Below, piece after piece: positions 1 to 64,000 of a DNA stretch of 64,000 bases. The notes beneath the pieces were generated by a model, which worked only from the letters and a program-made list of their open reading frames with translations, was not told where the DNA came from and searched no databases. The position numbers were made by a program, and so were the translations under genes. Source of the DNA: Bacillota bacterium. GTDB lineage: Bacteria > Bacillota > Dethiobacteria > Dethiobacterales > Dethiobacteraceae. Location: the NCBI GenBank assembly GCA_012800795.1, contig JAAZIQ010000060.1:1-64000 (forward strand). Direction: 5' to 3'. Positions within the stretch are counted from its first letter, which is position 1. The number at the start of each line of letters is the position of its first letter.

Positions 1-42
1 AGATCAGCTTTGCGAAAGTTAAATGAACGTTGTGTCGTGTAA
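1..42 (+). CDS. Possible 3' end of an upstream gene
   Basis: The frame starting at base 1 is open for 13 codons and stops at TAA 40-42. The peptide is short, basic and not recognised. It may be the tail of a gene that begins outside the window, or chance. A small inverted repeat (AGGTT...AACCT, about 51-66) follows but has no T-run, so it is not a convincing terminator. Confidence 0.2.
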   Translation, partial: RSALRKLNERCVV

Positions 43-101
43 ATGATGTGAGGTTCAATAAAACCTAAAGTGTCTTGACACTATCGCCATCACTGCTTAC
101 A

Positions 102-131
102 TTGACTTTTTCACTCTTAGTATGTTATGAT
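102..131 (+). promoter_or_regulatory. Sigma-A type promoter of tRNA-Arg(CCG)
   Basis: TTGACT at 102-107 and TATGAT at 126-131 are separated by 18 bp. They place transcription start a few bases before the mature tRNA 5' end at 145. This is an inference from spacing and sequence only. Confidence 0.6.
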
Positions 132-144
132 AAACTATGCATCT

Positions 145-219
145 GTGCCCGTGGTGAAAAGGATATCACGTAGGCCTCCGGAGCCTAAAGTCGGGGTTCG
201 ATTCCCTGCGGGCACACCA
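145..219 (+). tRNA. tRNA-Arg (anticodon CCG)
   Basis: A full cloverleaf can be drawn. The acceptor stem is GTGCCCG/CGGGCAC with discriminator A216 and an encoded CCA at 217-219. The anticodon arm is TAGGC-CTCCGGA-GCCTA, giving anticodon CCG, which reads CGG arginine codons. The T arm contains GTTCGATTC. A good promoter lies just upstream and a terminator just downstream, so it is probably a single-gene transcript. Confidence 0.95.
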
Positions 220-242
220 TTATTTATAAATAAACTAAAATT

Positions 243-268
243 AGCTGCTGCAAAGCAGCTTTTTTTTG
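243..268 (+). terminator. Intrinsic terminator after tRNA-Arg
   Basis: AGCTGCT-GCAA-AGCAGCT forms a perfect 7-bp hairpin followed by a run of eight T residues. It ends the tRNA transcript. Confidence 0.85.
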
Positions 269-289
269 CCACAATAATGACAATGATTT

Positions 290-332
290 GCCATTATGTC
301 AATATTGACATAATGGCTCTGCCGGTTATACG
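290..332 (+). promoter_or_regulatory. Palindromic operator over the -35 box of the fdh promoter
   Basis: Bases 290-317 form a perfect 28-bp palindrome with half-site GCCATTATGTCAAT. The right half supplies a -35 hexamer TTGACA (305-310). A -10-like TATACG lies at 327-332 (16-bp spacing), or TACGAT at 18 bp. The formate dehydrogenase start codon is about 55 bp further on. The core (ATTATGTCAAT..TGACATAAT) recurs at 3767-3814, in the same relation to a -35 box upstream of mobB. A ModE-like regulator gene lies between the two sites, so it is the natural candidate ligand. That link is an inference. Confidence 0.65.
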
Positions 333-388
333 ATAAGATACCGATTTATTTATAATTTTCTATTATGTCCCAAAAAGGAGGCCGAGAT

Positions 389-2330
389 GTGGTTACGTTA
401 ACCATCAATGGGATATCCGTAACGGTGCCGAAAGGTACAACCATACTTACTGCTGCTGAAAGTATCGGCATAGATATCCCTACCCTTTGTTATGATAAGG
501 ATCTCAGCATTGTCGGAGCTAGCCGAATGTGTGTGGTTGAAGTAGAGGGTGCACGTAATTTAGTTGCTGCCTGCTCCACACCGGTTGCGGAAGGCATGAA
601 AGTTGAAACAGAATCGGAACGAGTAGTAAAAGCAAGAAAAACCATTCACTTTGTCATGCAAAAATTTATGCGTGCAGTAATTGGCACAAACAGTGTGGAT
701 CATTGCGCACGTACGTGACACGCTCCAACTGTGCGCAACGCTTGGTAGTGGTGCAATGACCAACTCTATCGGAGAAATTGAATATAACGATGTACTGTTT
801 GTTATCGGCTCCAATGCCCCTGAAGCCCACCCTGTAATTGGCAGTAAAATGAAACGCGCAGCAAGGCGCGGCGCAAAATTGATCGTGGTTGATCCAAGGG
901 AAATAGAGTTAGTAGAACATGCCACACTTTGGTTGCGCATAAAACCGGGTACAGATGCTGCTCTCATCAACGGGTTAATGTAAGTCATCATTACAAACGG
1001 CTGGGAAGATAAAGATTTTATTCGCGAGCGCTGTGAAGGATACGAAGATTTGTGGCGAGTAGTACAAAAATATCCCCCAGAGCGCGTCAGCAAAATAACA
1101 GGAATTCCGGAAGAGCAAATCTATGCTGCTGCTGAGCTTTATGCCAAAACCAAAAAGCTGGCATTTACTACACTTTGGGGATTATAGAGCATACTACCGG
1201 TACAAGCAATGTTATGAATCTTGCCAATCTGGCTATGATTACAGGCCATTTGGGAATAGAAAATGCAGGGATTAATCCTTTACGCGGACAAAACAACGTA
1301 CAAGGTGCCTGCGATATGGGTGCCCTGCCCAATGTTTTCCCCGGTTATCAAGCCATTCACGATCCCCAAATTGCCGCTAAATTTGAACAAGCTTGGCAGA
1401 GAAAATTAAATCCCCAAATGGGCTTTCGTATTCCGGAAATGATGGATATGATCCTACTCGACAAGGTTAAAGCCATGTATATAATGGGCGAAGACCCGGT
1501 CTTAACAGACCCCGACACCAATCATATCCGCAAAGCTCTCGAGCATCTGGATTTTCTGGTTGTTCAAGATTTATTCCTGACTGAAACCGCACAATATGCC
1601 GATGTCTTCCTGCCCGCTGCCTGTTACGCCGAAAAGGACGGCACCTTTACCAACACAGAACGACGCGTCCAGCGTATACGTAAAGCTGTAGAACCACCGG
1701 GGCAGTGCCGCGAAGACTGGGATATTATTTGTGATCTAGCCAGAAGAATGGGCTACGAAATGAACTACCGTAATGCTGAAGAAATCTTTAATGAAATCCG
1801 CAGTCTTACTCCCAGTTATGCCGGAATTAGCTATGGGCGGTTAGACAAAGAAGGCGGCATTCAGTGGCCCTGCCCTTCGGAATCATCCCGGCACACGCTT
1901 TTTACACGAAGGAAAATTCCCTAGGGGCAGAGGACTGCTGCAAGGAATTGAGTATGAGGAACCGGCAGAACTTACCAATGAAGAATACCCAATTCTTTTA
2001 ACAACCGGTCGCATGCTGTACCATTTCAACATCATGACCAGACATTCAAAGAATTTGGATACACTTAGACCATATGAACTTGCACAAATGAACCCTGCAG
2101 ATGCGAAAAAACTTGGGGTATGTGACGGCGAAGAAGTCCGCATCACCTCAAGAAGAGGATCAATAATTGCCAGAATACAAATAACAGACGCAGTACCGCC
2201 CGGTGTGATGTTTATGACATTCCATTACAAGGAATCTCCGGCCAATGTACTTACAAATTCAGTTTTTGATCCCATCTCTAAAACAGCGGAATATAAAGTA
2301 TCTGCAGTTAGAGTAGAAAAAGTATTTTAG
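389..2330 (+). pseudogene. fdhA: Decayed selenocysteine formate dehydrogenase, large subunit
   Basis: GTG at 389 sits 7 bp after AGGAGG. The first ~95 codons encode a 2Fe-2S ferredoxin-like domain (LCYDKDL and SRMC motifs). The frame then jumps directly into the molybdopterin domain ([18 protein letters not shown]), so the linker, the [4Fe-4S] domains and the first molybdopterin-domain cysteines are missing. TGA at 716-718 followed by HAPTV matches the CAR-x-U-H-(S/A)-PTV selenocysteine site of formate dehydrogenases. Further lesions are a frame change near 730, TAA at 981-983, a frame change near 1170 and another near 1884. The intact remainder reaches TAG at 2328-2330 and includes the molydopterin-dinucleotide-binding C-terminal domain. 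The N-terminal ferredoxin domain suggests the NAD(P)-linked type. With this many lesions it cannot be functional. Confidence 0.9.
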
Positions 2331-2357
2331 CAAAATAAACATCAAACCGAATTTGAA

Positions 2358-2386
2358 AAGGGCTGACCGATCGGTCAGCCCTTATT
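2358..2386 (+). terminator. Terminator-like hairpin after fdh
   Basis: AAGGGCTGACC-GATC-GGTCAGCCCTT is a perfect 11-bp stem followed by ATTGTT. The T-run is short, so termination may be weak. Confidence 0.65.
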
Positions 2387-2552
2387 GTTCCGGCATTTTA
2401 TATTTTATAAAAAATTAAGCAGGGCGCTTACCGCACGCCCATATACCCATATATACATGCGTAACACAAACGATACTACTATGTAAAACATTCATTTTAA
2501 AGGACATTATACTTTGCATAAAGAATTTTAATTTAAAGAGGGGGGACGGACT

Positions 2553-2957
2553 ATGCATTCAAAAACAACCTTTCCCAAAAACAGATTAAAAGCTAAATGT
2601 AAAATTTGGATTGAAGCTGATAAAGCAGTTGTTTTCGGCGGTGGAAGACTTGCTCTGCTGCAGGCAATCGACGAATACGGTTCCATTAATCGTGCAGCGG
2701 CACAACTAGGCATGTCTTACCGTGCCGCTTGGGGGAAAATTACTGCAACCGAAAAACGCTTAGGTATTAAACTGGTAGAGAAACAAATTGGAGGGGCTCG
2801 CAGCGGTTCTAAATTAACACCGGAAGCTAAAAAGCTAATGGATGCTTACCGACAATTTAAACAAGAAGCCATTATCGCCGTTGATAATCTATTCAAGCTG
2901 TATTTTGCGGATATTTGTTTTCCTGTCGAAGCCAAGTCAGATGACGAGCTTGTCTAA
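2553..2957 (+). CDS. ModE-like molybdate regulator, DNA-binding domain only
   Basis: This 134-residue protein is a LysR/ModE-type winged helix-turn-helix. The segment from about residue 38 to 105 carries the family pattern (GSINRAAAQLGMSYRAAW, then GGARSGSKLTPEAKKLM). E. coli ModE has a C-terminal molybdate-binding TOBE pair, but here the protein ends soon after the DNA-binding domain. Molybdate may therefore be sensed by a partner or not at all. The ribosome site GAGGGGGG precedes ATG. The gene lies between fdh and mobB, and its 3' end overlaps the convergent mobB 3' end by 21 bp. It probably binds the shared palindromes at 290-317 and 3767-3814 (inference). A -10-like TATACT precedes it near 2508. 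Confidence 0.8.
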   Translation: MHSKTTFPKNRLKAKCKIWIEADKAVVFGGGRLALLQAIDEYGSINRAAAQLGMSYRAAWGKITATEKRLGIKLVEKQIGGARSGSKLTPEAKKLMDAYRQFKQEAIIAVDNLFKLYFADICFPVEAKSDDELV

Positions 2958-3491
2958 CCTTTTGCAGTGGGTACAGACTTTTTCTGGGACATCCGGCTGC
3001 CAGTCCGCCACTTTTTCTTCCAGAAAATCAACCAGTTTTTCCAGCTCCGTCATTGCATTTATCACTTGCAGGCCCTTATACATCTGCATGGTATTTGCAA
3101 TCCGCCCTGAAATGGCAATAACAGTCTCATCCATTCTTTTATCTATTTCCTCTACCTGCAAAGCAGTAATAATTTTAGGCACATTAGTGTCTGAAACACC
3201 TTCCATGACAACATAATCAAAATCAGCATAAAACTTTAAGATCTCCTGAACAGCAAGTCTGCGGCTAAATAATAGATCTGTTTCGTACTTTCCACGGGCA
3301 GTTACAAGTTGTGCGCCGGCCTTCTTGTGCCTGTCAGTATTTGAACCTTCTGTATCAAGGGCAAATTCCTCACAATGAATTTCTTTAATAGAACCAACGC
3401 TATATCCCCTCTTCATAAGTTCCGGGATAATGTTTTCAATGCTCGTGGTTTTACCGGACCCTTTAACACCAATAACAGAAAAAGCCTTCAT
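2937..3491 (-). CDS. mobB: Molybdopterin-guanine dinucleotide biosynthesis adaptor MobB
   Basis: This 184-residue P-loop GTPase-like protein has Walker A GVKGSGKTT at residues 8-16. It also has the MobB hallmarks KEIHCEEFALDTEGSNTDRHKKAGA and VVMEG. MobB assists MobA in attaching GMP to molybdopterin to make the bis-MGD cofactor used by formate dehydrogenase. The C-terminus has an extra CTHC pair that could bind metal. The ATG follows GGAAGGGAAC. The gene has a 260-nt leader with a structured RNA and terminator, and a promoter embedded in a palindrome, so it looks doubly regulated. It appears intact although the neighbouring fdh is dead, so other Mo enzymes probably remain elsewhere. Confidence 0.9.
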   Translation of the reverse strand: MKAFSVIGVKGSGKTTSIENIIPELMKRGYSVGSIKEIHCEEFALDTEGSNTDRHKKAGAQLVTARGKYETDLLFSRRLAVQEILKFYADFDYVVMEGVSDTNVPKIITALQVEEIDKRMDETVIAISGRIANTMQMYKGLQVINAMTELEKLVDFLEEKVADWQPDVPEKVCTHCKRLDKLVI

Positions 3492-3582
3492 TCAGTTCCC
3501 TTCCAGCTGCAGTAACAAAGACAACTACTTTACTAAAATAGCATATTTCCCAGAAAGCAAAAACCACTTCCAGCTTGGAAGC

Positions 3583-3619
3583 GGAAAAAGACAAGGGTAA
3601 CAACTGCCCTGCCCCTTGT
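3583..3619 (-). terminator. Terminator in the mobB leader (riboswitch expression platform)
   Basis: On the minus strand ACAAGGG pairs with CCCTTGT and is followed by CTTTTTCC. It begins right after the 3' arm of the candidate aptamer stem, as expected for a transcription-attenuating riboswitch. mobB starts about 90 nt further downstream. Confidence 0.65.
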
Positions 3620-3718
3620 TTTTCTCCTTTCCAAACGGGAGGCTGTACCGTTTCCAGTACAACCCTATCGGTTTACCGTCATAGGCAAATCCCTTAGACC
3701 GGATAAACTCGGAGAAAA
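3620..3718 (-). ncRNA. Structured mobB leader, probable Moco-type riboswitch aptamer
   Basis: Minus-strand folding by eye gives a closing stem TTTTCTCC/GGAGAAAA (3711-3718 with 3620-3627). Inside it are two hairpins: CCTATgaCGG-TAAA-CCGATAGG, and GTACTG-GAAA-CGGTAC with a GNRA tetraloop. After these comes GCCTCCCGTTTGGAAAGG. The conserved-looking CTCCGAG, GAAA loop and CCTCCC..GGAAAGG elements resemble the Moco RNA motif, which senses molybdenum (or tungsten) cofactor. The location upstream of mobB and the following terminator fit that reading. The family assignment is from memory of the motif. The structure and terminator are seen directly. Confidence 0.65.
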
Positions 3719-3759
3719 TTTTTTATAAACCCACAATATTTAGCACGGCTTTTGTATAG

Positions 3760-3814
3760 ATTATATAATATAGGCAGTCATTATGTCAATGCTGACATAA
3801 TGACTGCCTATATT
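3760..3814 (-). promoter_or_regulatory. mobB promoter with -35 inside a 48-bp inverted repeat
   Basis: Bases 3767-3788 and 3793-3814 are perfect 22-bp complementary arms around a 4-nt loop. Reading the minus strand, the -35 TTGACA (3784-3789) lies in the repeat and TATAAT (3760-3765) follows at 18-bp spacing. The inner core matches the palindrome at 290-317 in 20 of 22 positions. The repeat also lies just past the 3' end of the SecD-like lipoprotein gene, so it may also act as a terminator for it. Confidence 0.7.
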
Positions 3815-3831
3815 ACTACGGAACCTATCTC

Positions 3832-4470
3832 TTATTTGGGCTCTGAAATGACTTCCTGGGAAAACACTTCTGCATATAAAGGCAGTGGATGTTTAATCAA
3901 CGCGGCAAAAAGCCAGGCATCGGCAACAGGCCTTTCTCCTACTAAAAGAAATTCCCCGCTTTTTATTTGCTTATTAATAACTGTTGTATTTACCAGTTCA
4001 TCATCTAAAAAGATATTAATTACTTCACCCTGTCGCAGCAAAGTTTCAGCGGCGAATTTTTCCTTTGCCTGCTTTTTTAAGCGGAAAAAAACGGCATCCT
4101 GTTCTGTTTCATCCTGGTAAGGGGAAACCTCTTCTACATCCTCTCCCGTCAGTAAAATTTCCCCGTCTTGAGTTACAACCAGGAAATTCCCCGGCCGGAA
4201 AATATCATCTGAACAATCCTCGGGCAGAGTCACAAGCATACAACCCTCTTCTGCTTTAACACTAAGTTTAATACCCAATTCTTCAGCACGCCGTAAAAGT
4301 TGTGACTGCCAGAGCTTCAATTGCTCATTATTAACATTCTGCCCTGTCGGAAAAACAAGAGTGTAACACACTCTGATTCGCTCCCCTTTCACTGGCCTAG
4401 ACTGACAGGAAAAAAGGTTTAAACAGATAACTAAGCAAAGGAACGAAAGCATCAAGGCATTTTTTTTCAC
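3832..4470 (-). CDS. Lipoprotein with a free-standing SecD P1-head-like domain
   Basis: This 212-residue protein has a lipoprotein signal (lipobox LFSC, Cys22) and starts at GTG after GGAGG. Residues ~50-205 follow the pattern of the SecD periplasmic P1 region: an LLRRAEELGIKL segment, VTLPED, a FLVV..DGEILLTGEDVEEV stretch, then a head-like part ending IFLDDELVNTTVINKQIKSGEF. SecD itself carries this domain between transmembrane helices and uses it to help translocated proteins fold or release. Here there are no other membrane segments, so the domain would be tethered outside the membrane alone. Function is unknown. It is followed by the large inverted repeat at 3767-3814. Confidence 0.7.
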   Translation of the reverse strand: MKKNALMLSFLCLVICLNLFSCQSRPVKGERIRVCYTLVFPTGQNVNNEQLKLWQSQLLRRAEELGIKLSVKAEEGCMLVTLPEDCSDDIFRPGNFLVVTQDGEILLTGEDVEEVSPYQDETEQDAVFFRLKKQAKEKFAAETLLRQGEVINIFLDDELVNTTVINKQIKSGEFLLVGERPVADAWLFAALIKHPLPLYAEVFSQEVISEPK

Positions 4471-4574
4471 TGAGACTGCCTCCGTAATCTCAAAGGCCTT
4501 ATAGCTCTTGGATTACTGATTCGACGCCGGCAACAGATTCCCTTGTTAATATACACATTTCACCTAAAAGAAAA

Positions 4575-4613
4575 TAATTTAAAAGTAATAGAGCTGGTTT
4601 TTCCAGCTCTATT
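4575..4613 (-). terminator. Terminator after sleB-like gene
   Basis: AATAGAGCTGG-AAAAA-CCAGCTCTATT is a perfect 11-bp stem on the minus strand, followed by ACTTTTAAATTATTTT. Confidence 0.75.
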
Positions 4614-4615
4614 AT

Positions 4616-5383
4616 TTAACGAAAGAAGACGTGATTACCTATAGTCACAGTTACAGGCTGCTGCCTTACCCATTGATTTGTGGTTTTTGCCGGGTTATAA
4701 AAACCGGTGGCTCCATAAGACGGATCTGCTCCATTTATCGCTTCCGCCACCGCCTGCCGTGCAGTATTATTGGCCGGCAAATTAATTCGTCCGTCAAGAA
4801 CAGGGCTGTACTGATAGTAGCCATTTACAACCTGGTATATTACACCGGAGATGGTGTTGGGGTATTGTGGACTGTCCAGCCGGTTAAGAACGGTCGCTGC
4901 AACGGCAACTTGTCCCAAATATGGCTCACCGGCAGCTTCTGCATGAACTAGTCTGGCCAATAAATCCAATTCAGCTGCAGAAAATACTCTTCCACCCCTT
5001 GCCGGCACTGCATCCCCTGTAGTTGGGATTAATAACTTTGCCCCAGCATTGATTAAATTAATATTTGTAATATTGTTTGCTGACGCTATGGCTGCCACCG
5101 TGGTTTTGTAGGCACGTGAGATTAGCCATAATGTTTCGCCAGGCTTTACCGTATGCACAACAGACTTTGTTTCCTGTCCCGGAATTAATAAAGTCTGCCC
5201 TGCTTCAATATAATTAACATTTTTTATGCCATTTTTTTGGGCTAAGGCAGCCACAGTAGTATTGTATTTTTGAGCAATAGACCATAATGTCTCTCCCGCT
5301 TGCACCACATGACTTGCCAAAGCTTGTCCCGACAACAATAAAATTATCATAACCGTTACAATTCCCACAAAGCTCTTCTTCAA
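4616..5383 (-). CDS. Cell wall hydrolase, two LysM domains plus SleB domain
   Basis: The 255-residue precursor starts at TTG after GGGAGG and has a signal peptide of about 23 residues. Two LysM peptidoglycan-binding repeats follow (~25-68 and ~76-119, each starting V(V/K)xAGETLW). The C-terminal hydrolase_2 (SleB) domain, from about residue 133, contains LLARLVHAEAAGEPYLGQVAVAATVLNR, with the catalytic-type glutamate in HAEA. Such enzymes cut spore cortex or vegetative peptidoglycan as lytic transglycosylases. It is a single-gene unit with its own promoter and terminator. The LysM rather than PG_binding_1 architecture makes it YkvT/CwlJ-SleB-like rather than a clear germination SleB, so no symbol is given. 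Confidence 0.88.
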   Translation of the reverse strand: MKKSFVGIVTVMIILLLSGQALASHVVQAGETLWSIAQKYNTTVAALAQKNGIKNVNYIEAGQTLLIPGQETKSVVHTVKPGETLWLISRAYKTTVAAIASANNITNINLINAGAKLLIPTTGDAVPARGGRVFSAAELDLLARLVHAEAAGEPYLGQVAVAATVLNRLDSPQYPNTISGVIYQVVNGYYQYSPVLDGRINLPANNTARQAVAEAINGADPSYGATGFYNPAKTTNQWVRQQPVTVTIGNHVFFR

Positions 5384-5429
5384 GCTATGTACCTCCCATT
5401 CACAAGCATTTTATGTTAACTTTCTATTT

Positions 5430-5458
5430 ATTATAGGGAGGTAGACTCTTTCCTGCAA
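5430..5458 (-). promoter_or_regulatory. Sigma-A type promoter of the LysM-SleB gene
   Basis: On the minus strand TTGCAG (5453-5458) and TATAAT (5430-5435) have 17-bp spacing, about 45 bp before the start codon. The rest of 5384-5720 is AT-rich. It holds a small hairpin (AGGGC..GCCCT, 5534-5547) but no gene or known riboswitch that I could recognise. Confidence 0.5.
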
Positions 5459-5720
5459 ACCGGCTGAATGCGTTGGAGAAAGGCATGTGTTAAGCAATTT
5501 TAATATTTATTAACTACACTTCATATTTCAGGGCTTTTTTGGCCCTTGGTAAATTTGGCCTTTCAAGCAGACTTCAACAGACAGCTACATTATTGTAAAC
5601 ATTAGTAATTTATTAAAAATACTTAATTTAAAATAAGTAGGAATTGCTGGTTCGTAATTGAATTAAGTTGTATTATTGTCTCCGTTTACTAGATTTAATT
5701 TTTCGCTAGGAGGAAGAATT

Positions 5721-8672
5721 GTGGTCTCCTCTATCCCGCAGGCAAATATCAGCAAAAAAATTAAAACAAAACATTTATGGTTCTTACTGGCGTGTTTAAT
5801 ACTGCTAGTATTTTTTCTCTCACACGATGCCTTCGGCAGTCATACCTTATTTATCAGCGAAGTTATGAGCAGCAATCGCTGCAACATTCGTGATGAGGAC
5901 GGAGATTATTCAGACTGGATAGAGATCTATAATTCAGGCACAAACACCATTGACCTTACAGGCTATTGGTTGTCAGATGATCCCACCAATCCGTTAAAAT
6001 GGGAATTTCCCGCTGTAACAATTGAACCGGGACAATATCTGCTTATTTTCGCCTCCGGTAAAGATCGCAAAGATCCCCAAGGACCATATTTACACACTAA
6101 TTTTGCCCTTAGTGCAGCCGGAGAAACTATTGTTTTTTGTTCACCTGACGTCAAAACTATCGACAGTGTGGAAATCGGTCCCCTCTTTTCTAATATCTCG
6201 CTAGGACGAAGCAGCAGCAAACGCGATAAATGGCTCTATTATTTTGCACCTACACCGGGAGCAGCAAATTACAGTCAAGGCTATGAACAGATTGAACAAA
6301 CACCGGCTGAAAACATTGAAATTATTATCAATGAATTTATAACCGCAAACGAAACATCTGTCATCGATCCTGACGGAGATCTGGTTGACTGGATTGAATT
6401 TTATAATGCCGGCAATACTGCACAGAATCTGCAGGGATTCTGGTTATCGGACAAGGCAGATAACCCATTTAAGTGGCAGTTTCCGGAAGTTACCCTGGAA
6501 CCGGGAGAGTATCTTCTTGTTTATGCCTCCGGCAAAAATATTACAAGCAATAAAAACAACCTCCATACCAATTTTCAGCTTAACGATACTAAAGACCAAT
6601 TGGTCTTTAGTGACCCCGAAGGCCGCCTTATTGAAAAAATAAATATAGAGGGTATGATTCGCAATGTTTCTTTTGGCCGCAACCCGGAAAACCTCCAGGA
6701 ATGGCTGTACTACCCGGCGCCAACTCCCTTAAAGTTTAACAATACCCAAGGATTTACCAAGCTTTCGGGAAAAGAACTCCCCACAAGCTATCAACTGCAT
6801 CTTAATGAAGCACAAAGCCAAAATATAGGCGTTATTTGCGACGAAGATGGTGATTTTTCAGATTGGATTGAAATTTATAATGCCGGTGAGACGGAAATTA
6901 ATTTAGAGGGTTTTTATTTATCTGATCAGCCTGAAAACCCTTTTCGCTGGGAATTCCCCTCCATTATCATTGAACCCCAGGGCCATCTCGTAGTCTTTGC
7001 TTCCGGCAAAGACAGAAAAGGAAATAATGACTATCTACATACTAATTTCAGCTTGGAAACAACCGGCGAAACCATCCTCTTAACAGCTCCCACAGGTGAA
7101 GTATTGGACTCTTTGGACACAGGTAAACAGGAAGCCGGTCTTTCTGCCGGACGTTACCCTGATGGCGGCAGCGAAAGATTTTTTTTTAGCACAACTACCC
7201 CCGGAGCAAAAAATAGCCCCGCACATTACACAGGCCGGGCACCAGAACCGCTTTTTTCTCAAGAAGGTGGCTTTTACGATCAAGCCATTACTATATCTTT
7301 AAACAGCCCGATACCTAACGCCGCCATTCACTATACTCTGGATGGCGGAGAACCCACCACCGCTTCCCCGCGCTATGAAAGACCCTTAGTTATTGACAAG
7401 ACTACTGTAGTCCGGGCTAAGGTTTTTGCAGATGGCATGCTGCCCAGTAAAACCGTAAATAAATCTTTTTTTATTAATGAAGATACTGAGCTTACTGTCA
7501 TTTCTATTTTTATCAATCCGGAAGATTTATGGGATCCGCATAAAGGCATTTATGTCCTAGGCAATAATGCGGCTAAAGAATTTCCCCATCTAGGAGCAAA
7601 CTTTTGGCAGGATTGGGAAAAACCCATTCATTTACAATTGTTTGAGCCTAACCGCAGACTGGGTTTGAGCATTGATGCCGGTATGCGTATTGGCGGACAG
7701 TATAGTCGTGCCATGCCGCAGAAAGCTTTTAATATATTTGCCCGCAATCAATATGGCTACAATGTAATGGAGTATCCCTTCTTTCCGGATAAAGATCTTA
7801 CCACTTTCAAGGCAATTACTTTACGGCAGTCCGGTCAAGACGGCAACTTAAGCAGAATTCGCGACTGTTTAATGACTAGTTTGTTGAATGAAACCACTTT
7901 AGATTACCAGGCTTACCGGCCTGCAGTTGTTTTTATAAACGGAGAATATTGGGGTCATTACAATATCCGGGAAAGAATAAATGAATATTTTCTTGCTTAT
8001 AATCATGGCATTAACCCGCAGCAAATTGATTTATTACAGGGCAATACCATGGTACAAGCAGGCGATGCAGAGCATTATATTGCCATGCGCGAATTTATCG
8101 CCACCAATGATATGAGTAAAAAGGAAAATTATGCTTACATTCAAACACAAATGGACATCCAAAATTTTATGGATTATTGGATTGCCCAAATTTATTTTGC
8201 CAATACCGACAGTGCCAATATTCGCTTTTGGCGGGAAAAAAATGAAAACGGTAAATGGCGCTGGATTGTCTATGATACGGATTGGGGCTTTTTAAATGTT
8301 GATCATAATACTTTGGCTTATGTTACCAATCCGGCCGGGACAGGAGTAGGACGCCATCTTTCTACCGTTCTGTTGGTAAATTTACTAAAAAATCAGGAAT
8401 TTAAAGCTGAGTTTATCAATAGATTCGCCTATCATTTAAATCATACTTTTGCAAAGGAACGCGTCATTAACAGAATTAATGAGCTGGCTGCTGCCATTGA
8501 AAGCGAAATGCCGGATCATTTTAAGCGCTGGGGAGGCTCAATGAGCGCCTGGTATTATCAAGTACAAAAGTTAAGAGACTTTGCAGAAAAAAGGCCGGCC
8601 ATAGTTGTAAAGCATATCCAGCAGAAATTTAATTTAACTGATGCGCAAATGGAGATTTTTAATGATTGGTAA
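5721..8672 (+). CDS. CotH kinase-family protein with three lamin-tail domains
   Basis: GTG at 5721 lies 7 bp after AGGAGG (5708-5713), giving about 983 residues. One hydrophobic segment (~18-40) is a signal or anchor. Three lamin-tail (LTD) repeats follow (~43-160, ~200-330, ~355-485), each with DGDxxDWIE(I/F)YN(A/S)G and LSD..NP.(K/R)W.FP. Next is a chitobiase C-terminal-like domain (~520-585, IHYTLDGGEPT), then a CotH domain to the end (QKAFNIFARNQYG, INGEYWGHYNIRERIN, WRWIVYDTDWGF). CotH proteins are atypical protein kinases that phosphorylate spore coat proteins. The DTD and RERI motifs fit kinase metal/nucleotide binding. The protein is probably surface-exposed. It leads a three-gene unit with DUF4956 and VTC genes 24 and 11 bp apart. 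Confidence 0.9.
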   Translation: MVSSIPQANISKKIKTKHLWFLLACLILLVFFLSHDAFGSHTLFISEVMSSNRCNIRDEDGDYSDWIEIYNSGTNTIDLTGYWLSDDPTNPLKWEFPAVTIEPGQYLLIFASGKDRKDPQGPYLHTNFALSAAGETIVFCSPDVKTIDSVEIGPLFSNISLGRSSSKRDKWLYYFAPTPGAANYSQGYEQIEQTPAENIEIIINEFITANETSVIDPDGDLVDWIEFYNAGNTAQNLQGFWLSDKADNPFKWQFPEVTLEPGEYLLVYASGKNITSNKNNLHTNFQLNDTKDQLVFSDPEGRLIEKINIEGMIRNVSFGRNPENLQEWLYYPAPTPLKFNNTQGFTKLSGKELPTSYQLHLNEAQSQNIGVICDEDGDFSDWIEIYNAGETEINLEGFYLSDQPENPFRWEFPSIIIEPQGHLVVFASGKDRKGNNDYLHTNFSLETTGETILLTAPTGEVLDSLDTGKQEAGLSAGRYPDGGSERFFFSTTTPGAKNSPAHYTGRAPEPLFSQEGGFYDQAITISLNSPIPNAAIHYTLDGGEPTTASPRYERPLVIDKTTVVRAKVFADGMLPSKTVNKSFFINEDTELTVISIFINPEDLWDPHKGIYVLGNNAAKEFPHLGANFWQDWEKPIHLQLFEPNRRLGLSIDAGMRIGGQYSRAMPQKAFNIFARNQYGYNVMEYPFFPDKDLTTFKAITLRQSGQDGNLSRIRDCLMTSLLNETTLDYQAYRPAVVFINGEYWGHYNIRERINEYFLAYNHGINPQQIDLLQGNTMVQAGDAEHYIAMREFIATNDMSKKENYAYIQTQMDIQNFMDYWIAQIYFANTDSANIRFWREKNENGKWRWIVYDTDWGFLNVDHNTLAYVTNPAGTGVGRHLSTVLLVNLLKNQEFKAEFINRFAYHLNHTFAKERVINRINELAAAIESEMPDHFKRWGGSMSAWYYQVQKLRDFAEKRPAIVVKHIQQKFNLTDAQMEIFNDW

Positions 8673-8696
8673 GCCTAATGAAAGGAGCAAATATTT

Positions 8697-9377
8697 ATGT
8701 GGCGTGAATTTATAGAACTGCTGCTAATATCCGGAGATACTGCTTTAAATCTTTTTGTCTCACTTACTTTATCGGTGCTAATTAGCCTGGGCATCGCTTT
8801 ACTTTATCGCAATACACACCGCGGCTTAAATTATGAACACTCATTTTTAAATACTTTAGTACTCTTAGCCCCCATTGTCACGCTGGTAATGCTATACATC
8901 CGCGGAGACTTGGTATTGTCTTTAGGGCTAGTAGGGTCCCTTTCCATTATTCGTTTTCGCACACCAATAAAAGATACACGTGATATGATCTACCTTTTTT
9001 GGGCCATTGCTGTGGGATTGGGGTGTGGCACCAACAACTGGGCGCTGGTTATTATCTCCTCACTTTTTTTAGCAATTATAGTATCGCTGCTCTATATCTT
9101 CGAATACGGCAGACCACGTCACGCCGACTTTGTGCTGGTTATTTCCGGGGACTCACATTTTTTACCTACTGAAGCAGCCAATATTATTAGGCAGCATACT
9201 CTTATGGCCCGTGTTCGTTCCCATGAAATTCAAGACAATAACTGGGAAATAATTTTTGAGCTACGTTTTTCCAACAACCAGGAAAAAGAAGCAGATCAGC
9301 TGCTAAAAAAGATCAAAACTTTAGACGGTGTAACAAAAGTTTCTTTATTGGCACCTCAGTTAGCCTTGCCAATTTAA
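8697..9377 (+). CDS. DUF4956 membrane protein
   Basis: This 226-residue protein has four predicted transmembrane segments in its first ~150 residues and a soluble C-terminal domain. The family signature GLVGSLSIIRFRTPIKDTRDMIYLFWAIAVG is present (residues ~83-113). It starts at ATG after AAAGGAG, 24 bp behind the CotH gene, and is followed 11 bp later by the VTC-domain gene. DUF4956 proteins commonly accompany VTC and CotH genes in bacteria. A role as the membrane partner of the VTC enzyme is plausible but not shown. Confidence 0.85.
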   Translation: MWREFIELLLISGDTALNLFVSLTLSVLISLGIALLYRNTHRGLNYEHSFLNTLVLLAPIVTLVMLYIRGDLVLSLGLVGSLSIIRFRTPIKDTRDMIYLFWAIAVGLGCGTNNWALVIISSLFLAIIVSLLYIFEYGRPRHADFVLVISGDSHFLPTEAANIIRQHTLMARVRSHEIQDNNWEIIFELRFSNNQEKEADQLLKKIKTLDGVTKVSLLAPQLALPI

Positions 9378-9388
9378 GAGGTGATGAT

Positions 9389-10132
9389 ATGCTGCAGCTA
9401 GCACGTAAAGAAGTATGGCAGACCTGGCGTTTTGAATTAAAATACCGACTAACACCCATACAATACCATCAAGTACGGCAAGCCCTTGTCCCCTATATGA
9501 AACCGGATGCTTATACAGCAGGCAAAGGTTTTTATCTGGTGCGCAGCCTTTATTTTGATACTTACGATTACCAGGCTTACCATGAAAAAATTAATGGTGA
9601 TTATGGACGCATAAAAATCCGTGCCCGTGCCTATACGGATTCCCCGGTTGGCAATCCGCCTGTACGTGTTGAACTAAAAACGCGCTGGGGTTCAGCCATG
9701 GAAAAATACAGCAGCTTTGTTCCTTTGTCTGCCTTTAATGAATTTTTGACCACACATCACTGGCCCCAAAATTACAGTAAAAATCCAGCTCTCGCCGAAT
9801 TTGCCCGGCTTTTCCACCTCCGCACACTGCGCCCGCAGCTCTTAGTACAGTATCGGAGAGAAGGTTTAACGGCCAGGAATGGTGCAGCTCTCCGCATTAC
9901 TTTTGACCAACAAATCTGTAGCGCCAGCGCAGATTCTCTTTTTCCGGAAAGAGTGATCTTTAGAAAACAAAAGCCATTTGAAACAATCCTGGAAATTAAA
10001 TGCCAAAATGATCACCCACGCTGGCTGGCTAAATTAGTAAAACAACATGGTTTAAAATTACAAGCCAACAGCAAATATGCCCGCGGCATTGAAATCGCCC
10101 GTCCTGATGTCGTCACTCCCATGTGGAGCTAG
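9389..10132 (+). CDS. VTC-domain protein, polyphosphate polymerase-like
   Basis: This 247-residue protein matches the VTC domain, the catalytic fold of yeast vacuolar polyphosphate polymerase Vtc4. The charged strands of the triphosphate tunnel are visible: FELKYRL near the start, VRSLYFDTYDY, GRIKIRARAY, VRVELKTR, RPQLLVQYRR, ILEIKC and a terminal SKYARG. These supply the Arg/Lys phosphate ligands and acidic metal ligands. Unlike yeast Vtc4 it has no SPX or membrane domain. The DUF4956 neighbour could supply the membrane part. In context with a CotH kinase it may work on phosphate or polyphosphate at the cell or spore surface (inference). Confidence 0.85.
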   Translation: MLQLARKEVWQTWRFELKYRLTPIQYHQVRQALVPYMKPDAYTAGKGFYLVRSLYFDTYDYQAYHEKINGDYGRIKIRARAYTDSPVGNPPVRVELKTRWGSAMEKYSSFVPLSAFNEFLTTHHWPQNYSKNPALAEFARLFHLRTLRPQLLVQYRREGLTARNGAALRITFDQQICSASADSLFPERVIFRKQKPFETILEIKCQNDHPRWLAKLVKQHGLKLQANSKYARGIEIARPDVVTPMWS

Positions 10133-10475
10133 CATTTAAAAATAAAACGCAGATAGATTTAGTCTGTCTACGTTATTTATGTTCTTCCTTCCCAGTGAAC
10201 CATGCCGATATGAGAAAACCATAACCTGATTTAATTTACCTATATTTTCTCCAACGATCTTATCAGATAATCTTCCCACCTAAATTCCACCTCATTGGGA
10301 TTATAACATAGGGCTTAACAACGCCTGTCCGCTGGCCGTAGTTTTGACAAACTCGGGGATTTTGTTTTCAACAGAATACTGCACATTGTTTTCTAGATAA
10401 TTTTCCGGCTTATCCGGCTCCCCAAAAAGTATGTCCTCCAGCACAGCATCTAAAACGGTATAATAGAAAAAGGGT
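10133..10475 (-). pseudogene. Degenerate coding-like stretch, unrecognised
   Basis: This >300-base gap has no intact gene. The minus strand has an open frame from about 10475 to TAA 10301-10303, whose peptide contains VLEDILFGEPDKPENYLE and IPEFVKTTASGQALL. A second frame opens after TAG at GTG 10279 and runs past 10140 (VGRLSDKIVGENIGKLNQ). Neither has a ribosome site. The pattern suggests the broken 3' part of a lost gene beside the tRNA. It could also be chance. A weak terminator-like hairpin for the VTC gene (AACG.AGA.AGA..TCT.TCT.CGTT) lies at 10147-10175. Confidence 0.3.
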
Positions 10476-10499
10476 TTTCGCTAGTGCCGAAAACCCTTT
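10460..10499 (-). terminator. Terminator after tRNA-Arg(CCT)
   Basis: AAAGGGTTTTCG pairs with CGAAAACCCTTT in a 12-bp stem, followed on the minus strand by TTCTATT. Confidence 0.8.
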
Positions 10500-10515
10500 A
10501 TTTAGATGCTTTTTA

Positions 10516-10591
10516 TGGTGCGCCTGGCAGGAATCGAACCTGCGACACACGGATTAGGAATCCGTTGCTCTGTCCCCTGAGCTACAGGCGC
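10516..10591 (-). tRNA. tRNA-Arg (anticodon CCT)
   Basis: The acceptor stem is GCGCCTG/CAGGCGC with discriminator A and encoded CCA (10516-10518). The anticodon arm ACGGA-TTCCTAA-TCCGT gives anticodon CCT, reading AGG arginine codons. The T arm contains GTTCGATTC. It has its own promoter and terminator. Confidence 0.95.
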
Positions 10592-10602
10592 ACTGCCTGT
10601 TT

Positions 10603-10631
10603 ATTATAAATGAATTTGGCGAATAAATCAA
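10603..10631 (-). promoter_or_regulatory. Promoter of tRNA-Arg(CCT)
   Basis: Minus-strand TTGATT (10626-10631) and TATAAT (10603-10608) are 17 bp apart, ending 11 bp before the mature tRNA 5' end. Confidence 0.65.
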
Positions 10632-10667
10632 GCAACAAACCGTAGAAAACATCTCTAACATGGTTTT

Positions 10668-11879
10668 TTATGGATTTGTTATTTCGCCCATAAAAAGGAT
10701 AGTACCGGTCATATCGTCACGGATGACAAAGAAAAAGGGTCGATCAGCACGTACGGTAAAAGTATCTGCCGGCAAGGCCGTCAGGCGCATGACAACACCT
10801 GTAGCCGCTGCAGCTTCGGTTCCTTTTTCATCTACATCTATATAAGCCTGGTGAATAACATCACTGACAAACAATTCTTCCTCTGCCATGGCGCTAAAAT
10901 CTGCCAGCTTGGGGTTAAAAGCTCGCGTCATGCCTATCTTTTGCAGCGCATCGTTTAAATGCTGTTTATATTCGGCTTTAAAGCGTGGTATATAAACATT
11001 TACTTCTCGTGCGGAAAAACTCTTGAACCACTTCTGCCAATTGTCAACACTTAACTGCTCGTACAAATTATCCAGTCCTTTATTAGGCACAAATACATAC
11101 ATGCTCAGCCGCCCCTGGCCATAAGGCAGACGTACTGCGTTAAAACTTTCTTCCGCCAAGCAGTCCAGTGTGGCTTTTTTATACATCAGGGGCACATTCT
11201 TTTTTTTCCCGTCGGCCAGGGTAAAAGGAGCATCTTTTGTTAATTTTGCATCAAAAGCTTCCGTCCACTGCCCATTAAAATAAAGAGCATTAACCAAAAC
11301 AAGTCGCGTATCGCTTTCCAAACGATCAAAAAGATCTTTTATTCTACCATTTGTTTTTTCCTCAACCCAACTGTTAATGTTTTTATGAGCGTCGCCTTGT
11401 GCAAAATTAAGCTTTTGTACTTCTGCATCATAATAACTTTTGTTTCTTTGTATAAAGTCATCCTTGATTCGGGCATTATTAGCCGGCCATAAGGAATTGG
11501 CAGTATTGATTTCAACTTTAGGATCAGGGTTATACAAAATAGTTAAAAGATCAGCATTAGCTTGATTAAGTTCCTCCAATGTTAGTGTTTCAATCTGCAT
11601 GGCATGGGCCATTTCTGCCTGCGTTTCACCGGCCGCCCCATTATAAACCATGCTTAAAGCCAGAGCAACACTGGCCGGTGAAAAAAAAGTGTTCTCACAG
11701 CCGGAGGAGTCGCGCAGCTGGGCAAAGAGCTGCAGGGCAAAGGCAGTATTCCCTTTTACCAGTCGTGCATCCAAACGTTCAGCCGCCTGTACTTTACGCC
11801 CCGGTAAATTAACTTTATTGCAGCCCGCAAGCGGTATTGCCAGCAAAAAACAAAGCATGAGAGCCATAATCTGCTTCAT
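10668..11879 (-). CDS. Serpin-family protease inhibitor, lipoprotein
   Basis: The 403-residue precursor has a lipobox (IPLAGC, Cys20), so the inhibitor would be anchored outside the membrane. The rest is a full-length serpin: FFSPASVALALSMVYNGAAGETQ near residue 65, the NALYF motif near 195, and the C-terminal RADRPFFFVIRD. The reactive-loop hinge EKGTEAAAATGVV has the small residues that allow loop insertion, so an inhibitory serpin is expected. By standard hinge counting, P1-P1' falls at or near T-A in MRLTALPAD, which suggests a protease preferring small or non-charged residues. The ATG follows GGGGG. Serpins are uncommon in bacteria but occur in clostridia and thermophiles. Confidence 0.92.
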   Translation of the reverse strand: MKQIMALMLCFLLAIPLAGCNKVNLPGRKVQAAERLDARLVKGNTAFALQLFAQLRDSSGCENTFFSPASVALALSMVYNGAAGETQAEMAHAMQIETLTLEELNQANADLLTILYNPDPKVEINTANSLWPANNARIKDDFIQRNKSYYDAEVQKLNFAQGDAHKNINSWVEEKTNGRIKDLFDRLESDTRLVLVNALYFNGQWTEAFDAKLTKDAPFTLADGKKKNVPLMYKKATLDCLAEESFNAVRLPYGQGRLSMYVFVPNKGLDNLYEQLSVDNWQKWFKSFSAREVNVYIPRFKAEYKQHLNDALQKIGMTRAFNPKLADFSAMAEEELFVSDVIHQAYIDVDEKGTEAAAATGVVMRLTALPADTFTVRADRPFFFVIRDDMTGTILFMGEITNP

Positions 11880-11974
11880 TTACAAGCCCCCTTAAAATCT
11901 TATTAAATTCACTCTTTACTGACGGCTAAAACATACATAAGTTCCCTGGGAAAAAGAGCCTCATTCAGATAGTT

Positions 11975-12004
11975 AATAAAAAGGCAGACCTTACAAGTCT
12001 GCCT
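11975..12004 (-). terminator. Terminator of the 106-residue gene
   Basis: Minus-strand AGGCAGAC..GTCTGCCT stem is followed by TTTTTATT. It lies 21 bp past the stop codon of the gene at 12025. Confidence 0.8.
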
Positions 12005-12024
12005 AAATTGCCTGGTCTTCAGTT

Positions 12025-12345
12025 CTAGCAAAATGCAACCGGTTCTATACGTTTTTTTATCCTATTATATTCTTCCTCACTAATTGCCACTGCATTCCCC
12101 AATAATTTACTTAGGATATTATCGGTAAAAGCTTTTTTGGCAGCATCCAAATCATATTTATCATGCGGATAAACTTCAGAAAGAGTGCGCCTCACTTTTT
12201 CTCGTTTAAAATTAGTCACCTTTATATTAGTATAAACTAAAATCGCCGTAGGAATCTTCTGTTCCTCATCTTTTACAATGGTAGCAGTAACGGGGCTTAT
12301 TTTATACACCATAGCCGTTTCCTCATCGTAGTAATAGCTGCTCAC
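12025..12345 (-). CDS. Hypothetical small protein (106 aa)
   Basis: GTG start with a perfect AGGAGG ribosome site 7 bp upstream, and a good terminator just downstream, so it is very likely expressed. The protein is soluble, with no signal or membrane segment. It begins with acidic-aromatic SSYYYDEETAMVYK and ends ISEEEYNRIKKRIEPVAFC. I do not recognise the family. It sits alone between queF-yhhQ and the serpin gene, all on the minus strand, and gives no functional clue. The 264-bp gap upstream shows no other feature. Confidence 0.75.
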   Translation of the reverse strand: MSSYYYDEETAMVYKISPVTATIVKDEEQKIPTAILVYTNIKVTNFKREKVRRTLSEVYPHDKYDLDAAKKAFTDNILSKLLGNAVAISEEEYNRIKKRIEPVAFC

Positions 12346-12573
12346 TGTAAGCCTCCTTTGCGCACTAATACCTTATTAGATTAGCAGCGCTCTTTACAAT
12401 TCTTCTTTTATACAAGATTCGCTACGTGAACAATTTTTCCTGCTCAGATTAATTTCTTCTCTCCAGCAGTTTTGTTTACAGTCATTATCTTAATTAAGCT
12501 TCATGATTTATAAATTAGGTCGCCAGGATATCATACTAAGTACAACTATATAAGTTCTACCCAAATTTAAAAG

Positions 12574-12602
12574 AAAAAATAAAGCGGCACTAAGGCCGCT
12601 TA
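12574..12602 (-). terminator. Terminator of the queF-yhhQ operon
   Basis: Minus-strand AAGCGGC-CTTAGT-GCCGCTT hairpin followed by TATTTTTTC. Confidence 0.8.
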
Positions 12603-12609
12603 AGTTCAT

Positions 12610-13263
12610 TTAGTTTGTATTCCCAGGAGCCGGTAAGCTTACATATCTTTTTGTTAAATAAACCATGGCATAAACAAGGGGTGTATCACAAAGTGCAATA
12701 ATAAATTTAAGGAGATACTGCCCTGTAATCATAGAAAAGATTGGCACACCCGTGCCGAAAAAAGCCAGAGTAATGAAGATAGCAGTATCTAAAAGCTGTG
12801 AAACAATGGTAGACAAATTATTGCGCAGCCACAAATAACGCCCCCCAGTTTTCTCTTTCCAGAAAAGAAAAGCCCAAACGTCATGATACTGGCTAATGAG
12901 ATAAGAAACCAAGCTGGCTGCGACAATCCGTAGATTGCTACCAAGAACAATCTTGTATGCCTCCTGGTCTCCCCAGATTGGTGCAGCCGGCATCAACAGT
13001 GCCAGGCGAATAAATACTGCAGATAGTATTGTCGTAATAAAGCCTAGCTTGACTGTGTACTGCGTCCATTCTTTTCCCCAAATTTCCGCAACGGTATCTG
13101 TCAGAGCAAAAGTTAAAGAATAACAAATCACGGCTGCCGGCGCAAAAAAGGGACCGATCATAATAATTTTACCGGCAATGACATTACTAATTGACAGCAA
13201 AACAGCAAAACAACAACTTAAAGTATAAAATGCCTTGGAATGACGTGAAAGTTCCTGTTTCAT
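12610..13263 (-). CDS. yhhQ: Queuosine precursor transporter, YhhQ/VUT family
   Basis: This 217-residue membrane protein has about six transmembrane helices and family landmarks including LLSISNVIAGKII, TFALTDTVAEIWGKEWTQYTV and QYHDVWAFLFWK. It imports queuosine precursors (preQ0/preQ1) for tRNA modification. It starts 2 bp after the queF stop, in an operon led by a preQ1-I riboswitch. That supports the substrate assignment strongly. Confidence 0.9.
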   Translation of the reverse strand: MKQELSRHSKAFYTLSCCFAVLLSISNVIAGKIIMIGPFFAPAAVICYSLTFALTDTVAEIWGKEWTQYTVKLGFITTILSAVFIRLALLMPAAPIWGDQEAYKIVLGSNLRIVAASLVSYLISQYHDVWAFLFWKEKTGGRYLWLRNNLSTIVSQLLDTAIFITLAFFGTGVPIFSMITGQYLLKFIIALCDTPLVYAMVYLTKRYVSLPAPGNTN

Positions 13264-13265
13264 TC

Positions 13266-13670
13266 TTATCGCTCTGCCTCATCCTCTTTCTCGCTCTGAT
13301 AATGGGCAGTAGCCCGAATAGTAATGCCTCCGCGCGGCTTTTGGATAACGGTGACTTTACACCAATAAGGCTTGCAAGCTTCGCCAACGTCTTGGGCAAT
13401 TTGTGCCGCTAAAGCTTCACAAAAAATACCTTCATTCCGGAAACTCCAAAAATAGAGTTTTAAACTTTTACTTTCGATACAATACTGATCCGGTTCATAC
13501 TCAATAATTACCGTCTCCCAATCCGGCTGCCCAGTAACAGGACAAACACTGGTAACTTCATCACTTTCCATCACCACTGTTTGGACTCCTTCCGGCTTGG
13601 GAAACACATCCAGCTTGCGGCTTGGTGTTTTGACAACCTTTCCTAAAGCATAAAAATCTTGTTGACTCAT
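13266..13670 (-). CDS. queF: NADPH-dependent 7-cyano-7-deazaguanine (preQ0) reductase
   Basis: This 134-residue protein is the unimodular short form of QueF. The catalytic cysteine lies in SVCPVTGQPDW (about residue 43) and the family stretch ESKSLKLYFWSFRNEGIFCE follows. QueF reduces the nitrile of preQ0 to the aminomethyl group of preQ1, with a Cys thioimide intermediate. It is co-transcribed with the yhhQ transporter. Its ribosome site AAAGGAGG forms the 3' edge of a preQ1-I riboswitch, so translation should fall when preQ1 is abundant. Confidence 0.95.
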   Translation of the reverse strand: MSQQDFYALGKVVKTPSRKLDVFPKPEGVQTVVMESDEVTSVCPVTGQPDWETVIIEYEPDQYCIESKSLKLYFWSFRNEGIFCEALAAQIAQDVGEACKPYWCKVTVIQKPRGGITIRATAHYQSEKEDEAER

Positions 13671-13677
13671 AATATTA

Positions 13678-13716
13678 CCTCCTTTGTTTTGGTAAGGCGG
13701 GTTACCGCGACCGCCT
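13678..13716 (-). ncRNA. PreQ1 class I riboswitch, translational type
   Basis: The minus strand reads AGGCGG-TCGCGGTAAC-CCGCC then TTACCAAAACAAAGGAGG. Stem GGCGG/CCGCC, loop TCGCGGTAAC and the A-rich tail follow the Thermoanaerobacter tengcongensis preQ1-I aptamer closely (same loop apart from one base, same AACAAAACAA-like tail). The Shine-Dalgarno sequence of queF is the aptamer's 3' end, so ligand binding should hide it. Confidence 0.92.
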
Positions 13717-13796
13717 AGGATTCCCTGCTCTACTTTATCAGGAATTTAAATTTTCGACAAGGGCTTTTTCCAATTAATAATTAATTTATTATTAAA

Positions 13797-15554
13797 TCAT
13801 TTATGAGAAATGATGGCTGCTAGGAATTCATCACCATATTTAGCCAGCTTTACTTCTCCAACTCCACTGACACGTAAAAGTGATGCCTTATCTATGGGAC
13901 GAATTTCGCACATCTGCCGCAATGTGGCATCTGAAAAAATCAGGTAAGGAGGCAAATTCTCACGATCGGCAATTTCTTTACGTAGCTGACGCAGTTTTTC
14001 AAATAGGCCATCTTCTTCCACTGTTTTCTGTACTTGTATTTTACGCAGCACCTGCCGCTTTCCCTTTAGCACAGCAACCGCCGCAGGGCCTAATTTGACA
14101 AGAGGATACTTCCCCTCTGTCAAGCCTAAATACCCTTCCGCTATTAAGAAACCGATAAAATCACGTATTTCCTGCAGTGAATATTCAGGCATTAGAGCAT
14201 AGGTGCTGAGACGATCCAATTTAAGCTGCCTTATTTTTTTATTATTGGCACCTTTTAAAACTTGTGCTACCATATTGGCACCATAACGTTCCCACATCCG
14301 GTAAACACAAGAAAGAACTTTCTGGGCCTCCAAAGTAACATCTATTATTTCCCTGTCATCCCGACAGTTACTACAATTGCCGCAATTGTCGGCAGTCTGC
14401 TCACCAAAATAGGCCAATAATGTTTGCCGCAAACATTTTGAGGTATGACAATAATCAACCACTGCTTGCAATTTACCAAATTCATGCTGGCGGCGACGAG
14501 GAGAATAAACAGTTTGTTCGATTAAATATTTCTGTAAAATTATATCCTGCGGATGATATAACAAAATACATTCTCCCGCTTCTCCGTCACGGCCGGCACG
14601 GCCTGCCTCTTGATAGTAAGCTTCCATATTTTTCGGCAGGCTATAGTGTATGATAAAGCGCACATTTGATTTGTCAATGCCCATACCAAAAGCATTGGTT
14701 GCCACCATTATCGGCAAATCATCACGTAAAAAAGCTTCCTGGTTTTCGGCGCGCTCTGCTTTGCGCATTCCTGCATGATATTTACTGACAGGAAGCTTGT
14801 ACCGCTGCAGCATTTCGGCCAATTTATCCACATCTTTACGAGTAGCAGCATAAATAATGCCAGCTTTGCCGCTTCTTTTCTGAAGATAATCTAAAACAAA
14901 ATCCTCTTTATTGACACCGCGTAAAACAGAAAAATATAAATTGGGGCGGTCAAAACCACTCACATAAACTTGCGGCAAGTTAAGACCAAGGAGTTTTATA
15001 ATATCGGCCTTAATCTCCGGTGTTGCTGTTGCAGTAAAAGCACCTACCACCGGCCGCTTGGGTAAAGAGCTGATAAAAGCTGCGATTTTACGATAGCTGG
15101 GGCGAAAGTCATGACCCCACTGTGAAACACAATGTGCTTCATCAACGGCAATAAAGCTAATATTCAGCTTTTGTTTCAGTTCGGCAAAGCTGTCAGCCGT
15201 CAAACGCTCCGGTGCAACATATACCAATTTGTAATAGCCGGCAGCAGTATCCTCCAAACGCTGCCTGATTTCAGCAGGTCGCAGGGAACTGTTAATGAAA
15301 GTGGAGGGAATACCAAGCTCCCCCAGTGCATCCACCTGGTCTTTCATTAGTGCAATTAGCGGTGAAATAACCAGTGTAATGCCCGGAAAAAGCAGGGCGG
15401 GAATCTGGTAACACAATGATTTTCCCGCTCCGGTAGGCATTATTGCCAGGGTATCGACTTTTGATAATATGCTCTTCACCACTTTTCCCTGTCCGCCACG
15501 AAATGAAGTGTAGCCAAATACTTTTTTTAATAAAGCTTGAGCTTCTGACAGCAT
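13797..15554 (-). CDS. recQ: ATP-dependent DNA helicase RecQ
   Basis: This 585-residue protein has the complete RecQ layout. The helicase core shows Walker A IMPTGAGKSLCYQ (~38-50), the DEAH box VDEAHCVSQWGHDFRP (~138-153), TATAT, and motif VI EAGRAGRDG (~317-325). An RQC zinc module with CLRQ..., CGNCSNC follows (~370-400), then a C-terminal HRDC domain (from ~510, LRQMCEIRPIDKASLLRVSGVG). RecQ unwinds DNA 3'-5' for recombination and fork repair. It lies 45 bp behind the YhaN-like ATPase gene, on the same strand as the Mre11-like gene. The three probably form a repair operon. Confidence 0.96.
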   Translation of the reverse strand: MLSEAQALLKKVFGYTSFRGGQGKVVKSILSKVDTLAIMPTGAGKSLCYQIPALLFPGITLVISPLIALMKDQVDALGELGIPSTFINSSLRPAEIRQRLEDTAAGYYKLVYVAPERLTADSFAELKQKLNISFIAVDEAHCVSQWGHDFRPSYRKIAAFISSLPKRPVVGAFTATATPEIKADIIKLLGLNLPQVYVSGFDRPNLYFSVLRGVNKEDFVLDYLQKRSGKAGIIYAATRKDVDKLAEMLQRYKLPVSKYHAGMRKAERAENQEAFLRDDLPIMVATNAFGMGIDKSNVRFIIHYSLPKNMEAYYQEAGRAGRDGEAGECILLYHPQDIILQKYLIEQTVYSPRRRQHEFGKLQAVVDYCHTSKCLRQTLLAYFGEQTADNCGNCSNCRDDREIIDVTLEAQKVLSCVYRMWERYGANMVAQVLKGANNKKIRQLKLDRLSTYALMPEYSLQEIRDFIGFLIAEGYLGLTEGKYPLVKLGPAAVAVLKGKRQVLRKIQVQKTVEEDGLFEKLRQLRKEIADRENLPPYLIFSDATLRQMCEIRPIDKASLLRVSGVGEVKLAKYGDEFLAAIISHK

Positions 15555-15599
15555 TTTTATCCTCCAGCCACTATTCCAAAAACATTTTTAAAGGGCAGT

Positions 15600-17243
15600 T
15601 CATAAATCTATCCTATAGCCGCCCAATTTGGCAGCCGTATCAGGATCACAAGTAGTAACAATAACCTGCCTTTTCTTTGCATATTCGCGCACCATTGCTG
15701 CAGCATGGTCCTTTCTCTCCGGATCCAAATCAACTAAGGGATCATCCATTACCAAAAAGCCGTTGTTTTGCTGTAATAAAAATTCGGCCATTGCCAGGCG
15801 TAGTGCCAAAGCCATCCCGCGTGCAGTGCCGGTTGACAAAAGTTCCAAAGGTAAAGCCCTTCCATCGGCCGCTTCCAAACGTGCAGGCAGTGTTCCATCC
15901 AATTCTGCCCTTTGATAACGATAAGCAGTTGCGGGACCTAAATAACGGCTAAAAGCTAAGCACAACGGGGTAAAAGTTTTTTCATCAAACTGGGACATTA
16001 ACCTATTAAATTTTTCTTCGATATACAGAAGTGAAGCCGCTTCCCGCTTAACATTGTAAAAATGATTTTCTGCCTCCGTATAGCGCACTTTAAGTTCTTC
16101 AACCGTTTCTTCGCTTTGCTCCTGCTGCGCCTCCAGCAATTGCTCCTTTGCCGTCAAAAAAAACTCTTCCACTTCCTGCGTACGCCTCCGTAACTCCTTA
16201 AGATCAGCAAAAAACGAATCGGTATCGGCATAGTCTGGCGGCAGTGGAGCCAACTGCGCTAATTCGCTTTCCACTTGGCGTTTTTCCTGCAGTACTGCTG
16301 TCAATTGCTCTATTACAGCTTCACAGCAGCCGTATTCCTTTTCCCAAGCCAAAAGCTGCTGTTGGATTTCTTCCTTTTGCCTGGCGGCATGTGACAGTTC
16401 TGTCTGCACTTGCGTAATTTCCGTCAAGATGGTTTCCGGCTCCCGCATCATGGTATCCGGAGCCGCAACTGCAGCTGCAGCCAATTCCGTATAAGCTTGT
16501 CCCTGCAAAATAACCTCTAGTTTGGTTCGCAGACGTTCCGCCTGGCTAAGCAAAGTTTGCCGCGATTCTAGTATTTGCACAGCTTCAGCAATGCTTTGCA
16601 AAGATAACTGCCTAAGTTTAACTTCACAGTCTGCCTGCAAGCTTTCAATTTCTGTCAGCAAAGCTTCCACATCATACTGACCTGCTTGTACATATAAAGA
16701 CCATTCTTCTGTCGCAAACTGAAGAAACCCTGCACCTTTAAAAAGCGCCTCATCCGTAACTTTAAGCTGCTGCACTGCAGGTAAAGTGCTTTTAACTGTA
16801 ATTATCTGCGGCCTGCTAAGGGAGATTTTAGCCATAAGTTCCATCGCCTGCAATTCCGCTTGTTTGTTTGCTACCAAGTTCTGCTGCTGCTGCAGCCAAG
16901 CCACATCTTCCGCTGTAACTGCAGGCAGGGCAGCCAGCTTAGCTTCAAGAGTCAGCAGTTCTTCCTGCAGTGGCTTTGCTGCCAAGTAACGCTCGCGTAT
17001 TTTTTTAGTTTGTACACTTATTTTGGCTAACTCTAACTCTTCGCTTAAAGATTTTAAACGGCTTTGATTTTGTTCAATAATATTTGTAATGTTGGCCAAT
17101 CGCTCTTTTGCTCTGGGCCACTCATTATTTATCTGTTTTAGCTTTTCTTCCTGTAGGCATAAATTTTCAATTCTGGGCTCCAATTTAGCCCGCCTATAGA
17201 CGTCATTTTCCAGTTTCTCCAAGGCAGCTTTCCGGGAAGTCAA
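15600..17243 (-). CDS. Rad50/YhaN-like ATPase, C-terminal part (split by frameshift)
   Basis: This 547-residue reading frame begins at a TTG that overlaps the stop of the N-terminal half, and it has no ribosome site. It consists of long coiled coils (Glu/Gln/Lys/Leu-rich, ~1-400) and a C-terminal ATPase lobe. The lobe has an ABC signature-like LSTGTARGMALALRLA (~462-477) and Walker B FLVMDDPLVDLDPER (~491-505). The partner Walker A is in the upstream ORF. Inserting one base at the AAAAAA run at about 17248 joins both frames into one ~805-residue protein. This is therefore most likely the second half of a single gene, broken by a real or apparent 1-base deletion. Confidence 0.85.
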   Translation of the reverse strand: MTSRKAALEKLENDVYRRAKLEPRIENLCLQEEKLKQINNEWPRAKERLANITNIIEQNQSRLKSLSEELELAKISVQTKKIRERYLAAKPLQEELLTLEAKLAALPAVTAEDVAWLQQQQNLVANKQAELQAMELMAKISLSRPQIITVKSTLPAVQQLKVTDEALFKGAGFLQFATEEWSLYVQAGQYDVEALLTEIESLQADCEVKLRQLSLQSIAEAVQILESRQTLLSQAERLRTKLEVILQGQAYTELAAAAVAAPDTMMREPETILTEITQVQTELSHAARQKEEIQQQLLAWEKEYGCCEAVIEQLTAVLQEKRQVESELAQLAPLPPDYADTDSFFADLKELRRRTQEVEEFFLTAKEQLLEAQQEQSEETVEELKVRYTEAENHFYNVKREAASLLYIEEKFNRLMSQFDEKTFTPLCLAFSRYLGPATAYRYQRAELDGTLPARLEAADGRALPLELLSTGTARGMALALRLAMAEFLLQQNNGFLVMDDPLVDLDPERKDHAAAMVREYAKKRQVIVTTCDPDTAAKLGGYRIDL

Positions 17244-18019
17244 GGCATTTTTTCCACGGCAGTTTTTTCTAAAGCAGCTAAAGCCTGTTCAACTTTTTCT
17301 TCCGCCCCCTCAGCTTTTTGCAGCTGCTTGCGTATATTCTCTTTTTCATAATAAGCCGCTAGTAACTTGCCGACGTTTTTTACGTATGGATTATCAACAC
17401 CTCTATTATTTCTCGGTCCATCACGCTGAAAATCCCAATTATCAAGTAAATCCTTTTTAGCCTGTGCCAGCTCCCTTGCAAACTCCTCCGGTGAAACACC
17501 GCCACTCTGCAAAAATGCCTTGCGCAGTACATCACCTAATGCCGCTACTGCTTCCTGGTTCTGATTAAGCAGCTCCACTGTTTTAAGCATCTCTTCCTGG
17601 CGCGCAAAAAGAATACTTTCATAGGTGCCCCTGCCGTACTGAAGTATAGTTTGTAGTTTTTCCTGTACCTTTTCCTCTGCACTGATAACAACACCAGCAG
17701 CAGACTCCAAGCGGCACCTGCAGTCTGCTCCCCAGGAACGCGTTAAAAAATATTCCTCTTTACCTCCGCTCAGGAAGTTAACGGTTACCTCTATTGTATC
17801 GCCTCCACCATATGGCAAAAAACGTACTAAAAAATTTTTCCAGTCCGGCTTATTACGGTGCAAATTGCTAGGTAGAAAAAAAACGGCAAAAAGGGCGCTT
17901 ACCATCGTGCTTTTGCCTGCTTCATTTGGTCCTAGGACTACATTTAAGCCTTCTTTAAAGATAACTTCTTTGCCGTGTAGACCGCCAAAAGGTGTCATCT
18001 TAACCGATTTTATTATCAT
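17240..18019 (-). CDS. Rad50/YhaN-like ATPase, N-terminal part (split by frameshift)
   Basis: This 259-residue frame carries the N-terminal ATPase lobe. It starts IIKSVKMTPFGGLHG, has Walker A LGPNEAGKSTMVSALF (~30-45), the Q-loop region around ARQEEM (~144), then the start of a coiled coil. It ends prematurely at TGA 17240-17242 inside the coiled coil. In Rad50/SbcC/YhaN proteins this lobe must pair with the C-terminal lobe encoded in the next frame. The ATG overlaps the stop of the Mre11-like gene (ATGA), so the two are translationally coupled. Together with that gene it matches the Bacillus YhaO-YhaN pair more than SbcD-SbcC. Confidence 0.85.
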   Translation of the reverse strand: MIIKSVKMTPFGGLHGKEVIFKEGLNVVLGPNEAGKSTMVSALFAVFFLPSNLHRNKPDWKNFLVRFLPYGGGDTIEVTVNFLSGGKEEYFLTRSWGADCRCRLESAAGVVISAEEKVQEKLQTILQYGRGTYESILFARQEEMLKTVELLNQNQEAVAALGDVLRKAFLQSGGVSPEEFARELAQAKKDLLDNWDFQRDGPRNNRGVDNPYVKNVGKLLAAYYEKENIRKQLQKAEGAEEKVEQALAALEKTAVEKMP

Positions 18020-19125
18020 TTTTTCACCCTCTTTACCAGCTCATAAGCAAGCTGCAGCGCTTCATCTTCCCCTTCTGCAACTAAAGAAGTCAGTAATAAA
18101 TAAGGAAATGAACCGGCGGGAAACTCTGCCGCAATACTTTCCGCCGATAACTCCATTTGCAGCATACTGTCATCATATTCCAGATATCCTACATTTTCTG
18201 CACACTGCTGCAAATAAGCTCCCCGCCGTCTGAACTGTTCCTGCGGCAGACGGCCGTGCAGATGCAGTTTCACCAAAGCAGCGGCAGACCTTATTTTCTT
18301 TAGATACTTTTCCACTGTTTCCAGTTCTTGTATTTCCAGTGTGGTTTCAATAAAGCGGAACTGTCCGGTACGAACGGCATGATGCTCCACTTTATCGTCA
18401 TGGCAGGTCGTAAACCAGGCATAGCCTTCGTGTCTGCAATCAAAACCGTCTGGTTCAGGCGTGCCGCAGTAGGTAAAACCACAGTCGGTCGCTTTCTCTA
18501 AATCAGGATAGCGGCTGTGCGCATGTCCCAAAAACCAATGCTGTAAACCGGTAGCAAATAATTCTTCTCTCTCCATAGGGAAATAATTATCCTCCAAATC
18601 AAGAGAAAGACCACGGACACTTCCATGCGCAATACCAAAATGCCACTTTGCCACCGGTTTCTCCCGTAAATTACGCAGCCAACCCAAACTGTTCTCAGCA
18701 CTATGTTTGCGGTCACAAGGAGCCGGGTAAAGAACTGCATCTAAGCCGTATTCCTGCAAGCAGTAAGGTTTTTGCTGCGTTAAAAGCAGTACATATTCCG
18801 GAACATGTTCCAAAAATGTTTTCCAAACAGCCGACGATTCATTATAGTAATCATGATTACCAGGCAGAACAGCAATACAAGCTCCGGCAAAGGACTGCAA
18901 TATTTTTACAGCGCGCAAAACAGTATTTTTGCTGACATTATGACTATGAAATAAATCTCGAGCTATCAGCAGTAGCTGACAGCCTTCCTGATTAGCTAAT
19001 TCCACCATTTTTGTTAAAACTAAAAATCGTGCTTCCACTAACTGCCGTCGCAGCTCTTCGGGATAGTTTCGTGTACGGTGTGTCATACCCAGATGTAAAT
19101 CTCCGGTATGTAACACTTTTAACAC
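18016..19125 (-). CDS. Mre11/SbcD/YhaO-like metallophosphoesterase
   Basis: GTG at 19123-19125 follows GGGGAGGTGG by 5 bp and gives 369 residues. An in-frame extension to 19230 lacks a ribosome site and was left out. Metal-site motifs in order are TGDLHLG (~6-12), IARDLFH (~52-58), GNHDYY (~91-96), IAHGSV (~170) and GHAHSRY (~209-215). The second motif is normally GDxxD/GDLFD, and here arginine replaces the glycine before the conserved Asp. The protein would be the nuclease partner of the downstream Rad50-like ATPase, with which it overlaps by 4 bp, acting on DNA ends or hairpins. Confidence 0.9.
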   Translation of the reverse strand: MLKVLHTGDLHLGMTHRTRNYPEELRRQLVEARFLVLTKMVELANQEGCQLLLIARDLFHSHNVSKNTVLRAVKILQSFAGACIAVLPGNHDYYNESSAVWKTFLEHVPEYVLLLTQQKPYCLQEYGLDAVLYPAPCDRKHSAENSLGWLRNLREKPVAKWHFGIAHGSVRGLSLDLEDNYFPMEREELFATGLQHWFLGHAHSRYPDLEKATDCGFTYCGTPEPDGFDCRHEGYAWFTTCHDDKVEHHAVRTGQFRFIETTLEIQELETVEKYLKKIRSAAALVKLHLHGRLPQEQFRRRGAYLQQCAENVGYLEYDDSMLQMELSAESIAAEFPAGSFPYLLLTSLVAEGEDEALQLAYELVKRVKK

Positions 19126-19305
19126 GACTCCACCTCCCCTAGTTTCTTCTCGCTGTGTTACATTAGCTATATCTATACCTATTTCCTGCCTTTTACCTAA
19201 ACGCGACCAGAAAACTGTTTCCCAGCTCAAAAAATGTCCTTGACATCCACCTCAATCCCCATATTAAAATGAAATTGTCGGTATTTTGTAAGGAGGCCTG
19301 TTTCA

Positions 19306-19929
19306 GTGATTGAGAAAAAAGATTTGGCAAGATATGAGCAAATTGCACTGCTTTTAGCCAATGATATTACTAAGGGTACCTATTATGAAGGGGAAAAAAT
19401 CTCCGGCAGATCAACACTGGCCAGCAAATATAATGTTTCCCCGGAAACTATCCGTAAGGCGCTGGCCTTATTGCACTCCAAAGAAGTTGTAAAAGTTGTC
19501 CCCTATAGCGGTACTTTTATCCTCTCGCGCACAGCTGCACGTCGTTTTATGAATAGTTTTGAAGAACATAGTACACTGCAGGCAATGGAACGCAGACTAA
19601 GCACACTTACAAAAGAGCGCAACCGTTTAAACCAGGAAATTGAAAAACTGGTGAAGGAAATTGTTAATTTTAAAGCTGGCATGTTAAAAAGTATGCAGTA
19701 CGCCGAAGAAATAGTGGTAATATCAGACTCTCCCTTGGTGGGAAAAAGTGTGCAGGAGGCACGTTTAAGAAGTGTGACAGGCGTTACGGTCACTGCAGTT
19801 AAACACAAAGGTCGCTGGTACGTTTCACCGGGTAAAGAACTTAATTTGACAGCGGGCGATATTTTGTTAGCCATGGGAACACCTGAAGCAATAGAGAGTC
19901 TACGCCAATTAGCTTCCGGGCAAAAATAA
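19306..19929 (+). CDS. GntR-type regulator with RCK_C (TrkA_C) domain, BusR-like
   Basis: GTG start after AAGGAGG, 207 residues. The N-terminal GntR winged helix (~5-72) has STLASKYNVSPETIRKALALLHSKEVV. A coiled coil spans ~88-125 (LSTLTKERNRLNQEIEKLVKEI). The C-terminal RCK_C/TrkA_C domain (~135-205) includes GKSVQEARLRSVTGVTVTAVKHKG and LNLTAGDILLAMG. This exact order matches BusR of lactic bacteria, a c-di-AMP-responsive repressor of the busA osmolyte importer. No osmolyte transporter is adjacent here. It may act on distant osmotic or potassium genes (inference). Confidence 0.85.
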   Translation: MIEKKDLARYEQIALLLANDITKGTYYEGEKISGRSTLASKYNVSPETIRKALALLHSKEVVKVVPYSGTFILSRTAARRFMNSFEEHSTLQAMERRLSTLTKERNRLNQEIEKLVKEIVNFKAGMLKSMQYAEEIVVISDSPLVGKSVQEARLRSVTGVTVTAVKHKGRWYVSPGKELNLTAGDILLAMGTPEAIESLRQLASGQK

Positions 19930-20116
19930 GTTGATCATATATACTTTTTCTGACATGGTAAAGAAGTGAACAATAAAGCGCAGAGCTACCTCCTATAAAC
20001 CGGCAGGCAGCTCATTATTTTAGAATTCACCCGAAATACATAATAATAACCGGCAGGTAAATAATTGCAGTTATAGAAGCTATTTTACAAGAATTAAAGA
20101 GAAAGGGACGGTTTTT

Positions 20117-21472
20117 TTGTTAAAAAGAAAATTTTTTGTTTTTTTATTAATTTTATTATTAATGGTTTCCTGCGACAAGAAACAAAATGCCCTACCCCCC
20201 CTTGAAGGAGATATAATTGAGCTGGCAAGTAAGTTTGTTGAAAAACTGGCTACAAATGATTTTGCCGGTGCCGTGGAATTTTTTGACGCCACCATGTTAA
20301 AAGAACTGCCCGAAAAGAAACTGGAAGAAGTCTGGCAAACATTGCTGCAGCAAGTTGGGGCTTTTCAAACTGAAATTAGCCGCAAAGTTGAAGAAATGGG
20401 ACAATCCCAAATTGTTATCCTCACAGCACAATTTGAACTGGCACCGCTGGATATTCGGATGACTTTTAATCAAGATAAAAGAATTATCGGCCTCTTTTTT
20501 GTTCCCGCCGTTCGCTCTGAATCTTCATACAAACCGCCGGCTTACGGACAGCCTGCCAACTTTACCGAAACAGAAGTAATGATAGGCGAGGCTGAGTGGC
20601 AATTGCCGGGCACACTTACCATCCCCAATGGAAATGGCCCTTTTCCGGCGGTAGTGCTGGTACACGGTTCCGGTCCCAATGATCGGGATGAAACCATTGG
20701 CATAACCGGAGCCCATAAACCTTTTAAAGATCTGGCCTGGGGTCTGGCAAACCAGGGGATAGCAGTTTTGCGCTATGATAAGCGCACTATGGTATACGGC
20801 GAAAAAATAAATAAATTTACTTTTACGGTAAGAGAAGAAAGCATAGATGATGCCCTGGCAGCAGTGGAGCTGCTGCGAAATCATAAGCAAATTAATAACG
20901 AAAAAATATATATTCTGGGGCATAGTTTGGGCGGCATACTGGCACCACGTATTGGAAAAGAAGCAGGAGACCGGCTGGCCGGACTGATTATACTTGCTGG
21001 TCCCGCACGCCCCCTTGAAGATTTGATTTTAGAACAAACTCGTTATTTAGTTGCTGCCGACGGCGAAACATCGGAACAAGAAGCTAAAGTTATTCGGAGG
21101 CTGGAAACCCAAGTAGCACGTATTAAAGACCCTGCCCTCTCTCCCGCTACTCCGGCAGAAGAGCTACTGAATGCCCCTGCCTCTTACTGGCTGGACTTAC
21201 GTAATTACAAACCGACAGAAACGGCAGCTGCGCTGAAACTACCAATGCTTATTCTACAGGGCGAACGAGATTATCAAGTGACCATGGAAGATTTTGCTCT
21301 CTGGCAGCAAGCCCTTGCTTCATACAGTCATGTGCAGTTCAAAAGCTATCCCGGACTAAATCATCTTTTTGTCAGCGGCCAAGAACCAAGTGTACCGTCT
21401 GAATATGAGCAGCCAGGCAATGTTGAAAAAATAGTAATTGATGATATAGCCGCCTGGATTCGCAAGCATTAA
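20117..21472 (+). CDS. Alpha/beta hydrolase lipoprotein with N-terminal DUF3887-like domain
   Basis: This 451-residue precursor starts at TTG after GAAAGGGACGG. The lipobox is LLMVSC (Cys19). Residues ~35-130 form a DUF3887-like domain (ASKFVEKLATNDFAGAVEFFD). An alpha/beta hydrolase of the dienelactone hydrolase/acyl-peptidase type follows. Its oxyanion segment is VLVHGSGPNDRDE (~183-195), the nucleophile elbow is GHSLGG (~268-273), the acid is in LQGERDYQ (~377) and the histidine in PGLNHLF (~413). It is an extracytoplasmic esterase or peptidase of unknown substrate. A terminator follows. Confidence 0.85.
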   Translation: MLKRKFFVFLLILLLMVSCDKKQNALPPLEGDIIELASKFVEKLATNDFAGAVEFFDATMLKELPEKKLEEVWQTLLQQVGAFQTEISRKVEEMGQSQIVILTAQFELAPLDIRMTFNQDKRIIGLFFVPAVRSESSYKPPAYGQPANFTETEVMIGEAEWQLPGTLTIPNGNGPFPAVVLVHGSGPNDRDETIGITGAHKPFKDLAWGLANQGIAVLRYDKRTMVYGEKINKFTFTVREESIDDALAAVELLRNHKQINNEKIYILGHSLGGILAPRIGKEAGDRLAGLIILAGPARPLEDLILEQTRYLVAADGETSEQEAKVIRRLETQVARIKDPALSPATPAEELLNAPASYWLDLRNYKPTETAAALKLPMLILQGERDYQVTMEDFALWQQALASYSHVQFKSYPGLNHLFVSGQEPSVPSEYEQPGNVEKIVIDDIAAWIRKH

Positions 21473-21485
21473 AGCGGCAAAAAAT

Positions 21486-21533
21486 AACGGTAAGTACCGC
21501 CTGCCAAAGCAGTAGTGCTTACCGTTAATATTT
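21486..21533 (+). terminator. Terminator after the hydrolase gene
   Basis: AACGGTAAGTAC pairs with GTGCTTACCGTT (one G-T) and is followed by AATATTTA. The T-run is weak. The hairpin also lies beyond the 3' end of the convergent 64-aa gene and may serve both. Confidence 0.6.
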
Positions 21534-21547
21534 ACGTCAGTATATTC

Positions 21548-21742
21548 TTAATATTCTGCATTTTCCCAGTAATATTCTGCATTTTCCCAATCGTTATAAT
21601 AAAAGTTTACTAGCTTATAACTGCGCTCATTTTTAAAACTATACCGATAGAGGCTGCTGGGAGTCAGCCGTCTATAGCCCTGCAATTGAAACACCTCATT
21701 ATTCACGCTGGCAATACGCTCCAACAGCCCTCCTAAACTCAT
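21548..21742 (-). CDS. Hypothetical small protein (64 aa) with C-terminal repeat
   Basis: ATG with AAGGAGG 9 bp upstream supports translation. The protein has no signal or membrane segment. The C-terminus is a perfect tandem repeat: YWENAEY occurs as WENAEYYWENAEY, encoded by a 17-base direct repeat with a 21-base period at 21548-21592. This looks like a recent in-frame duplication. The gene lies alone between two convergent or divergent neighbours. The family is not recognised. Confidence 0.6.
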   Translation of the reverse strand: MSLGGLLERIASVNNEVFQLQGYRRLTPSSLYRYSFKNERSYKLVNFYYNDWENAEYYWENAEY

Positions 21743-21875
21743 TACATTTCACCTCCTTAATGGGGCGCAGTTAGCTATAGGTGTAGTGTATAAAACAATA
21801 TCATAATGCTGTCATGTATTTATTAATAAAATATAAATAAAAATATTTTGTTGGCAGCAGGAGTATGCATCATAC

Positions 21876-21904
21876 TTGAGTAATAAAATAGTATTACATT
21901 ATAT
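21876..21904 (+). promoter_or_regulatory. Promoter of lemA-DUF2207 operon
   Basis: TTGAGT (21876-21881) and TTATAT (21899-21904) are spaced 17 bp, just upstream of the GGAGG of lemA. Confidence 0.45.
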
Positions 21905-21918
21905 ACGGAGGAGATTAA

Positions 21919-22470
21919 ATGCCTTTTTTTTTAGCTGCTGTTGTTATTGTCGGGCTTATGCTAGTGTTTATTTATAACTCTCTCGTTAATTTGAGACAGC
22001 GTGTTCAAAATGCTTGGGCACAGGTGGATGTCCAGCTACGCCGGCGCTATGATTTAATACCAAATTTAGTTAACACAGTCAAGGGCTATGCCAAGCATGA
22101 AAAAGAAACATTTGCCCAAATTACAGAAGCCAGAACTCGTGCCATGACGGCTACCACACTCCAAGACCAAGTCGAAGCAGAAAATGTGCTGACCAGCACT
22201 CTGAAATCATTATTCGCTTTGGCTGAAAATTATCCCGAATTGAAAGCAGATAACAATTTTAGGCAGCTGCAGGAAGAATTGAGCGCAACTGAAAACAAAA
22301 TTGCCTTTTCCCGACAGTTTTACAATGATACTGTACAAAAATACAATACTAAATTGGAAGTATTCCCCACTGTTCTTGTTGCCGGAATGTTCGGCTTTAC
22401 TGCAGCAGATTATTTCAACCTCGACAGTGAAGCGGATGCCCGCCGCCCTGTTAATATTAAGTTTGATTAA
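21919..22470 (+). CDS. lemA: LemA family protein
   Basis: This 183-residue protein has one N-terminal transmembrane helix (~3-22) and then the LemA helical domain. Its signature is NAWAQVDVQLRRRYDLIPNLVNTVKGYAKHE (~34-64), with SATENKIAFSRQFYNDTVQKYN later. The function of LemA is not firmly known. The N-terminus is outside and the domain is thought to face the cytoplasm. It is followed by a DUF2207 gene only 1 bp away, which is the usual partner of LemA in many bacteria. Confidence 0.93.
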   Translation: MPFFLAAVVIVGLMLVFIYNSLVNLRQRVQNAWAQVDVQLRRRYDLIPNLVNTVKGYAKHEKETFAQITEARTRAMTATTLQDQVEAENVLTSTLKSLFALAENYPELKADNNFRQLQEELSATENKIAFSRQFYNDTVQKYNTKLEVFPTVLVAGMFGFTAADYFNLDSEADARRPVNIKFD

Positions 22471-22471
22471 A

Positions 22472-24376
22472 ATGTTAAATCAGAAAAAAGCTCTATCCCG
22501 CTATTGCTTACTGCTTTTCCTGTTAGCCTGCATACTAACCACCAGGCCCGGGCAGGCCTTTGCACGCTCTTATTATTTCGCCCAAATTATCATTAACGCA
22601 GAGGTTACACCTGAAGGTGACATGTGGGTAACAGAAGAACGCACCGCCTATTTTGACGGTGCTTATAAAGGCATGACCATGTGGATAAAAACACAAGCCC
22701 CCATCTCTATTAGCGATGTTATAGTGGCTGAAAACGGTACCCCCTACACATTTAACCCGGGAACAGAATATGGTCCTGCCGGCAGCTATTTAATTATTGA
22801 AGAAGCAGATAAATTTTTAATTGATTGGAGTTTTGAAGCCGCCAACGAAAGCAGAACTTTTACCATCCGCTACCGAGTCAATGATCTTATTAAAGTTCAC
22901 GAAGATGTTGCTGAACTTTATTATCAATTTATCGGCGATGGCTGGGACGCTACTGCTGAACAGGTGCAAGTAAATTTACATCTGCCGGATGGAGCCGATC
23001 TAGATGATATCCGAGCCTGGGGACACGGTCCGCTCTATGGAGAAGTAAAAATAGCGGCCGGTAATCTCGTAACCTGGGAAATTGAGCCCCTTCCTGCCCA
23101 CACATACCTGGAAGGGCGTGTCACCTTTCCGCTTTCTCTAGTTCCCCAGGCCACACAAACAACGGGCAAAACTGCATTGCCAGAAATTTTGGCGGAAGAA
23201 GAAATACTGGCAGAGGAAGCTAACAAGGAGCGGGAAGAGGCACAGCGGCGGACAGAAGAAAATCGCAGCTTTGGGGACCGTATTATACCTCCCGATTCAC
23301 CCGCCCTTCCCTACCTTGCCGCTTTCATACTTCTTGGCAGCAATGCTTTTGCTTTTTATCTCTGGCTACGTTTCGGTAAAGAATATAAGCCGGCATTTGA
23401 CGGCGATTATTACAGGGAGCCGCCGGCTGATTACACCCCGGCTGAATTGGGTGTACTGTGGCGTTTCAGCAACCCAACCACAGAAGATTTAACAGCAACT
23501 TTAGTTGACTTGGCGCGTAAAGGATTTCTTCAAATTGAGGAAATCTCCTTGGAAAAACGCGGTTTCCTAGGAATCACTTCTGAAAAAAAAGATTATCGCG
23601 TTATACGCACAGCAAAAGAAGCCCCTTTAGCTGAACACGAACAACAGCTGCTGGAATTCCTCTTTACTCAGGTCACAAAAGATTATAGTTTTACCTTTTC
23701 GGAACTTGAAAAATTTGCCCAAAAGGAACCCTTAAAATTCCGTGTTTTTTGGACCGACTGGCAAAACACAGTTTACGCACGCAGCACCGAATTAGACTTT
23801 TTTGAGCCCCAAAGACTTGCTGTAAAAGGACCGGTAATGGCACTGGGAGTAATAATGATCCCCATAGGTATTTTAATGGCTAACTTACTTACGCCCTCCT
23901 TCATTATCGGCGGTCTGATTTTAATATTTACAACCTTTTTCTTAAAAAAGCGCTCTCGCAATGGCGTCGAACACTATGCCCGTTGGCGCGCTTTCAGACG
24001 TTTTTTACTGGATTTCTCTAATCTGGAAACGCATGAGCTTCCTTCGCTTGTAGTATGGGAACATTACTTGGTATACGCCATCACACTGGGTGTGGCTAAA
24101 GAAGTTATCAATCAACTGCAAATTGTTTTTCCTAACTTGGAAAGTAAAGACCACACCTTTGGCCGTGGCTGGTTAATCTATGGCCCTCACCGTTTGGCCT
24201 CAGTCAGTGCCTTAACACGTAGCTTTGACAGCATTAATCAACATTTCAACGAAACAATCCGTATTGCCACAAGCCCCAGATCTTCCGGCTCAGGTCGCGG
24301 TGGCGGCTTCTCCGGTGGTGGCAGCTTCGGCGGTGGCGGCGGTGGTTTTGGCGGCGGAGGCGGCAGTGCCCGATAA
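22472..24376 (+). CDS. DUF2207 membrane protein with glycine-rich tail
   Basis: ATG at 22472, 1 bp after the lemA stop, gives 634 residues. A signal peptide (~1-32) is followed by an extracytoplasmic domain typical of DUF2207 (EVTPEGDMWVTEERTAYFDG). A transmembrane helix comes near 275-295, a cytoplasmic part (LWRFSNPTTEDLTATLVDLARKGFL), then a paired hydrophobic segment near 455-490. The tail is GSGRGGGFSGGGSFGGGGGG-rich (last ~28 residues), a common feature of the family. It is presumably co-translated with lemA and acts in the membrane. The reading frame is open further upstream inside lemA but has no ribosome site there. Confidence 0.88.
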   Translation: MLNQKKALSRYCLLLFLLACILTTRPGQAFARSYYFAQIIINAEVTPEGDMWVTEERTAYFDGAYKGMTMWIKTQAPISISDVIVAENGTPYTFNPGTEYGPAGSYLIIEEADKFLIDWSFEAANESRTFTIRYRVNDLIKVHEDVAELYYQFIGDGWDATAEQVQVNLHLPDGADLDDIRAWGHGPLYGEVKIAAGNLVTWEIEPLPAHTYLEGRVTFPLSLVPQATQTTGKTALPEILAEEEILAEEANKEREEAQRRTEENRSFGDRIIPPDSPALPYLAAFILLGSNAFAFYLWLRFGKEYKPAFDGDYYREPPADYTPAELGVLWRFSNPTTEDLTATLVDLARKGFLQIEEISLEKRGFLGITSEKKDYRVIRTAKEAPLAEHEQQLLEFLFTQVTKDYSFTFSELEKFAQKEPLKFRVFWTDWQNTVYARSTELDFFEPQRLAVKGPVMALGVIMIPIGILMANLLTPSFIIGGLILIFTTFFLKKRSRNGVEHYARWRAFRRFLLDFSNLETHELPSLVVWEHYLVYAITLGVAKEVINQLQIVFPNLESKDHTFGRGWLIYGPHRLASVSALTRSFDSINQHFNETIRIATSPRSSGSGRGGGFSGGGSFGGGGGGFGGGGGSAR

Positions 24377-24377
24377 A

Positions 24378-24412
24378 ATAAAAACCCACCCTTCAGGGTG
24401 GGTTTTTCCTAT
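24378..24412. terminator. Bidirectional terminator between DUF2207 gene and degV
   Basis: AAAACCCACCC-TTCA-GGGTGGGTTTTT has an A-run on one side and a T-run on the other, serving both convergent genes. Confidence 0.9.
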
Positions 24413-25269
24413 TTTGTTTTCGTATTCAAAAAGAAAAGAGCTAAAGTTCCTGGACCGGCATGGGCGCCGATTGCACAGCCAATAGTGTTAATGATAAAGT
24501 CTCGACAACCATATGCCTCCCTGATCATTTCCCGTAATTTATGTGCTGAAGTAAGATCATCACCATGGCTTATGCCGATGGTTTGTTCCGCCAAGTTTAC
24601 TCCCCGCTCACCCATTATTTCAACCATACGGCGCATCACTTTATTCTTACCTCTTACTTTTTCCAAGGGAGCCAGCTTACCATCTTCAACCTGCAAAACA
24701 GGTTTAATACTCAAAATGCTGCCCACTAAAGCAGAAGTACGGCTGATTCTTCCGCCACGATAGAGATATTCTAAATTATCTACGGTAAAAATATGTTCCA
24801 TATGCTGAGCGTAAAACTCTGCTCTTTCCACAATTTCAGAAAAGCTTTTACCTGCTTTTAATAGCTGGGCTGCTTTATATACTACCAACCCCTGGCCCAA
24901 AGAAGCACACTTTGTATCAACGGTATGTAATTTAAAGTCGGGATAAAGCTTTTGGATTTCCGCTTTAGCCAATAAAGCCGACTGATAAGTGGCTGATAAA
25001 CCTGAACTAAATCCAATATAAATACAACTATCGCCTTGTTTGGCATATTGCTCAAAGTATTCTAAAAAAGAGGCGGGATCGACTTGTGATGTTTTAAATA
25101 CTTTGCCCTGGCGCATTTCCTGCATCATCTGCAGCGGCTGTATAGTTTTCCCATCAAGATATTCTTGATTATCACAATAGACATGCAGTGACGCCACATC
25201 TATTTCATATGCATCCAGAATATCCTGCGGTAAATCAGCAGCACTGTCGGTTAAGATTTTTGTCGCCAT
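24409..25269 (-). CDS. DegV family fatty-acid-binding protein
   Basis: This 286-residue protein shows the DegV pattern throughout. It has KILTDSAADLPQDI at the N-terminus, FKTSQVDPASFLEYFE (~58-73) with the TSQ..P motif, GFSSGLSATYQSA (~86-98), DNLEYLYRGGRIS (~164-176), and a C-terminal GAHAGPGTLALFF. DegV/FakB proteins bind one fatty acid and present it to the FakA kinase for incorporation into phospholipid. No fakA is adjacent. The ATG follows GGAGGGGAG. Confidence 0.92.
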   Translation of the reverse strand: MATKILTDSAADLPQDILDAYEIDVASLHVYCDNQEYLDGKTIQPLQMMQEMRQGKVFKTSQVDPASFLEYFEQYAKQGDSCIYIGFSSGLSATYQSALLAKAEIQKLYPDFKLHTVDTKCASLGQGLVVYKAAQLLKAGKSFSEIVERAEFYAQHMEHIFTVDNLEYLYRGGRISRTSALVGSILSIKPVLQVEDGKLAPLEKVRGKNKVMRRMVEIMGERGVNLAEQTIGISHGDDLTSAHKLREMIREAYGCRDFIINTIGCAIGAHAGPGTLALFFLNTKTK

Positions 25270-25382
25270 CTACTCTCCCCTCCATTCAGAAATAAGCTTG
25301 TCTCAATTATATGATACTTTTTTCTTCTTTTAAACCCCTGTCTGTTAAAAAGCTTTTTCCCAGCTGTAAAAACTCACACAAT

Positions 25383-26567
25383 CTATTTTTTGTCCCTTTG
25401 GACAGCTAACTTGCGCTCGTAATCTTTAGCTGCAAAAACATAATATAAAGCCAGCGGCAGAATAAGAAATAAGCCGCTGATTAAAAACATCGTCCGCAGC
25501 GTGACCAGGCCCGTTAGCCAACCTAACACAATGGAACCACCACCGATACCAATATCCAGGGCAGCAAAAAAAGTGGAATTGGCAACACCCCGTGAGGATG
25601 GTTCCACCAAATTTATAACCATGGTTTGTAATGAAGGCATTACTATCCCATTGCCCAAACCTAGCAAAAGGGCCGCCACTAAAAATAAAAACAACCCACT
25701 ACCTACAGCAAGCGTTACAAAACCTGCAGCAAAAAAAGCGAAACCCGGCAGCGGAATAAAACTAGGGCCCCTTTCCTCTAATACCTTATCGGCAAAAAAA
25801 CGTGTCAAAACCACACCAATGGTGTTTATTAGATAAAACAAGCCGCCGCTTTTAATGCCCTGCTCCTGACTGTAAACAATAATATAAGTCATTAGCCCAC
25901 CTAAAACAACACCGATAAGAAGCATGATAAAGGATAATGGGAGCACACGTTTTTCAAAAAAAGATGCCAAAGTCAATTTCTTTTTCTCCCAAGCTTGATG
26001 CGGATAAGTAATAAGACCGGCAAAAAGCAGAGATAAGACCGTCAAAATTCCCGCAGACACAAATAAATGATTATAATGATTTTCACCAAGAATTGCCAGA
26101 CCCACTGCCGGCCCAATAGACATTGCCAAACTATTACTCAAACTATAATAACCCACGCCTTCCGCTCGCCTTTTAGCGGCGACAATATCACCAACCATGG
26201 CTCCACCGCCGGTAGATATCATGCCAAAAAAAACGCCATGAAAAAAACGAAGCAATACCAGCAGAAAAAAAGTCGCAGCAAAAGGATATAAAAAAGTGGC
26301 AAGTGCAAAAAAGAATAAAGAGATTTGAAACATTTTTTTACGGCCAAAATGATCATAGGCATAGCCGGAAAATGGGCGAATCAATAAAGCAGCAAAGGAA
26401 TATACTCCCAACAAATATCCAACCTGTGATTGTTCTACCGCCAGAACGGATATGGCATAAAGTGGTAAAGTCGGAATTAAAAATTGTGTAGCTGTATTAA
26501 TAAAAAGATTAGAAATAAAAAAGAAGATGTAATTTTTTGTCCATAAAACACTCTTTTCTTTTACCAA
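25383..26567 (-). CDS. Major facilitator superfamily transporter
   Basis: TTG start with AGGAGG, 394 residues, 12 predicted transmembrane helices. The loop 2-3 motif GYAYDHFGRKKMF (~68-80) is the MFS signature. The length and RXXXG-like repeats fit a drug or sugar exporter of the DHA1/YfkF type. There is no neighbour that indicates the substrate. It lies between degV and a URO-D family gene, all on the minus strand. Confidence 0.85.
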   Translation of the reverse strand: MVKEKSVLWTKNYIFFFISNLFINTATQFLIPTLPLYAISVLAVEQSQVGYLLGVYSFAALLIRPFSGYAYDHFGRKKMFQISLFFFALATFLYPFAATFFLLVLLRFFHGVFFGMISTGGGAMVGDIVAAKRRAEGVGYYSLSNSLAMSIGPAVGLAILGENHYNHLFVSAGILTVLSLLFAGLITYPHQAWEKKKLTLASFFEKRVLPLSFIMLLIGVVLGGLMTYIIVYSQEQGIKSGGLFYLINTIGVVLTRFFADKVLEERGPSFIPLPGFAFFAAGFVTLAVGSGLFLFLVAALLLGLGNGIVMPSLQTMVINLVEPSSRGVANSTFFAALDIGIGGGSIVLGWLTGLVTLRTMFLISGLFLILPLALYYVFAAKDYERKLAVQRDKK

Positions 26568-26704
26568 GTCTTTACCTCCTGGCTGCAGCTGATAAATAAC
26601 TTAAAAGTAAAAAAGTCAGATAAATAAATTTTAAAAAACATTCTTCCCATAAGCATAGCAAATTATTTTGTATTTTTTACCTCAAATAATTTTTTCAGGA
26701 CAAA

Positions 26705-26735
26705 AATATAACCCGCAGGCAAATGCCTGCGGGTC
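26705..26735 (-). terminator. Terminator of the URO-D family gene
   Basis: CCCGCAGGC-AAA-(T)GCCTGCGGG forms a 9-10-bp GC-rich hairpin. On the minus strand it is followed by TTATATTTTTG. Confidence 0.85.
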
Positions 26736-26744
26736 TTAAGCCAA

Positions 26745-28112
26745 TTACCTTATTCTGTTAATTATGTCTGTATATTTATCATAGGCTGCCCGCATGAGCG
26801 GTTCAACTCTCTCATCTACCGGTGGATACTCCTTCTTAAACTCATCAAAGCTGACAATATATTTTGATTTAAACTCAGGGTATAGATGTGAGTACTTGAT
26901 AATTGAATCTTCTTTTTTGGCAGTCGTTACCAGCTCTCCGGCATTTTCATATTTGCCGTTTTCTAAGGCATATTCCAGTACAGCTACATAATTTTCCGGA
27001 TTAATGTCTGTAAGGTTTAAAGCACTCTTATCAAAGCAGAAGAAGAAGTTTCCGCCCGGTGCCAAAATATCAATTAGCTCTTTAGCTTTGTCAATACACT
27101 TTTCCTTCGATGCAGTACCTAAAAGTGTCAGCGGATAAAAACCGCCCAATACCATCTTTTTACCCAATCTGTCTTTGAACTGCTGCGGATCGCCGTATTC
27201 CATATAGAGGCGTGTACCTTGAGGCAGATCCTGGAGGAAATCAATAAAGCGTGTCCAATCTCCCTCCAAGAAAATCTGCATGGCTTGACCACGCTCTGCG
27301 CAGATATGGCAGATTTTATGGAAAGTAGGCCAATAAAACTTTGCAAAATCTTTATTGTTGAGGAAAACTCCCATATGAGTCATGATCATATTGCAGCCCA
27401 AAGGACTTTGCACTTTATTTTGCCCCAGCCAAATCAGGTAAGGCATTAAAGCCTCCATGGCAGCCAGTAATTTTTCGGGGCGTCTTCTCATATCAAGCGG
27501 AATTTTTGAAAAACCGCGGTAAAAATCAGCAATAAAATCAAATGGTACTGCCTGCAAAGCAGTGGAGCCGGGAGGCGGAGAAAAATAGCCATAACGCTCA
27601 ATCATAATGGCATTGGCCACAGCAAATTCTTTATTAAAATCCATGGTGGCTAGAACATACTTTGCAAAATTCATGGCGCGCATTACTTCGCCTTGCGCAT
27701 ATCCTCTGTTCATACGGGGAGCGCATTTTTCCAAAATAAATTCATGCGGATTTTCAATTAATTCATCGTATTCATCAGCTTCCATAAATGAACGCTCCGG
27801 ATGCTGAATAAAGCCAGTCTGACTCATTTCATTAGTCAAAGATTGTTGAAACATTATCCCGACAGGATTTCTGGCAAAGCCGCCGGGCAACCTATCACCT
27901 CTGGTTATTTCCCTGGCTTTTTCATAGATTTCTACCAGCAAATCTGACGTATAGCTATATTGTGTCGTAAGTAAATCTTTGCCGGCATACTGGATCATGA
28001 ACTCTATCCCTAAGCTGTCATGGACCGGGAATCTTTCCGGTATTACGCCCGTATACAAATCTGTATACATCTTGGTGCGAAACTCTTTCATTTTTTTTGC
28101 ATCCACATTCAT
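26745..28112 (-). CDS. Uroporphyrinogen decarboxylase-fold protein
   Basis: This 455-residue protein resembles the URO-D superfamily, which includes corrinoid methyltransferases (MtaA/MtbA and demethylase components). The C-terminal barrel features are recognisable: PYLIWLGQNKVQSPLG, FAKFYWPTFHKICHICAERGQAMQIFLEGDW, and MVLGGFYPLTLLGTASKEKCIDKAKELIDILAPGGNFFF. The HxC...C zinc ligands of methylcobamide:CoM methyltransferases are not evident, so the substrate is unclear. A role in one-carbon or demethylation metabolism of an anaerobe is possible. There is no corrinoid protein gene nearby. The ATG follows GAGGTGA. Confidence 0.75.
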   Translation of the reverse strand: MNVDAKKMKEFRTKMYTDLYTGVIPERFPVHDSLGIEFMIQYAGKDLLTTQYSYTSDLLVEIYEKAREITRGDRLPGGFARNPVGIMFQQSLTNEMSQTGFIQHPERSFMEADEYDELIENPHEFILEKCAPRMNRGYAQGEVMRAMNFAKYVLATMDFNKEFAVANAIMIERYGYFSPPPGSTALQAVPFDFIADFYRGFSKIPLDMRRRPEKLLAAMEALMPYLIWLGQNKVQSPLGCNMIMTHMGVFLNNKDFAKFYWPTFHKICHICAERGQAMQIFLEGDWTRFIDFLQDLPQGTRLYMEYGDPQQFKDRLGKKMVLGGFYPLTLLGTASKEKCIDKAKELIDILAPGGNFFFCFDKSALNLTDINPENYVAVLEYALENGKYENAGELVTTAKKEDSIIKYSHLYPEFKSKYIVSFDEFKKEYPPVDERVEPLMRAAYDKYTDIINRIR

Positions 28113-28246
28113 TCACCTCTTCTTTCTTTTTTTGCATAGTGAAATCAGTAACAGCTTCTACAATGCCTAAAAAAAGTATATAATACTAGCAATTTTTGGT
28201 CAAGATAAATTCAGAAACTTTGAAAGTTAGGAACTATTGCTGCTAA

Positions 28247-28290
28247 TCTAAAAAAAAAGCCGCTTTCTATAAATGAGAGCGGCTTTTTTT
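28247..28290 (-). terminator. Terminator of the GntR-ABC operon
   Basis: AAAGCCGCTcTC..GAaAGCGGCTTT with an A-run and T-run on either side. It lies at the 3' end of the four-gene minus-strand operon. Confidence 0.85.
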
Positions 28291-28291
28291 A

Positions 28292-28969
28292 TTACTTTTG
28301 CTCCACCACACTAACCGTTTCATCTACTATTAACTGCAGGTGGCCGGGAAGACGAACAAGTACTATTTGATTACCCAAAATACTTTGTGCCAACTCATGG
28401 CTGACATTATTTGCATCAATTCCTGCAGTAAATTGCGTCATGGTAAAATCATAACCGGCGACATAAAAGTTAATTTCCACAGGAGGTGGGTTAGTTAACA
28501 GTAGCTGGCCATCCTTTAGTTTAACGAGGGGCGGATTATCAGTTTCCGGCAGCTGCAGACCGGTGGTATAACAAATAACTTCTATGGTTTCATCACCGGC
28601 CTCTTTACGTTCTACTACCACGGTAGTCCAAAAATGCTCTTTATCGGCAGACCTTAAGACTAAATCTTGGCCACGGTATGTAAAGCTCCAGCGCCCAAGT
28701 TTTCGCAGTCCTTTTAAATATTCTACCCGGCCCGTCTCCAAAAAACGCTGAAATTCATTTTCTCCCGTTCCCCTGTTTTCCAACACCAAAGCAGAACCAG
28801 TTTTGTCTAAACAATAAAAGGCAGCAACGGCAAAGATAAGCAGTAGGAGATAAATACCAACAAAAATGCGTGTTTGTGACAAGGACGGCTTAATTCTGCT
28901 GATGACAAAATGCCCGGCAGAAATGAGCACTATGATAATAATTAGGCCGCCAGCAAATATGCCAGTCAT
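28292..28969 (-). CDS. Hypothetical membrane-anchored protein of the ABC operon
   Basis: This 225-residue protein has two N-terminal hydrophobic segments (~1-23 and ~36-55) and a soluble beta-rich remainder (~60-225). It is the last gene of a four-gene operon (GntR regulator, ABC ATPase, permease, this gene). It starts at an ATG that overlaps the permease stop (ATGA). I do not recognise the domain. By position it is an accessory of the exporter, likely facing outside. Confidence 0.7.
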   Translation of the reverse strand: MTGIFAGGLIIIIVLISAGHFVISRIKPSLSQTRIFVGIYLLLLIFAVAAFYCLDKTGSALVLENRGTGENEFQRFLETGRVEYLKGLRKLGRWSFTYRGQDLVLRSADKEHFWTTVVVERKEAGDETIEVICYTTGLQLPETDNPPLVKLKDGQLLLTNPPPVEINFYVAGYDFTMTQFTAGIDANNVSHELAQSILGNQIVLVRLPGHLQLIVDETVSVVEQK

Positions 28970-29706
28970 TGCCTCACCTCCATCTTACTAGCAATTAAAA
29001 TGGCAGCGCCATATAGCAGAGCCACTGTTAGCAGTATTTTTAGCGCAAAAATTAGCAGCGAACTCTCCCTGATAAAAAAGTGGATTACACTTAAGATGTG
29101 CCGCGTACCGCCTACACTGCGCGCTTCCACAAACAATAAGCCCAAAAACAGAGCGGGAAGCAGTATCGCATATGCTTTATTGCGCTGAGCTAAAATCCCC
29201 AGAAAGTAGCCGACAGCACTAAACAGGAGGGAATAAAGAACGGCGCTGCAGATGCCAATAAGCAAAACATACGGAGAAATATTAGTAAAAATGAAACCGT
29301 CTTTAGTTATAATTAAAAAAGCACGCAGTAAGATTCCACACAATGTGGCACTGACACCGCCGCCGGCAGACAGAATAAAAAGCACTGCCATGCTGGACAA
29401 ATTACTGCTTAAACGATTAGTGACAAAGACAAAATCATAGCGCTGCGCGTTGGCTGCCACAGTTAAGCCGGCAGTAAAGGCCCAAAGCAAAGAAAAAATA
29501 ATAATAACATCACCGGAAATCAGTCTAAGGTAAGCAACACTGTTGCCGGTACCCCAGCCAATACTAACCGTACCGTTAGCAGACAATAAAGCCGCAAGCA
29601 TCTGTACAGCCAACAAAGAAACAAAGAGGCCGGCATTAGCTTTTAATTTATAGTTAAACTGTCGTCTTGCATTGGTAAGCAGATTAACTGTGCTTAAAGA
29701 CATCAT
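28966..29706 (-). CDS. ABC transporter permease (ABC-2-like)
   Basis: This 246-residue protein has about six transmembrane helices and no soluble domain, as expected for a one-subunit ABC-2-type exporter permease. It overlaps the upstream ATPase gene by 23 bp and its start is ATGATG, so either Met may be used. The operon order regulator-ATPase-permease resembles the Bacillus ytr (GntR YtrA) type of cell-envelope stress exporters. Substrate unknown. Confidence 0.8.
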   Translation of the reverse strand: MMSLSTVNLLTNARRQFNYKLKANAGLFVSLLAVQMLAALLSANGTVSIGWGTGNSVAYLRLISGDVIIIFSLLWAFTAGLTVAANAQRYDFVFVTNRLSSNLSSMAVLFILSAGGGVSATLCGILLRAFLIITKDGFIFTNISPYVLLIGICSAVLYSLLFSAVGYFLGILAQRNKAYAILLPALFLGLLFVEARSVGGTRHILSVIHFFIRESSLLIFALKILLTVALLYGAAILIASKMEVRQ

Positions 29707-30580
29707 CTATCCCTCCTTTGTGCTTTGCAGTAAGGTAAACGCACAAGTCATTGGCAGGAACCGGGCCAATTTCCAGCCCCTTAAATCTAGCGGCTGAAAA
29801 GTCTATCTTCCTGTTACGTACCACCAAATAAATTTTGTCCTTGCCCAACTGCTGCCGAAAAATAATATCTTCTTCTTTTACCAGCTCATGAAGTAATTTA
29901 GAATTACCGCTCAAGCCTACAGCGTAACTGCGCAGCTCATCCATCGATAAATGAAGACACTTTTTACCGGCATCAATTAGCAAAATGCTGTCAAGCAAAT
30001 CTTCAATTTCCCCCAAAAGGTGACTGGACAAAATAATGGTTCGCGGCTGCTGCAAATAATCTTTTAGCAGCGCCCGATAAAAATCTTTTCTTACCGCCGC
30101 ATCCATACCCACAGTGGGCTCATCAAAGATAGTGATGGGGCAGCGCGCCGCAATGCCAAGAATTACATTAAAAGTACTTTTCATGCCCTTAGAAAGCTGC
30201 TGATAATAACTGCGTAAATCCAGCGAAAAATAATCCAGTAAACCATAGGCTATGTCAGGCTGCCAATTTTCATAAAATGTTGCAGCTGTGTCCAAAATCT
30301 CACCCAAATTCATATTTTCCGGCAGTGCCAATTCATCATCAATGAAAATCAGGTTGGCGGCCACCTGAAGATTATTAAAAGGATTTTGCCCCAAAATCCT
30401 AACTGTCCCGCCGGAGGGAAGCAAAAAACCAGCCAGCATTTTTAAAAGAGTTGTTTTTCCGGCACCATTACGCCCTATAAGCCCCGTTATGCTATTTTCC
30501 GGAATAGAAAAAGTTAAATCATTGACAGCATAGATGCTACCGTATTTTTTTGTCAGTCTATTGCACTCCACATTTTTCAT
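29684..30580 (-). CDS. ABC transporter ATP-binding protein
   Basis: This 298-residue protein has Walker A GRNGAGKTTLLKML (~38-51), a signature QLSKGMKSTFNV (~136-147, LSKGM in place of LSGGQ) and Walker B ITIFDEPTVGMD (~159-170). A C-terminal extension of ~80 residues follows. The LSKGM form is typical of ABC-2 exporters linked to GntR/YtrA regulators. It starts with GGAGGAATAGCCT before ATG, 3 bp after the GntR gene. Confidence 0.93.
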   Translation of the reverse strand: MKNVECNRLTKKYGSIYAVNDLTFSIPENSITGLIGRNGAGKTTLLKMLAGFLLPSGGTVRILGQNPFNNLQVAANLIFIDDELALPENMNLGEILDTAATFYENWQPDIAYGLLDYFSLDLRSYYQQLSKGMKSTFNVILGIAARCPITIFDEPTVGMDAAVRKDFYRALLKDYLQQPRTIILSSHLLGEIEDLLDSILLIDAGKKCLHLSMDELRSYAVGLSGNSKLLHELVKEEDIIFRQQLGKDKIYLVVRNRKIDFSAARFKGLEIGPVPANDLCVYLTAKHKGGIDDVFKHS

Positions 30581-30583
30581 AGG

Positions 30584-30961
30584 CTATTCCTCCTTAGGCA
30601 AATCAACATTTTTTATCATAGCTATCAGCTCTGCTTGTGACAGCTGTAGACGTTTTGCTTCCGCCACTAGCTGCAATACCAGCTGCTGTAGATTTTCTTT
30701 AATCCGTTTAGCACGAATTTTTTCTTTTGCCTGCGGAGCCACAAACATTCCCAGCCCCCGTTTCTTATATAGTAAGTTTTGCTCTGCCAAAAGCGATAGA
30801 CCCTTTGCAGCCGTGGCCGGATTTATATTAAACATTTCCGCCAACTGATATTGTGAATAAACTTTTTCATTACTTTGTAGGCTACCATTTAAAATCTCCA
30901 ATTCCAGCCACTCGGCAACCTGCATATAAAGCGGTGTTAAATCATCAGCATTAAGGTACAA
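30584..30961 (-). CDS. GntR family regulator, YtrA type
   Basis: TTG at 30959-30961 follows GGAGGTGG and gives 125 residues. A longer frame to 30997 lacks a ribosome site. The winged helix (~5-75) has PLYMQVAEWLELEIL, YSQYQLAEMFNINPATAAKGLSLLAEQ and the wing KKRGLGMFV. A short helical dimerisation tail of ~45 residues follows, as in YtrA-subfamily proteins. It leads the ABC exporter operon and probably represses it by binding the dyad at 30995-31010. Confidence 0.88.
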   Translation of the reverse strand: MYLNADDLTPLYMQVAEWLELEILNGSLQSNEKVYSQYQLAEMFNINPATAAKGLSLLAEQNLLYKKRGLGMFVAPQAKEKIRAKRIKENLQQLVLQLVAEAKRLQLSQAELIAMIKNVDLPKEE

Positions 30962-30994
30962 GGAACCACCTCCTACTACCATAGCATCACAGTG

Positions 30995-31040
30995 CATTAC
31001 TGTTGTAATGTACTATATATTAAGTAGAAACTTTTGTCAA
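30995..31040 (-). promoter_or_regulatory. Promoter and operator of the GntR-ABC operon
   Basis: Minus-strand TTGACA (31035-31040) and TATAGT (31012-31017) are exactly 17 bp apart. Immediately downstream, CATTAC-TGTT-GTAATG (30995-31010) is a perfect inverted repeat at the expected transcription start. This arrangement suits autorepression by the GntR protein. Confidence 0.7.
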
Positions 31041-31056
31041 GAAAATCTTCTTAACT

Positions 31057-31324
31057 TCAGAGCTTTAATACTTTACCCAACAGCCTGCCTTTCAGACTGT
31101 GCCTGCTTTTTCTGTTTTTCCGTTGCTTTTTATCTTCCTCAAGCAGCTGCTGCAAATTTTTCATCGCCTCCACTAACACTCTGTCAAACATTTCGTTTAA
31201 CTCTTCTTCACTATAAATCTCAATTTATCAATGCCCCCTTTCTTTGCTACGTAAGCAGCAATATCCTCGTTAAGCAGTTTAGCCAGACACTCCAATTGTT
31301 CTTGCAAACCATTTTTTTACCCAT
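31057..31324 (-). pseudogene. Small gene with two 1-base lesions, unrecognised
   Basis: The minus strand has AGGAGG followed by ATG (31322-31324). The frame is broken within a run of seven A's right after MGKK, and again near TTGAG. Restoring one A and one T gives a continuous ~88-residue product: LQEQLECLAKLLNEDIAAYV, then SEEELNEMFDRVLVEAMKNL, then a Lys/Arg-rich tail ending at TGA 31057-31059. The helical, charged peptide is not recognised. It could be a recently inactivated small gene or a sequence error. Confidence 0.5.
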
Positions 31325-31411
31325 AATTTCTACCTCCTAAATCAATAAAAATACCTGCCGGTCGGCAGGCTTAATTTATATCTCTAATCTATATTTGTTC
31401 ACTACACGGAA

Positions 31412-31446
31412 TTTACTGCAAAAAAAAAGCGGTGCAAAGCACCGTT
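31412..31446 (-). terminator. Terminator of the MATE gene
   Basis: Minus-strand CGGTGC-TTT-GCACCG hairpin followed by nine T residues. A second hairpin (CCTGCC-GGTC-GGCAGG, 31354-31369) lies just beyond, before the broken small gene. Confidence 0.85.
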
Positions 31447-31473
31447 TGGGAAAGTATCCGTCTTTAGCTAACA

Positions 31474-32895
31474 TTATTTAATATCAGGGCAAAGCGCTGC
31501 ACTATGAGCATGCTTTTCCTCTTGGTCTTCCCCTGGCTGCTCATCCTGCTGCTCCTCGGATTGTTTGTTAAGAAAACGCACCTCAAAATAAACGGCAATG
31601 GCAGTTAACAGTGAAGCAATGCCATCTGCAACCGGTGTCGCCAGCCAAACGCCCATTAAGCCAAAGAAACGGGGCAGAATGAGCAGCGCCGGCAACAGCA
31701 GAAAGACTTGCCTGGCAAGGTTAAGAAAAACTGCATGCCTCGGTTTACCCACTGCCTGGAAATAGTTGGAGCCAATAATGGTAAATCCAAGTACCGGCAG
31801 TAATGAAGTATGCACACGCATTGTCTTTACACCTAGTGCCAATAGTGCCTCATTATCGCTAAAGAGGCGGATAAAAACTGCCGGGAAAAAGCTAATGGCC
31901 AGAAAGCCGGTTACACAAACCGCTGTCGCCAACAATATTCCGCTAAAATATGCTTTTTTAACACGCTTAAATTTGCGAGCGCCATAGTTGTAGCCAATAA
32001 TAGGCTGGATACCCTGGCTAATGCCAAAGATAGGCATCAGCATCAGCGCCATGACACTATGGACGACACCAAAGGCGGAAATGGCTATGTCGCCACCGTA
32101 CGTCAAAAGGCTATTATTTAAAATACCAACAGTTAGGCTGGTGGATATTTGCTTAAAAAATGCTGGCAGGCCAACATTAATGATACTAAGCGTCAGCGGC
32201 AATTCTATTTTTAAATATTTGCGCTTGATCTTTAACATGCTTTTCCCTCTCAGGAAATATGAAACTATCCAAATGGCAGAAACAGCTTGCGAAGCAACGG
32301 TAGCAATGGCTGCACCTCTAACTCCCATATTAAAGCCATAAATTAAAATGGGATCAAGCACACAATTAATAATGGCACCGACTATCATGGTAATCATAGC
32401 AATATGGGGTTTACCTTCCGCCCGAATAAAACTGTTAAGGCCAAAGCTGGTAATTTGGAAAACAAGCCCCAACAAAATATAGGACATATAGGTATGCGCA
32501 TAGGGCAGAACTTCTGCACTGGCACCAAACATAGTTAAAATGGGATCTAGGAAAATAAAGCCCACAATACCAAGAATAACGGCCAATGCCAGCATTAAGA
32601 TGAAAGCATTGCCCATTATCTTTTCTGCTTCATCCTGCGTCTTTTCTCCAAGGCGAATTGAAACAAGGGCGGTGGCACCAATGCCGATTAATGCTGCCAG
32701 CGCATTTACTAACATCATTATAGGGAAGCCAATGGTAACACCTGCTAAAGCCAAGGGGCCTACTCCACGACCGATAAAAATCCGGTCCACCACATTATAA
32801 ATAGACATTACAATATTGCCCACCACTGCAGGCCCGGAAAATCTTAATATTAAACTTGGGATACTACCCTCTTCTAGATGTTTTGTCGATACCAT
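31474..32895 (-). CDS. MATE family multidrug efflux transporter
   Basis: ATG at 32895 lies 5 bp after GGAGGG. The in-frame GTG at 32901 is too close to it. The ~473-residue protein has 12 transmembrane segments with MATE motifs: SGPAVVGNIVMSIYNVVDRIFIGRGVGPLALAGVTIGFP near the N-terminus, GIGATALVSIRLGE, and in the second half GISQGIQPIIGYNYGA. Such proteins export cationic drugs or metabolites with Na+ or H+. The tail is charged and acidic (EEQQDEQPGEDQEEKH). Confidence 0.93.
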   Translation of the reverse strand: MVSTKHLEEGSIPSLILRFSGPAVVGNIVMSIYNVVDRIFIGRGVGPLALAGVTIGFPIMMLVNALAALIGIGATALVSIRLGEKTQDEAEKIMGNAFILMLALAVILGIVGFIFLDPILTMFGASAEVLPYAHTYMSYILLGLVFQITSFGLNSFIRAEGKPHIAMITMIVGAIINCVLDPILIYGFNMGVRGAAIATVASQAVSAIWIVSYFLRGKSMLKIKRKYLKIELPLTLSIINVGLPAFFKQISTSLTVGILNNSLLTYGGDIAISAFGVVHSVMALMLMPIFGISQGIQPIIGYNYGARKFKRVKKAYFSGILLATAVCVTGFLAISFFPAVFIRLFSDNEALLALGVKTMRVHTSLLPVLGFTIIGSNYFQAVGKPRHAVFLNLARQVFLLLPALLILPRFFGLMGVWLATPVADGIASLLTAIAVYFEVRFLNKQSEEQQDEQPGEDQEEKHAHSAALCPDIK

Positions 32896-33068
32896 TTGCA
32901 CCCTCCATTTTTTTAGCTTACTAGACTTATTCTGTCACAAAAAAAAGATCTTAAGCACCAATTAAATAATGGTTCAAAAACTAACAGTATGATTTTAAAC
33001 CTTTATTTTGATTCTGTCAATAGATAAACATGCATTCTGCTAAATTTCTAAATTTTCGACTATTGCGT

Positions 33069-33108
33069 AAAAAGGGACAGGTCTCAAAATAGAGACCTGC
33101 CCCTTTTA
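33069..33108 (-). terminator. Terminator of the PAS-GAF-PAS gene
   Basis: AAAAGGG.CAGGTCTC pairs with GAGACCTG.CCCTTTT (one mismatch) with a T-run on the minus strand. Confidence 0.85.
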
Positions 33109-33122
33109 GACACTACCGGTCA

Positions 33123-34490
33123 TCACTTCTCCATCATTGCCATAAAGTTGTAGGTTTTCCCTTCTATCTCAAGAGGAGTCAACATAAAGGTAACCGGCTT
33201 TAAAGTACCGTCTTTGCAGGTAATGGTTGCCTCAATTAAAGTAAGTTTACCCGACATAGCTTTACGTGCTTTCTGAATAACTTTGCGTCGTTCTTTTTCT
33301 TCAGGAAAAACAAGATAGACCCAACCATACTGATTAACCTCAGCCTGACTGTAACCTGTTATCCGCTCCATGACTTCATTATAAATAATCACCTTTCCGT
33401 CAGGCGTGCCAAGCAGTAGCCCGTCCCTTACTTTTTGGATTACTGTATTAAGAATTAATTCGGTTTTATGCCGCTCCTGTTCAGCCTGAAAGCGCGCCAG
33501 GGCAGCACCAATACTTTGACCAATTAATGTGAGAAATATCACATCGTCCTCATCAAAAAAGTTTTCGGCATGGGCGTTTAACTGCAGCAAACCAATTGTA
33601 CTATCATTAAAACGCAGGGGAATCAGCGCAATGGACTGGTAGCCGGCCTTGCCGCAGTGATTTCGAATATTAAACGGCAAATTCATTTTAGCAGCTTTAG
33701 CAACAAGATCATGAATATTGCCCGTTACAAAAGCACCGCTGCTTGTGGCCATTTCTTCATCAAGATCCCCACGTATTACACGGCCGCAAATACAATCAAG
33801 CACCGCAACACCATCTTCATCCCGCTCAATGCTACTTCCTTGAAAGCAGCACAGTAGTGATTCCTTCTTTACAAATTCTTCTGAAAAACCGACCGTTTGC
33901 ACATAGGGATAATTGTCACCTCTGCGCAAACGTATTCCTGCTGCATCACATCCTAAATAGTTTTGCACAGTAGACAAGATATGCGCCAGCACAGTATCTT
34001 TACTTTCATGACTGGCCAGCAATTCTAATATCTCCAGCAAAACAAGAAGCCTATTTTCCCTCTCGCGTACATCTGTCATATCAATTCCTGTACAGATAAC
34101 AGCGGCTGCTGAGCTATCCACATTAAAACTGCTGTTGGACCAGGCCAATAAACGCTTTTGACCTGTTTTAGTCAACCAGTGGTTTTCATAGTGCAGCGAT
34201 TGCGGTTTGCTGATAAGCTCCTGCATCACCTTTTCCACAGCAGGCTGCTCTTCCGGCGGAATTAGAAAAGTAAATTTTCTTCCTATTACTTCACTGCGCT
34301 GATAACCAGAAAGCCTCTCACAGGCAGGATTAAACTCAATTATTCTACCCTGCCGATCAAGGACCAAAATTAAAGTTTCTACCGTTTCCATAAGTTTGGC
34401 AATAAAATCCGGCCTACTTTCTAATTCTGCCGAAGTAGTAGTGCGGGTAAAATAATGAAGATATTGATCTATAAATCTGAGACTCGGCAT
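33123..34490 (-). CDS. PAS-GAF-PAS sensor protein without an output domain
   Basis: This 455-residue soluble protein begins with a PAS domain (~28-145, ILVLDRQGRIIEFNPACERLSGYQRSEVIG). A GAF domain follows (~155-335, YLGCDAAGIRLRRGD and SIALIPLRFNDSTIGLLQLNA), then a second PAS (~345-453, DGLLLGTPDGKVIIYNEVMERITGY). No histidine kinase, GGDEF, EAL, HTH or phosphatase domain is present. The GAF part has several cysteines (ESLLCCF, LDCICGR, NHCGKAG) that could bind a cofactor or metal. It is probably a scaffold or a partner of a separate kinase. ATG follows AGGAGG. It is flanked by its own terminator. Confidence 0.8.
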   Translation of the reverse strand: MPSLRFIDQYLHYFTRTTTSAELESRPDFIAKLMETVETLILVLDRQGRIIEFNPACERLSGYQRSEVIGRKFTFLIPPEEQPAVEKVMQELISKPQSLHYENHWLTKTGQKRLLAWSNSSFNVDSSAAAVICTGIDMTDVRERENRLLVLLEILELLASHESKDTVLAHILSTVQNYLGCDAAGIRLRRGDNYPYVQTVGFSEEFVKKESLLCCFQGSSIERDEDGVAVLDCICGRVIRGDLDEEMATSSGAFVTGNIHDLVAKAAKMNLPFNIRNHCGKAGYQSIALIPLRFNDSTIGLLQLNAHAENFFDEDDVIFLTLIGQSIGAALARFQAEQERHKTELILNTVIQKVRDGLLLGTPDGKVIIYNEVMERITGYSQAEVNQYGWVYLVFPEEKERRKVIQKARKAMSGKLTLIEATITCKDGTLKPVTFMLTPLEIEGKTYNFMAMMEK

Positions 34491-34695
34491 AATTACCTCC
34501 TGTAACTCTTACTGCACACTTATTTTGTTCTCCCCGCCACAAGCTTAATCCTGCCAATATAATCACTACTGTCCAGACTGTAAGAAATCATTAAGAAAAG
34601 TAGTAAATGGCTGCCAATTATAAGTCCTGCCGGTGGCAGTAACTAGCTGCAATATGTTATAATATTTTTACCAGACATTCTCAGGAGGTTTAACT

Positions 34696-35187
34696 ATGCG
34701 GATTGGCGTCTTAAGCGATACACATATCCCTACCAGGGCAAAATATCTTCCAGCCGCATTATTTGCCATCTTTGAAGGTGTGGATTTGCTGCTTCATGCC
34801 GGAGACCTGGTGGTCGAAGATGTTTTAATGGAATTAAAAACAATTGCGCCGGTTGAAGCCGTAGCCGGCAATATGGATCCCCCTTCACTCAAACAAAAAC
34901 TGGGGCGAAAAAAAATTCTGGAACTAGCAGGGTTTAGAATTGGTTTAATTCACGGCGACTATGGCTCTGAACGCCATAAAACGCCTCAGCGTGCGCTGGA
35001 AGCTTTTGAACGGGAACAAGTAGACTGCGTTGTTTTTGGTCACAGTCATCAGCCTTATCTGCAAAAACATAACGGAATACTGCTTTTTAACCCCGGCTCC
35101 CCCACAGACCGCCGCCGCGAACCGCGCCCTTCCTGCGGCCTGCTGACTCTTGGCAAGAAAATTTCTGCCGAAATTATTTATCTTTAA
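34696..35187 (+). CDS. YfcE/MJ0936-family metallophosphoesterase
   Basis: This 163-residue protein has the compact calcineurin-like fold with all metal motifs: LSDTHIP (~6-12), HAGDLV (~35-40), GNMDPP (~59-64), IHGDYG (~84-89) and FGHSHQP (~114-120). YfcE-type enzymes hydrolyse phosphodiesters in vitro, and the physiological substrate is unclear. AGGAGG precedes ATG. A TATAAT box at 34658-34663 is the likely -10, and the -35 is poor. Confidence 0.9.
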   Translation: MRIGVLSDTHIPTRAKYLPAALFAIFEGVDLLLHAGDLVVEDVLMELKTIAPVEAVAGNMDPPSLKQKLGRKKILELAGFRIGLIHGDYGSERHKTPQRALEAFEREQVDCVVFGHSHQPYLQKHNGILLFNPGSPTDRRREPRPSCGLLTLGKKISAEIIYL

Positions 35188-35205
35188 AACAATTCCACAC
35201 ATAAA

Positions 35206-35238
35206 AAACAAAGGGATGTATTCCCCTTTGTTTTTGTT
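35206..35238. terminator. Terminator between yfcE-like gene and convergent gene
   Basis: AAACAAAGGG...CCCCTTTGTTT hairpin followed by TTG TTC. It serves the plus-strand yfcE-like gene and possibly the convergent gene. Confidence 0.75.
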
Positions 35239-35822
35239 CTATACAGTTTCATAATAAAGCGCAGAAACAGTTTTTACCGGGCGCATCGTAGAATATGACA
35301 ATAATCTTACACCAATGGGAGTTGTATCACCAATTAAAGCAAAGAGTTTTTCTTGTTCTGCGAGCGACCAGTCCAGCGTTCCCGGCAAAATATAAGTAAT
35401 ATCTGCCGCTCCAAATTCTTGGAAAACATAAGCTGCCAAATATTCCTGCGCTGCTATCATGGCCGCCTCACAGATGACCTGTGCACAAAAGCGGGGGAAT
35501 AACCCATCAATTTTATTAGCCCATTCTTCCAGTTCCTGACCACAAGTGACAACTGCAGGAAAGACCCGCTTTAACTCGTTAAGTGTATTGCGCGCAAATC
35601 TCGGCTCTTAAAGGTCAAGCCATCCAAAACTATATAATCCTCACCCTTTTCTGCAATTACCGTTTCTTTAAACATTGCTTTTGGCCGGGCAATGCCTTTT
35701 GCCTCTGCCAGCAGCTGCGCCAGCTGCTTTACAGCAGAGGGCTTATTTTTTATTCTCAATCTCTCTGTAAACATTTCTAACTCAGCAGTAAAGGGAATAT
35801 TATCAAGTATAATAGCTTTCAT
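35239..35822 (-). pseudogene. Stand-alone B12-dependent methionine synthase activation-domain gene, frameshifted
   Basis: The first frame (35822 to 35571) encodes LDNIPFTAELEMFTERLRIK, IARPKAMFKE and YIVLDGLTFKSRDLRA, then hits a stop. A second frame from about 35588 continues NTLNELKRVFPAVVTCGQELEEWANKI, then LPGTLDWSLAEQEKLFALIGD and IGVRLLSYSTMRPVKTVSALYYE to 35239. Joined, they match the Met_synt_B12 activation domain seen at the end of MetH. It normally helps reductive reactivation of cobalamin with S-adenosylmethionine. Stand-alone versions occur in clostridia. One base is missing near GCGCGCAATAC (about 35588-35598), so it is either a recent pseudogene or a sequencing error. Confidence 0.8.
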
Positions 35823-35902
35823 TTCACACTACCTCCGGCCTTTACCTTAATGGTTTTACAGATTCGTTATAAAATATAAATGTCCTGCTGTAGCTCACTA
35901 AA

Positions 35903-37246
35903 TTATACAGCCACTACCGGTACGGACAATGCCTGAGAAAGCAGTTCCAGAGGCTGCCCCGTTAAATCCAAATACTGCTCATCAAAAGGCTCCTGCGGTA
36001 CAATTAGCAAGTCAAATGATTGTTCTGCCAGCGCATTTTTTGCTGCTGCCAAAAAATCTGCCACTGTAATTAAACCTGCCGCTTTAATGGAGCCGCCAAA
36101 AAATTGATTAGGAACAGCTCGTACTACAACATTGGGCAGCGAAAAAGCTTTAACCACCTCTTGCAGAAGTGGAAGAGCAAACTCAGAAGTTAACAGCAGC
36201 ACTCTTTTGGCGTGATAACGTTTTATGGCGCCCGCAATGGCCCTAGCACGTTGCGGAGCAAAATCATAAATCATGACGAAGCCCGGTGTCTGCTGTTCTT
36301 CCTTATTAAGTTGAAAATTTATTATTTCACCGGCTCTGTTTATTGTCAGTTCAGGGTGGGCAGCATTTTTTGCCGCCAGGAAAGCCTCTACAGCTGTTTT
36401 TACTCTCCGGTTATTTACTGCCAAAACTAAATCATCCGGCTTTAGTCCGGCGGCCTTGGCCGGTGTTCCCTGTATAACTCCCCAAATTGCAGGTTCTAAT
36501 GTGCCCGGCACAAATGGCTCCGGAATCACCGGCAAATCGAGCTGCCAGGTCCATAGTTTAGCCTGCCGAACCACTTTCTCCCACATACTTAAAGGGAACT
36601 GCAGAGCAGCAGGAGCAAATTTCGTATACCCTGGCAAAAAAACACGAATGGTGCGTGCATGATGTACCGCTAAAAAATTTACAGTATCGTTCACATCAGA
36701 CCAGCCTACCAAGTGCGGCATCGCCACCAAACTACCCTGCCAGGGAATTCCTTCCCGGGCAACCATCTCCACCGCAGCTAAAGCTCGCTGTGGTTCTTTA
36801 TCATGCATTAAAATATGTCGCCCTGTGGGCGTGGCACTGTTTAATGAAATGGTAATTTCAAGGGGTTTAAGTTGAACCAGCTCCTTAATGATACGCAACG
36901 TTAATAAAGTACCATTGGTTGTAATGGATAATACTGTTTGCGGGAGTTGTCGTCTTATTTCACGCAAAATTTGCATGATTTCCGGGTGTGTAAATGGTTC
37001 TCCTTCATTGATGCGCATAGCAGCTTCACCGATAACAACTTTTTTCTGCGGATCGAGAAAAGGAATTAACTCCACCACTTCAAATAATGACAGCGCCGGG
37101 AGCTGTTCAGTTATCACAGCAGGCGGATTCTGGTAATTGCTGCAAAAAATACAGTGCAGATTGCAGCGGGATGTTAGAGGCAGGACATTCCTACGAATTG
37201 CTGCTAAAACTTGCTGATAATATTTCTTAGGCATTTTCTTCTGCAC
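35903..37246 (-). CDS. Radical SAM protein with PDZ and DUF512-like C-terminal region
   Basis: This ~447-residue protein has the radical SAM cluster motif CNLHCIFC (~28-35) and a barrel (TTNGTLL at ~113, SLNSATPTGR at ~137). A PDZ-like segment follows (~250-320, AIWGVIQGTPAKAAGLKPDDLVLAVNNR), then an unassigned ~120-residue domain. Radical SAM plus PDZ is seen in DUF512 proteins, though there the PDZ comes first. It overlaps the 3' end of murC by 20 bp (GTG 37246 or ATG 37234, neither with a strong ribosome site), so translation is probably coupled. Function is unknown. Confidence 0.75.
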   Translation of the reverse strand: MQKKMPKKYYQQVLAAIRRNVLPLTSRCNLHCIFCSNYQNPPAVITEQLPALSLFEVVELIPFLDPQKKVVIGEAAMRINEGEPFTHPEIMQILREIRRQLPQTVLSITTNGTLLTLRIIKELVQLKPLEITISLNSATPTGRHILMHDKEPQRALAAVEMVAREGIPWQGSLVAMPHLVGWSDVNDTVNFLAVHHARTIRVFLPGYTKFAPAALQFPLSMWEKVVRQAKLWTWQLDLPVIPEPFVPGTLEPAIWGVIQGTPAKAAGLKPDDLVLAVNNRRVKTAVEAFLAAKNAAHPELTINRAGEIINFQLNKEEQQTPGFVMIYDFAPQRARAIAGAIKRYHAKRVLLLTSEFALPLLQEVVKAFSLPNVVVRAVPNQFFGGSIKAAGLITVADFLAAAKNALAEQSFDLLIVPQEPFDEQYLDLTGQPLELLSQALSVPVVAV

Positions 37247-38606
37247 GCAGCTCTGCAGCGATTTTATGTCCCAGCTCCGTTACATCACCGGCTCCCATCG
37301 TTATAATTAAATCACCAGGCCGTGCCATTGCTTTAACCTCGGATAAAACAGCTTCGGCACTATCCAGCCGTGTCACATCCACCCCATCCCCCTTCATCTT
37401 TTTAGCTAAGTCATGCGACGTTATACCGGCAATGGGTGTTTCACTTGCGGCATAAATATTTAGTAAAAACACCTTATCGACACCGCTAAAAGCTGTGGCA
37501 AATTCGGAAAAGAACCATTTTGTCCGGCTATAACGATGTGGCTGAAAAATAACTATTAACCTTCCCTGATGCCCTGCGCGGGCTGCCTGGATAGTGGCGC
37601 GGATTTCAGTTGGATGATGGGCATAATCATCCACAACCGTTATGCCATTCTGATTGTACAAAAATTGGAACCTCCGCTCTGTGCCGCAAAACATTTCCAG
37701 ACCCTCTTTAATAGCGGAAAAATCTACTCCTAAAGCCTGTGCTACCGCCACCGCAGCCAGTGCATTTAAAACATTATGTAGGCCGGGTACAGAAAGTTTT
37801 ATTTCTCCCAGTACTCCCTTTGGTCCCTGAACGGTAAAAATGCTGCCCCATCCTTTTGTTTGCAGGTTGTGTGCCTGATAATCACCTTTTTGCAAGCCAA
37901 AAGTAATAAGATTTTTCACATGTTTAGGAATTATGGCCTGTAGATAAGGGTCTTCTGCATTCAAAACGGCTGTGCCCACCGGTACTATATTGTTTAAAAA
38001 CTGCCGATAAGCATTCAGCAATCGGTTGAAATCGCCCTGATAATGCTCAAGATGATCAGCATCAATATTTGTTACAACTGCCAGATGTGGTCGGTAGCGT
38101 AAAAAAGAGTTATCACTTTCATCTGCTTCCGCCACCACAAATTGCGATTTACCCACCCGTGCATTGCCGCCAAATTCGGCAAATATTCCGCCAATAAAAA
38201 CAGTGGGATCCAGTTTTCCCCGCGTAAGAACAGCGCCAATCATCGCAGTTGTACTGGTTTTACCATGCGCCCCTGCTACTGCAATGCCGAAACGTCCATT
38301 AATAAAATGAGCCAATAATTCTGACCGGTGCCATACCGGTATTTTAGCTTTTTTTGCCGCCATCAATTCTACATTATCCGGGGCTATGGCTGTAGAATAA
38401 ACAACTAAATCTGCCCCTTCTATGTTTTCCGGCAAATGTGAAAAACTAATTACTGCCCCTTCCTCTTGTAATTTCTTAGTGATTGAACTTTGTTTTTTGT
38501 CGGAACCACTAACTATATAACCTAAAGCCAGCATGACACGTGCCAGGGCACTCATCCCATAACCACCGATACCTATAAAATGAATATGATTGATTTCCTT
38601 CAGCAA
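37227..38606 (-). CDS. murC: UDP-N-acetylmuramate--L-alanine ligase
   Basis: This 459-residue protein has every MurC landmark: FIGIGGYGMSALA at the N-terminus (~10-22), ATP-binding VAGAHGKTSTTAMI (~107-120), the EADESDNSFL region (~170), NIDADHLEHY (~186-195), and DDYAHHPTEI in the C-terminal half. It adds L-alanine to UDP-MurNAc, the first amino acid of the peptidoglycan stem. TTG start with GAGGGG. The usual mur/mra cluster is not around it, as in many clostridia. Confidence 0.96.
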   Translation of the reverse strand: MLKEINHIHFIGIGGYGMSALARVMLALGYIVSGSDKKQSSITKKLQEEGAVISFSHLPENIEGADLVVYSTAIAPDNVELMAAKKAKIPVWHRSELLAHFINGRFGIAVAGAHGKTSTTAMIGAVLTRGKLDPTVFIGGIFAEFGGNARVGKSQFVVAEADESDNSFLRYRPHLAVVTNIDADHLEHYQGDFNRLLNAYRQFLNNIVPVGTAVLNAEDPYLQAIIPKHVKNLITFGLQKGDYQAHNLQTKGWGSIFTVQGPKGVLGEIKLSVPGLHNVLNALAAVAVAQALGVDFSAIKEGLEMFCGTERRFQFLYNQNGITVVDDYAHHPTEIRATIQAARAGHQGRLIVIFQPHRYSRTKWFFSEFATAFSGVDKVFLLNIYAASETPIAGITSHDLAKKMKGDGVDVTRLDSAEAVLSEVKAMARPGDLIITMGAGDVTELGHKIAAELRAEENA

Positions 38607-38855
38607 AAGGCGACCCCTCTTTCCATCAGTCTCACTTTTTTAGTTTATGTTGAAAACTCAATCTGTGTTTGTTTATTCTTTTGTTATTCCTGCTTATCAG
38701 CCATTATTTAGTTTAAATCGCAAAATTAATCTGTCGAAATGTAAGATTATGATGTCTACTACTGCTGTCGAAAATACTAAAAAAATTTTATGCAATCTTA
38801 TTATGTTAAGTAACTAAGTTGATGTAATGCGCTGTTTTTACAAGATTTTGTTTGG

Positions 38856-38960
38856 TTTTCCACAGTGATCATAGTGTAATAATCCACATAATCCACAGAG
38901 TTATCCACAGAAATAAGACGATTATACCTATATTCATAAAAAATATCCACATTATCCACA
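38856..38960 (+). repeat. Cluster of six DnaA-box-like 9-mers
   Basis: Six same-orientation 9-mers lie in 105 bp. Two are perfect TTATCCACA (38901-38909, 38952-38960), with TAATCCACA twice (38880-38888, 38889-38897), ATATCCACA (38943-38951) and TTTTCCACA (38856-38864). The surrounding 398-bp gap (38607-39004) between murC and tsaD is AT-rich and has no gene. It could be a DnaA-titration or regulatory site. oriC is unlikely without dnaA, dnaN or rpmH nearby. Confidence 0.65.
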
Positions 38961-39004
38961 GCCTGTTACCATAAATAATTTCTTCGAGCTTTTTAGAAAG
39001 TGTT

Positions 39005-40030
39005 TTAGTCGGCCTGCCAGATCTTGTCTAAAACAGGAGTTGCATTTAAGTCGAGTCCTGCGAATTTTTGAGAAACATAAAAATCCCAGCCTGCAGCAGC
39101 CACCATGGCAGCATTATCAGTACACAGGCTAGCAGGAGGCACTAGTAAAGTACGCCCATCATTCTGTAAAGATTTTTCTAAACGTTCTCTTAATAAGTTG
39201 TTTGCTGCCACACCTCCCGCCAAAAGAACCGTCTTAACCTGTTTTGCAGCAGCAGCCAGCACAGTCTTTTCGACCAAAATATCAATAACCGCTTCCTGAA
39301 AACTGGCGGCCACGTCAGATACAGAAAAAGACTGACCTTTTTGCCTCATATGATGCAAATTATTAATGACAGCAGACTTTAGGCCGGAAAAAGAAAATTC
39401 AAGTATGTCATCCTGACCGGAAAAAGCACGCGGAAAGTTAAAAGCCTTGGGGTTCCCCTCTGCAGCAGCTTTCTCAATGGCAGGGCCACCCGGATAACCT
39501 AAATCAAGAACACGTGCTATTTTGTCAAAAGCTTCTCCGGCAGCATCATCACGCGTTCCACCCAACAAAACTGCTTGCGAACGAGAGGTCAAATATAGCA
39601 AGCTGGTATGACCGCCGGAAACCACCAGGCAAACAGCAGGAAATATAACCTCATGAACCAGATAATTAGCTGCAACATGGGCCAATACATGATTAACCGC
39701 TACCAGCGGTTTCCCTAAAGCATATGCCAATGTTTTAGCACAATTGACTCCTACCAATAAAGCCCCGACTAAACCTGGTCCGTTGGTGACGGCAATGGCA
39801 GCCAAATCAGAAAAAGTGCAGTTGGCTTCCTGTAGTGCTCTTGCTACTATAATATTAACTATTTCCAAATGTTTGCGTGAAGCAACCTCCGGCACTACGC
39901 CGCCATATTTTTGGTGTTCCTTTATTTGAGAAGCTATTACATTACTTAACATTTCCCTGCCTTCAGCAACAACAGCTGCGGCTGTTTCATCACATGAAGT
40001 TTCTAGGCCGAGAATTAATTTTTTCTCCAT
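39005..40030 (-). CDS. tsaD: tRNA threonylcarbamoyladenosine transferase subunit TsaD
   Basis: ATG at 40030 follows GGGAGG and lies 2 bp after the rimI stop, giving 341 residues. An in-frame extension to 40096 lies inside rimI. Motifs include LGLETSCDETAAAVV (~7-21), the HKHLE-like metal site (GGVVPEVASRKHLEIV, ~42-57, with the second histidine cluster NHVLAHVAANY ~113), and LVVSGGHTSL. TsaD with TsaB and TsaE transfers the threonylcarbamoyl group to A37 of ANN-decoding tRNAs. It is the last gene of the thiL-tsaE-tsaB-rimI-tsaD operon. Confidence 0.97.
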   Translation of the reverse strand: MEKKLILGLETSCDETAAAVVAEGREMLSNVIASQIKEHQKYGGVVPEVASRKHLEIVNIIVARALQEANCTFSDLAAIAVTNGPGLVGALLVGVNCAKTLAYALGKPLVAVNHVLAHVAANYLVHEVIFPAVCLVVSGGHTSLLYLTSRSQAVLLGGTRDDAAGEAFDKIARVLDLGYPGGPAIEKAAAEGNPKAFNFPRAFSGQDDILEFSFSGLKSAVINNLHHMRQKGQSFSVSDVAASFQEAVIDILVEKTVLAAAAKQVKTVLLAGGVAANNLLRERLEKSLQNDGRTLLVPPASLCTDNAAMVAAAGWDFYVSQKFAGLDLNATPVLDKIWQAD

Positions 40031-40032
40031 GG

Positions 40033-40545
40033 CTATCCCTCCCAATCCCTCTCTGCAGCCGGTGTCTTTACCACAGAAAAACCATTCCTCTCGCAAAAGG
40101 ATGGCAAATTATCCAGCCACATAACAAGAGCATCTTCATCATGATAATAATTAGGACGGATGCCACAAGGGGTAAATCCTAATTTTTTATAGAGTGCTTG
40201 CGCTTTTAAATTGGAAACGCGCACTTCCAAAGTAATTCTAACAGCACCTTTTTTCGCCGCCTCGGCGATTGCATGCTCCAATAAAGAACGTCCAAAGCCT
40301 TTTCCCTGCCAAACCGGACTAACGGCCAATGTCGTGATATGAGCTTCATCCAAAATAACCCAAATCCCAGTATATCCTGCAACTTCGCCGTCAATCAACA
40401 AAACATAATATGATGCAAAACCGTTATCTAAAATTTCATTAATAAAGGCATGCTCAGACCAAGGCGCACTATAAACCATTTTTTCAATGGCTGCCACGCT
40501 AGGAACATGGCAAAATTTCATCGGTTCAATGGAGACTTTCAACAA
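40033..40545 (-). CDS. rimI: Ribosomal protein alanine N-acetyltransferase RimI
   Basis: This 170-residue GNAT acetyltransferase has the acetyl-CoA loop VSPVWQGKGFGRSLLEHAI (~77-95) and the C-terminal SNLKAQALYKKLGF (~107-120). The start is TTGTTG, 8 bp after AAGGAGG, overlapping the tsaB end by 7 bp. RimI acetylates the N-terminus of ribosomal protein S18 and commonly sits between tsaB and tsaD. About 20 residues at the C-terminus exceed the usual length. Confidence 0.92.
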   Translation of the reverse strand: MLKVSIEPMKFCHVPSVAAIEKMVYSAPWSEHAFINEILDNGFASYYVLLIDGEVAGYTGIWVILDEAHITTLAVSPVWQGKGFGRSLLEHAIAEAAKKGAVRITLEVRVSNLKAQALYKKLGFTPCGIRPNYYHDEDALVMWLDNLPSFCERNGFSVVKTPAAERDWEG

Positions 40546-41255
40546 AAATCGCCTCCTTCTTTTAATGAACGCAAATATTTTCTTTCCGCTTCTGATAAAC
40601 GCACATAAAACGGTACTAAATCATGCCATGAATGAGTACAGCCAGCAGACATCCGTTTTAACCCCAGCCGTGCCACTGTTGCTGCGCGGCAAATAGATGC
40701 CTCTGCCGGCAGTAAATGGGCTCTATCACCAAGCTTTTCTTTAATTAGCTGGCGATATACCGGCACTGCATCCCCAACAAACAGAACTTTTTCCCTCTCC
40801 TGTTCCAATTCTTGTAATAAATCTGTCAGTGGTAAAGCACGCTCTGCCGTTAAACGCTGCGGTTCCTCCGCCGGCAGGAAAAGGGCATTGTAAACTTGCT
40901 TACGTCTAGCATCAAGGATAGGGCTGATAATACCGGGAAAATGGGGATGCTGGGCAGCAAGCGCTTCTAAAGTGGGCACGCCATAAAGTGGTATATCCAG
41001 CACTTGTGCCAATGATTTTGCCGTAACCATCCCAATCCGCAAACCGGTAAAAGACCCTGGGCCTGCAGCTACGGCTATGCCATTTAAGTCATTAACTTTT
41101 AGCCCTATATCTTTTAACAAACTATCAATTAGAGGCAGTAGCCTTTCTGAATGTGTCTTTTTTGCCTGCTGAGTATATTCAGCCAGCATCTTATCCGCAG
41201 TCACTACCGCCACGCTACAAACTAAAGTCGCCGTTTCAATTCCCAAGACTATCAT
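40539..41255 (-). CDS. tsaB: tRNA threonylcarbamoyladenosine protein TsaB
   Basis: This 238-residue ASKHA-fold protein has ETATLVCSVAV near the start, HSERLLPLIDSLL (~35-47) and the family stretch AVAAGPGSFTGLRIGM (~63-78). It lacks the metal site of TsaD, as expected. TsaB binds TsaD and is needed for t6A synthesis. It starts 4 bp after tsaE. Confidence 0.95.
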   Translation of the reverse strand: MIVLGIETATLVCSVAVVTADKMLAEYTQQAKKTHSERLLPLIDSLLKDIGLKVNDLNGIAVAAGPGSFTGLRIGMVTAKSLAQVLDIPLYGVPTLEALAAQHPHFPGIISPILDARRKQVYNALFLPAEEPQRLTAERALPLTDLLQELEQEREKVLFVGDAVPVYRQLIKEKLGDRAHLLPAEASICRAATVARLGLKRMSAGCTHSWHDLVPFYVRLSEAERKYLRSLKEGGDFC

Positions 41256-41259
41256 TGTT

Positions 41260-41724
41260 TCATCTCCCCGCCGTTAAAGCCTCCAATATTTGCTGGTAAG
41301 GTTTATTTTCTGCACACAAGCAAATTTGGCGCTTGCAAGCACCTAAATTATTAATTCTAACAGTTAAAGCCGGCCAATGCAGATATTCAGGAAATTTACC
41401 GGCCCATTCTATGAGGCTGACCCCGTCTCCATCAAGGCATTCATCCAAACCAATTTCATATAGTTCATCTTCATCTTCTAAACGGTATAAATCAAAATGA
41501 TAAAAGGGTAATCGACCTTGATGCTGCTGCAGTAAAACAAATGTCGGGCTGGTAATGGGTGTCTTAACACCCAAGCCAAGGGCAATGCCACGGGCAAACA
41601 CAGTTTTTCCTGCCCCCAGTTCTCCGTCTAAATAAATGACAGCCCCTGGAAATAATTGCTCGCCAATGCGCTTACCAAGGGACTCGGTTTCTTTTTCATT
41701 TAGCGTTTCTATTTTAACTTCCAA
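41260..41724 (-). CDS. tsaE: tRNA threonylcarbamoyladenosine ATPase TsaE
   Basis: A ~155-residue P-loop ATPase with LDGELGAGKTVFARGIALGLG (Walker A ~30-40), SPTFVLLQQH (~55), the YHFDLYRL motif and the SLIEWAGKFPEYL Walker B segment. I place the start at TTG 41722-41724, 8 bp after AAGGTGG. The in-frame GTG at 41736 sits on the ribosome site. TsaE energises the TsaBD complex. Confidence 0.93.
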   Translation of the reverse strand: MEVKIETLNEKETESLGKRIGEQLFPGAVIYLDGELGAGKTVFARGIALGLGVKTPITSPTFVLLQQHQGRLPFYHFDLYRLEDEDELYEIGLDECLDGDGVSLIEWAGKFPEYLHWPALTVRINNLGACKRQICLCAENKPYQQILEALTAGR

Positions 41725-41737
41725 AATACCTACCACC

Positions 41738-42739
41738 TTAAAAATGCTGATAACCTTTAATAAGTAGTTTTTCCCATTTTCCTGTTTTTGTAACCATGCC
41801 GATCTCCGGAGCTTCAGTTATCTTACCTATTGGTATTATTGTTCTGCCAAAAGTTTCATAGTAGGATTGTGCTGTAGAAGCAAAAAGCTCCTCGGGTATG
41901 GTGAAAAGCAGCTCATAATCTTCACCACCATGTAGTGCCAGAGCAAGAGGTTCTATACCCTGCAGGGGAGCCACTGCAGCCGCAATGGGGTGAATGGGAA
42001 TTTTATCTTCGTAAAAAACAGCACCACAACCACTTGACTGGCAAATTTCCAGCACATCTTTACTCAGGCCGTCGGAGATGTCCATGGCTGCCGTTACAAC
42101 ACCGAGTTTTGCCAGCCACTTTCCTTCCTTTATTCGGGGCTGAGGCCGGTAATGAGCTAATAATGCTTGCGTCCGGATCTTCTCCGCACATGGCAAATTA
42201 TGTTCTAAAATAAGCAATCCCGCTGCTGATGCCCCTAATTCACCTGTTGTACAAAGCAAATCGCCCGCCTTTGCTCCGCTGCGTAAAAGTGCCTTTCCCT
42301 GCTCCACTTCCCCCTGCACAGTTACGCTGACAACCAAGGGGCCGGGCGATATAACCGTATCACCACCGCTGACGGCCACTTTAAACTTGAAAGCCAGATC
42401 TACTAATCCCTCATAAAATTCTAAAATAAATTCACAATCCGTGGACGGGGGTATGGCTAATGCCACAAAGGCGTGGTGGGGTGAGGCACCCATGGCTGCC
42501 AGATCGCTTAAATTCACCGCCAGCGCTTTATAACCAAGATCCCTGGCAGTAATCCCCGGCAGAAGAAAATGAACACCTTCAACCAACAAATCCTTGCTGG
42601 TTACAAGGCAGGAATTTTCTTTCACTTTTGTCAGTGCCGCATCATCACCGATGCCTAGCATATCCGCAGTAAGAGTTCTGGCTGCCACCGCAGAAATCCT
42701 TTTTATCAATTCTCTTTCGCCAATTTCACTAATTTTCAT
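41738..42739 (-). CDS. thiL: Thiamine-monophosphate kinase
   Basis: ATG at 42739 is preceded by GGGTGG, giving 333 residues. Motifs are GIGDDAA (~32-38), KDLLVEGVHF, AVNLSDLAAMGA (~73-84), the GGDTVISPGPLVVSVT stretch, MDISDGLSKD (~210) and LHGGEDYELLF (~255). ThiL phosphorylates TMP to TPP, the last step of thiamine cofactor synthesis. It leads the tsaE-tsaB-rimI-tsaD operon, 2-14 bp from tsaE, a common Firmicute arrangement. thiM-thiW, 2 kb away, serve the same pathway. Confidence 0.95.
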   Translation of the reverse strand: MKISEIGERELIKRISAVAARTLTADMLGIGDDAALTKVKENSCLVTSKDLLVEGVHFLLPGITARDLGYKALAVNLSDLAAMGASPHHAFVALAIPPSTDCEFILEFYEGLVDLAFKFKVAVSGGDTVISPGPLVVSVTVQGEVEQGKALLRSGAKAGDLLCTTGELGASAAGLLILEHNLPCAEKIRTQALLAHYRPQPRIKEGKWLAKLGVVTAAMDISDGLSKDVLEICQSSGCGAVFYEDKIPIHPIAAAVAPLQGIEPLALALHGGEDYELLFTIPEELFASTAQSYYETFGRTIIPIGKITEAPEIGMVTKTGKWEKLLIKGYQHF

Positions 42740-42827
42740 TTTTTTTCCACCCATTCACTGATTATAGCTTTAATTGCCGTAAAAAACAATAAACAGACAA
42801 TATAACTAAAAAATTCTGACTTCAAGT

Positions 42828-42856
42828 TTGTGAAGGTAATGTAATTAGGGTATACT
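42828..42856 (+). promoter_or_regulatory. Promoter of the PRC-barrel gene
   Basis: TTGTGA (42828-42833) and TATACT (42851-42856) are 17 bp apart, 33 bp upstream of the start codon. Confidence 0.6.
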
Positions 42857-42889
42857 GTAAATAAACCAATTATGTTAGGGGTGAAAATA

Positions 42890-44035
42890 ATGAGGAAATC
42901 CCGCGAAATTATTGGTTTACCCGTTATCGACTTACAAGAAGGTTCCTCCCTTGGTCGTGTTGTAGGTTTGCTGATTAATCCCGTTAAACGCCAGGTTGAA
43001 GCACTGGAAGTGGGAGAGCGTAATCTTTTAAATACTAAAACAAAAACCCTCCCTTTTACATGGCTCTATAGTATTGGAAATGATGCAGTTACAGTAACTA
43101 CAGCTGATTCAATGCAGGGCACTCAAAATACACCGGAAAATATTATCCCCTCAGAAAGCTTATTAAAAACTCAAGTTGTTACCGTGGACGGCAGCTTTAT
43201 TGGCAGTATAAAGGAATTTTCTTTTAATCCTGAGGATGGAACCTTACAGGAAATCTTTCTTGTGGCAGAAAAATCACATTTGCAACTTGCACTACCGGTT
43301 ACAGCAGTTAAAACTTTTGGCCGCGATTTTCTTCTCGTCAATGAAGATTATTCTGCCAACACTCGACAAGTTGAACAGACCACCAACAATTTTAATGCCC
43401 ATTCCTTTGTTAAATCATTAGAAAGCAAAGCAGTAGATTTCGCTTTAGGGCGAGAGGTAAAACAGGATGTGATAGATGACGAAGGCAATTTTATCATTCA
43501 GAAAGGTGAAAAGGTAACAAACAAAACTATTGCCAATGCTCGCAGCAAAGGGCGTTTACCACAGCTTTTATTTGCAGCCGGTGTGGGCGAATTATTAGAG
43601 GGAATTGACTTTACCCGGGAAAAACTGGACGCCGGCAACAAAAAATTAATGGAGGCATGGCATAAATTCCGCGGACGCTCTCAGGAATGGCTGAATCGCA
43701 AGCTTGATGATGACATGAACGAAACAACGGCAGAACTACGGGAACTCTGGCTGCAAATACATGAAAAACTTATCCAAGGCGGCCGTGAAATAGAAGACGC
43801 AACACGCGAAAGAATTCGCAGCTATGTTTTGGGCAAAAAAATGGCAAATCCCGTCTTTGATCAGGACGGTGCTTTACTGGGCGGACGCGGCGACCTGGTA
43901 ACGGAAGAACTGATAAACAAAGCTGAAGCCGTAGGTCGTCTACCTCAACTATTCCTCTCCGTTTCCACCGGAGAAGTACAAAGAACAATAAGGCCTCTTA
44001 TCGGGCAAATTCGGGCCATACTGGGTGAAAAATAG
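42890..44035 (+). CDS. PRC-barrel domain protein with a C-terminal repeat
   Basis: ATG at 42890 lies 6 bp after GGGGTG, giving 381 residues. An in-frame ATG at 42872 lacks a ribosome site. Residues ~1-75 (SREIIGLPVIDLQEGSSLGRV) and ~85-160 (VVTVDGSFIGSIKEFSFNPEDGTL) look like two PRC-barrel domains. The second half contains two related ~50-residue units with the shared end ARSKGRLPQLLFAAGVGE and AEAVGRLPQLFLSVSTGE, and a helical charged spacer between them. PRC barrels bind RNA or protein partners in RimM, photosystems and sporulation YlmC proteins. The function here is unknown. It stands alone with its own promoter and terminator. Confidence 0.78.
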   Translation: MRKSREIIGLPVIDLQEGSSLGRVVGLLINPVKRQVEALEVGERNLLNTKTKTLPFTWLYSIGNDAVTVTTADSMQGTQNTPENIIPSESLLKTQVVTVDGSFIGSIKEFSFNPEDGTLQEIFLVAEKSHLQLALPVTAVKTFGRDFLLVNEDYSANTRQVEQTTNNFNAHSFVKSLESKAVDFALGREVKQDVIDDEGNFIIQKGEKVTNKTIANARSKGRLPQLLFAAGVGELLEGIDFTREKLDAGNKKLMEAWHKFRGRSQEWLNRKLDDDMNETTAELRELWLQIHEKLIQGGREIEDATRERIRSYVLGKKMANPVFDQDGALLGGRGDLVTEELINKAEAVGRLPQLFLSVSTGEVQRTIRPLIGQIRAILGEK

Positions 44036-44063
44036 CAATTTACGGCATACATCTCCTTAACAG

Positions 44064-44105
44064 GTAAAAAAGTGAAAGCACACACACTGCTTTCACTTTT
44101 TTACT
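44064..44105. terminator. Bidirectional terminator, PRC gene and thiM-thiW
   Basis: AAAAAAGTGAAAGCA pairs with TGCTTTCACTTTTTT in a 15-bp stem around a 7-nt loop, with A- and T-runs built in. Confidence 0.9.
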
Positions 44106-44118
44106 CCATAAAAGTTAT

Positions 44119-44631
44119 TTATTGGCAGCTTTTTTCTTTTAAAGACTGCAATTCTTTCTGACCTATTGCCATAAACAATTTTAAGACTACGCAGCCGACA
44201 ACAGCACCGGTAAAACTACTTAAAGCAAAAGGGACAACATAAGTTAGAGCCAAAACATCTCGTCCAAGAAAGAAACGGGCAAGAGGGAAAGCGGCCAAAG
44301 CACCAAGCACACCTGTGCCAAAAACCTCACCAACGGCAGCCGCTGAATTTTTGGGATAGGCTCGGAAAGCAATTCCGGCAATAAATGCTCCAATCATCCC
44401 CCCCGGAAAGGCCAAGATTGTACCGGTGGCTAACAAATTGCGTAACAGCCCAATGAGAAAAGCAATCATAACCGCAGGGCCAGGGCCGTACATTACTGCT
44501 GCCAAAACATTGATAGCGTGTTGTACCGGCGCAACTTTAGCCCCTAACAATGGAAGAGGAATAGACAAAACACCGCCTGCCGTCCCGACAGCAACTAGTA
44601 AAGCCATCCCTGTTAGTTTTCTAACTTTCAT
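44119..44631 (-). CDS. thiW: Thiazole ECF transporter substrate-binding subunit ThiW
   Basis: This 170-residue membrane protein has about five to six helices and ThiW landmarks (LPLLGAKVAPVQHAINVLAAVMYGPGPAVMIAFLIGLLRN). ThiW is the S component proposed to import hydroxyethylthiazole with a shared energy-coupling module. Its ATG overlaps the thiM stop (ATGA). It is under the TPP riboswitch upstream of thiM. Confidence 0.92.
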   Translation of the reverse strand: MKVRKLTGMALLVAVGTAGGVLSIPLPLLGAKVAPVQHAINVLAAVMYGPGPAVMIAFLIGLLRNLLATGTILAFPGGMIGAFIAGIAFRAYPKNSAAAVGEVFGTGVLGALAAFPLARFFLGRDVLALTYVVPFALSSFTGAVVGCVVLKLFMAIGQKELQSLKEKSCQ

Positions 44632-45431
44632 ACCGTTACCACCCTTTCCTCAAGACGCTGTTTAGCTGACAATACGGCAGGAGTTAAGCCGTGCAGCTTG
44701 TCAAAAAGTTTATTTTTAAAGGCAGCAGGGGCAGCCGCTTCCATCGCTGCCTCCTCTGCAGCCACATTAATAGCTGCCAAAGCCGCAACTGCAGCCTGCA
44801 AAAAGTTTTTTTCCACTGCCGCAAAACATCCCATCACAGATGCAGTCATACAGCCCGTTCCAACCACCTCTGCCATTAAAGGATGACCATTATAAATCTC
44901 AACCAGCCGGCAGCCATCCGTTACCAGATCTATTTCTCCGGTAGCTGCCACCACAGCACCGGTTTCACTGGCCAGTGCCGCCGCTAAAGCTTCTACGTCA
45001 CCGGATACAGCTATGGACTCTACCCCTTTTATTTCGGCCACACCACCGGCAAGAATAGCAATTTCCGCTGCATTCCCCTTAATAATGCTTATTTTCAGCT
45101 TGGTCAGCAATTGTTTGGCACACTCAGAACGGAGACCTGTTGCGCCCACACCAACAGGATCTAAAATGATGGGGAGCTGCAAATCATTGGCTTGCTTCCC
45201 GGCTAAAAGCATTGCTTCGATCTGCTCAGTGGTTAGTGTGCCAATATTAAGTACCAGCGCATCAGCATGCGCGACCATTTCAGCCACTTCTTCCTTGGCA
45301 TGTGCCATAATCGGCAAACCGCCGGTTGCCAAAGTAATATTAGCGCATTCACTAATTGTTACTTGATTAGTAATGTGGTGAATTAATGGTTTCTTTTCTC
45401 TTACTGCGCTAAGGATTCTACCCGTATCCAT
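44628..45431 (-). CDS. thiM: Hydroxyethylthiazole kinase
   Basis: This 267-residue protein follows ThiM closely. The N-terminal segment is KPLIHHITNQVTISECANITLATGGLPIMAHA (~15-46), then LDPVGVGAT (~92-100) and KGNAAEI (~118). The C-terminal VVGTGCMTASVMGCFAA (~190-206) carries the catalytic cysteine region. It phosphorylates the thiazole moiety for thiamine salvage. It is coupled with thiW, and its leader contains a TPP aptamer and terminator. Confidence 0.96.
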   Translation of the reverse strand: MDTGRILSAVREKKPLIHHITNQVTISECANITLATGGLPIMAHAKEEVAEMVAHADALVLNIGTLTTEQIEAMLLAGKQANDLQLPIILDPVGVGATGLRSECAKQLLTKLKISIIKGNAAEIAILAGGVAEIKGVESIAVSGDVEALAAALASETGAVVAATGEIDLVTDGCRLVEIYNGHPLMAEVVGTGCMTASVMGCFAAVEKNFLQAAVAALAAINVAAEEAAMEAAAPAAFKNKLFDKLHGLTPAVLSAKQRLEERVVTV

Positions 45432-45455
45432 AAATCACCCTCCATTGATAAGCTT

Positions 45456-45490
45456 AAAAAATAAAGCCGCGAACCGTTAATGCTCGCGGC
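45456..45490 (-). terminator. Terminator of the TPP riboswitch
   Basis: Minus-strand GCCGCGA..TCGCGGC followed by TTTATTTTTT, between the aptamer and thiM. This points to transcriptional attenuation when TPP is bound. Confidence 0.88.
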
Positions 45491-45504
45491 ATATTTGCCT
45501 CTTA

Positions 45505-45602
45505 GCGGTCCTTCCCTACGCTGGTATTATCCATCTCAGGTTCAAAGGGTTAATCAGTCACACTGATTTCTCAGCCCGTGCTACGGGCACCCCTAGGCCC
45601 TT
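45505..45602 (-). ncRNA. TPP riboswitch (THI element)
   Basis: The minus strand shows the conserved pieces in order: GGGGTGCCC, GGGCTGAGA, ACCCTTTGAACCTGA and TGGATAATACCAGCGTAGGGAAG. It precedes thiM-thiW and a terminator. Confidence 0.97.
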
Positions 45603-45632
45603 AATATGCAATATGTTATTGTGGCTACTATT

Positions 45633-46742
45633 TTATCCCAGCACACCTTCCTCTGTCAAGACTGTGCGTAAAGCATCTACTAAACGTTTATTCTGTTCTT
45701 TAGTCCCAATGGTAATGCGCAAAACATCTGGCGAGCCAAAAATATCACCGGTGCGCACTATGACACCCTGCCTGAGCAGTTTAGCAAATACTTTTTGACA
45801 ATCAGCCTTTATACGAACCCAAATAAAATTGGCATGGGTTGTAATAAACAGCAAACCCAAACGATTAAACTCATTGTAAAGATAAGCTTTCCCCTCTTCA
45901 TTGATCTCGCGGCTACGCCTTAAATGCTCTGTATCGCTCAATGCCGCGAGTGCCGCCGCCTGAGCAAGCATATTCACATTAAAAGGTTCCTTCACCCGAT
46001 TTAGCATGCCAATCAAGGCCGGAGAAGCAATGCCGTAACCTATCCGCAGCCCAGCTAAACCATAAATTTTAGAAAAAGTACGCAGGACAATGACATTGCG
46101 CCCTTCCTGTACATAAGCCAATGTATTTGGATATGCCTCGTCCGTTACATATTCATAGTAAGCTTCATCAAAAATAACAATAACATGCTCCGGTACCCGC
46201 TGCAAAAATGCTTCTACCTCGGCCTGCCTTACGATTGTTCCGGTAGGATTATTGGGATTACAAATAAAAATTAACTTTGTTTTTTCAGTAATGGCATCAG
46301 CCATAGCAGGTAGATCATGCTTATACTCCTTCGTCGGAACTACCACGGTACACCCGCCCATTATTTTAACGGCAAAATCATATTCAGAAAAAGTAGGATC
46401 TGCCACAATAGCCTCTTCCCCTACATTAAGGAATGCTTCCGCAAGCATTTTTATAATTTCATCAGAGCCATTGCCAATAATTAAATTATCCGGCAGCACC
46501 CCAAGCCTTTCTGCCAAAGCTTCCTTCAAATAATAACAATTTGCATCCGGATAGACGGATACACTGCCTGCCATTTTCTGCAGCACCTGAACGACTGCCG
46601 GAGACGGACCCAGCGGATTTTCATTGGAAGCCAATTTAACTACATCACTAATTCCTAGCTCACGCTGTACCTCTTCAACCGGTTTCCCCGGCACATAAGG
46701 CTTGATGGCCAAAATTTCCTTTCTATGCAGTTGTTTATTCAT
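45633..46742 (-). CDS. hisC: Histidinol-phosphate aminotransferase
   Basis: This 369-residue fold-type I PLP enzyme has KLASNENPLGPSP (~37-49), IGNGSDEII (~89-97), CNPNNPTGT (~163-171), DEAYYEY (~198) and the PLP lysine in RTFSKIYGLAGLRIGYG (~228-244). HisC transaminates imidazole-acetol phosphate in histidine synthesis and often also works on aromatic amino acids. It is monocistronic, away from other his genes, as seen in several clostridia. A 20-bp palindrome lies in its upstream region. ATG follows AAAGGAGG. Confidence 0.93.
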   Translation of the reverse strand: MNKQLHRKEILAIKPYVPGKPVEEVQRELGISDVVKLASNENPLGPSPAVVQVLQKMAGSVSVYPDANCYYLKEALAERLGVLPDNLIIGNGSDEIIKMLAEAFLNVGEEAIVADPTFSEYDFAVKIMGGCTVVVPTKEYKHDLPAMADAITEKTKLIFICNPNNPTGTIVRQAEVEAFLQRVPEHVIVIFDEAYYEYVTDEAYPNTLAYVQEGRNVIVLRTFSKIYGLAGLRIGYGIASPALIGMLNRVKEPFNVNMLAQAAALAALSDTEHLRRSREINEEGKAYLYNEFNRLGLLFITTHANFIWVRIKADCQKVFAKLLRQGVIVRTGDIFGSPDVLRITIGTKEQNKRLVDALRTVLTEEGVLG

Positions 46743-46788
46743 AGCCTGCCTCCTTTAATTGCAATAATTCTTTAATCTGTCAAAAGTA

Positions 46789-46808
46789 TTATCTTGCCGG
46801 CAAGATAA
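46789..46808. promoter_or_regulatory. 20-bp perfect palindrome upstream of hisC
   Basis: TTATCTTGCCGGCAAGATAA is perfectly self-complementary. On the minus strand the end overlaps a -10-like GATAAT, and a weak -35 (TTATGG) falls 17 bp before that. A repressor site in the hisC promoter is the simplest reading. Confidence 0.4.
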
Positions 46809-46937
46809 CTCCATAACAAACTGATCGACCTTATTTGCCTTTTTTAGGCATAAGCGCTAATCTGCGGAATACCAATATAATAGGTGTTTTAATGATAAAT
46901 TGACCTGCGGGCATCATAAAAAAGGGGGCTGTGCCAA

Positions 46938-47708
46938 ATGATTGTCTGCTTTGTTCTTGACAAAAGAAAAAAACGTTTACTTCTACTGGTGGCCATCATA
47001 CTAATATTACTTTGCCTACTAAAAATTATCCGGGGCAGACAAAGTAGAGCTGCAGCGGGACAAAACCGTCTTGTACCCATCTATTATGTGGATACACCGG
47101 AAAAGAAAATTGCCATTTCTTTTGATGCATCGTGGGGTGCTGAATTTACCCCCAAAATTTTAGAAATTCTACGCGATAACAAATTAAAAACAACTTTTTT
47201 TTTAACGGGCTTCTGGATTGACAAATACCCGGATCTTGTAAAGCAGATTGCCGCGGAAGGACATGAAATAGGCAACCATACCGCCACCCATCCCCATTTA
47301 AATTCACTGGATAAAGCTGCCATAAAAAAGGAGCTGACTTCAGTACATAACTCTCTTAAAGAATTAACCGGGCAAGATGTTACTCTCTTCCGTCCGCCCT
47401 TTGGTGAATACAGCAATAAAGTAATTGAAGCATGTACAGAATTTGGTTACCAGTGCATTCAGTGGAGTGTCGATTCCCTCGACTGGAAAGAAATCGGTAA
47501 AGATGAAATAGTAAAGCGGGTTACCAGCCAGCTGCACCCCGGTGCCATTGTTCTTTTCCATAACAACGGCCGCTACACTGCTGATGCCCTGCCGGAAATT
47601 ATCAGCTTCGCCAAAGAAAATGGCTACGAAATTGTACAAATTTCCGAACTCCTCTACAAAGATGATTACTATATCGATCCCAATGACGGTGCGCAGCGGA
47701 AAAATTAG
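46938..47708 (+). CDS. Polysaccharide deacetylase, PdaB/NodB-like
   Basis: This 256-residue protein has a basic N-terminus and one transmembrane anchor (~13-32). The NodB domain follows: ISFDASWG (~59-66), where Ala replaces the second Asp of the usual FDDGP, the zinc histidines HTATHPHL (~112-119), RPPFGEYS (~153-160) and VLFHNNG (~198). The FDASWG form is typical of PdaB-like sporulation deacetylases. It probably modifies cortex or wall glycans. The start follows a GGGGG ribosome site. Confidence 0.88.
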   Translation: MIVCFVLDKRKKRLLLLVAIILILLCLLKIIRGRQSRAAAGQNRLVPIYYVDTPEKKIAISFDASWGAEFTPKILEILRDNKLKTTFFLTGFWIDKYPDLVKQIAAEGHEIGNHTATHPHLNSLDKAAIKKELTSVHNSLKELTGQDVTLFRPPFGEYSNKVIEACTEFGYQCIQWSVDSLDWKEIGKDEIVKRVTSQLHPGAIVLFHNNGRYTADALPEIISFAKENGYEIVQISELLYKDDYYIDPNDGAQRKN

Positions 47709-47717
47709 CCTTCTTTC

Positions 47718-47744
47718 AGAAATCCCCGGCAATGGGGATTTTTC
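47718..47744 (+). terminator. Terminator after the deacetylase gene
   Basis: AATCCCC-GGCAAT-GGGGATT hairpin followed by TTTC. Confidence 0.75.
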
Positions 47745-47751
47745 TTCGCCA

Positions 47752-49155
47752 CTATTTGTGCTTTCTTTTTCTCAACACAAGTACAACAATAATCATTGCA
47801 ATTGCCAAAATACCTGGTAAAAGTGGAGTGAAATAACCAAAGATATGATTAACTTTGCCGGCAACTTTATCTGCCACGGTTATTTTTTCTTTTGCGTATA
47901 GTGTAAAACTAAAATCTCCATTTGGCAAATGCGGCAGTTTTGCTGTATAAACCCTCTCCCCGGTCTGTTTTAACGTCAAACTGCTGTTAACAACAAAAGG
48001 TGCCTCCTCAGGCGTGAGAACCTTTATGCTTAGATTCTTGAAATCTTTCCAGTGGGAAGCCGGATTAAGCAGATAAAAATAGGAATATTGCGGAATCGTA
48101 GTTTCCCTTTTATCCATAGTGCCAACAGTTTGAAAACCAATACTCACTTCTTTTCTTTCCTGTGGCATAAACTCCACTAGATAGACCAAGGCCACAATAA
48201 AGTTAGAATTACTTGCCGCGTCTAAATCATCTACAGAACAATAGCCCGGATTTTGTGTAAAATATTGATCCAAAAACTTTGCAAAAAGATTATATAATTG
48301 ACTGGTAGCAAACAATTCCTTGTCCTGCACGGAGATTTTATCCTGTGCTAAGGAAAGTAAATATTGTTTGAGCTTTACTGTTTGCACCAGTTTTTGTTCT
48401 TTATAAAGATTGGTTTCTTTACTTAGTTCCCCGTCCGCATAGGCGGCAGATTTAAATTCAAGATCTTTGCCCAGCACAAGTACTTCCAACTGTGTCTGCA
48501 AATGACACCTGGCAGCAATCCGTATTTTATTACCGTCCCGTTCATAACGGTTAAAACCCTTGGTTAAAATTTTAGTTTGCTGCGGATCGAAAGTAAAATC
48601 AAGGGCAAAAATAATCTCTTGTTCTGCCGTAGGCGTTATCGTAAAAAGATAAAGCTTCCCCTGCTCGTTTTCGGCAAAATTCTGCGCCTGATAAGTTTGC
48701 GTAGTCAAAGTTTCAACAATCCCGGAAAAAGTAAAAGGCATTCTTTCTTCTCCGGCAGAAGAATATCGAGCTTGCCGAAACTGCTCGCCTAGATATATTT
48801 CATACGATAGTTTTTCCTTTTCTGCCGCAATCACAATTTCATCTGTATTTAACTGAGCAAGTGTCCCCACAAAAGGAAATGCCATTTGTACAATTTGCAT
48901 TTCAGGCGTCGGGTTGAACATTTGATATGTTGCCGTAACTTTTCCCTCTAAAGCATAGGAAAAGCCCCTCTGCTGGGAAAAATCAAAAATAAGTTCTTCG
49001 CTTTCTACAATAATTGGCGTATCGGGATCTATAGACATCATTTCAGCCGCAGGATAACCCTGCCAATAGACAGGCGCTGAATTGGCGTAAACCGGCGCAG
49101 ATGAAGTTAGCATTAACAGCAAAATTAGGGCAATTATTCTAATAATTTTTTTCAT
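47752..49155 (-). CDS. Hypothetical secreted protein with C-terminal membrane anchor
   Basis: This 467-residue protein has a signal peptide (~1-25) and a C-terminal transmembrane helix (~441-460) followed by RKRKHK. Most of it is therefore outside the cell, anchored at both the export and C-terminal steps. The N-terminal half is beta-rich (FSYALEGKVTATYQMFNPTPEMQIVQMAFPF), reminiscent of proteins with an Ig-like or DUF4424 fold. The family cannot be named with confidence. It lies between the deacetylase and the T-box-controlled transporter. ATG follows GAGGGGGAG. Confidence 0.65.
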   Translation of the reverse strand: MKKIIRIIALILLLMLTSSAPVYANSAPVYWQGYPAAEMMSIDPDTPIIVESEELIFDFSQQRGFSYALEGKVTATYQMFNPTPEMQIVQMAFPFVGTLAQLNTDEIVIAAEKEKLSYEIYLGEQFRQARYSSAGEERMPFTFSGIVETLTTQTYQAQNFAENEQGKLYLFTITPTAEQEIIFALDFTFDPQQTKILTKGFNRYERDGNKIRIAARCHLQTQLEVLVLGKDLEFKSAAYADGELSKETNLYKEQKLVQTVKLKQYLLSLAQDKISVQDKELFATSQLYNLFAKFLDQYFTQNPGYCSVDDLDAASNSNFIVALVYLVEFMPQERKEVSIGFQTVGTMDKRETTIPQYSYFYLLNPASHWKDFKNLSIKVLTPEEAPFVVNSSLTLKQTGERVYTAKLPHLPNGDFSFTLYAKEKITVADKVAGKVNHIFGYFTPLLPGILAIAMIIVVLVLRKRKHK

Positions 49156-49284
49156 CCGCTCCCCCTCTTATCAGCCTCTTTGATATATATTTTTGTTTGC
49201 TACAAAAGCAACTTACAGATATTTAAGTCGGTTGTTAATTGATAGTTCTGATAAAAAACTAAATTACCTGCTAATTAAGTAAAA

Positions 49285-49317
49285 TTTAACAAAAAACCAC
49301 CGTTTTTTCTTCGGTGG
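49285..49317 (-). terminator. Terminator of the T-box ABC operon
   Basis: CCACCG..CGGTGG hairpin followed on the minus strand by TTTTTTG. Confidence 0.8.
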
Positions 49318-49329
49318 CAATTTTATCTC

Positions 49330-50124
49330 CTATGCTAATAAAGCTCGGTCACTGGCAAACTCTTCACCGCTGGCCTGACCAAAGCGCTGTAATAAATCTT
49401 CTACAGTAAGTTTTTGTTTGGCCTCATTTTTGATGTCCAGCAAAATACGACCGTCATGCATCATGATTAAACGGTTACCATACTTGATGGCATCCCGCAT
49501 ATTATGTGTAACCATTAAAGTGGTAAGATTACCTTCTGTAACGAATTTATTAGTTAACTCCAAAACCTTTACTGCCGTTTTAGGGTCCAAGGCCGCAGTA
49601 TGCTCATCCAAAAGAAGCAATTTGGGTTGATTAAGGGTAGCCATTAAAAGCGTTAACGCCTGACGCTGACCGCCGGAAAGCAAGCCAACTTTATCACTCA
49701 GACGGTTTTCCAACCCCAGCCCCAGCTGACTGAGCATTTCTTTATATAATTCCCTTTCTTTGTTAGTAATTCCCCACTTAAATGTACGCTTTTTCCCACG
49801 CCGATAAGCAAGGGCCAAATTTTCTTCAATACCCATATTGGCAGCAGTACCCACCATCGGGTCCTGAAAAACACGCCCCAGAATTCCGGCCCGTTTATGT
49901 TCGGGAATCTTGGTCACATCAGCTCCATCAATAATAATGCTGCCTTCATCAACATCATAAACCCCTGCAATGCAGTTAAGTAAGGTTGACTTCCCGGAAC
50001 CATTCCCGCCAATCAAAGTAACAAAATCGCCTTCCTTTAGATGCAGACAAATATTTTTCAGTGCTTTTTTTTCATTGACCGTACCAATATTAAATGTTTT
50101 ATAAACTCTGCTTACGGATAGCAC
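49330..50124 (-). CDS. ABC transporter ATPase of an ABC_sub_bind importer
   Basis: This 264-residue protein has Walker A IGGNGSGKSTLLNCI (~38-52), signature LLSGGQRQALTL (~148-159) and Walker B LLLLDEHTAALDPKT (~169-183). An EHTAALD variant stands in place of EPTSGLD, typical of the TrpZ/YufO-like group. GTG start overlaps the permease gene by 26 bp. It forms a three-gene importer operon with the permease and binding protein. A Phe-specific T-box lies upstream of the operon. Confidence 0.9.
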   Translation of the reverse strand: MLSVSRVYKTFNIGTVNEKKALKNICLHLKEGDFVTLIGGNGSGKSTLLNCIAGVYDVDEGSIIIDGADVTKIPEHKRAGILGRVFQDPMVGTAANMGIEENLALAYRRGKKRTFKWGITNKERELYKEMLSQLGLGLENRLSDKVGLLSGGQRQALTLLMATLNQPKLLLLDEHTAALDPKTAVKVLELTNKFVTEGNLTTLMVTHNMRDAIKYGNRLIMMHDGRILLDIKNEAKQKLTVEDLLQRFGQASGEEFASDRALLA

Positions 50125-51052
50125 CCGACGCCCCTCCTCTTATGCTTTTTGTAATGGGACGCAGATATGAACTGAATTCAGGAAGCGCTAAAGCAACTGC
50201 AACGGTTATGGCGGTAAAAAGCTTTAAATCATTGGCCGGCATCCCCATTTTCAGAACCAAAGCAATAATCACGCGGTAAGTGATGGCACCAAAAACAAGG
50301 GAAACTAAGCGGCTGAAGAAACTCCTTTTACTAAATAAGACTTCACCAATAATGGCAGAGGCTAAACCGATGACAATAGAACCTGTCCCCATCTGTATGT
50401 CAGCAAAGCTTTGTTGTTGTGCAATCAGCGCACCGCTGACAGCAACTAAGCCGTTACTGATAATCAAGCCAATGACAATCATATTATTGGTATTAATCCC
50501 TTGTGCCCGAGACATTTGTGGGTTATCCCCCGTTGCCCGAATTGAACAGCCTATTTCTGTACCAAAAAACCAGTATAATATCGTTATAATCCCCAATACA
50601 ACAATTATTCCTAAAACAATAACAGGCATTAGGTGGGTAATACCCAGTTTTACAAATAAATTATTATTTAAAAAACTCATTTTCAAAAAAATTGTATACA
50701 CAGTATCCATACGCAGCAGCGATACATTTGCTTTGCCAAGAATACGCAAATTAATGGAATAAAGAGCAATCATGGTTAAAATCCCTGATAATAATGAAGG
50801 TATTTTCAGTTTGGTATGCAGCAGACCTGTACACAGGCCTGATGCCATTCCTCCTAATAACGCCAGAAAAGTTGCTAAATAAGGATTGACACCGCCGTAA
50901 ATGCAGTTTGCAGCTATAGCCGCCCCCATGGCAATGCTTCCTTCTACCGTTAAATCAGCAATCCCTAAAATACGGTAAGTGATATAAATTCCTATGGTCA
51001 TAATCGCCCATAAAAGCCCAAGCATCAGGGCACCTAAAATTATTTGCAGCAT
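50099..51052 (-). CDS. ABC transporter permease of an ABC_sub_bind importer
   Basis: This 317-residue protein has 8-9 transmembrane segments and belongs to the branched-chain/ribose-type permeases (ADLTVEGSIAMGAAIAA, CSIRATGDNPQMSRAQGI, GLIISNGLVAVSGALIAQQQSFADIQMGTGSIVIGLASAIIGE). It is the membrane channel of the transporter. It starts 26 bp after the binding-protein gene. Confidence 0.92.
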   Translation of the reverse strand: MLQIILGALMLGLLWAIMTIGIYITYRILGIADLTVEGSIAMGAAIAANCIYGGVNPYLATFLALLGGMASGLCTGLLHTKLKIPSLLSGILTMIALYSINLRILGKANVSLLRMDTVYTIFLKMSFLNNNLFVKLGITHLMPVIVLGIIVVLGIITILYWFFGTEIGCSIRATGDNPQMSRAQGINTNNMIVIGLIISNGLVAVSGALIAQQQSFADIQMGTGSIVIGLASAIIGEVLFSKRSFFSRLVSLVFGAITYRVIIALVLKMGMPANDLKLFTAITVAVALALPEFSSYLRPITKSIRGGASGAIRKQSL

Positions 51053-51078
51053 ATTTCCCCACTCATTTCAGCTTGATA

Positions 51079-52059
51079 TTACTCCTCTACCTCAACCACG
51101 TATTTCTGCAGCTCCGCCGGTACTTCCAAACCAATTTTTTCTGCCACGGCACCGTTAATGATTAATTCATATTCGGTCTGTGATTCAATGGGCATTTCGG
51201 CAGGCTTAGCACCTTCTTGAAAAATCCGTACAGCCATTAACCCCGTTTGATAACCCAGTTTGTAATAATCAATTCCTAAAGTAGCCAAACCGCCTGAATA
51301 CACCATGCCTTTCTCGCCACAAATAACAGGTGTTTTGGATTGTGACGTTACACCGTAAACTACGGGCATAGCCGAGGCAAAAACATTATCAGTGGGAATA
51401 TAGATGGCATCACATTGGCCGACAATGGCCTGTGTAGCTTGCTGCACTTCATTGGAATTTGAAATAGTAACTTCTGTGTAGGTCAGCCCCTTTGCCTCAA
51501 TTTCTTTTTTGGCGATTTGCGCCTGCAGTATTGAATTGTCTTCACTAGAAGTGTAAAGGACTCCGACCGTTTTTACCTCAGGAACCAGCTGAACCAATAA
51601 GTCGATCTGCTCTTTTATCGGGTTCATGTCCGTAGTGCCGCTTACATTCCCTCCGGGAGATTCATTTGAATCTACCAGGCGGGCCACTTCGTAGTCAGTA
51701 ATAGCTGTTCCCAAAATGGGAATCTCAGTTGTTTTACCGGCAATTGATTGTGCAGCATCTGTAGCAATGGCCAGGACCAGGTCGACCTTATTGCTGACAA
51801 AACGATCACTAATGGTAGACAAGTTGTTTGGATCTGCCTGTGCATTTTGATAGTCAATGCTAATATTTTCCCCTTCTTTATAGCCATTGTCTGCCAGGGC
51901 ATCAATAAATCCTTCCCGAGCCGCATCAAGCGCATTATGTTCCGCATACTGAATAATTCCTATACTTAACTTTTTATCACCTTTTTCCGCACAAGCCGTT
52001 AGTGACAAAATCATAATGATCGACAGAACAACTATAACCGCTTTAAGATACTTTTTCAT
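51079..52059 (-). CDS. ABC_sub_bind substrate-binding lipoprotein
   Basis: The 326-residue precursor has lipobox LTAC (Cys23). The body follows the ABC_sub_bind (TrpX) family: SIGIIQYAEHNALDAAREGFIDALADNGYKEG (~32-63), IDYQNAQADPNN, LVLAIATDAAQSIAGKT, VGVLYTSSEDNS and YIPTDNVFASAM. TrpX-type proteins bind tryptophan. The T-box in this operon's leader has a Phe specifier, so phenylalanine (or another aromatic substrate) is the better guess. It is the first gene of the operon. Confidence 0.92.
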   Translation of the reverse strand: MKKYLKAVIVVLSIIMILSLTACAEKGDKKLSIGIIQYAEHNALDAAREGFIDALADNGYKEGENISIDYQNAQADPNNLSTISDRFVSNKVDLVLAIATDAAQSIAGKTTEIPILGTAITDYEVARLVDSNESPGGNVSGTTDMNPIKEQIDLLVQLVPEVKTVGVLYTSSEDNSILQAQIAKKEIEAKGLTYTEVTISNSNEVQQATQAIVGQCDAIYIPTDNVFASAMPVVYGVTSQSKTPVICGEKGMVYSGGLATLGIDYYKLGYQTGLMAVRIFQEGAKPAEMPIESQTEYELIINGAVAEKIGLEVPAELQKYVVEVEE

Positions 52060-52097
52060 CTTATCCCTCCATTGCTCTTGTTTTTATATTTAACCGG

Positions 52098-52397
52098 TTA
52101 AATATTTATAAACAAAATCGCCCCTGTAAGTAACAGGGGCGAATATTCTTCGCGGTACCACCTTGTTTTCGCTGCCAAAAAGCAACCTCAGCGGGCAACT
52201 ATCATTGCCCCTCCACAATAACGGGTGGAACCCGGCACAGCCTACAGGGCTTTCGCCTTTCAGTGTGCGGCTCTTAGGATGAATTCACAGCACCAATACC
52301 TGCTTTCTCACACCAGCCGAAAGCTCTCTGAAACGATTGGCTTTGCTGCTACTACTTCCTGGTCATTGCCTTTTGTCGCCAGACTTAAATTAAATTA
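52098..52397 (-). ncRNA. T-box leader, specifier UUC (phenylalanine)
   Basis: The minus strand contains the T-box core AAGGTGGTACCGCG (52148-52164) and a terminator, CGCCCCTGT..ACAGGGGCG (52119-52141) followed by ATTTTG. In Stem I the specifier loop is bounded by AGGA/TCCT below and GCAGCA/TGCTGT above. Its strands are AGTAGTA and GAATTCA, so the specifier codon is TTC. A promoter TTGACA-17-TACACT (52427-52432, 52404-52409) lies upstream. Uncharged tRNA-Phe should promote read-through into the importer operon. Confidence 0.88.
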
Positions 52398-52403
52398 TGT
52401 ATA

Positions 52404-52432
52404 AGTGTATACCAGGTAAATATATTTGTCAA
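52404..52432 (-). promoter_or_regulatory. Promoter of the T-box ABC operon
   Basis: TTGACA (52427-52432) and TACACT (52404-52409), with 17-bp spacing on the minus strand. Transcription would start just before Stem I. Confidence 0.55.
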
Positions 52433-52458
52433 CAGTTGTTTGCACTTACTTTCTTTTT

Positions 52459-53910
52459 TTATTTTAACTTGTTACGCTCACGCAAATGCCGGCTTTTTTC
52501 TTTAAGTGTCAAAAATGAACTTTCTATCTTATCCTGCCAATATGCTGCATAATGATCTCCCCTGCGTACCAAAGCTGCTGTTTTTGCCGCCATTTGTGCT
52601 GCCATCTCATTGATTTTTTTAGCAGCGGCTGCCAAGAACAGATCTCCTTTTTCTGTATACGGTAAGATTTGCAGGAAAAGTGGCTTTAGCCTTTCGCGAA
52701 TACTGGCCAAAGGTGTATTGATAAAGTAGAAGACTACGGCAATAACAATGGTTAAAGCCAGCATCCAAAATGTATTTCTTACCGCAGCACGGCTTAAATT
52801 ATCTCGCATATTATTTTGACTGTCTCCACCATCTGCTGCAGGACGCTCAGTCGCAGGCGCAGCCTGCTCCTCATCCGCCTCTTCCGGACCTTCTTTTGAG
52901 CCATAGAAATAATACGACACTACATCTGCAAATAATGCCGCTCCCTCCTGTGCTTTTTCCCGCTCATTAAGATGAGTGCCGACTTCAATCAGCAGGCTGG
53001 TGGGCGTAAGATCCTGATTATAATTGCCGCGAGCCAAAAAAATACCTTTAACTAAATTGGGATGAATTTTATCTGCTGTATTTTTTAAATCAAGGGCAAA
53101 TTGCCGGACAGTCTGCATATACGGATTCTGCCTGCCTACCACAAATTGCACTTGTGTAACAGGCTTTTTTTCTACAGTTGCAGCATAGGCCTCCGGTGGA
53201 CCGGCATCACGGTGAACGTCAAAAATAACATCAGGATTCTGTTTGAGGATTTTTTCCGCCGTTACCCTAGAGCGTCGATAAGCACCTCGATCATGGGGCA
53301 AATGCAGTGTATCATTATAGATAACTTTGATACCCTTTTCTTTTAATGCTTTAGCAAAAGAAACACCTACATGGTGGATGCCACCTTTGCCGTTTATACT
53401 ATCTGTTCCGTCAGTAGGTACATACGATTCAGCATTATGGGTGTGATAAATACCAATTATACCCTTATTTAGCGCTTTAGAGTCATCCTTTTCGCCTTTA
53501 TTATTTTCCTTTACATCCTTTTGTACAGGCTGCACCCCGCCAACAAGATAATTATATAAAGAGGCAATTATCCCATTCGGCTCCGGTGCGAAAACAGTTC
53601 CTACTTCTCGGATATAACGAGCATATGCTACATAGTTTCGCACACGATATACCCGGTAAAGTTTATTATCTGCCGTTAAATATTCATCACCCACATGAAT
53701 TTTACGCCCTGTAACCATTATTTCCCGGCCATCTTCATCAACCATAGAGTAATATTTTCCCGCCAATAATTCTTCACGTGAAATTTCACCTGTATCCAGG
53801 CTATCCAGAAAATCGCCAAAATTACCAACGGTAATATACAGCCGGTTGCCGGAAAAAACTGCAATAGTTAACAGTAATAAAAGCGAAAGAATAATAGTCT
53901 TTTTTTTCAT
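52459..53910 (-). CDS. spoIIP: Stage II sporulation protein P (SpoIIP) with C-terminal extension
   Basis: This 483-residue protein has an N-terminal membrane anchor (~5-22) and a SpoIIP amidase/endopeptidase domain (~150-345). Motifs are IYHTHNAESYVPTDG (~153-167), HHVGVSFAKALKEKGI, DVHRDAG (~228) and LIEVGTHLNEREKA (~310-323), with the zinc-type His/Glu residues. SpoIIP with SpoIID degrades septal peptidoglycan during engulfment. After an acidic Pro/Glu linker there is a second transmembrane helix (~383-400) and a basic helical tail of ~80 residues, which is unusual. It overlaps the DUF1614-like gene by 4 bp. Confidence 0.92.
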   Translation of the reverse strand: MKKKTIILSLLLLLTIAVFSGNRLYITVGNFGDFLDSLDTGEISREELLAGKYYSMVDEDGREIMVTGRKIHVGDEYLTADNKLYRVYRVRNYVAYARYIREVGTVFAPEPNGIIASLYNYLVGGVQPVQKDVKENNKGEKDDSKALNKGIIGIYHTHNAESYVPTDGTDSINGKGGIHHVGVSFAKALKEKGIKVIYNDTLHLPHDRGAYRRSRVTAEKILKQNPDVIFDVHRDAGPPEAYAATVEKKPVTQVQFVVGRQNPYMQTVRQFALDLKNTADKIHPNLVKGIFLARGNYNQDLTPTSLLIEVGTHLNEREKAQEGAALFADVVSYYFYGSKEGPEEADEEQAAPATERPAADGGDSQNNMRDNLSRAAVRNTFWMLALTIVIAVVFYFINTPLASIRERLKPLFLQILPYTEKGDLFLAAAAKKINEMAAQMAAKTAALVRRGDHYAAYWQDKIESSFLTLKEKSRHLRERNKLK

Positions 53911-54536
53911 ACCCGATGCCCTCCTTGCAGTCGCTCCAGAATTTCCCCGAGCAGTTCAGCCAGCAGTACAGCCCCCATTCCGCCAATTACAGCGGCACCG
54001 TATGCTCCTGTAGATCCAAGAACAATGGGTACATTAGACTGATTAAACCATAAGTTTTCCAACCAAGCTATAATATCCGTCAAAATGACCCCAAATACTC
54101 CGCCTATAAAAGCACTCCTGCGCGATCTACCCAATAAATATGCCGTTATTGCCGCCACAACAGCCGGTACAAAGAGAGGATCTATTAGAAATGCGGCAGA
54201 AGTGGGTTCCATTGGCAGCAGCTTTTCCGTCAAATATACCAAGACCGCCACTACCAAGGGGGTAATTATCGCTCTTCTTTTTTCTGCCGCACTGTCCGCT
54301 GTAACTATTAAGTAGACGGCAACACCAATAGGAATAAGAGCACCACCAATATTAACGGATAATCCTGCATAAAGCGGAATCTCGGGTAAAAACCCGGCTG
54401 CCAGCATCGCCAACAAAATTACCAAAGCCTGCATTTTTGTTAAACGCATCCTATCCAACACACGATGAAGAAAACCTAAATATACCAAGGCTGTAATCAC
54501 AACCAAGCTTATAGTTCCAAGATTTGTTGTATTCAT
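53907..54536 (-). CDS. DUF1614-like membrane protein
   Basis: This 209-residue protein has about six transmembrane helices. The sequence around IPLYAGLSVNIGGALIPIGVAVYLIVTAD and GSTGAYGAAVIGGMGAVLLAELLGEIL suggests the DUF1614 family of small membrane proteins. Its stop overlaps the spoIIP ATG (ATGA), so the pair is co-translated and may serve sporulation together. Family name from memory. Function unknown. Confidence 0.7.
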   Translation of the reverse strand: MNTTNLGTISLVVITALVYLGFLHRVLDRMRLTKMQALVILLAMLAAGFLPEIPLYAGLSVNIGGALIPIGVAVYLIVTADSAAEKRRAIITPLVVAVLVYLTEKLLPMEPTSAAFLIDPLFVPAVVAAITAYLLGRSRRSAFIGGVFGVILTDIIAWLENLWFNQSNVPIVLGSTGAYGAAVIGGMGAVLLAELLGEILERLQGGHRV

Positions 54537-54589
54537 AGTCCCACCTTTTTAAAGCTAATTTTGAAGTGTTTTTAGTTTCCCCAGCAAGC

Positions 54590-54636
54590 ATAAAAAAAAC
54601 ACAAAATGCTCACATCTCCACTGTAAGCATTTTGTG
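54590..54636 (-). terminator. Hairpin with T-run, minus strand, before the DUF1614-spoIIP operon
   Basis: CACAAAATGCT (54600-54610) and AGCATTTTGTG (54626-54636) are perfect 11-bp arms, and the minus strand then runs into TTTTTTTTATG. It looks like a terminator for transcripts entering from the C26-peptidase side, which would run antisense through the 142-aa gene. It may instead be an attenuator ahead of the operon. Confidence 0.65.
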
Positions 54637-54686
54637 CAAAATTACATATTATATTGCAAATAATCAATTCTTTAAAGGAGATTACC

Positions 54687-55115
54687 ATGCTGCGAAACAT
54701 TGTCAACAAGATGCAAAAGGCAGCTCATTTTCTTAAGTACCCTATTTTACAGTACATTTCCATTAGCATCTACACAATGCTGCAGGACGATAATTGGTCC
54801 AATCCTTTTAACCAGATTGCCCCGCAACTTTTTCTCTTTCAAGATGAAAAAGCCCTGAAAAGTGCCCTGCAGCGATTTCAAGTGCAGACTGCTTCACCGC
54901 CGCGTCAGGGAGAATTATATCTGATTTGCCTTAATTTTAAAGCCGGTTTGGTACTTTTTCGCTATTTAACTTGTAAAATAATTGGCACTCCCCAAGCAGG
55001 AAGCATTCATGTGTTTTCGCTGACAAAAAAATACTTCCCCCATCACTCCGTACATTTTGCACTCTATACAGAAGATGGCAGGAAGCTGCGCGGCATCAAT
55101 TATGGCCTTAGTTAA
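54687..55115 (+). CDS. Hypothetical protein (142 aa)
   Basis: ATG at 54687 after AAAGGAG gives 142 residues. An earlier in-frame ATG at 54654 lacks a ribosome site. The protein is soluble, with no signal or membrane segment. It starts LRNIVNKMQKAAHFLKYP and ends LRGINYGLS. The family is not recognised. It is the only plus-strand gene between 47.7 and 64 kb, and its whole length is opposed by possible read-through from the C26-peptidase gene. Confidence 0.65.
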   Translation: MLRNIVNKMQKAAHFLKYPILQYISISIYTMLQDDNWSNPFNQIAPQLFLFQDEKALKSALQRFQVQTASPPRQGELYLICLNFKAGLVLFRYLTCKIIGTPQAGSIHVFSLTKKYFPHHSVHFALYTEDGRKLRGINYGLS

Positions 55116-55139
55116 ATTATATTAATAGTTCAGATCAAT

Positions 55140-55832
55140 TTAGCATGTAGATGCGGCCTTTACCATTGCCTTAAACAAAGAAAAAGCATGCCGTTGATTA
55201 AGAAGCCATTCCGGATGCCATTGTACACCTAGGGCAAAGGGATGATGCGGCAGCTCTATTGCTTCAATTATTCCATCTGCCGCTACAGCCGATACCCTCA
55301 TACCTTTGCCCACATTTTTTACAGCCTGATGATGAAAACTATTAACGCGAAAACTTTTCCGACCTGTAATCTGATAAAGCAATGTATTTTTTAAAACTCT
55401 GACCTGATGAATAGGATAATTACGCGGCGCTTTTTGCATATGCTGAACTGCGGCTATATCTGTAATGTCTTGGTATAAAGTTCCTCCCTGTGCTATTGCC
55501 ATAATTTGTGCACCGCGGCAAATTCCCAAAAGCGGAAGCTTGTGGCGCAGCGAGTAGCGCGCCAAGTATAACTCCATACTGTCCCGATCCGGCTGTACAT
55601 ACCCCTGCCTCGGATCGGCCTCAGAACCATAAAGGCGAGCGTCGGGATCACCACCGCCACTTAAAATCAAAGCATTTACTTTTTTTAACATCTCAGGCCA
55701 CATAGATGGCGGAGTACAAGTGGGTAGCAGCAGCGGAACTGCACCCGTTTTTGCCACTGCTTTTACGTAAGCCAAAGATAACCTGTTTTCATAACCGGCG
55801 CGATTGCAGGTTATTCCGACACTAATTGTCAG
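55140..55832 (-). CDS. Class I glutamine amidotransferase-like peptidase C26
   Basis: Clear peptidase C26 (PuuD/gamma-glutamyl hydrolase-like): ALILSGGGDPDARLYG, nucleophile LLGICRGAQIMAIAQGG, and the histidine in GVQWHPEWL. The family's N-terminal strand is encoded further upstream than any standard start (GITCNRAGYENRLSLAYVKA). The frame is open to a CTG at 55830-55832, 9 bp after AGGGGG. A start at the TTG at 55775 would remove the first strand. The gene therefore uses a rare CTG start or has lost a base near its start. These enzymes cleave gamma-glutamyl bonds; the substrate is unknown. Confidence 0.82.
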   Translation of the reverse strand: MTISVGITCNRAGYENRLSLAYVKAVAKTGAVPLLLPTCTPPSMWPEMLKKVNALILSGGGDPDARLYGSEADPRQGYVQPDRDSMELYLARYSLRHKLPLLGICRGAQIMAIAQGGTLYQDITDIAAVQHMQKAPRNYPIHQVRVLKNTLLYQITGRKSFRVNSFHHQAVKNVGKGMRVSAVAADGIIEAIELPHHPFALGVQWHPEWLLNQRHAFSLFKAMVKAASTC

Positions 55833-55849
55833 TTGGACAAACCCCCTAA

Positions 55850-55880
55850 AAACATAAAATACGTAACTGAAGTTACGTAT
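55850..55880 (-). terminator. Inverted repeat after mazF
   Basis: ATACGTAACT and AGTTACGTAT (55859-55880) are perfect 10-bp arms with a 2-nt loop, followed on the minus strand by TTTATGTTTTT. It is the likely terminator of the alr-mazEF transcript. Confidence 0.65.
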
Positions 55881-55907
55881 ATAAAATATAAAATTTAGTT
55901 TAAACTC

Positions 55908-56267
55908 TTAAAAATCTATTAATCCCAAAGAAATTTTAATTGCCTGATTTACCTTTTGCATGGCCTTTTCGTCCAACTCAGTAATTTTATCCTGCAGGCG
56001 TTGTTTATCAATGGTACGAATTTGTTCCAATAAGATAACCGAATCTTTTTCTAACCCATATTCTTCCGCTTCTATTTCCACATGCGTCGGTAATTTCGCT
56101 TTATCGATTTGTGAAGTAATGGCGGCAATAATAACTGTTGGGCTATATTTATTCCCCACGTTATTCTGTATTACCAGCACCGGGCGTACTCCGCCCTGTT
56201 CCGAACCAATGACAGGGCTTAAATCGGCAAAAAAGATATACCCCCGTTTTACTTCCATGGCGCTCAC
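55908..56267 (-). CDS. mazF: mRNA interferase MazF/EndoA
   Basis: This 119-residue toxin matches Firmicute EndoA along its length: [48 protein letters not shown] (~6-53), [26 protein letters not shown]. It cleaves single-stranded RNA at short motifs (UACAU in B. subtilis). The GTG start overlaps the antitoxin stop (GTGA), and ATG at 56258 is an alternative. It follows alr and the antitoxin, as in Bacillus. Confidence 0.95.
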
Positions 56268-56536
56268 TTTTTGCCCACCATCAATTCTGAGATTAAATTT
56301 GCCTCATTTTCCACTTCAAAGGCCTCATTGGCTAAGCGCAAATTCAGCTTTGCCATCTCAGTGTAACCTTTCTGCATTTTTTCCCGAATTTGCTTTTTTT
56401 CCCGCTCTGCAAGATATAGGCGCATTGCTTCGCGTATAAACTCAGAGCGCGTTCTTTTTTCAGCGGCGACAATGTCATCCACGGCCTCGAGCAGATTATG
56501 AGGTAAACTAATCATAATTCTTTTTGTTTCAGCCAA
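56264..56536 (-). CDS. mazE: MazE/EndoAI-type ribbon-helix-helix antitoxin
   Basis: TTG at 56534-56536 lies 8 bp after GGGGG and gives ~90 residues. GTG at 56545 sits directly on that site. The N-terminal ribbon-helix-helix has [39 protein letters not shown] (~4-42). The C-terminus is the acidic toxin-neutralising tail. Its stop overlaps the mazF start. It is 3 bp or more behind alr, a classic Firmicute order. Confidence 0.92.
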
Positions 56537-56548
56537 AATAAGCACCCC

Positions 56549-57700
56549 CTAATTTACATCTTCCCCCAAATACACCCTTGGTACCCGACGGCTAATACAT
56601 GTAACCACTTCATAATTAATGGTATCCAGCCAACTTGCCACTTCATCCACATGCAGCTGTGCTTCGCCCTGCTGGCCAAACAGCACAACTTCATCACCCA
56701 CATTTACATTATCAATACCTTCGACAGAAATCATCGTCTGATCCATGCAGATGCGTCCTACGATCGGTGCTCGCTGTCCATGCACTAAAACCTGCCCACG
56801 ATTGGAAAGTCGGCGGCGGTAACCGTCTCCGTAACCAATATTGAGAGTGGCAATACGTGTTGGTTTATTTGTAGTATAAGTACTACCGTAAGATATTCCA
56901 ATTCCTGCCGGAACTTTTTTCAGATAAATTATTTTAGTTTTGAGTGACATGGCCGGCCGTAAATTAATTTGCTTACATTTTACAGCTACGGCAACGGAAG
57001 GATATAAACCGTACAGGCCAATGCCAAGCCGAACTAAATCTAGTTGAGCTTCGGGCATTTGTAAAGCGGCCGCGCTATTGGCAACGTGCTTTAAAGGAAT
57101 TTTAATTCCTTTTTTCTCCAGGCGCTGCACAAGTGCTAAATAACGCTCCAGCTGTTCGTAAGCAAAGCTTAAATCAGCCTGGTCAGCAGAAGCAAAATGC
57201 GTATATAATCCTTCGATTTCCAAACCGGGTAAAGCTTTAACCTGAAAAACAAAATCGTCCGCACCTTCGCAGGGAAAACAACCGACGCGCGTCATCCCCG
57301 TATCTACTTTGATGTGCACTTTTAAAGTTTTACCGGCATTAACGGCTGCGGCTGAAAAAGCTTCTGCTTCAGCAATAGTAAAAACAGACGGTGTTAAATT
57401 ATATTGCACCAGATAAGGAGCATATTCCTTTGGCGTAAAACCTAAGATTAAAATTGGTGCGTCCAAGCCATGCTCCCTTAGCTCTACCGCTTCTTCAACC
57501 ATACCAACACATAGATATGAAACTCCGGCATTTAAAGCTGCCTGAGCAACTTTGACGGCTCCATGACCGTAACCGTCAGCTTTAACAATCGCCATGAGTC
57601 GGGTGCCAGGTGAAAGAAAAGAGCGGAATTGGTGAACATTATGCTTTATAGCAGATAAATCTATCTCTGCCCATGTTGGTCGTAGCGGTAACCCTTGCAA
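56549..57700 (-). CDS. alr: Alanine racemase
   Basis: TTG at 57698-57700 with AGGTGGTG upstream gives 383 residues, beginning LQGLPLRPTWAEIDLSAI as in the family. A GTG at 57742 lacks a ribosome site. The PLP lysine is in AIVKADGYGHGAVKVA (~35-50). The catalytic tyrosine is in GISYGSTY (~258-265). It makes D-alanine for peptidoglycan and, in spore formers, can affect germination. It is followed by mazEF and lies downstream of lysC. Confidence 0.95.
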   Translation of the reverse strand: MQGLPLRPTWAEIDLSAIKHNVHQFRSFLSPGTRLMAIVKADGYGHGAVKVAQAALNAGVSYLCVGMVEEAVELREHGLDAPILILGFTPKEYAPYLVQYNLTPSVFTIAEAEAFSAAAVNAGKTLKVHIKVDTGMTRVGCFPCEGADDFVFQVKALPGLEIEGLYTHFASADQADLSFAYEQLERYLALVQRLEKKGIKIPLKHVANSAAALQMPEAQLDLVRLGIGLYGLYPSVAVAVKCKQINLRPAMSLKTKIIYLKKVPAGIGISYGSTYTTNKPTRIATLNIGYGDGYRRRLSNRGQVLVHGQRAPIVGRICMDQTMISVEGIDNVNVGDEVVLFGQQGEAQLHVDEVASWLDTINYEVVTCISRRVPRVYLGEDVN

Positions 57701-57807
57701 TATGGAGCACCACCTATCTTTACAGTAAATATTGTATTCCACGACACACTTGATTATTCCTGCCAGTAAAGATTGGCTTCTTGTTCCATAACCGTTTGAT
57801 ACTGGTA

Positions 57808-59019
57808 TTAAGACAGCTGAAAATAATCATGAATAGCTTCTGCTGCTTTTTGTAAATGTTTAGCAGCTATTAAACAAGATATTTTTATCTCTGATGTGGA
57901 AATAATTTCTATGTTAATCCCGGCTGAAGCAAGAGCCTGAAACATACCTGCCGCCACGCCGGTATGGTGAATCATGCCGGCTCCTACAACTGATATTTTA
58001 GCAACATTGCTTTGATGGCGCAATTCTTTTGCTCCAATTTTTCTGACTAACGGTTCCAGCACCCTTTGCACTTTGACAAAGTCGGCTTTAGCCACGGTAA
58101 AAAGAATATCGTTTTCACCGTTCCTGTGGATGCTTTGTACAATTAAATCAACATTAACGCCGGCTTCAGCCACAGCGGAAAAAATAGTGGCAGCAACTCC
58201 CGGTTGGTCAGGCACCCCCATCAAGGCAAATTTTACCTGATCCTCGTCGCAAGCAATCCCGCTAATAACCGTTCCTTTTTCCACTGATGCCGCCTCCTTT
58301 ACCAGTGTTCCTTTCCCCTCATGAAAACTCGAGCGAACATGTATTACCACCTGATGTTCTTTGGCACACTCCACTGCCCTTGGATGAAGGACTTTTGCTC
58401 CTAGGCTGGCCAATTCCAGCATTTCATCATAAGTAATTTCTTCAAGCCTCCTGGCCTTGGGCACCACACGTGGATCAACTGTATAAACACCATCCACATC
58501 AGTATATATTTCACAATAATCAGCACCAATAGCAGCAGCTAGTGCCACAGCCGTAGTATCTGATCCCCCACGTCCCAGAGTTTGAATTTCTCCGCCGGCA
58601 TTTACCCCCTGAAAACCGGCTACAACGGCTATCTTTCCTGCAGCCAAGGCCTGCAAAACTTTAGCTGCTTCAAACCTGCAAATACGGGCATTTGTATGAG
58701 TGCCCGAAGTCATCACTCCAGCTTGGGCACCTGTAAAAGAAATGGCTTCACAACCTAACTTGTGCAGTGCCATGGTCAGCAGAGCTATACTGATTTGTTC
58801 CCCGGTAGAAAGCAGCATCGCCAACTCACGTTCTGGCGGAAAAGATGTGATTTGTTCAGCCAAAGATAATAACTCATCCGTAGCATCCCCCATCGCCGAA
58901 ACTACCACCGCCACTTCATTCCCATTAGACGCAGTCTGTGCCACCCTGCGTGCCACATTAAAAATCCTCTCCACGTTTGCAACTGAAGAACCACCATATT
59001 TTTGTACAATACGAGCCAT
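57808..59019 (-). CDS. lysC: Aspartate kinase
   Basis: ATG at 59019 is 8 bp after GGAGG. The ATG two codons earlier is too close to it. The 403-residue protein has VQKYGGSSVAN (~5-15), AQAGVMTSGTHTNARI, GRGGSDTTAVALAAAIGADYCEIYTDVDGVYTVDPR and two C-terminal ACT domains (~265-400). The ACT pair gives allosteric feedback by lysine or threonine. It starts the aspartate pathway. It is probably co-transcribed with hom and the ACT-domain gene. Confidence 0.95.
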   Translation of the reverse strand: MARIVQKYGGSSVANVERIFNVARRVAQTASNGNEVAVVVSAMGDATDELLSLAEQITSFPPERELAMLLSTGEQISIALLTMALHKLGCEAISFTGAQAGVMTSGTHTNARICRFEAAKVLQALAAGKIAVVAGFQGVNAGGEIQTLGRGGSDTTAVALAAAIGADYCEIYTDVDGVYTVDPRVVPKARRLEEITYDEMLELASLGAKVLHPRAVECAKEHQVVIHVRSSFHEGKGTLVKEAASVEKGTVISGIACDEDQVKFALMGVPDQPGVAATIFSAVAEAGVNVDLIVQSIHRNGENDILFTVAKADFVKVQRVLEPLVRKIGAKELRHQSNVAKISVVGAGMIHHTGVAAGMFQALASAGINIEIISTSEIKISCLIAAKHLQKAAEAIHDYFQLS

Positions 59020-59033
59020 CGCCATTACCTCCG

Positions 59034-60323
59034 CTATTCTACAACACGTAAAATACTGTTGATGCTGCGAATGGCCTCCATAGCACGTAAGCTGGAGATG
59101 GCCTGCATAAAATTTCCCTCTTTGACATCATGGGTTACCAGAACTATTTCCGCTGTTTTTTCTACACTCCGCTTTTGTATAATCCTATCTAAACTAACGT
59201 CGGCATTACCAAAGGCTGCCGCCAGCTGTGCAAAAACGCCCGGCTCATCCTTTGCCTTAAGACGCACATAGAAACGCGAAGATTGTGCTGCCAGAGAGAT
59301 AATGGGTTTTTCAGTAAAGGTTGCTTCTAAAATACCATTTTGTACTTCTTTTTTTATTGCTCGGGCTGCTTCCATAATATCGCCGCAGACGGCACTACCG
59401 GTCGGCAGGGCACCTGCACCACGTCCATAGAGCATGACCTCACCCACTGCATCCCCTTCTAAAAAGACAGCATTAAACTCATTTTTTACTGCTGCCAACG
59501 GATGAGATTGAGGGATTAAGGTCGGATGTACCCGCAAACTTAAACCATTCTGCTTTTCCTCACCTATGGCCAGCAGTTTGATAGCATAACCTAATTCTTG
59601 AGCATAACGGATATCTCGCAACTTTACTTCGGTTATTCCTTCCACATGGATATCATCCATTTTTATCCTACTGGAAAAAGCTAAAGAAGCCATAATGTTT
59701 AGTTTATAAGCAGCATCCCACCCCTCTATGTCAGAAGCAGGATTAGCTTCCGCAAACCCTTTGGCTTGAGCTTCAGCCAAGGCAGCTTCAAACTCCATAT
59801 TTTCGCAGGACATTTTTGTAAGAATATAATTTGTTGTCCCGTTAATGATCCCCATAATTTTTACAATACGGTTTGCAGCCAAACAATTCTTTAAAGGACG
59901 AATTATGGGTATTCCTCCCCCTACGCTGGCTTCATAATAAATATTTCTTTCCTGCTCTTTGGCAATCTTTAGCAGTTCAATGCCATATTGAGCCATTAAA
60001 TCCTTATTTGCCGTCACCACAAATTTGCCGCGTTCTAAAGCAGAGGCAATTGCCCAGCGTGCTTCCTCAAGCCCGCCCATTGTTTCCACCACAATATCAA
60101 TTTCTGGATCAAGCAGCACATGGTCAAGATTGTCCGTTAAAAGCTTTTGGTCTGTCACTAGAGCACGCGGCTTAGCCAAATTCCGTACCGCTATTCTTTT
60201 TATTTCAATTTTTGCACCTAATTTACGCTCAATATCTTTACTATTTTGCGTAAGAATTTGATACACGCCGGAACCAACTGTGCCTAATCCCAATAAACCG
60301 ATTTTGATTGTTTCCTTCTTCAT
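59034..60323 (-). CDS. hom: Homoserine dehydrogenase
   Basis: ATG at 60323 lies 6 bp after AGGAGG (an ATG two codons earlier sits on the site). The 429-residue protein has the NAD(P) motif GLLGLGTVGSGVYQIL (~9-24), TANKDLMAQYG (~101-111), GGGIPIIRPLKN (~133-144), INGTTNYILTKM (~153-164) and a C-terminal ACT domain (~345-425). It reduces aspartate semialdehyde to homoserine for threonine and methionine. It sits between lysC and the ACT-domain gene. Confidence 0.95.
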   Translation of the reverse strand: MKKETIKIGLLGLGTVGSGVYQILTQNSKDIERKLGAKIEIKRIAVRNLAKPRALVTDQKLLTDNLDHVLLDPEIDIVVETMGGLEEARWAIASALERGKFVVTANKDLMAQYGIELLKIAKEQERNIYYEASVGGGIPIIRPLKNCLAANRIVKIMGIINGTTNYILTKMSCENMEFEAALAEAQAKGFAEANPASDIEGWDAAYKLNIMASLAFSSRIKMDDIHVEGITEVKLRDIRYAQELGYAIKLLAIGEEKQNGLSLRVHPTLIPQSHPLAAVKNEFNAVFLEGDAVGEVMLYGRGAGALPTGSAVCGDIMEAARAIKKEVQNGILEATFTEKPIISLAAQSSRFYVRLKAKDEPGVFAQLAAAFGNADVSLDRIIQKRSVEKTAEIVLVTHDVKEGNFMQAISSLRAMEAIRSINSILRVVE

Positions 60324-60333
60324 TTTCATCCTC

Positions 60334-60780
60334 CTAACTTTGCCCCACTATTTCCAACTTTTCTACACCATCAATTACGGTTAGCCGATCCAATAAACTC
60401 TGAACGTCTTTACGTAAACCATCTGTCTCAAAAGAAATTGAGGCATTGGCAATGCCCTGTAGGGGAATACCTTGATTAATAGTTAGTATGTTACCGCCAG
60501 CCGCTGCAATTTCATTTAAAACGGCCGAAAGTACCCCCGTTGTATGTTTAAGTATGAGAGAAATGGTAAGAATTCTACCTCTGCTTGCCTCCTGAAAGGG
60601 AAAAATATAGTTCCGATATTTATAAAAAGCGCCACGGCTAATGCCTACAGCCTGAACAGCTTCATTTACAGTGGCAGCTTTACCTTTTTTAAGCAGTTCC
60701 TTGGCTTCGGCAGTTTTGCGCAAAACTTGCGGCAGTACACGCTCCTGTACTAAATATAGCTTCTCACCGCTCTTGATCAT
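60334..60780 (-). CDS. ACT domain protein, PheB-like
   Basis: ATG at 60780 follows GGGGGGTG and gives 148 residues. An N-terminal helix-turn-helix-like part (~20-55, TVNEAVQAVGISRGAFYKYRNYIFPF) is followed by an ACT domain (~70-145, LILKHTTGVLSAVLNEIAAAGGNILTINQG). It matches the family called PheB in Bacillus, commonly adjacent to hom. It is a likely amino-acid-responsive regulator of the operon. Being the first gene, it may control hom-lysC expression through the dyads at the promoter (inference). Confidence 0.88.
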   Translation of the reverse strand: MIKSGEKLYLVQERVLPQVLRKTAEAKELLKKGKAATVNEAVQAVGISRGAFYKYRNYIFPFQEASRGRILTISLILKHTTGVLSAVLNEIAAAGGNILTINQGIPLQGIANASISFETDGLRKDVQSLLDRLTVIDGVEKLEIVGQS

Positions 60781-60796
60781 GACAATCACCCCCCTT

Positions 60797-60864
60797 TGTC
60801 TACTGCATGTAGACATTTATCTATGCATGGTGTACATTATAGCACCATGTATGTTCTTTGTAAA
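60797..60864 (-). promoter_or_regulatory. Promoter with two dyads upstream of ACT-hom-lysC
   Basis: On the minus strand TTTACA (60859-60864) and TATAAT (60836-60841) are 17 bp apart. CATGGTG..CACCATG (60826-60832 and 60843-60849) flanks the -10 box. TGTCTAC-TGCAT-GTAGACA (60797-60815) lies just downstream in the leader. Two operators at one promoter imply strong repression. Confidence 0.6.
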
Positions 60865-60872
60865 TAGCTTTT

Positions 60873-60907
60873 TAAAAAAATAAAAAACCCGCCGTGTAGA
60901 GCGGGTT
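60873..60907 (-). terminator. Terminator of the nnrD-GerS-like-LysM operon
   Basis: AACCCGC..GCGGGTT hairpin with a long T-run on the minus strand. Confidence 0.85.
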
Positions 60908-60908
60908 C

Positions 60909-61130
60909 TTATGATGGAGTGGGTAAACAAATAAAAGTACCGATCTGCAAGTTTTTGGGATCTATTCCTGGGTTTAACGCCAAAATTGCTTCTACAGTGA
61001 CGCCTTGCTCTTTAGCAATTTTAAATAAAGTATCACCGGGTGCAATTTCCAAAAATATACCTGTAGGACATACGGGCAGTTGGCCAGGACCGGGTATGAC
61101 CGGACCACCCGGTATTTCATCCATTCCCAT
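60909..61130 (-). CDS. Single-LysM-domain small protein
   Basis: This 73-residue protein has a Pro/Gly-rich N-terminus (~1-22) and one LysM domain (~26-70, [29 protein letters not shown]). It has no signal peptide. Such short LysM proteins in spore formers are often spore-coat associated (SafA/YkzQ-like). The ATG follows GGGAGGTG. It is the last gene of the nnrD operon. Confidence 0.8.
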
Positions 61131-61186
61131 TTTTACACCTCCCGTATCATCCTATTCAGTGCAAAAAAAGATGTGCAGATTCAAAC

Positions 61187-62209
61187 TCAAACACCCTCAG
61201 GCTCAAGCGAAGTAGCAATTTTAACCATTTCCGTAAGTGGTAATTCACCTGTAAGAATAAAACTACATTCTTCTTTTGACCACCATAAAGTGTTAAGGCT
61301 GCCATCGCTATTTTCCTGAAACAAACCGCTTCCGGAGCCAATGGGCACTTCTCTGGCAGTTCTGCTTCTATAAACAGAATCATTTTTTTTAGCCTGCTGG
61401 ATCAAAGTAAATTTTTTTAAACCTTGATAAACAAAAATCAAACGCTCGCTGCCATATTCAGAGGTATGGGAAATGGTATAAAGAGAACTTTGGGGAGGCA
61501 AATAAGTCGGAACAAAAAGAGGAAGAGTCCAATCAGCCTTCACCTCTGCCAAAGTCAATGGTTCTCTTATGCATTGGGCGCTGACTTCGCTCCCGGCAGC
61601 TTCGGTATATTCAAATAAATCATCCTGCAGTTCCGGATTTATTTCCAGTTTATGTATAGTGATATGATTTATAATTTTATCGTTTAAATAAATTTCAACC
61701 AACTTGGGAAATAAAGTTTTTTTGTCTAGATACAATTTAACAGATTCTTCAGGAAGCCGCCCAGCATAGGTTAAACAATAAGTTTTTCGCCCATTTAGCT
61801 CTTCTTCCCCGCCAAAAGTTTGGCTGCTGCTTTGACATAGCTGCTGCAAGTATTTCGTCAGCATAAAGGGCGGTGCAATTTCCCCCTCTCCACGCTCTGC
61901 ATCAAGTCGATAGTAATCGTTTAAATCTGGCTGATAAATCCAAATCTGTTCGCCATTACAAATAAAATACTGACGTTCTTCTGCAGCTGTCACTTCCACC
62001 CGCCAACGATCTGGCGCTTTATACCACTGGTTTACATGATAATTCTGTTCCCCTGCCGGACTGTAAACCTTTACCACAGCTTGAGCATAGAAACTTTCCA
62101 GTTTTTGCAGCTTCTTTTCTAGTTGTGCTGTTATTTTTTCGGCTGTAACAGCACAACCACCGAAAAATATACTTAAAAGTATTAGGCAGGCCAGCACTCT
62201 TTTCCACAA
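61187..62209 (-). CDS. LolA-like lipoprotein, GerS-like, with DUF4367-type C-terminus
   Basis: The 340-residue precursor starts at TTG after AAGGAGAG. Its lipobox is IFFGGC (Cys19). The N-terminal half is the curved LolA/LppX beta-sheet (FYAQAVVKVYSPAGEQNYHVNQWYKAPDRWRVEV). The C-terminal half (~245-335) resembles DUF4367 (PTYLPPQSSLYTISH, LIQQAKKND). In C. difficile the LolA-like GerS lipoprotein needed for cortex hydrolysis lies near an alr gene, and here alr is 3.5 kb away. That match is suggestive only. Confidence 0.8.
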   Translation of the reverse strand: MWKRVLACLILLSIFFGGCAVTAEKITAQLEKKLQKLESFYAQAVVKVYSPAGEQNYHVNQWYKAPDRWRVEVTAAEERQYFICNGEQIWIYQPDLNDYYRLDAERGEGEIAPPFMLTKYLQQLCQSSSQTFGGEEELNGRKTYCLTYAGRLPEESVKLYLDKKTLFPKLVEIYLNDKIINHITIHKLEINPELQDDLFEYTEAAGSEVSAQCIREPLTLAEVKADWTLPLFVPTYLPPQSSLYTISHTSEYGSERLIFVYQGLKKFTLIQQAKKNDSVYRSRTAREVPIGSGSGLFQENSDGSLNTLWWSKEECSFILTGELPLTEMVKIATSLEPEGV

Positions 62210-62246
62210 AACACTTCTCTCCTTTTGCGGCTTTAGATTCCCTCCG

Positions 62247-63788
62247 CTAATATTTATTTTCCTGGAGTGCCAGATATGCCTGAGGAATAAATCGTACTAA
62301 ATCACCTGCCAAAAGAGACCTTTCCCCTATTTCTTTAATCGCTAGATCTCCCGCCAGACCATGCAAAAAAGCCGCGGCTTGAGCTGCCTGTCCTGTCTTT
62401 AGTCCCTGTGCTAATAAAGAGGCAACTAAACCAGTAAGCACATCTCCACTTCCGGCAGTAGCCATACCATGATTACCGGTAGGGTTAATGGCAACAGTTC
62501 CATCCGGCTCAGCTATAATTGAGTAGGCCCCCTTCAAAATAACTGTACTGTTAAAACGTGCCGCCAACTCCCGGGCCGATTGCAAGCGGTCCCTCTGTAT
62601 CTTTGCAGCCGTTAATCCCAAGAAGCGAGCCGCCTCCCCCGGATGTGGCGTTAAAACAGTGGCTGCCTGACGCTCCTGCAGTGTCTGAGGAGCAAGTGAC
62701 AGTAAGTTTAAAGCATCGGCATCCAGCACCAAAGGGACTTTACACTCTCTAGCCAGCCCTGTCACCAATGGCAATAGTTCTTGCTTTTGCGATAAACCGG
62801 GGCCTAAAGCAACCGCCTGACATTTTTCACTCCTTTCCAAAAGAGTGGTAAGTGCCGTAGACTGTAGTTGACCGGCAGTATCGACAGGCAGCGGGATCGT
62901 TATGGCCTCTGCTGCCTGCACAGACACTATCTCCTGGATACTTTCAGGCACTGCGGCATACAATAAGCCGCAACCGCCACGTAAAGCTGCAGTGGCTGCA
63001 AGAGCCGCCGCTCCTGACATGCCGGGAGAGCCTGCCACCAGTAGTACAGTACCAAATGTACCTTTATGGCTGTCGGCAGCTCTTTCCGGTAAAAAAGATT
63101 TAATTAATTCCGGTGTCAAAAGTATTGCAGAGCCATTTTCCTCTAAAGCAGCAGGAATGCCTATTTTCTCCACATGTAATACGCCAACTCGGTCTGCACC
63201 GGGATAAAGAAAATGACCGAATTTAGGCAGCGCAAAAGTAACTGTTTCGCGCGCTTTAATTGCCGTCCCTAAAATCTGGCCTGTATCTGCACATACTCCC
63301 GACGGGATATCAACGGCCAAAACCGGAACTTTGCTTTGATTGATTGCTTGGATAATATCATAGTGAATACCACTGATTTCACGGCAGAGGCCTGTGCCAA
63401 AAAGAGCATCCACCACCAAATCTGCCTGTTGCAGTTCTGCGGTAAAGTCTGTCAGCATTTCTTTTGTTGCAACAGAATTAATTTTTGCGCCGATTTTTTT
63501 CAGGATCTTGAGATTAGTTAAAGCATCGCCACTATACTCATCTTCCCGAGCTGCCAGCCAGACAGACACCTTTTTTTCCCGGATCAGGTGCCGGGCTGCA
63601 ACAAAACCGTCTCCCCCATTATTGCCGCGCCCTGCCACCACTAAGATACGTGAACCATAATTCCCTTGACGGATAACTTTCACTAATTTTAAGCCTGCAT
63701 TTTCCATCAGCACTATGCCGGGAATACCATAATCATTAATGGCCATATTATCTATCCGGCGCATCTGGGCAGCAGATACTATCTTCAT
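62247..63788 (-). CDS. nnrD: Bifunctional NAD(P)H-hydrate epimerase/dehydratase
   Basis: This 513-residue protein joins two repair enzymes. The YjeF N-terminal epimerase (~1-215) has GNNGGDGFVAARHL (~55-68) and DALFGTGL (~126). The C-terminal YjeF dehydratase/carbohydrate-kinase fold (~230-510) has LLVAGSPGMSGAAALAATAALRGG (~245), VLDADALNLL (~353), LTPHPGEAARFLGL (~383) and GNHGMATAGSGDVLTGLVASLLAQ (~440). It repairs hydrated NAD(P)H in cells. It leads the GerS-like and LysM genes, starting at ATG after GAGGTG. Confidence 0.95.
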   Translation of the reverse strand: MKIVSAAQMRRIDNMAINDYGIPGIVLMENAGLKLVKVIRQGNYGSRILVVAGRGNNGGDGFVAARHLIREKKVSVWLAAREDEYSGDALTNLKILKKIGAKINSVATKEMLTDFTAELQQADLVVDALFGTGLCREISGIHYDIIQAINQSKVPVLAVDIPSGVCADTGQILGTAIKARETVTFALPKFGHFLYPGADRVGVLHVEKIGIPAALEENGSAILLTPELIKSFLPERAADSHKGTFGTVLLVAGSPGMSGAAALAATAALRGGCGLLYAAVPESIQEIVSVQAAEAITIPLPVDTAGQLQSTALTTLLERSEKCQAVALGPGLSQKQELLPLVTGLARECKVPLVLDADALNLLSLAPQTLQERQAATVLTPHPGEAARFLGLTAAKIQRDRLQSARELAARFNSTVILKGAYSIIAEPDGTVAINPTGNHGMATAGSGDVLTGLVASLLAQGLKTGQAAQAAAFLHGLAGDLAIKEIGERSLLAGDLVRFIPQAYLALQENKY

Positions 63789-63826
63789 AGTATCACCTCA
63801 CTAATTTTCTCCACTTCCGGCAGAAG

Positions 63827-63864
63827 TAATTATAAAAGGCGCAACTTTGCGCCTTTTATAATTA
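63827..63864 (-). terminator. Terminator after nifU
   Basis: TAATTATAAAAGGCGCA pairs with TGCGCCTTTTATAATTA in a 17-bp stem, symmetric enough to work on both strands. Confidence 0.8.
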
Positions 63865-63884
63865 CGATACCGCTTGATGTGTTT

Positions 63885-64000
63885 TTAACGTTGCTTTGCC
63901 CTATTGGCTTGGTAATTTTCTATGGCTTTTTTTAACGCATCGGCAGCAAGGTTGGAACAATGCATTTTAGGAGCAGGCAAACCGCCCAATTCCTCAGCCA
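63885..64000 (-). CDS. nifU: NifU/IscU-family Fe-S scaffold protein, 3' end only
   Basis: The last 38 codons of a minus-strand gene that begins outside the window, ending TAA 63885-63887. The peptide GGLPAPKMHCSNLAADAL is the conserved C-terminal segment of IscU/NifU scaffolds. The Cys of KMHCSNLA is the third cluster ligand. A strong terminator follows. nifS is usually upstream in such operons but is beyond the window. Confidence 0.88.
   Translation of the reverse strand, partial: AEELGGLPAPKMHCSNLAADALKKAIENYQANRAKQR

Follow-up and report, generated by a model that had tools for sequence, protein, structure and literature searches.

A decayed formate dehydrogenase gene, a gene for a short ModE-like regulator and mobB lie near the start of the window, the 64,000-nucleotide stretch of Bacillota DNA that was analyzed here. 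The fdh remnant and mobB are each preceded by a promoter with a palindrome, and these palindromes were treated as candidate operators of a molybdenum/tungsten (Mo/W) regulon. The features of the locus are collected in Table 1.

Table 1. Features at the fdh-modE-mobB locus, in window coordinates
Feature	Position	Strand	Description
Operator 1 (candidate), GCCATTATGTCAATATTGACATAATGGC	290-317		perfect palindrome, 28 bp; core ATTATGTCAATATTGACATAAT at 293-314
Promoter of fdh remnant	305-334	+	-35 TTGACA 305-310 inside operator 1; -10 TACGAT 329-334
Formate dehydrogenase alpha pseudogene	365-2330	+	~240 codons absent; in-frame TAA 981-983; three frameshifts; UGA(Sec) 716-718
Palindrome AAGGGCTGACCGATCGGTCAGCCCTT	2358-2383		separates fdh from modE; a probable terminator, judging by its sequence and the repeat list
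Single-domain ModE-like regulator	2553-2957	+	134 aa; HTH only, without TOBE/Mop; proposed repressor
mobB, MGD cofactor accessory GTPase	2937-3491	-	TIGR00176 above equivalog cut-off
Terminator-like hairpin, then TTTTTGCTTT	3564-3584	-	downstream of the riboswitch, ahead of mobB; possible expression platform
Moco/Tuco riboswitch aptamer, RF01055	3608-3726	-	74.3 bits against a gathering score of 36; model positions 1-135
mobB promoter	3760-3789	-	-35 TTGACA 3789-3784 inside operator 2; -10 TATAAT 3765-3760
Operator 2 (candidate), AATATAGGCAGTCATTATGTCAATGCTGACATAATGACTGCCTATATT	3767-3814		48-bp palindrome, 44/48 positions palindromic; core ATTATGTCAATGCTGACATAAT at 3780-3801

Paired palindromes over two promoters

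The first-pass annotation had claimed that the two palindromes share a core and that a ModE-like gene lies between them. Direct comparison of the two 22-bp cores gave 20 of 22 identical positions, and the gene is in place. That annotation had also proposed a genome search for the core. With up to three mismatches allowed, the 1.67-Mb genome (90% complete) contains just these two copies, both over -35 boxes and flanking the modE-like gene. Dinucleotide-shuffled versions of the window contain no core match with up to three mismatches. The TTGACA hexamer sits within both palindromes, as had been claimed, and the spacer of each promoter is 18 nt. Agreement with the consensus is complete for the mobB promoter (12 of 12 positions) and 10 of 12 for the fdh-remnant promoter.

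The surroundings of site 2 could suggest a different function. It might chiefly form an RNA hairpin or terminator for the SecD-like gene at 3832-4470 (minus strand), and site 1 might be a palindrome of chance or structural origin. The 48-bp dyad begins 18 bp past the stop codon of that gene, and perfect inverted repeats are commoner in the window than in Markov-resampled sequence, a surplus that would suit a structural role. However, the stem of site 2 is followed by a T-run on neither strand, and the terminator reading was rejected for this reason. The core of site 2 is also the same 22-mer as that of site 1, which recurs before Mo/W genes elsewhere with its -35 placement conserved. Taken together, we regard a purely structural origin of the pair as very unlikely.

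The fdh remnant and the mobB leader

Compared with L257, one of the genome's intact formate dehydrogenases, the pseudogene has lost residues ~94-333 and changes frame after positions ~733, ~1175 and ~1876. Its TGA is the selenocysteine codon, and a weak SECIS_3 match lies at 713-760. This selenocysteine-type gene has decayed, yet its promoter palindrome is still perfect. The loci of the genome's intact formate dehydrogenases, L257 and L258, were searched for weaker operators too, and none was found. The two sites had been said to drive fdh and mobB. Both promoters are present with the -35 box in the palindrome, but a working fdh target is not. Since this target is a pseudogene, the living regulon in this genome may be mobB alone; besides mobB, only the still intact promoter of the dead gene is left of it.

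Between the operator-promoter and mobB lies a full-length match to the Moco/Tuco riboswitch, which exceeds the gathering score by 38 bits; the first-pass annotation did not contain this element. The riboswitch independently ties the mobB promoter to Mo/W cofactor control. Because mobB also has this riboswitch, the palindrome is only one of its two controls. The leader carries both a riboswitch and a terminator, and the operator and the riboswitch are therefore arranged in series. The element resembles known RF01055 riboswitches in its full-length match and in the terminator that comes after it; here, it is stacked directly behind a candidate ModE-type operator, before mobB. MobB itself is needed for a tungsten formate dehydrogenase in Methylorubrum (PMC13197769). 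The moa operon of E. coli is under both ModE and Moco RNA control (PMC2408646). That operon combines ModE activation with a riboswitch, whereas at mobB in the window the riboswitch follows a ModE-type operator at a repressor position.

A second RF01055 riboswitch of this genome (G000:C86:30536-30652, locus L256) precedes genes for an FMN-binding protein and for an Oxidored_molyb-domain protein; no weaker operator was found when this locus was searched. Among 39 loci from other genomes, no Moco riboswitch adjoining a site scored above threshold. Genome G012 has a weak site (15/18) immediately upstream of a tupA riboswitch; G013 has no counterpart of this site. A TPP riboswitch (45496-45604, minus strand) and a T-box leader (52132-52375, minus strand) also lie in the window.

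The site in other genomes

Exact copies of the core were searched for in 84,980 GTDB species genomes, and 34 matches were found. Eight of them are upstream of Mo/W genes: three before tupA, four before fdh and one before an xdh-type gene. The binomial chance of this result is 3e-7 even assuming 2% random landing. When one or two mismatches were allowed in the same genomes, 14 further sites appeared, compared to none for a reversed-pattern control, and half of these (7/14) precede fdh, fdh/fdhD, moaA, moeA or another molybdopterin oxidoreductase gene. Chance was taken to explain the exact matches within or next to unrelated genes (Gp49-like toxin genes, Mycobacterium, Salinicoccus and others). 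Short ModE-like proteins are encoded by 9 of the 10 genomes in which a site is Mo-linked and by 5 of the 24 others (p=0.0003). For two of those ten genomes, the link is an aldehyde dehydrogenase gene that adjoins fdh genes. Mo-linked sites without a ModE match occur in G041 (fdh) and in G104 and G051 (moeA). A list of the genes downstream of the core, which the first-pass annotation had suggested drawing up, thus includes tupA, fdh, fdhD, moaA, moeA, xdh and, from the sample described below, the tungsten-dependent AOR gene.

The window's own class was sampled with 98 genomes, again counting sites against a reversed-pattern control. The 12 genomes whose ModE orthologue is at least 49% identical contain 16 sites compared to 1 control match, and the remaining 86 contain 10 compared to 9. 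Counted by genome, the site is borne by 6/12 with the orthologue and by 9/86 of the others (p=0.0026). Genome G106 has eight sites, of which two are upstream of a tungsten AOR gene and one is upstream of a molybdopterin oxidoreductase gene. Orthologues of the latter gene carry the site in G107, G108, G120, G122 and G124, with three mismatches in G107 and G108. Several G106 sites (L174-L177) precede surface proteins, for which a link to molybdenum is not proven. In G012 and G013, one site lies in the gap that separates modE from its neighboring gene, and a second is upstream of an xdh gene.

Weaker sites, with three mismatches or variant sequence, came from inspection that was directed at the neighborhood of modE. 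A variant site adjoins modE in G002-G004, while G069 has a close ModE orthologue with no recognizable site found nearby. In several relatives, the site adjoins modE, overlaps the -35 box and has TATAAT 17-18 nt downstream. The arrangement in which the -35 TTGACA forms the dyad's right half, with TATAAT at that distance, is seen at the window mobB promoter and at L004, L190, L191 and L049-L051. Over 36 sites, the mean of the best -10 score is 3.75, compared to 2.99 (sd 0.15) in shuffles. At L190 (4804-5991) and L191, a 396-aa fusion of NTPase_1 and methyltransferase domains is encoded after modE, behind the site; it is a possible Mo/W-linked gene.

In G107 and G108, the site is downstream of the -10 box instead of over the -35 box. 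Both are positions from which a repressor works, and we infer repression from this operator geometry. A ModE-like protein that binds the sites could instead activate or only modulate transcription. E. coli ModE does activate moaA (PMC2408646), and the paired sites upstream of AOR in G106 have poor -10 matches. On the other hand, the dyad contains the -35 box at both window promoters and in most relatives of the family, and it follows the -10 box in G107 and G108. We therefore consider activation or modulation improbable.

A single-domain ModE and its probable operator

The protein encoded between the palindromes matches TIGR00637 with E=1.4e-17 over 77 of 100 positions, although its 63.6 bits are below the cut-off of 98.5. 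In a profile search of the PDB, its nearest relatives were the ModE structures 2ijl, 1b9m and 1o7l, and fold comparison of a predicted model (mean pLDDT 88) again placed 1b9m/1o7l and 2ijl at the top. Of these, 1b9m and 1o7l are E. coli ModE, and 2ijl is Agrobacterium ModE. The protein thus has the ModE winged-helix DNA-binding domain, but the C-terminal TOBE/Mop domains of full-length ModE are absent from its 134 residues. No TOBE/Mop domain was found anywhere in its genome, nor in G002-G004, G012 and G013. With a ModE HTH alone and a link to mobB and fdh, it belongs with single-domain ModE proteins of the Campylobacter jejuni type. Its orthologues adjoin xdh and molybdopterin oxidoreductase genes. 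The ModE-type HTH is also found in proteins of ~360-420 aa in many class genomes (G124:C221, G106:C30:197241 and others).

Most site-bearing genomes share the recognition helix SYR(A/G)xWG(K/R), whereas other short ModEs have AWDLV, AWHLI or AWKLI at this position. The ModEs of G039 and G049, which bear sites, are exceptions with a different recognition helix. The difference in recognition helix would fit a changed operator.

With E. coli ModE and its modA operator, the window system shares a homologous winged HTH, a palindromic operator of similar length at the promoter and control of Mo genes. E. coli ModE has two C-terminal TOBE/Mop domains, in contrast to the window protein, which has neither. 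The operators also differ, with ATTATGTCA-N4-TGACATAAT in the window and ATCGNTATATA-N6-TATATANCGAT in E. coli. The statement that the E. coli ModE boxes are different was only partly right. The core shares 10 of the 20 specified positions of the published ModE-box consensus (PMC545781; p=0.13), but it matches the E. coli modA operator, aligned center to center, at 13-14 of 24 positions (p=0.02 for 13). This resemblance is suggestive but weak, and the operators may share an origin.

Other ModE proteins without a metal-binding domain are known. As cited in PMC7011364, the single-domain ModE Cj1507c of C. jejuni represses the Mo transporter as well as the W transporter. In delta-proteobacteria (Desulfovibrio/Desulfotalea), the ModE DNA-binding domain was described alone in 2004, with Mo sensing unclear and no operator of the E. 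coli type (PMC545781). The present analysis proposes an operator for one branch of this group, together with the targets mobB and fdh.

TaoR and TunR are regulators of Mo/W genes with overlapping targets. TaoR combines an excisionase-type HTH with a PBP-like domain, and TunR combines an integrase-type DNA-binding domain with Mop, so that their DNA-binding domains differ from that of the ModE-like protein. The palindrome could be the operator of one of these, given what they regulate and the stand-alone PBP-like proteins of ~300-400 aa in some site-bearing genomes, including G041 and G051, for which no ModE match was obtained. In the window genome, however, matches to PBP_like (PF12727) are weak and partial (best 1.2e-7) and do not identify a TaoR, and there is no TOBE match, so the pairing of Mop/TOBE with an integrase-type domain that marks TunR is missing. 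Sites are also present without a stand-alone TaoR-like protein in G028, G035, G038 and G043, and they adjoin modE in many relatives. An operator of TaoR or TunR is thus unlikely. A TaoR paper is cited in PMC11980592.

We read the palindromes as genuine operators within a Mo/W regulon, most likely belonging to a single-domain ModE. More specifically, comparative sequence evidence makes it probable that both are operators of the ModE-like protein encoded between them, that they cover the -35 box and that mobB is doubly controlled. The site, the protein and their co-occurrence are observed, and binding by the ModE-like protein is what they point to. A ModE-like dimer would bind the dyad ATTATGTCA-N4-TGACATAAT and cover the -35 hexamer, which from the geometry would exclude RNA polymerase. 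The regulon would serve Mo/W cofactor use, with formate and xanthine dehydrogenases, other molybdopterin enzymes, AOR, tupA, moaA, moeA, fdhD and mobB as its members, a list pooled over various bacteria and not drawn from one genome. Control of mobB would have two steps: initiation, set by the repressor, and then the leader Moco/Tuco riboswitch, probably acting through the terminator upstream of mobB. The protein has no molybdate-binding domain, and the genome search found none either. The repressor may depend on a partner, or its signal may not be an oxyanion. Tungsten may be as important as molybdenum, with tupA and AOR among the targets.

The first-pass annotation had predicted a small Mo regulon with an undescribed operator. 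The comparative evidence (Mo/W targets, co-occurrence with ModE, adjacency and -35 position) supports the regulon, its own operator and a ModE-like regulator well. The operator may be undescribed: a literature search that did not extend to the primary TaoR, TunR and C. jejuni ModE papers found no description of it. On the target side, the prediction is narrowed in this genome by the dead fdh gene, the intact formate dehydrogenases without a site and the additional riboswitch control of mobB.

A broader proposal, for which we see an even balance, is that the ModE branch with SYR(A/G)xWG(K/R) has an operator of its own, ATTATGTCA-N4-TGACATAAT, which serves Mo/W regulons across Bacillota and delta-proteobacteria. 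This would hold in genomes without a Mop/TOBE sensor, where a riboswitch within the transcript itself, or else a partner, would read metal status. The operator, the target list, the orthologue set and a candidate recognition helix make the question raised in 2004 (PMC545781) directly testable, and the mobB leader adds a small, self-contained example in which one Mo/W gene would answer to both a protein and an RNA.

Follow-up and report, generated by a model that had tools for sequence, protein, structure and literature searches.

A probable P3-less molybdenum/tungsten-cofactor riboswitch with a transcription terminator precedes a second mobB gene in a member of the Dethiobacteria

In a Bacillota bacterium of the class Dethiobacteria, a mobB gene lies beside a broken formate dehydrogenase gene and behind a leader that resembles a structured RNA. 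The locus raises the question of whether this leader is a riboswitch and, if so, how it would act, which metal form of the pterin cofactor it would sense and what kind of mobB it would control. The window, meaning the whole stretch of DNA that was analysed, comprises 64,000 nucleotides (GenBank assembly GCA_012800795.1, contig JAAZIQ010000060.1, positions 1 to 64,000). The initial annotation had described a structured RNA between a promoter and mobB, with an 8-bp closing stem, two hairpins (one with a GAAA loop) and the segment CCTCCCGTTTGGAAAGG (3642-3626). All of these parts were found, and the closing stem, hairpins, promoter and terminator were located on the minus strand, as are all leader features given below. 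The putative sigma-70-type promoter (TTGACA-18-TATAAT, 3789-3760) was identified as a consensus match only, with 12/12 bases in a consensus scan. The limits first given for the element (3765-3583) had to be redrawn: its parts are real, but the terminator (3584-3564) runs just beyond position 3583, and the aptamer occupies only 3726-3608, narrower than proposed because the RNA starts downstream of the -10 box.

A cmscan search of the whole window matched the leader to RF01055 (Molybdenum/Tungsten riboswitch, Rfam) with 74.3 bits and an E-value of 4.3e-16, against a gathering score of 36 bits, and the match covered model positions 1-135 completely. The earlier proposal of a Moco RNA motif was thus strongly borne out by Infernal. 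The 119-nt aptamer (3726-3608) is closed by P1, whose 8 bp join the 5′ strand UUUUCUCC (3718-3711) to the 3′ strand GGAGAAAA (3627-3620). Inside it, the Rfam alignment and fold place a P2 stem with the conserved CUAAG/UAUG internal loop (3708-3671), a P4 hairpin of 11 pairs with a GAAA loop (3665-3640; also supported by covariation) and, from the alignment, P5 (CC..GG, 3639-3631); the segment CCTCCCGTTTGG corresponds to the end of P4 together with P5. At the site of P3 the alignment contains a gap, with the P3 positions deleted and only the linker CGAUA (3670-3666) in their place. A chance match was rejected given the E-value and the stability of the leader, which folded with a z-score of -4.3 and was more stable than 200/200 shuffled sequences.

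The leader shares with the Moco RNA motif, as described for E. coli moaA (PMC2408646), a full-length match to RF01055, P1, P2, P4 with its GNAA-type loop, P5, the junction nucleotides and a molybdenum-cofactor gene downstream. It differs from the E. coli moaA RNA in lacking P3, in its stand-alone mobB target and in its transcription terminator, whereas the E. coli RNA controls a ribosome site. The proposal of a Moco-type switch therefore stood as regards the RF01055 family, while the missing P3 corresponds to the 'Tuco' architecture, unlike the E. coli-type Moco RNA. Judged by its sequence, the mobB leader belongs to the known Mo/W-cofactor riboswitch family, as a genuine example of its published P3-less sub-form. 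Its position upstream of a Mo-cofactor gene, together with an expression platform, matches the context expected for RF01055, and both mobB as a target and a terminator as the platform are unsurprising for this family, although mobB is not mentioned in the main text of PMC2408646.

The region of the promoter also contains a perfect inverted repeat (3767-3816; 23-bp arms, 4-nt loop) that overlaps the -35 box. Weak Rfam microRNA matches at 3756-3828 are a product of this perfect palindrome and were not taken as microRNAs. No further copy was detected in the genome when allowing up to 2 mismatches to the core, and none was found upstream of related RF01055 RNAs; a role as a repeated operator was rejected on the basis of the single genomic site. 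The repeat may act as an operator, or it may serve the upstream gene as its terminator.

To compare homologous leaders, as the initial annotation had suggested, 129 RF01055 RNAs were extracted from the class, where 68/98 genomes contain the motif above cut-off. Pairs of P1 were counted by anchoring on the GA junction and the AAA, which made 127 RNAs readable; anchored counts were used because a MAFFT alignment of 40 RNAs misplaced the P1 3′ strand, owing to the variable length of P5. Compensatory changes were abundant. All 127 RNAs (508/508 cells) have standard pairs at the four inner positions of P1, where 42 both-sided changes were counted; in 37 of these, C-G at the second position has become U-A. 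For P4, pairs 1-6 are of standard type in 88-96% of RNAs and each shows 45-79 both-sided cells; these percentages lean upwards because the loop was chosen by the longest stem. For both stems the sequences are related, so that cells are not independent events. Even so, the outcome named in the initial annotation as a refutation, no significant covariance-model hit and no compensatory changes, clearly did not arise.

The aptamer is followed by an intrinsic terminator, a 9-bp hairpin (CCGCUUCC-AAGCU-GGAAGUGG, 3584-3564) and UUUUU (3563-3559). Folded as a whole, the leader reaches its minimum energy with a 26-pair hairpin at 3636-3573 (3636-3609 with 3603-3573), a predicted antiterminator that engages both the 5′ arm of the terminator and the 3′ strand of P1, such that GGAGAAAA (3627-3620) would double as part of the alternative structure. 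Imposing P1 brought the terminator back for an energetic cost of 3.2 kcal/mol, and shuffled tails equalled this preference in 9/300 cases. The exact antiterminator is nevertheless treated as a prediction, because the cost drops to 1.2 kcal/mol in a shorter leader and because the same energy comparison in 26 relatives showed no excess over shuffled tails; the latter result is probably due to shuffling also destroying the terminator.

Complementarity across the class gave independent support. Intrinsic terminators follow 93/129 of the homologous RNAs, and across 91 leaders the complementarity of terminator 5′ arms with the GGAAAGGAG strand exceeds that of shuffled arms (mean run 4.43 vs 3.69, z 8.5), while the 3′-arm control was weaker (z 1.9). 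Among 26 representatives, complementarity of the 5′ arm to the P1 3′ region reached z 3.4 (1/300 shuffles), against 1.2 for the 3′ arm. Within the leader's own family (15 leaders) both arms gave z 2.8, hence no contrast between 5′ and 3′ arms is seen there. In the mobB leader, one strand can pair in mutually exclusive ways, serving as the P1 3′ strand or binding the terminator 5′ arm.

These observations suggest a cofactor-OFF transcription switch. At low cofactor levels, the terminator 5′ arm would be captured by the strand that holds P5, the P1 3′ strand and the hairpin next to it, and RNA polymerase would continue through this antiterminator into mobB. At high levels, the mature pterin cofactor would bind the junction of P1, P2 and P4 and keep P1 closed, allowing the terminator at 3584-3564 to form and turning mobB off; through such a switch the cofactor would feed back on a late step of its own maturation. 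We assign a probability of about 0.88 to the reading in which the leader acts as a P3-less RF01055 riboswitch that works through transcription termination and exerts feedback on mobB. Within this model, ligand binding and the OFF sense are inferred. For the family, Regulski et al. 2008 reported that the instability of Moco precluded binding assays such as in-line probing, so that direct binding could not be shown (PMC2408646), and a 2024 paper states that the exact metabolite of these riboswitches is still not identified (PMC10845959).

Which metal the cofactor would carry is a separate question. In Regulski et al. 2008, RNAs lacking P3 were proposed to respond to the tungsten cofactor, since genes of tungsten metabolism were present in 17/19 of the organisms that contain them (PMC2408646). 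The mobB leader shares with the P3-less 'Tuco/Wco' RNAs, for example of Syntrophomonas wolfei (PMC2408646), the absence of P3, the terminators that follow and the presence of tungsten-type enzymes in the organism; it differs in that tupA is undetected in its genome. Neither tupA nor modA was detected in this assembly, which is ~90% complete, and the moaA C-terminal domain was likewise not found in the genome, which contains one moeA. The absence of P3 and three intact genes of the AOR family (open frames of 507-578 aa; metal not provable from sequence) fit a tungsten assignment.

In the class surveyed, however, P3 alone does not separate tungstate genes from molybdate genes. The hairpin is absent from 123/129 RNAs whatever the gene downstream, including moeA, moaA and modA. 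Of the six RNAs that retain it, four precede tatC, one a FecCD-type transporter and one an unassigned gene, and moaA follows tatC within the stretch read in 3/4 of the tatC cases. Contrary to the expectation that P3-less RNAs avoid molybdate-specific genes, four lie directly before modA genes scoring 213-225 bits. ModA is able to carry tungstate too. Because P3-less RNAs are near-universal in the class and four precede modA, the metal cannot be read from the lack of P3 here; this lack is compatible with tungsten sensing without proving it, and is a weak guide. This evidence also lends substance to the strongest alternative, in which RNA and switch are the same, the ligand is the Mo cofactor or either metal form, and the loss of P3 reflects lineage drift in the class. 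Against it stand the near-confinement of P3-less RNAs to tungsten users in Regulski et al. 2008 (PMC2408646) and the presence of the AOR family in 94/98 genomes of the class, with the three intact copies here, and we consider it credible, if the less probable account. On balance we lean towards a ligand containing tungsten or accepting both metals, with molybdenum alone a serious possibility somewhat short of even odds.

A further pattern concerns the leaders of tungstate-transport genes. The junction core CUUCGA(U/C) with GAAG occurs in 27/33 RNAs preceding tupA (e.g. L060, L061, L068, L131), and in 0/60 RNAs before moeA, moaA, mobB, tatC, enzyme or modA genes. The alternative core is CUCCGAG/GGAG, whose CUCC is kept by six tupA RNAs. 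The differences between the two are compensated pairs, with C-G replaced by U-A in P1 and the closing G-C of P2 replaced by U-A. The CUUCGA(U/C) core is mostly found in one family (f3), with 25/27 tupA leaders vs 0/32 moeA leaders, and single cases occur in f5 and f8. It is possible that the CUUCGAU/GAAG core marks metal specificity or reflects common descent, and shared ancestry of the tupA leaders would have to be ruled out first. An unlikely extension of the former idea holds that the absence of P3 is no mark of tungsten, that the coupled junction change instead marks tungstate-transport leaders, and that the mobB RNA, with CUCCGAG, senses Moco or both metals. In three genomes, two RF01055 RNAs lie close together upstream of one tupA in a tandem-like arrangement (L131, G052:C54; L103, G074:C152; L061, G033:C12).

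The mobB gene under this leader (3491-2937, minus strand, ATG at 3491) encodes 184 aa with an intact P-loop (PF03205, E 1.9e-22; TIGR00176 above the curated cut-off). A second mobB on contig C86, 66% identical over residues 1-176, adjoins moeA. About 7 kb upstream of it and in the same direction lies a second P3-less RF01055 RNA (G000:C86:30536-30652, 72.5 bits), followed by an FMN-binding gene, two lipoproteins with the oxidoreductase-molybdopterin domain (Oxidored_molyb), an ABC_cobalt permease and, further down, mobB-moeA (G000:C86:22299-30652; L032, L183). This RNA stands at the head of the operon with the other mobB, and precedes sulphite-oxidase-type genes like two S. wolfei RNAs. Compared with the operon copies, the window mobB ends inside the cysteine-bearing C-terminal part, retaining the CxxC and losing the rest, and it forms a long branch in a small, weakly supported tree. 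What the leader would control is a second mobB copy that has diverged, is shortened at its C-terminus and lies next to a broken fdh.

That fdh, a selenocysteine formate dehydrogenase gene (365-2330, plus strand), is indeed the pseudogene reported in the initial annotation. Relative to an intact paralog on contig C92 it lacks ~240 internal residues and has three frame changes and one stop, which follows residue 'GLM'. The TGA at 716-718, the first stop in the gene, is not itself damage, because it aligns with the selenocysteine codon of three intact paralogs. The accompanying suggestion that other Mo/W enzymes persist was also correct, since the genome has, besides the AOR-family genes, three intact genes of the FDH type, each with TGA in frame where selenocysteine is encoded. 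The decay of fdh, the long branch and missing C-terminal part of the window mobB, and the finding that in the close relatives searched such close copies occur once per genome, with no second mobB of the window kind, could mean that riboswitch and shortened mobB are a relic no longer functionally needed. The intact frame and P-loop of mobB, the intact promoter and terminator, and an aptamer that outscores the RNA of the operon copy (74.3 vs 72.5 bits) make this improbable.

Although Regulski et al. 2008 described both platform types (PMC2408646), control of translation rather than transcription is very unlikely here, as the 9-bp hairpin and U5 stand ~60 nt ahead of the ribosome site and this Shine-Dalgarno-like site (GGAAGGGAAC, 3504-3495) lies outside the predicted alternative pairing. 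The probable riboswitch extends RF01055 by a P3-less member of the terminator type in control of a duplicated mobB. Moreover, the 129 RNAs surveyed in one class provide a test set for what allows this family to discriminate between the tungsten and molybdenum forms of the cofactor, a question dating from 2008.

Convergent with mobB and overlapping its end, positions 2553-2957 (plus strand) encode a protein with a ModE-type DNA-binding domain (TIGR00637, 63.6 bits, below cut-off), in which no molybdate-binding domain was found; a literature search found nothing on TunR-type regulators. Elsewhere on the minus strand of the window, a TPP riboswitch (45496-45604, 79.4 bits) and a T-box leader (52132-52375, 111.3 bits) were observed.
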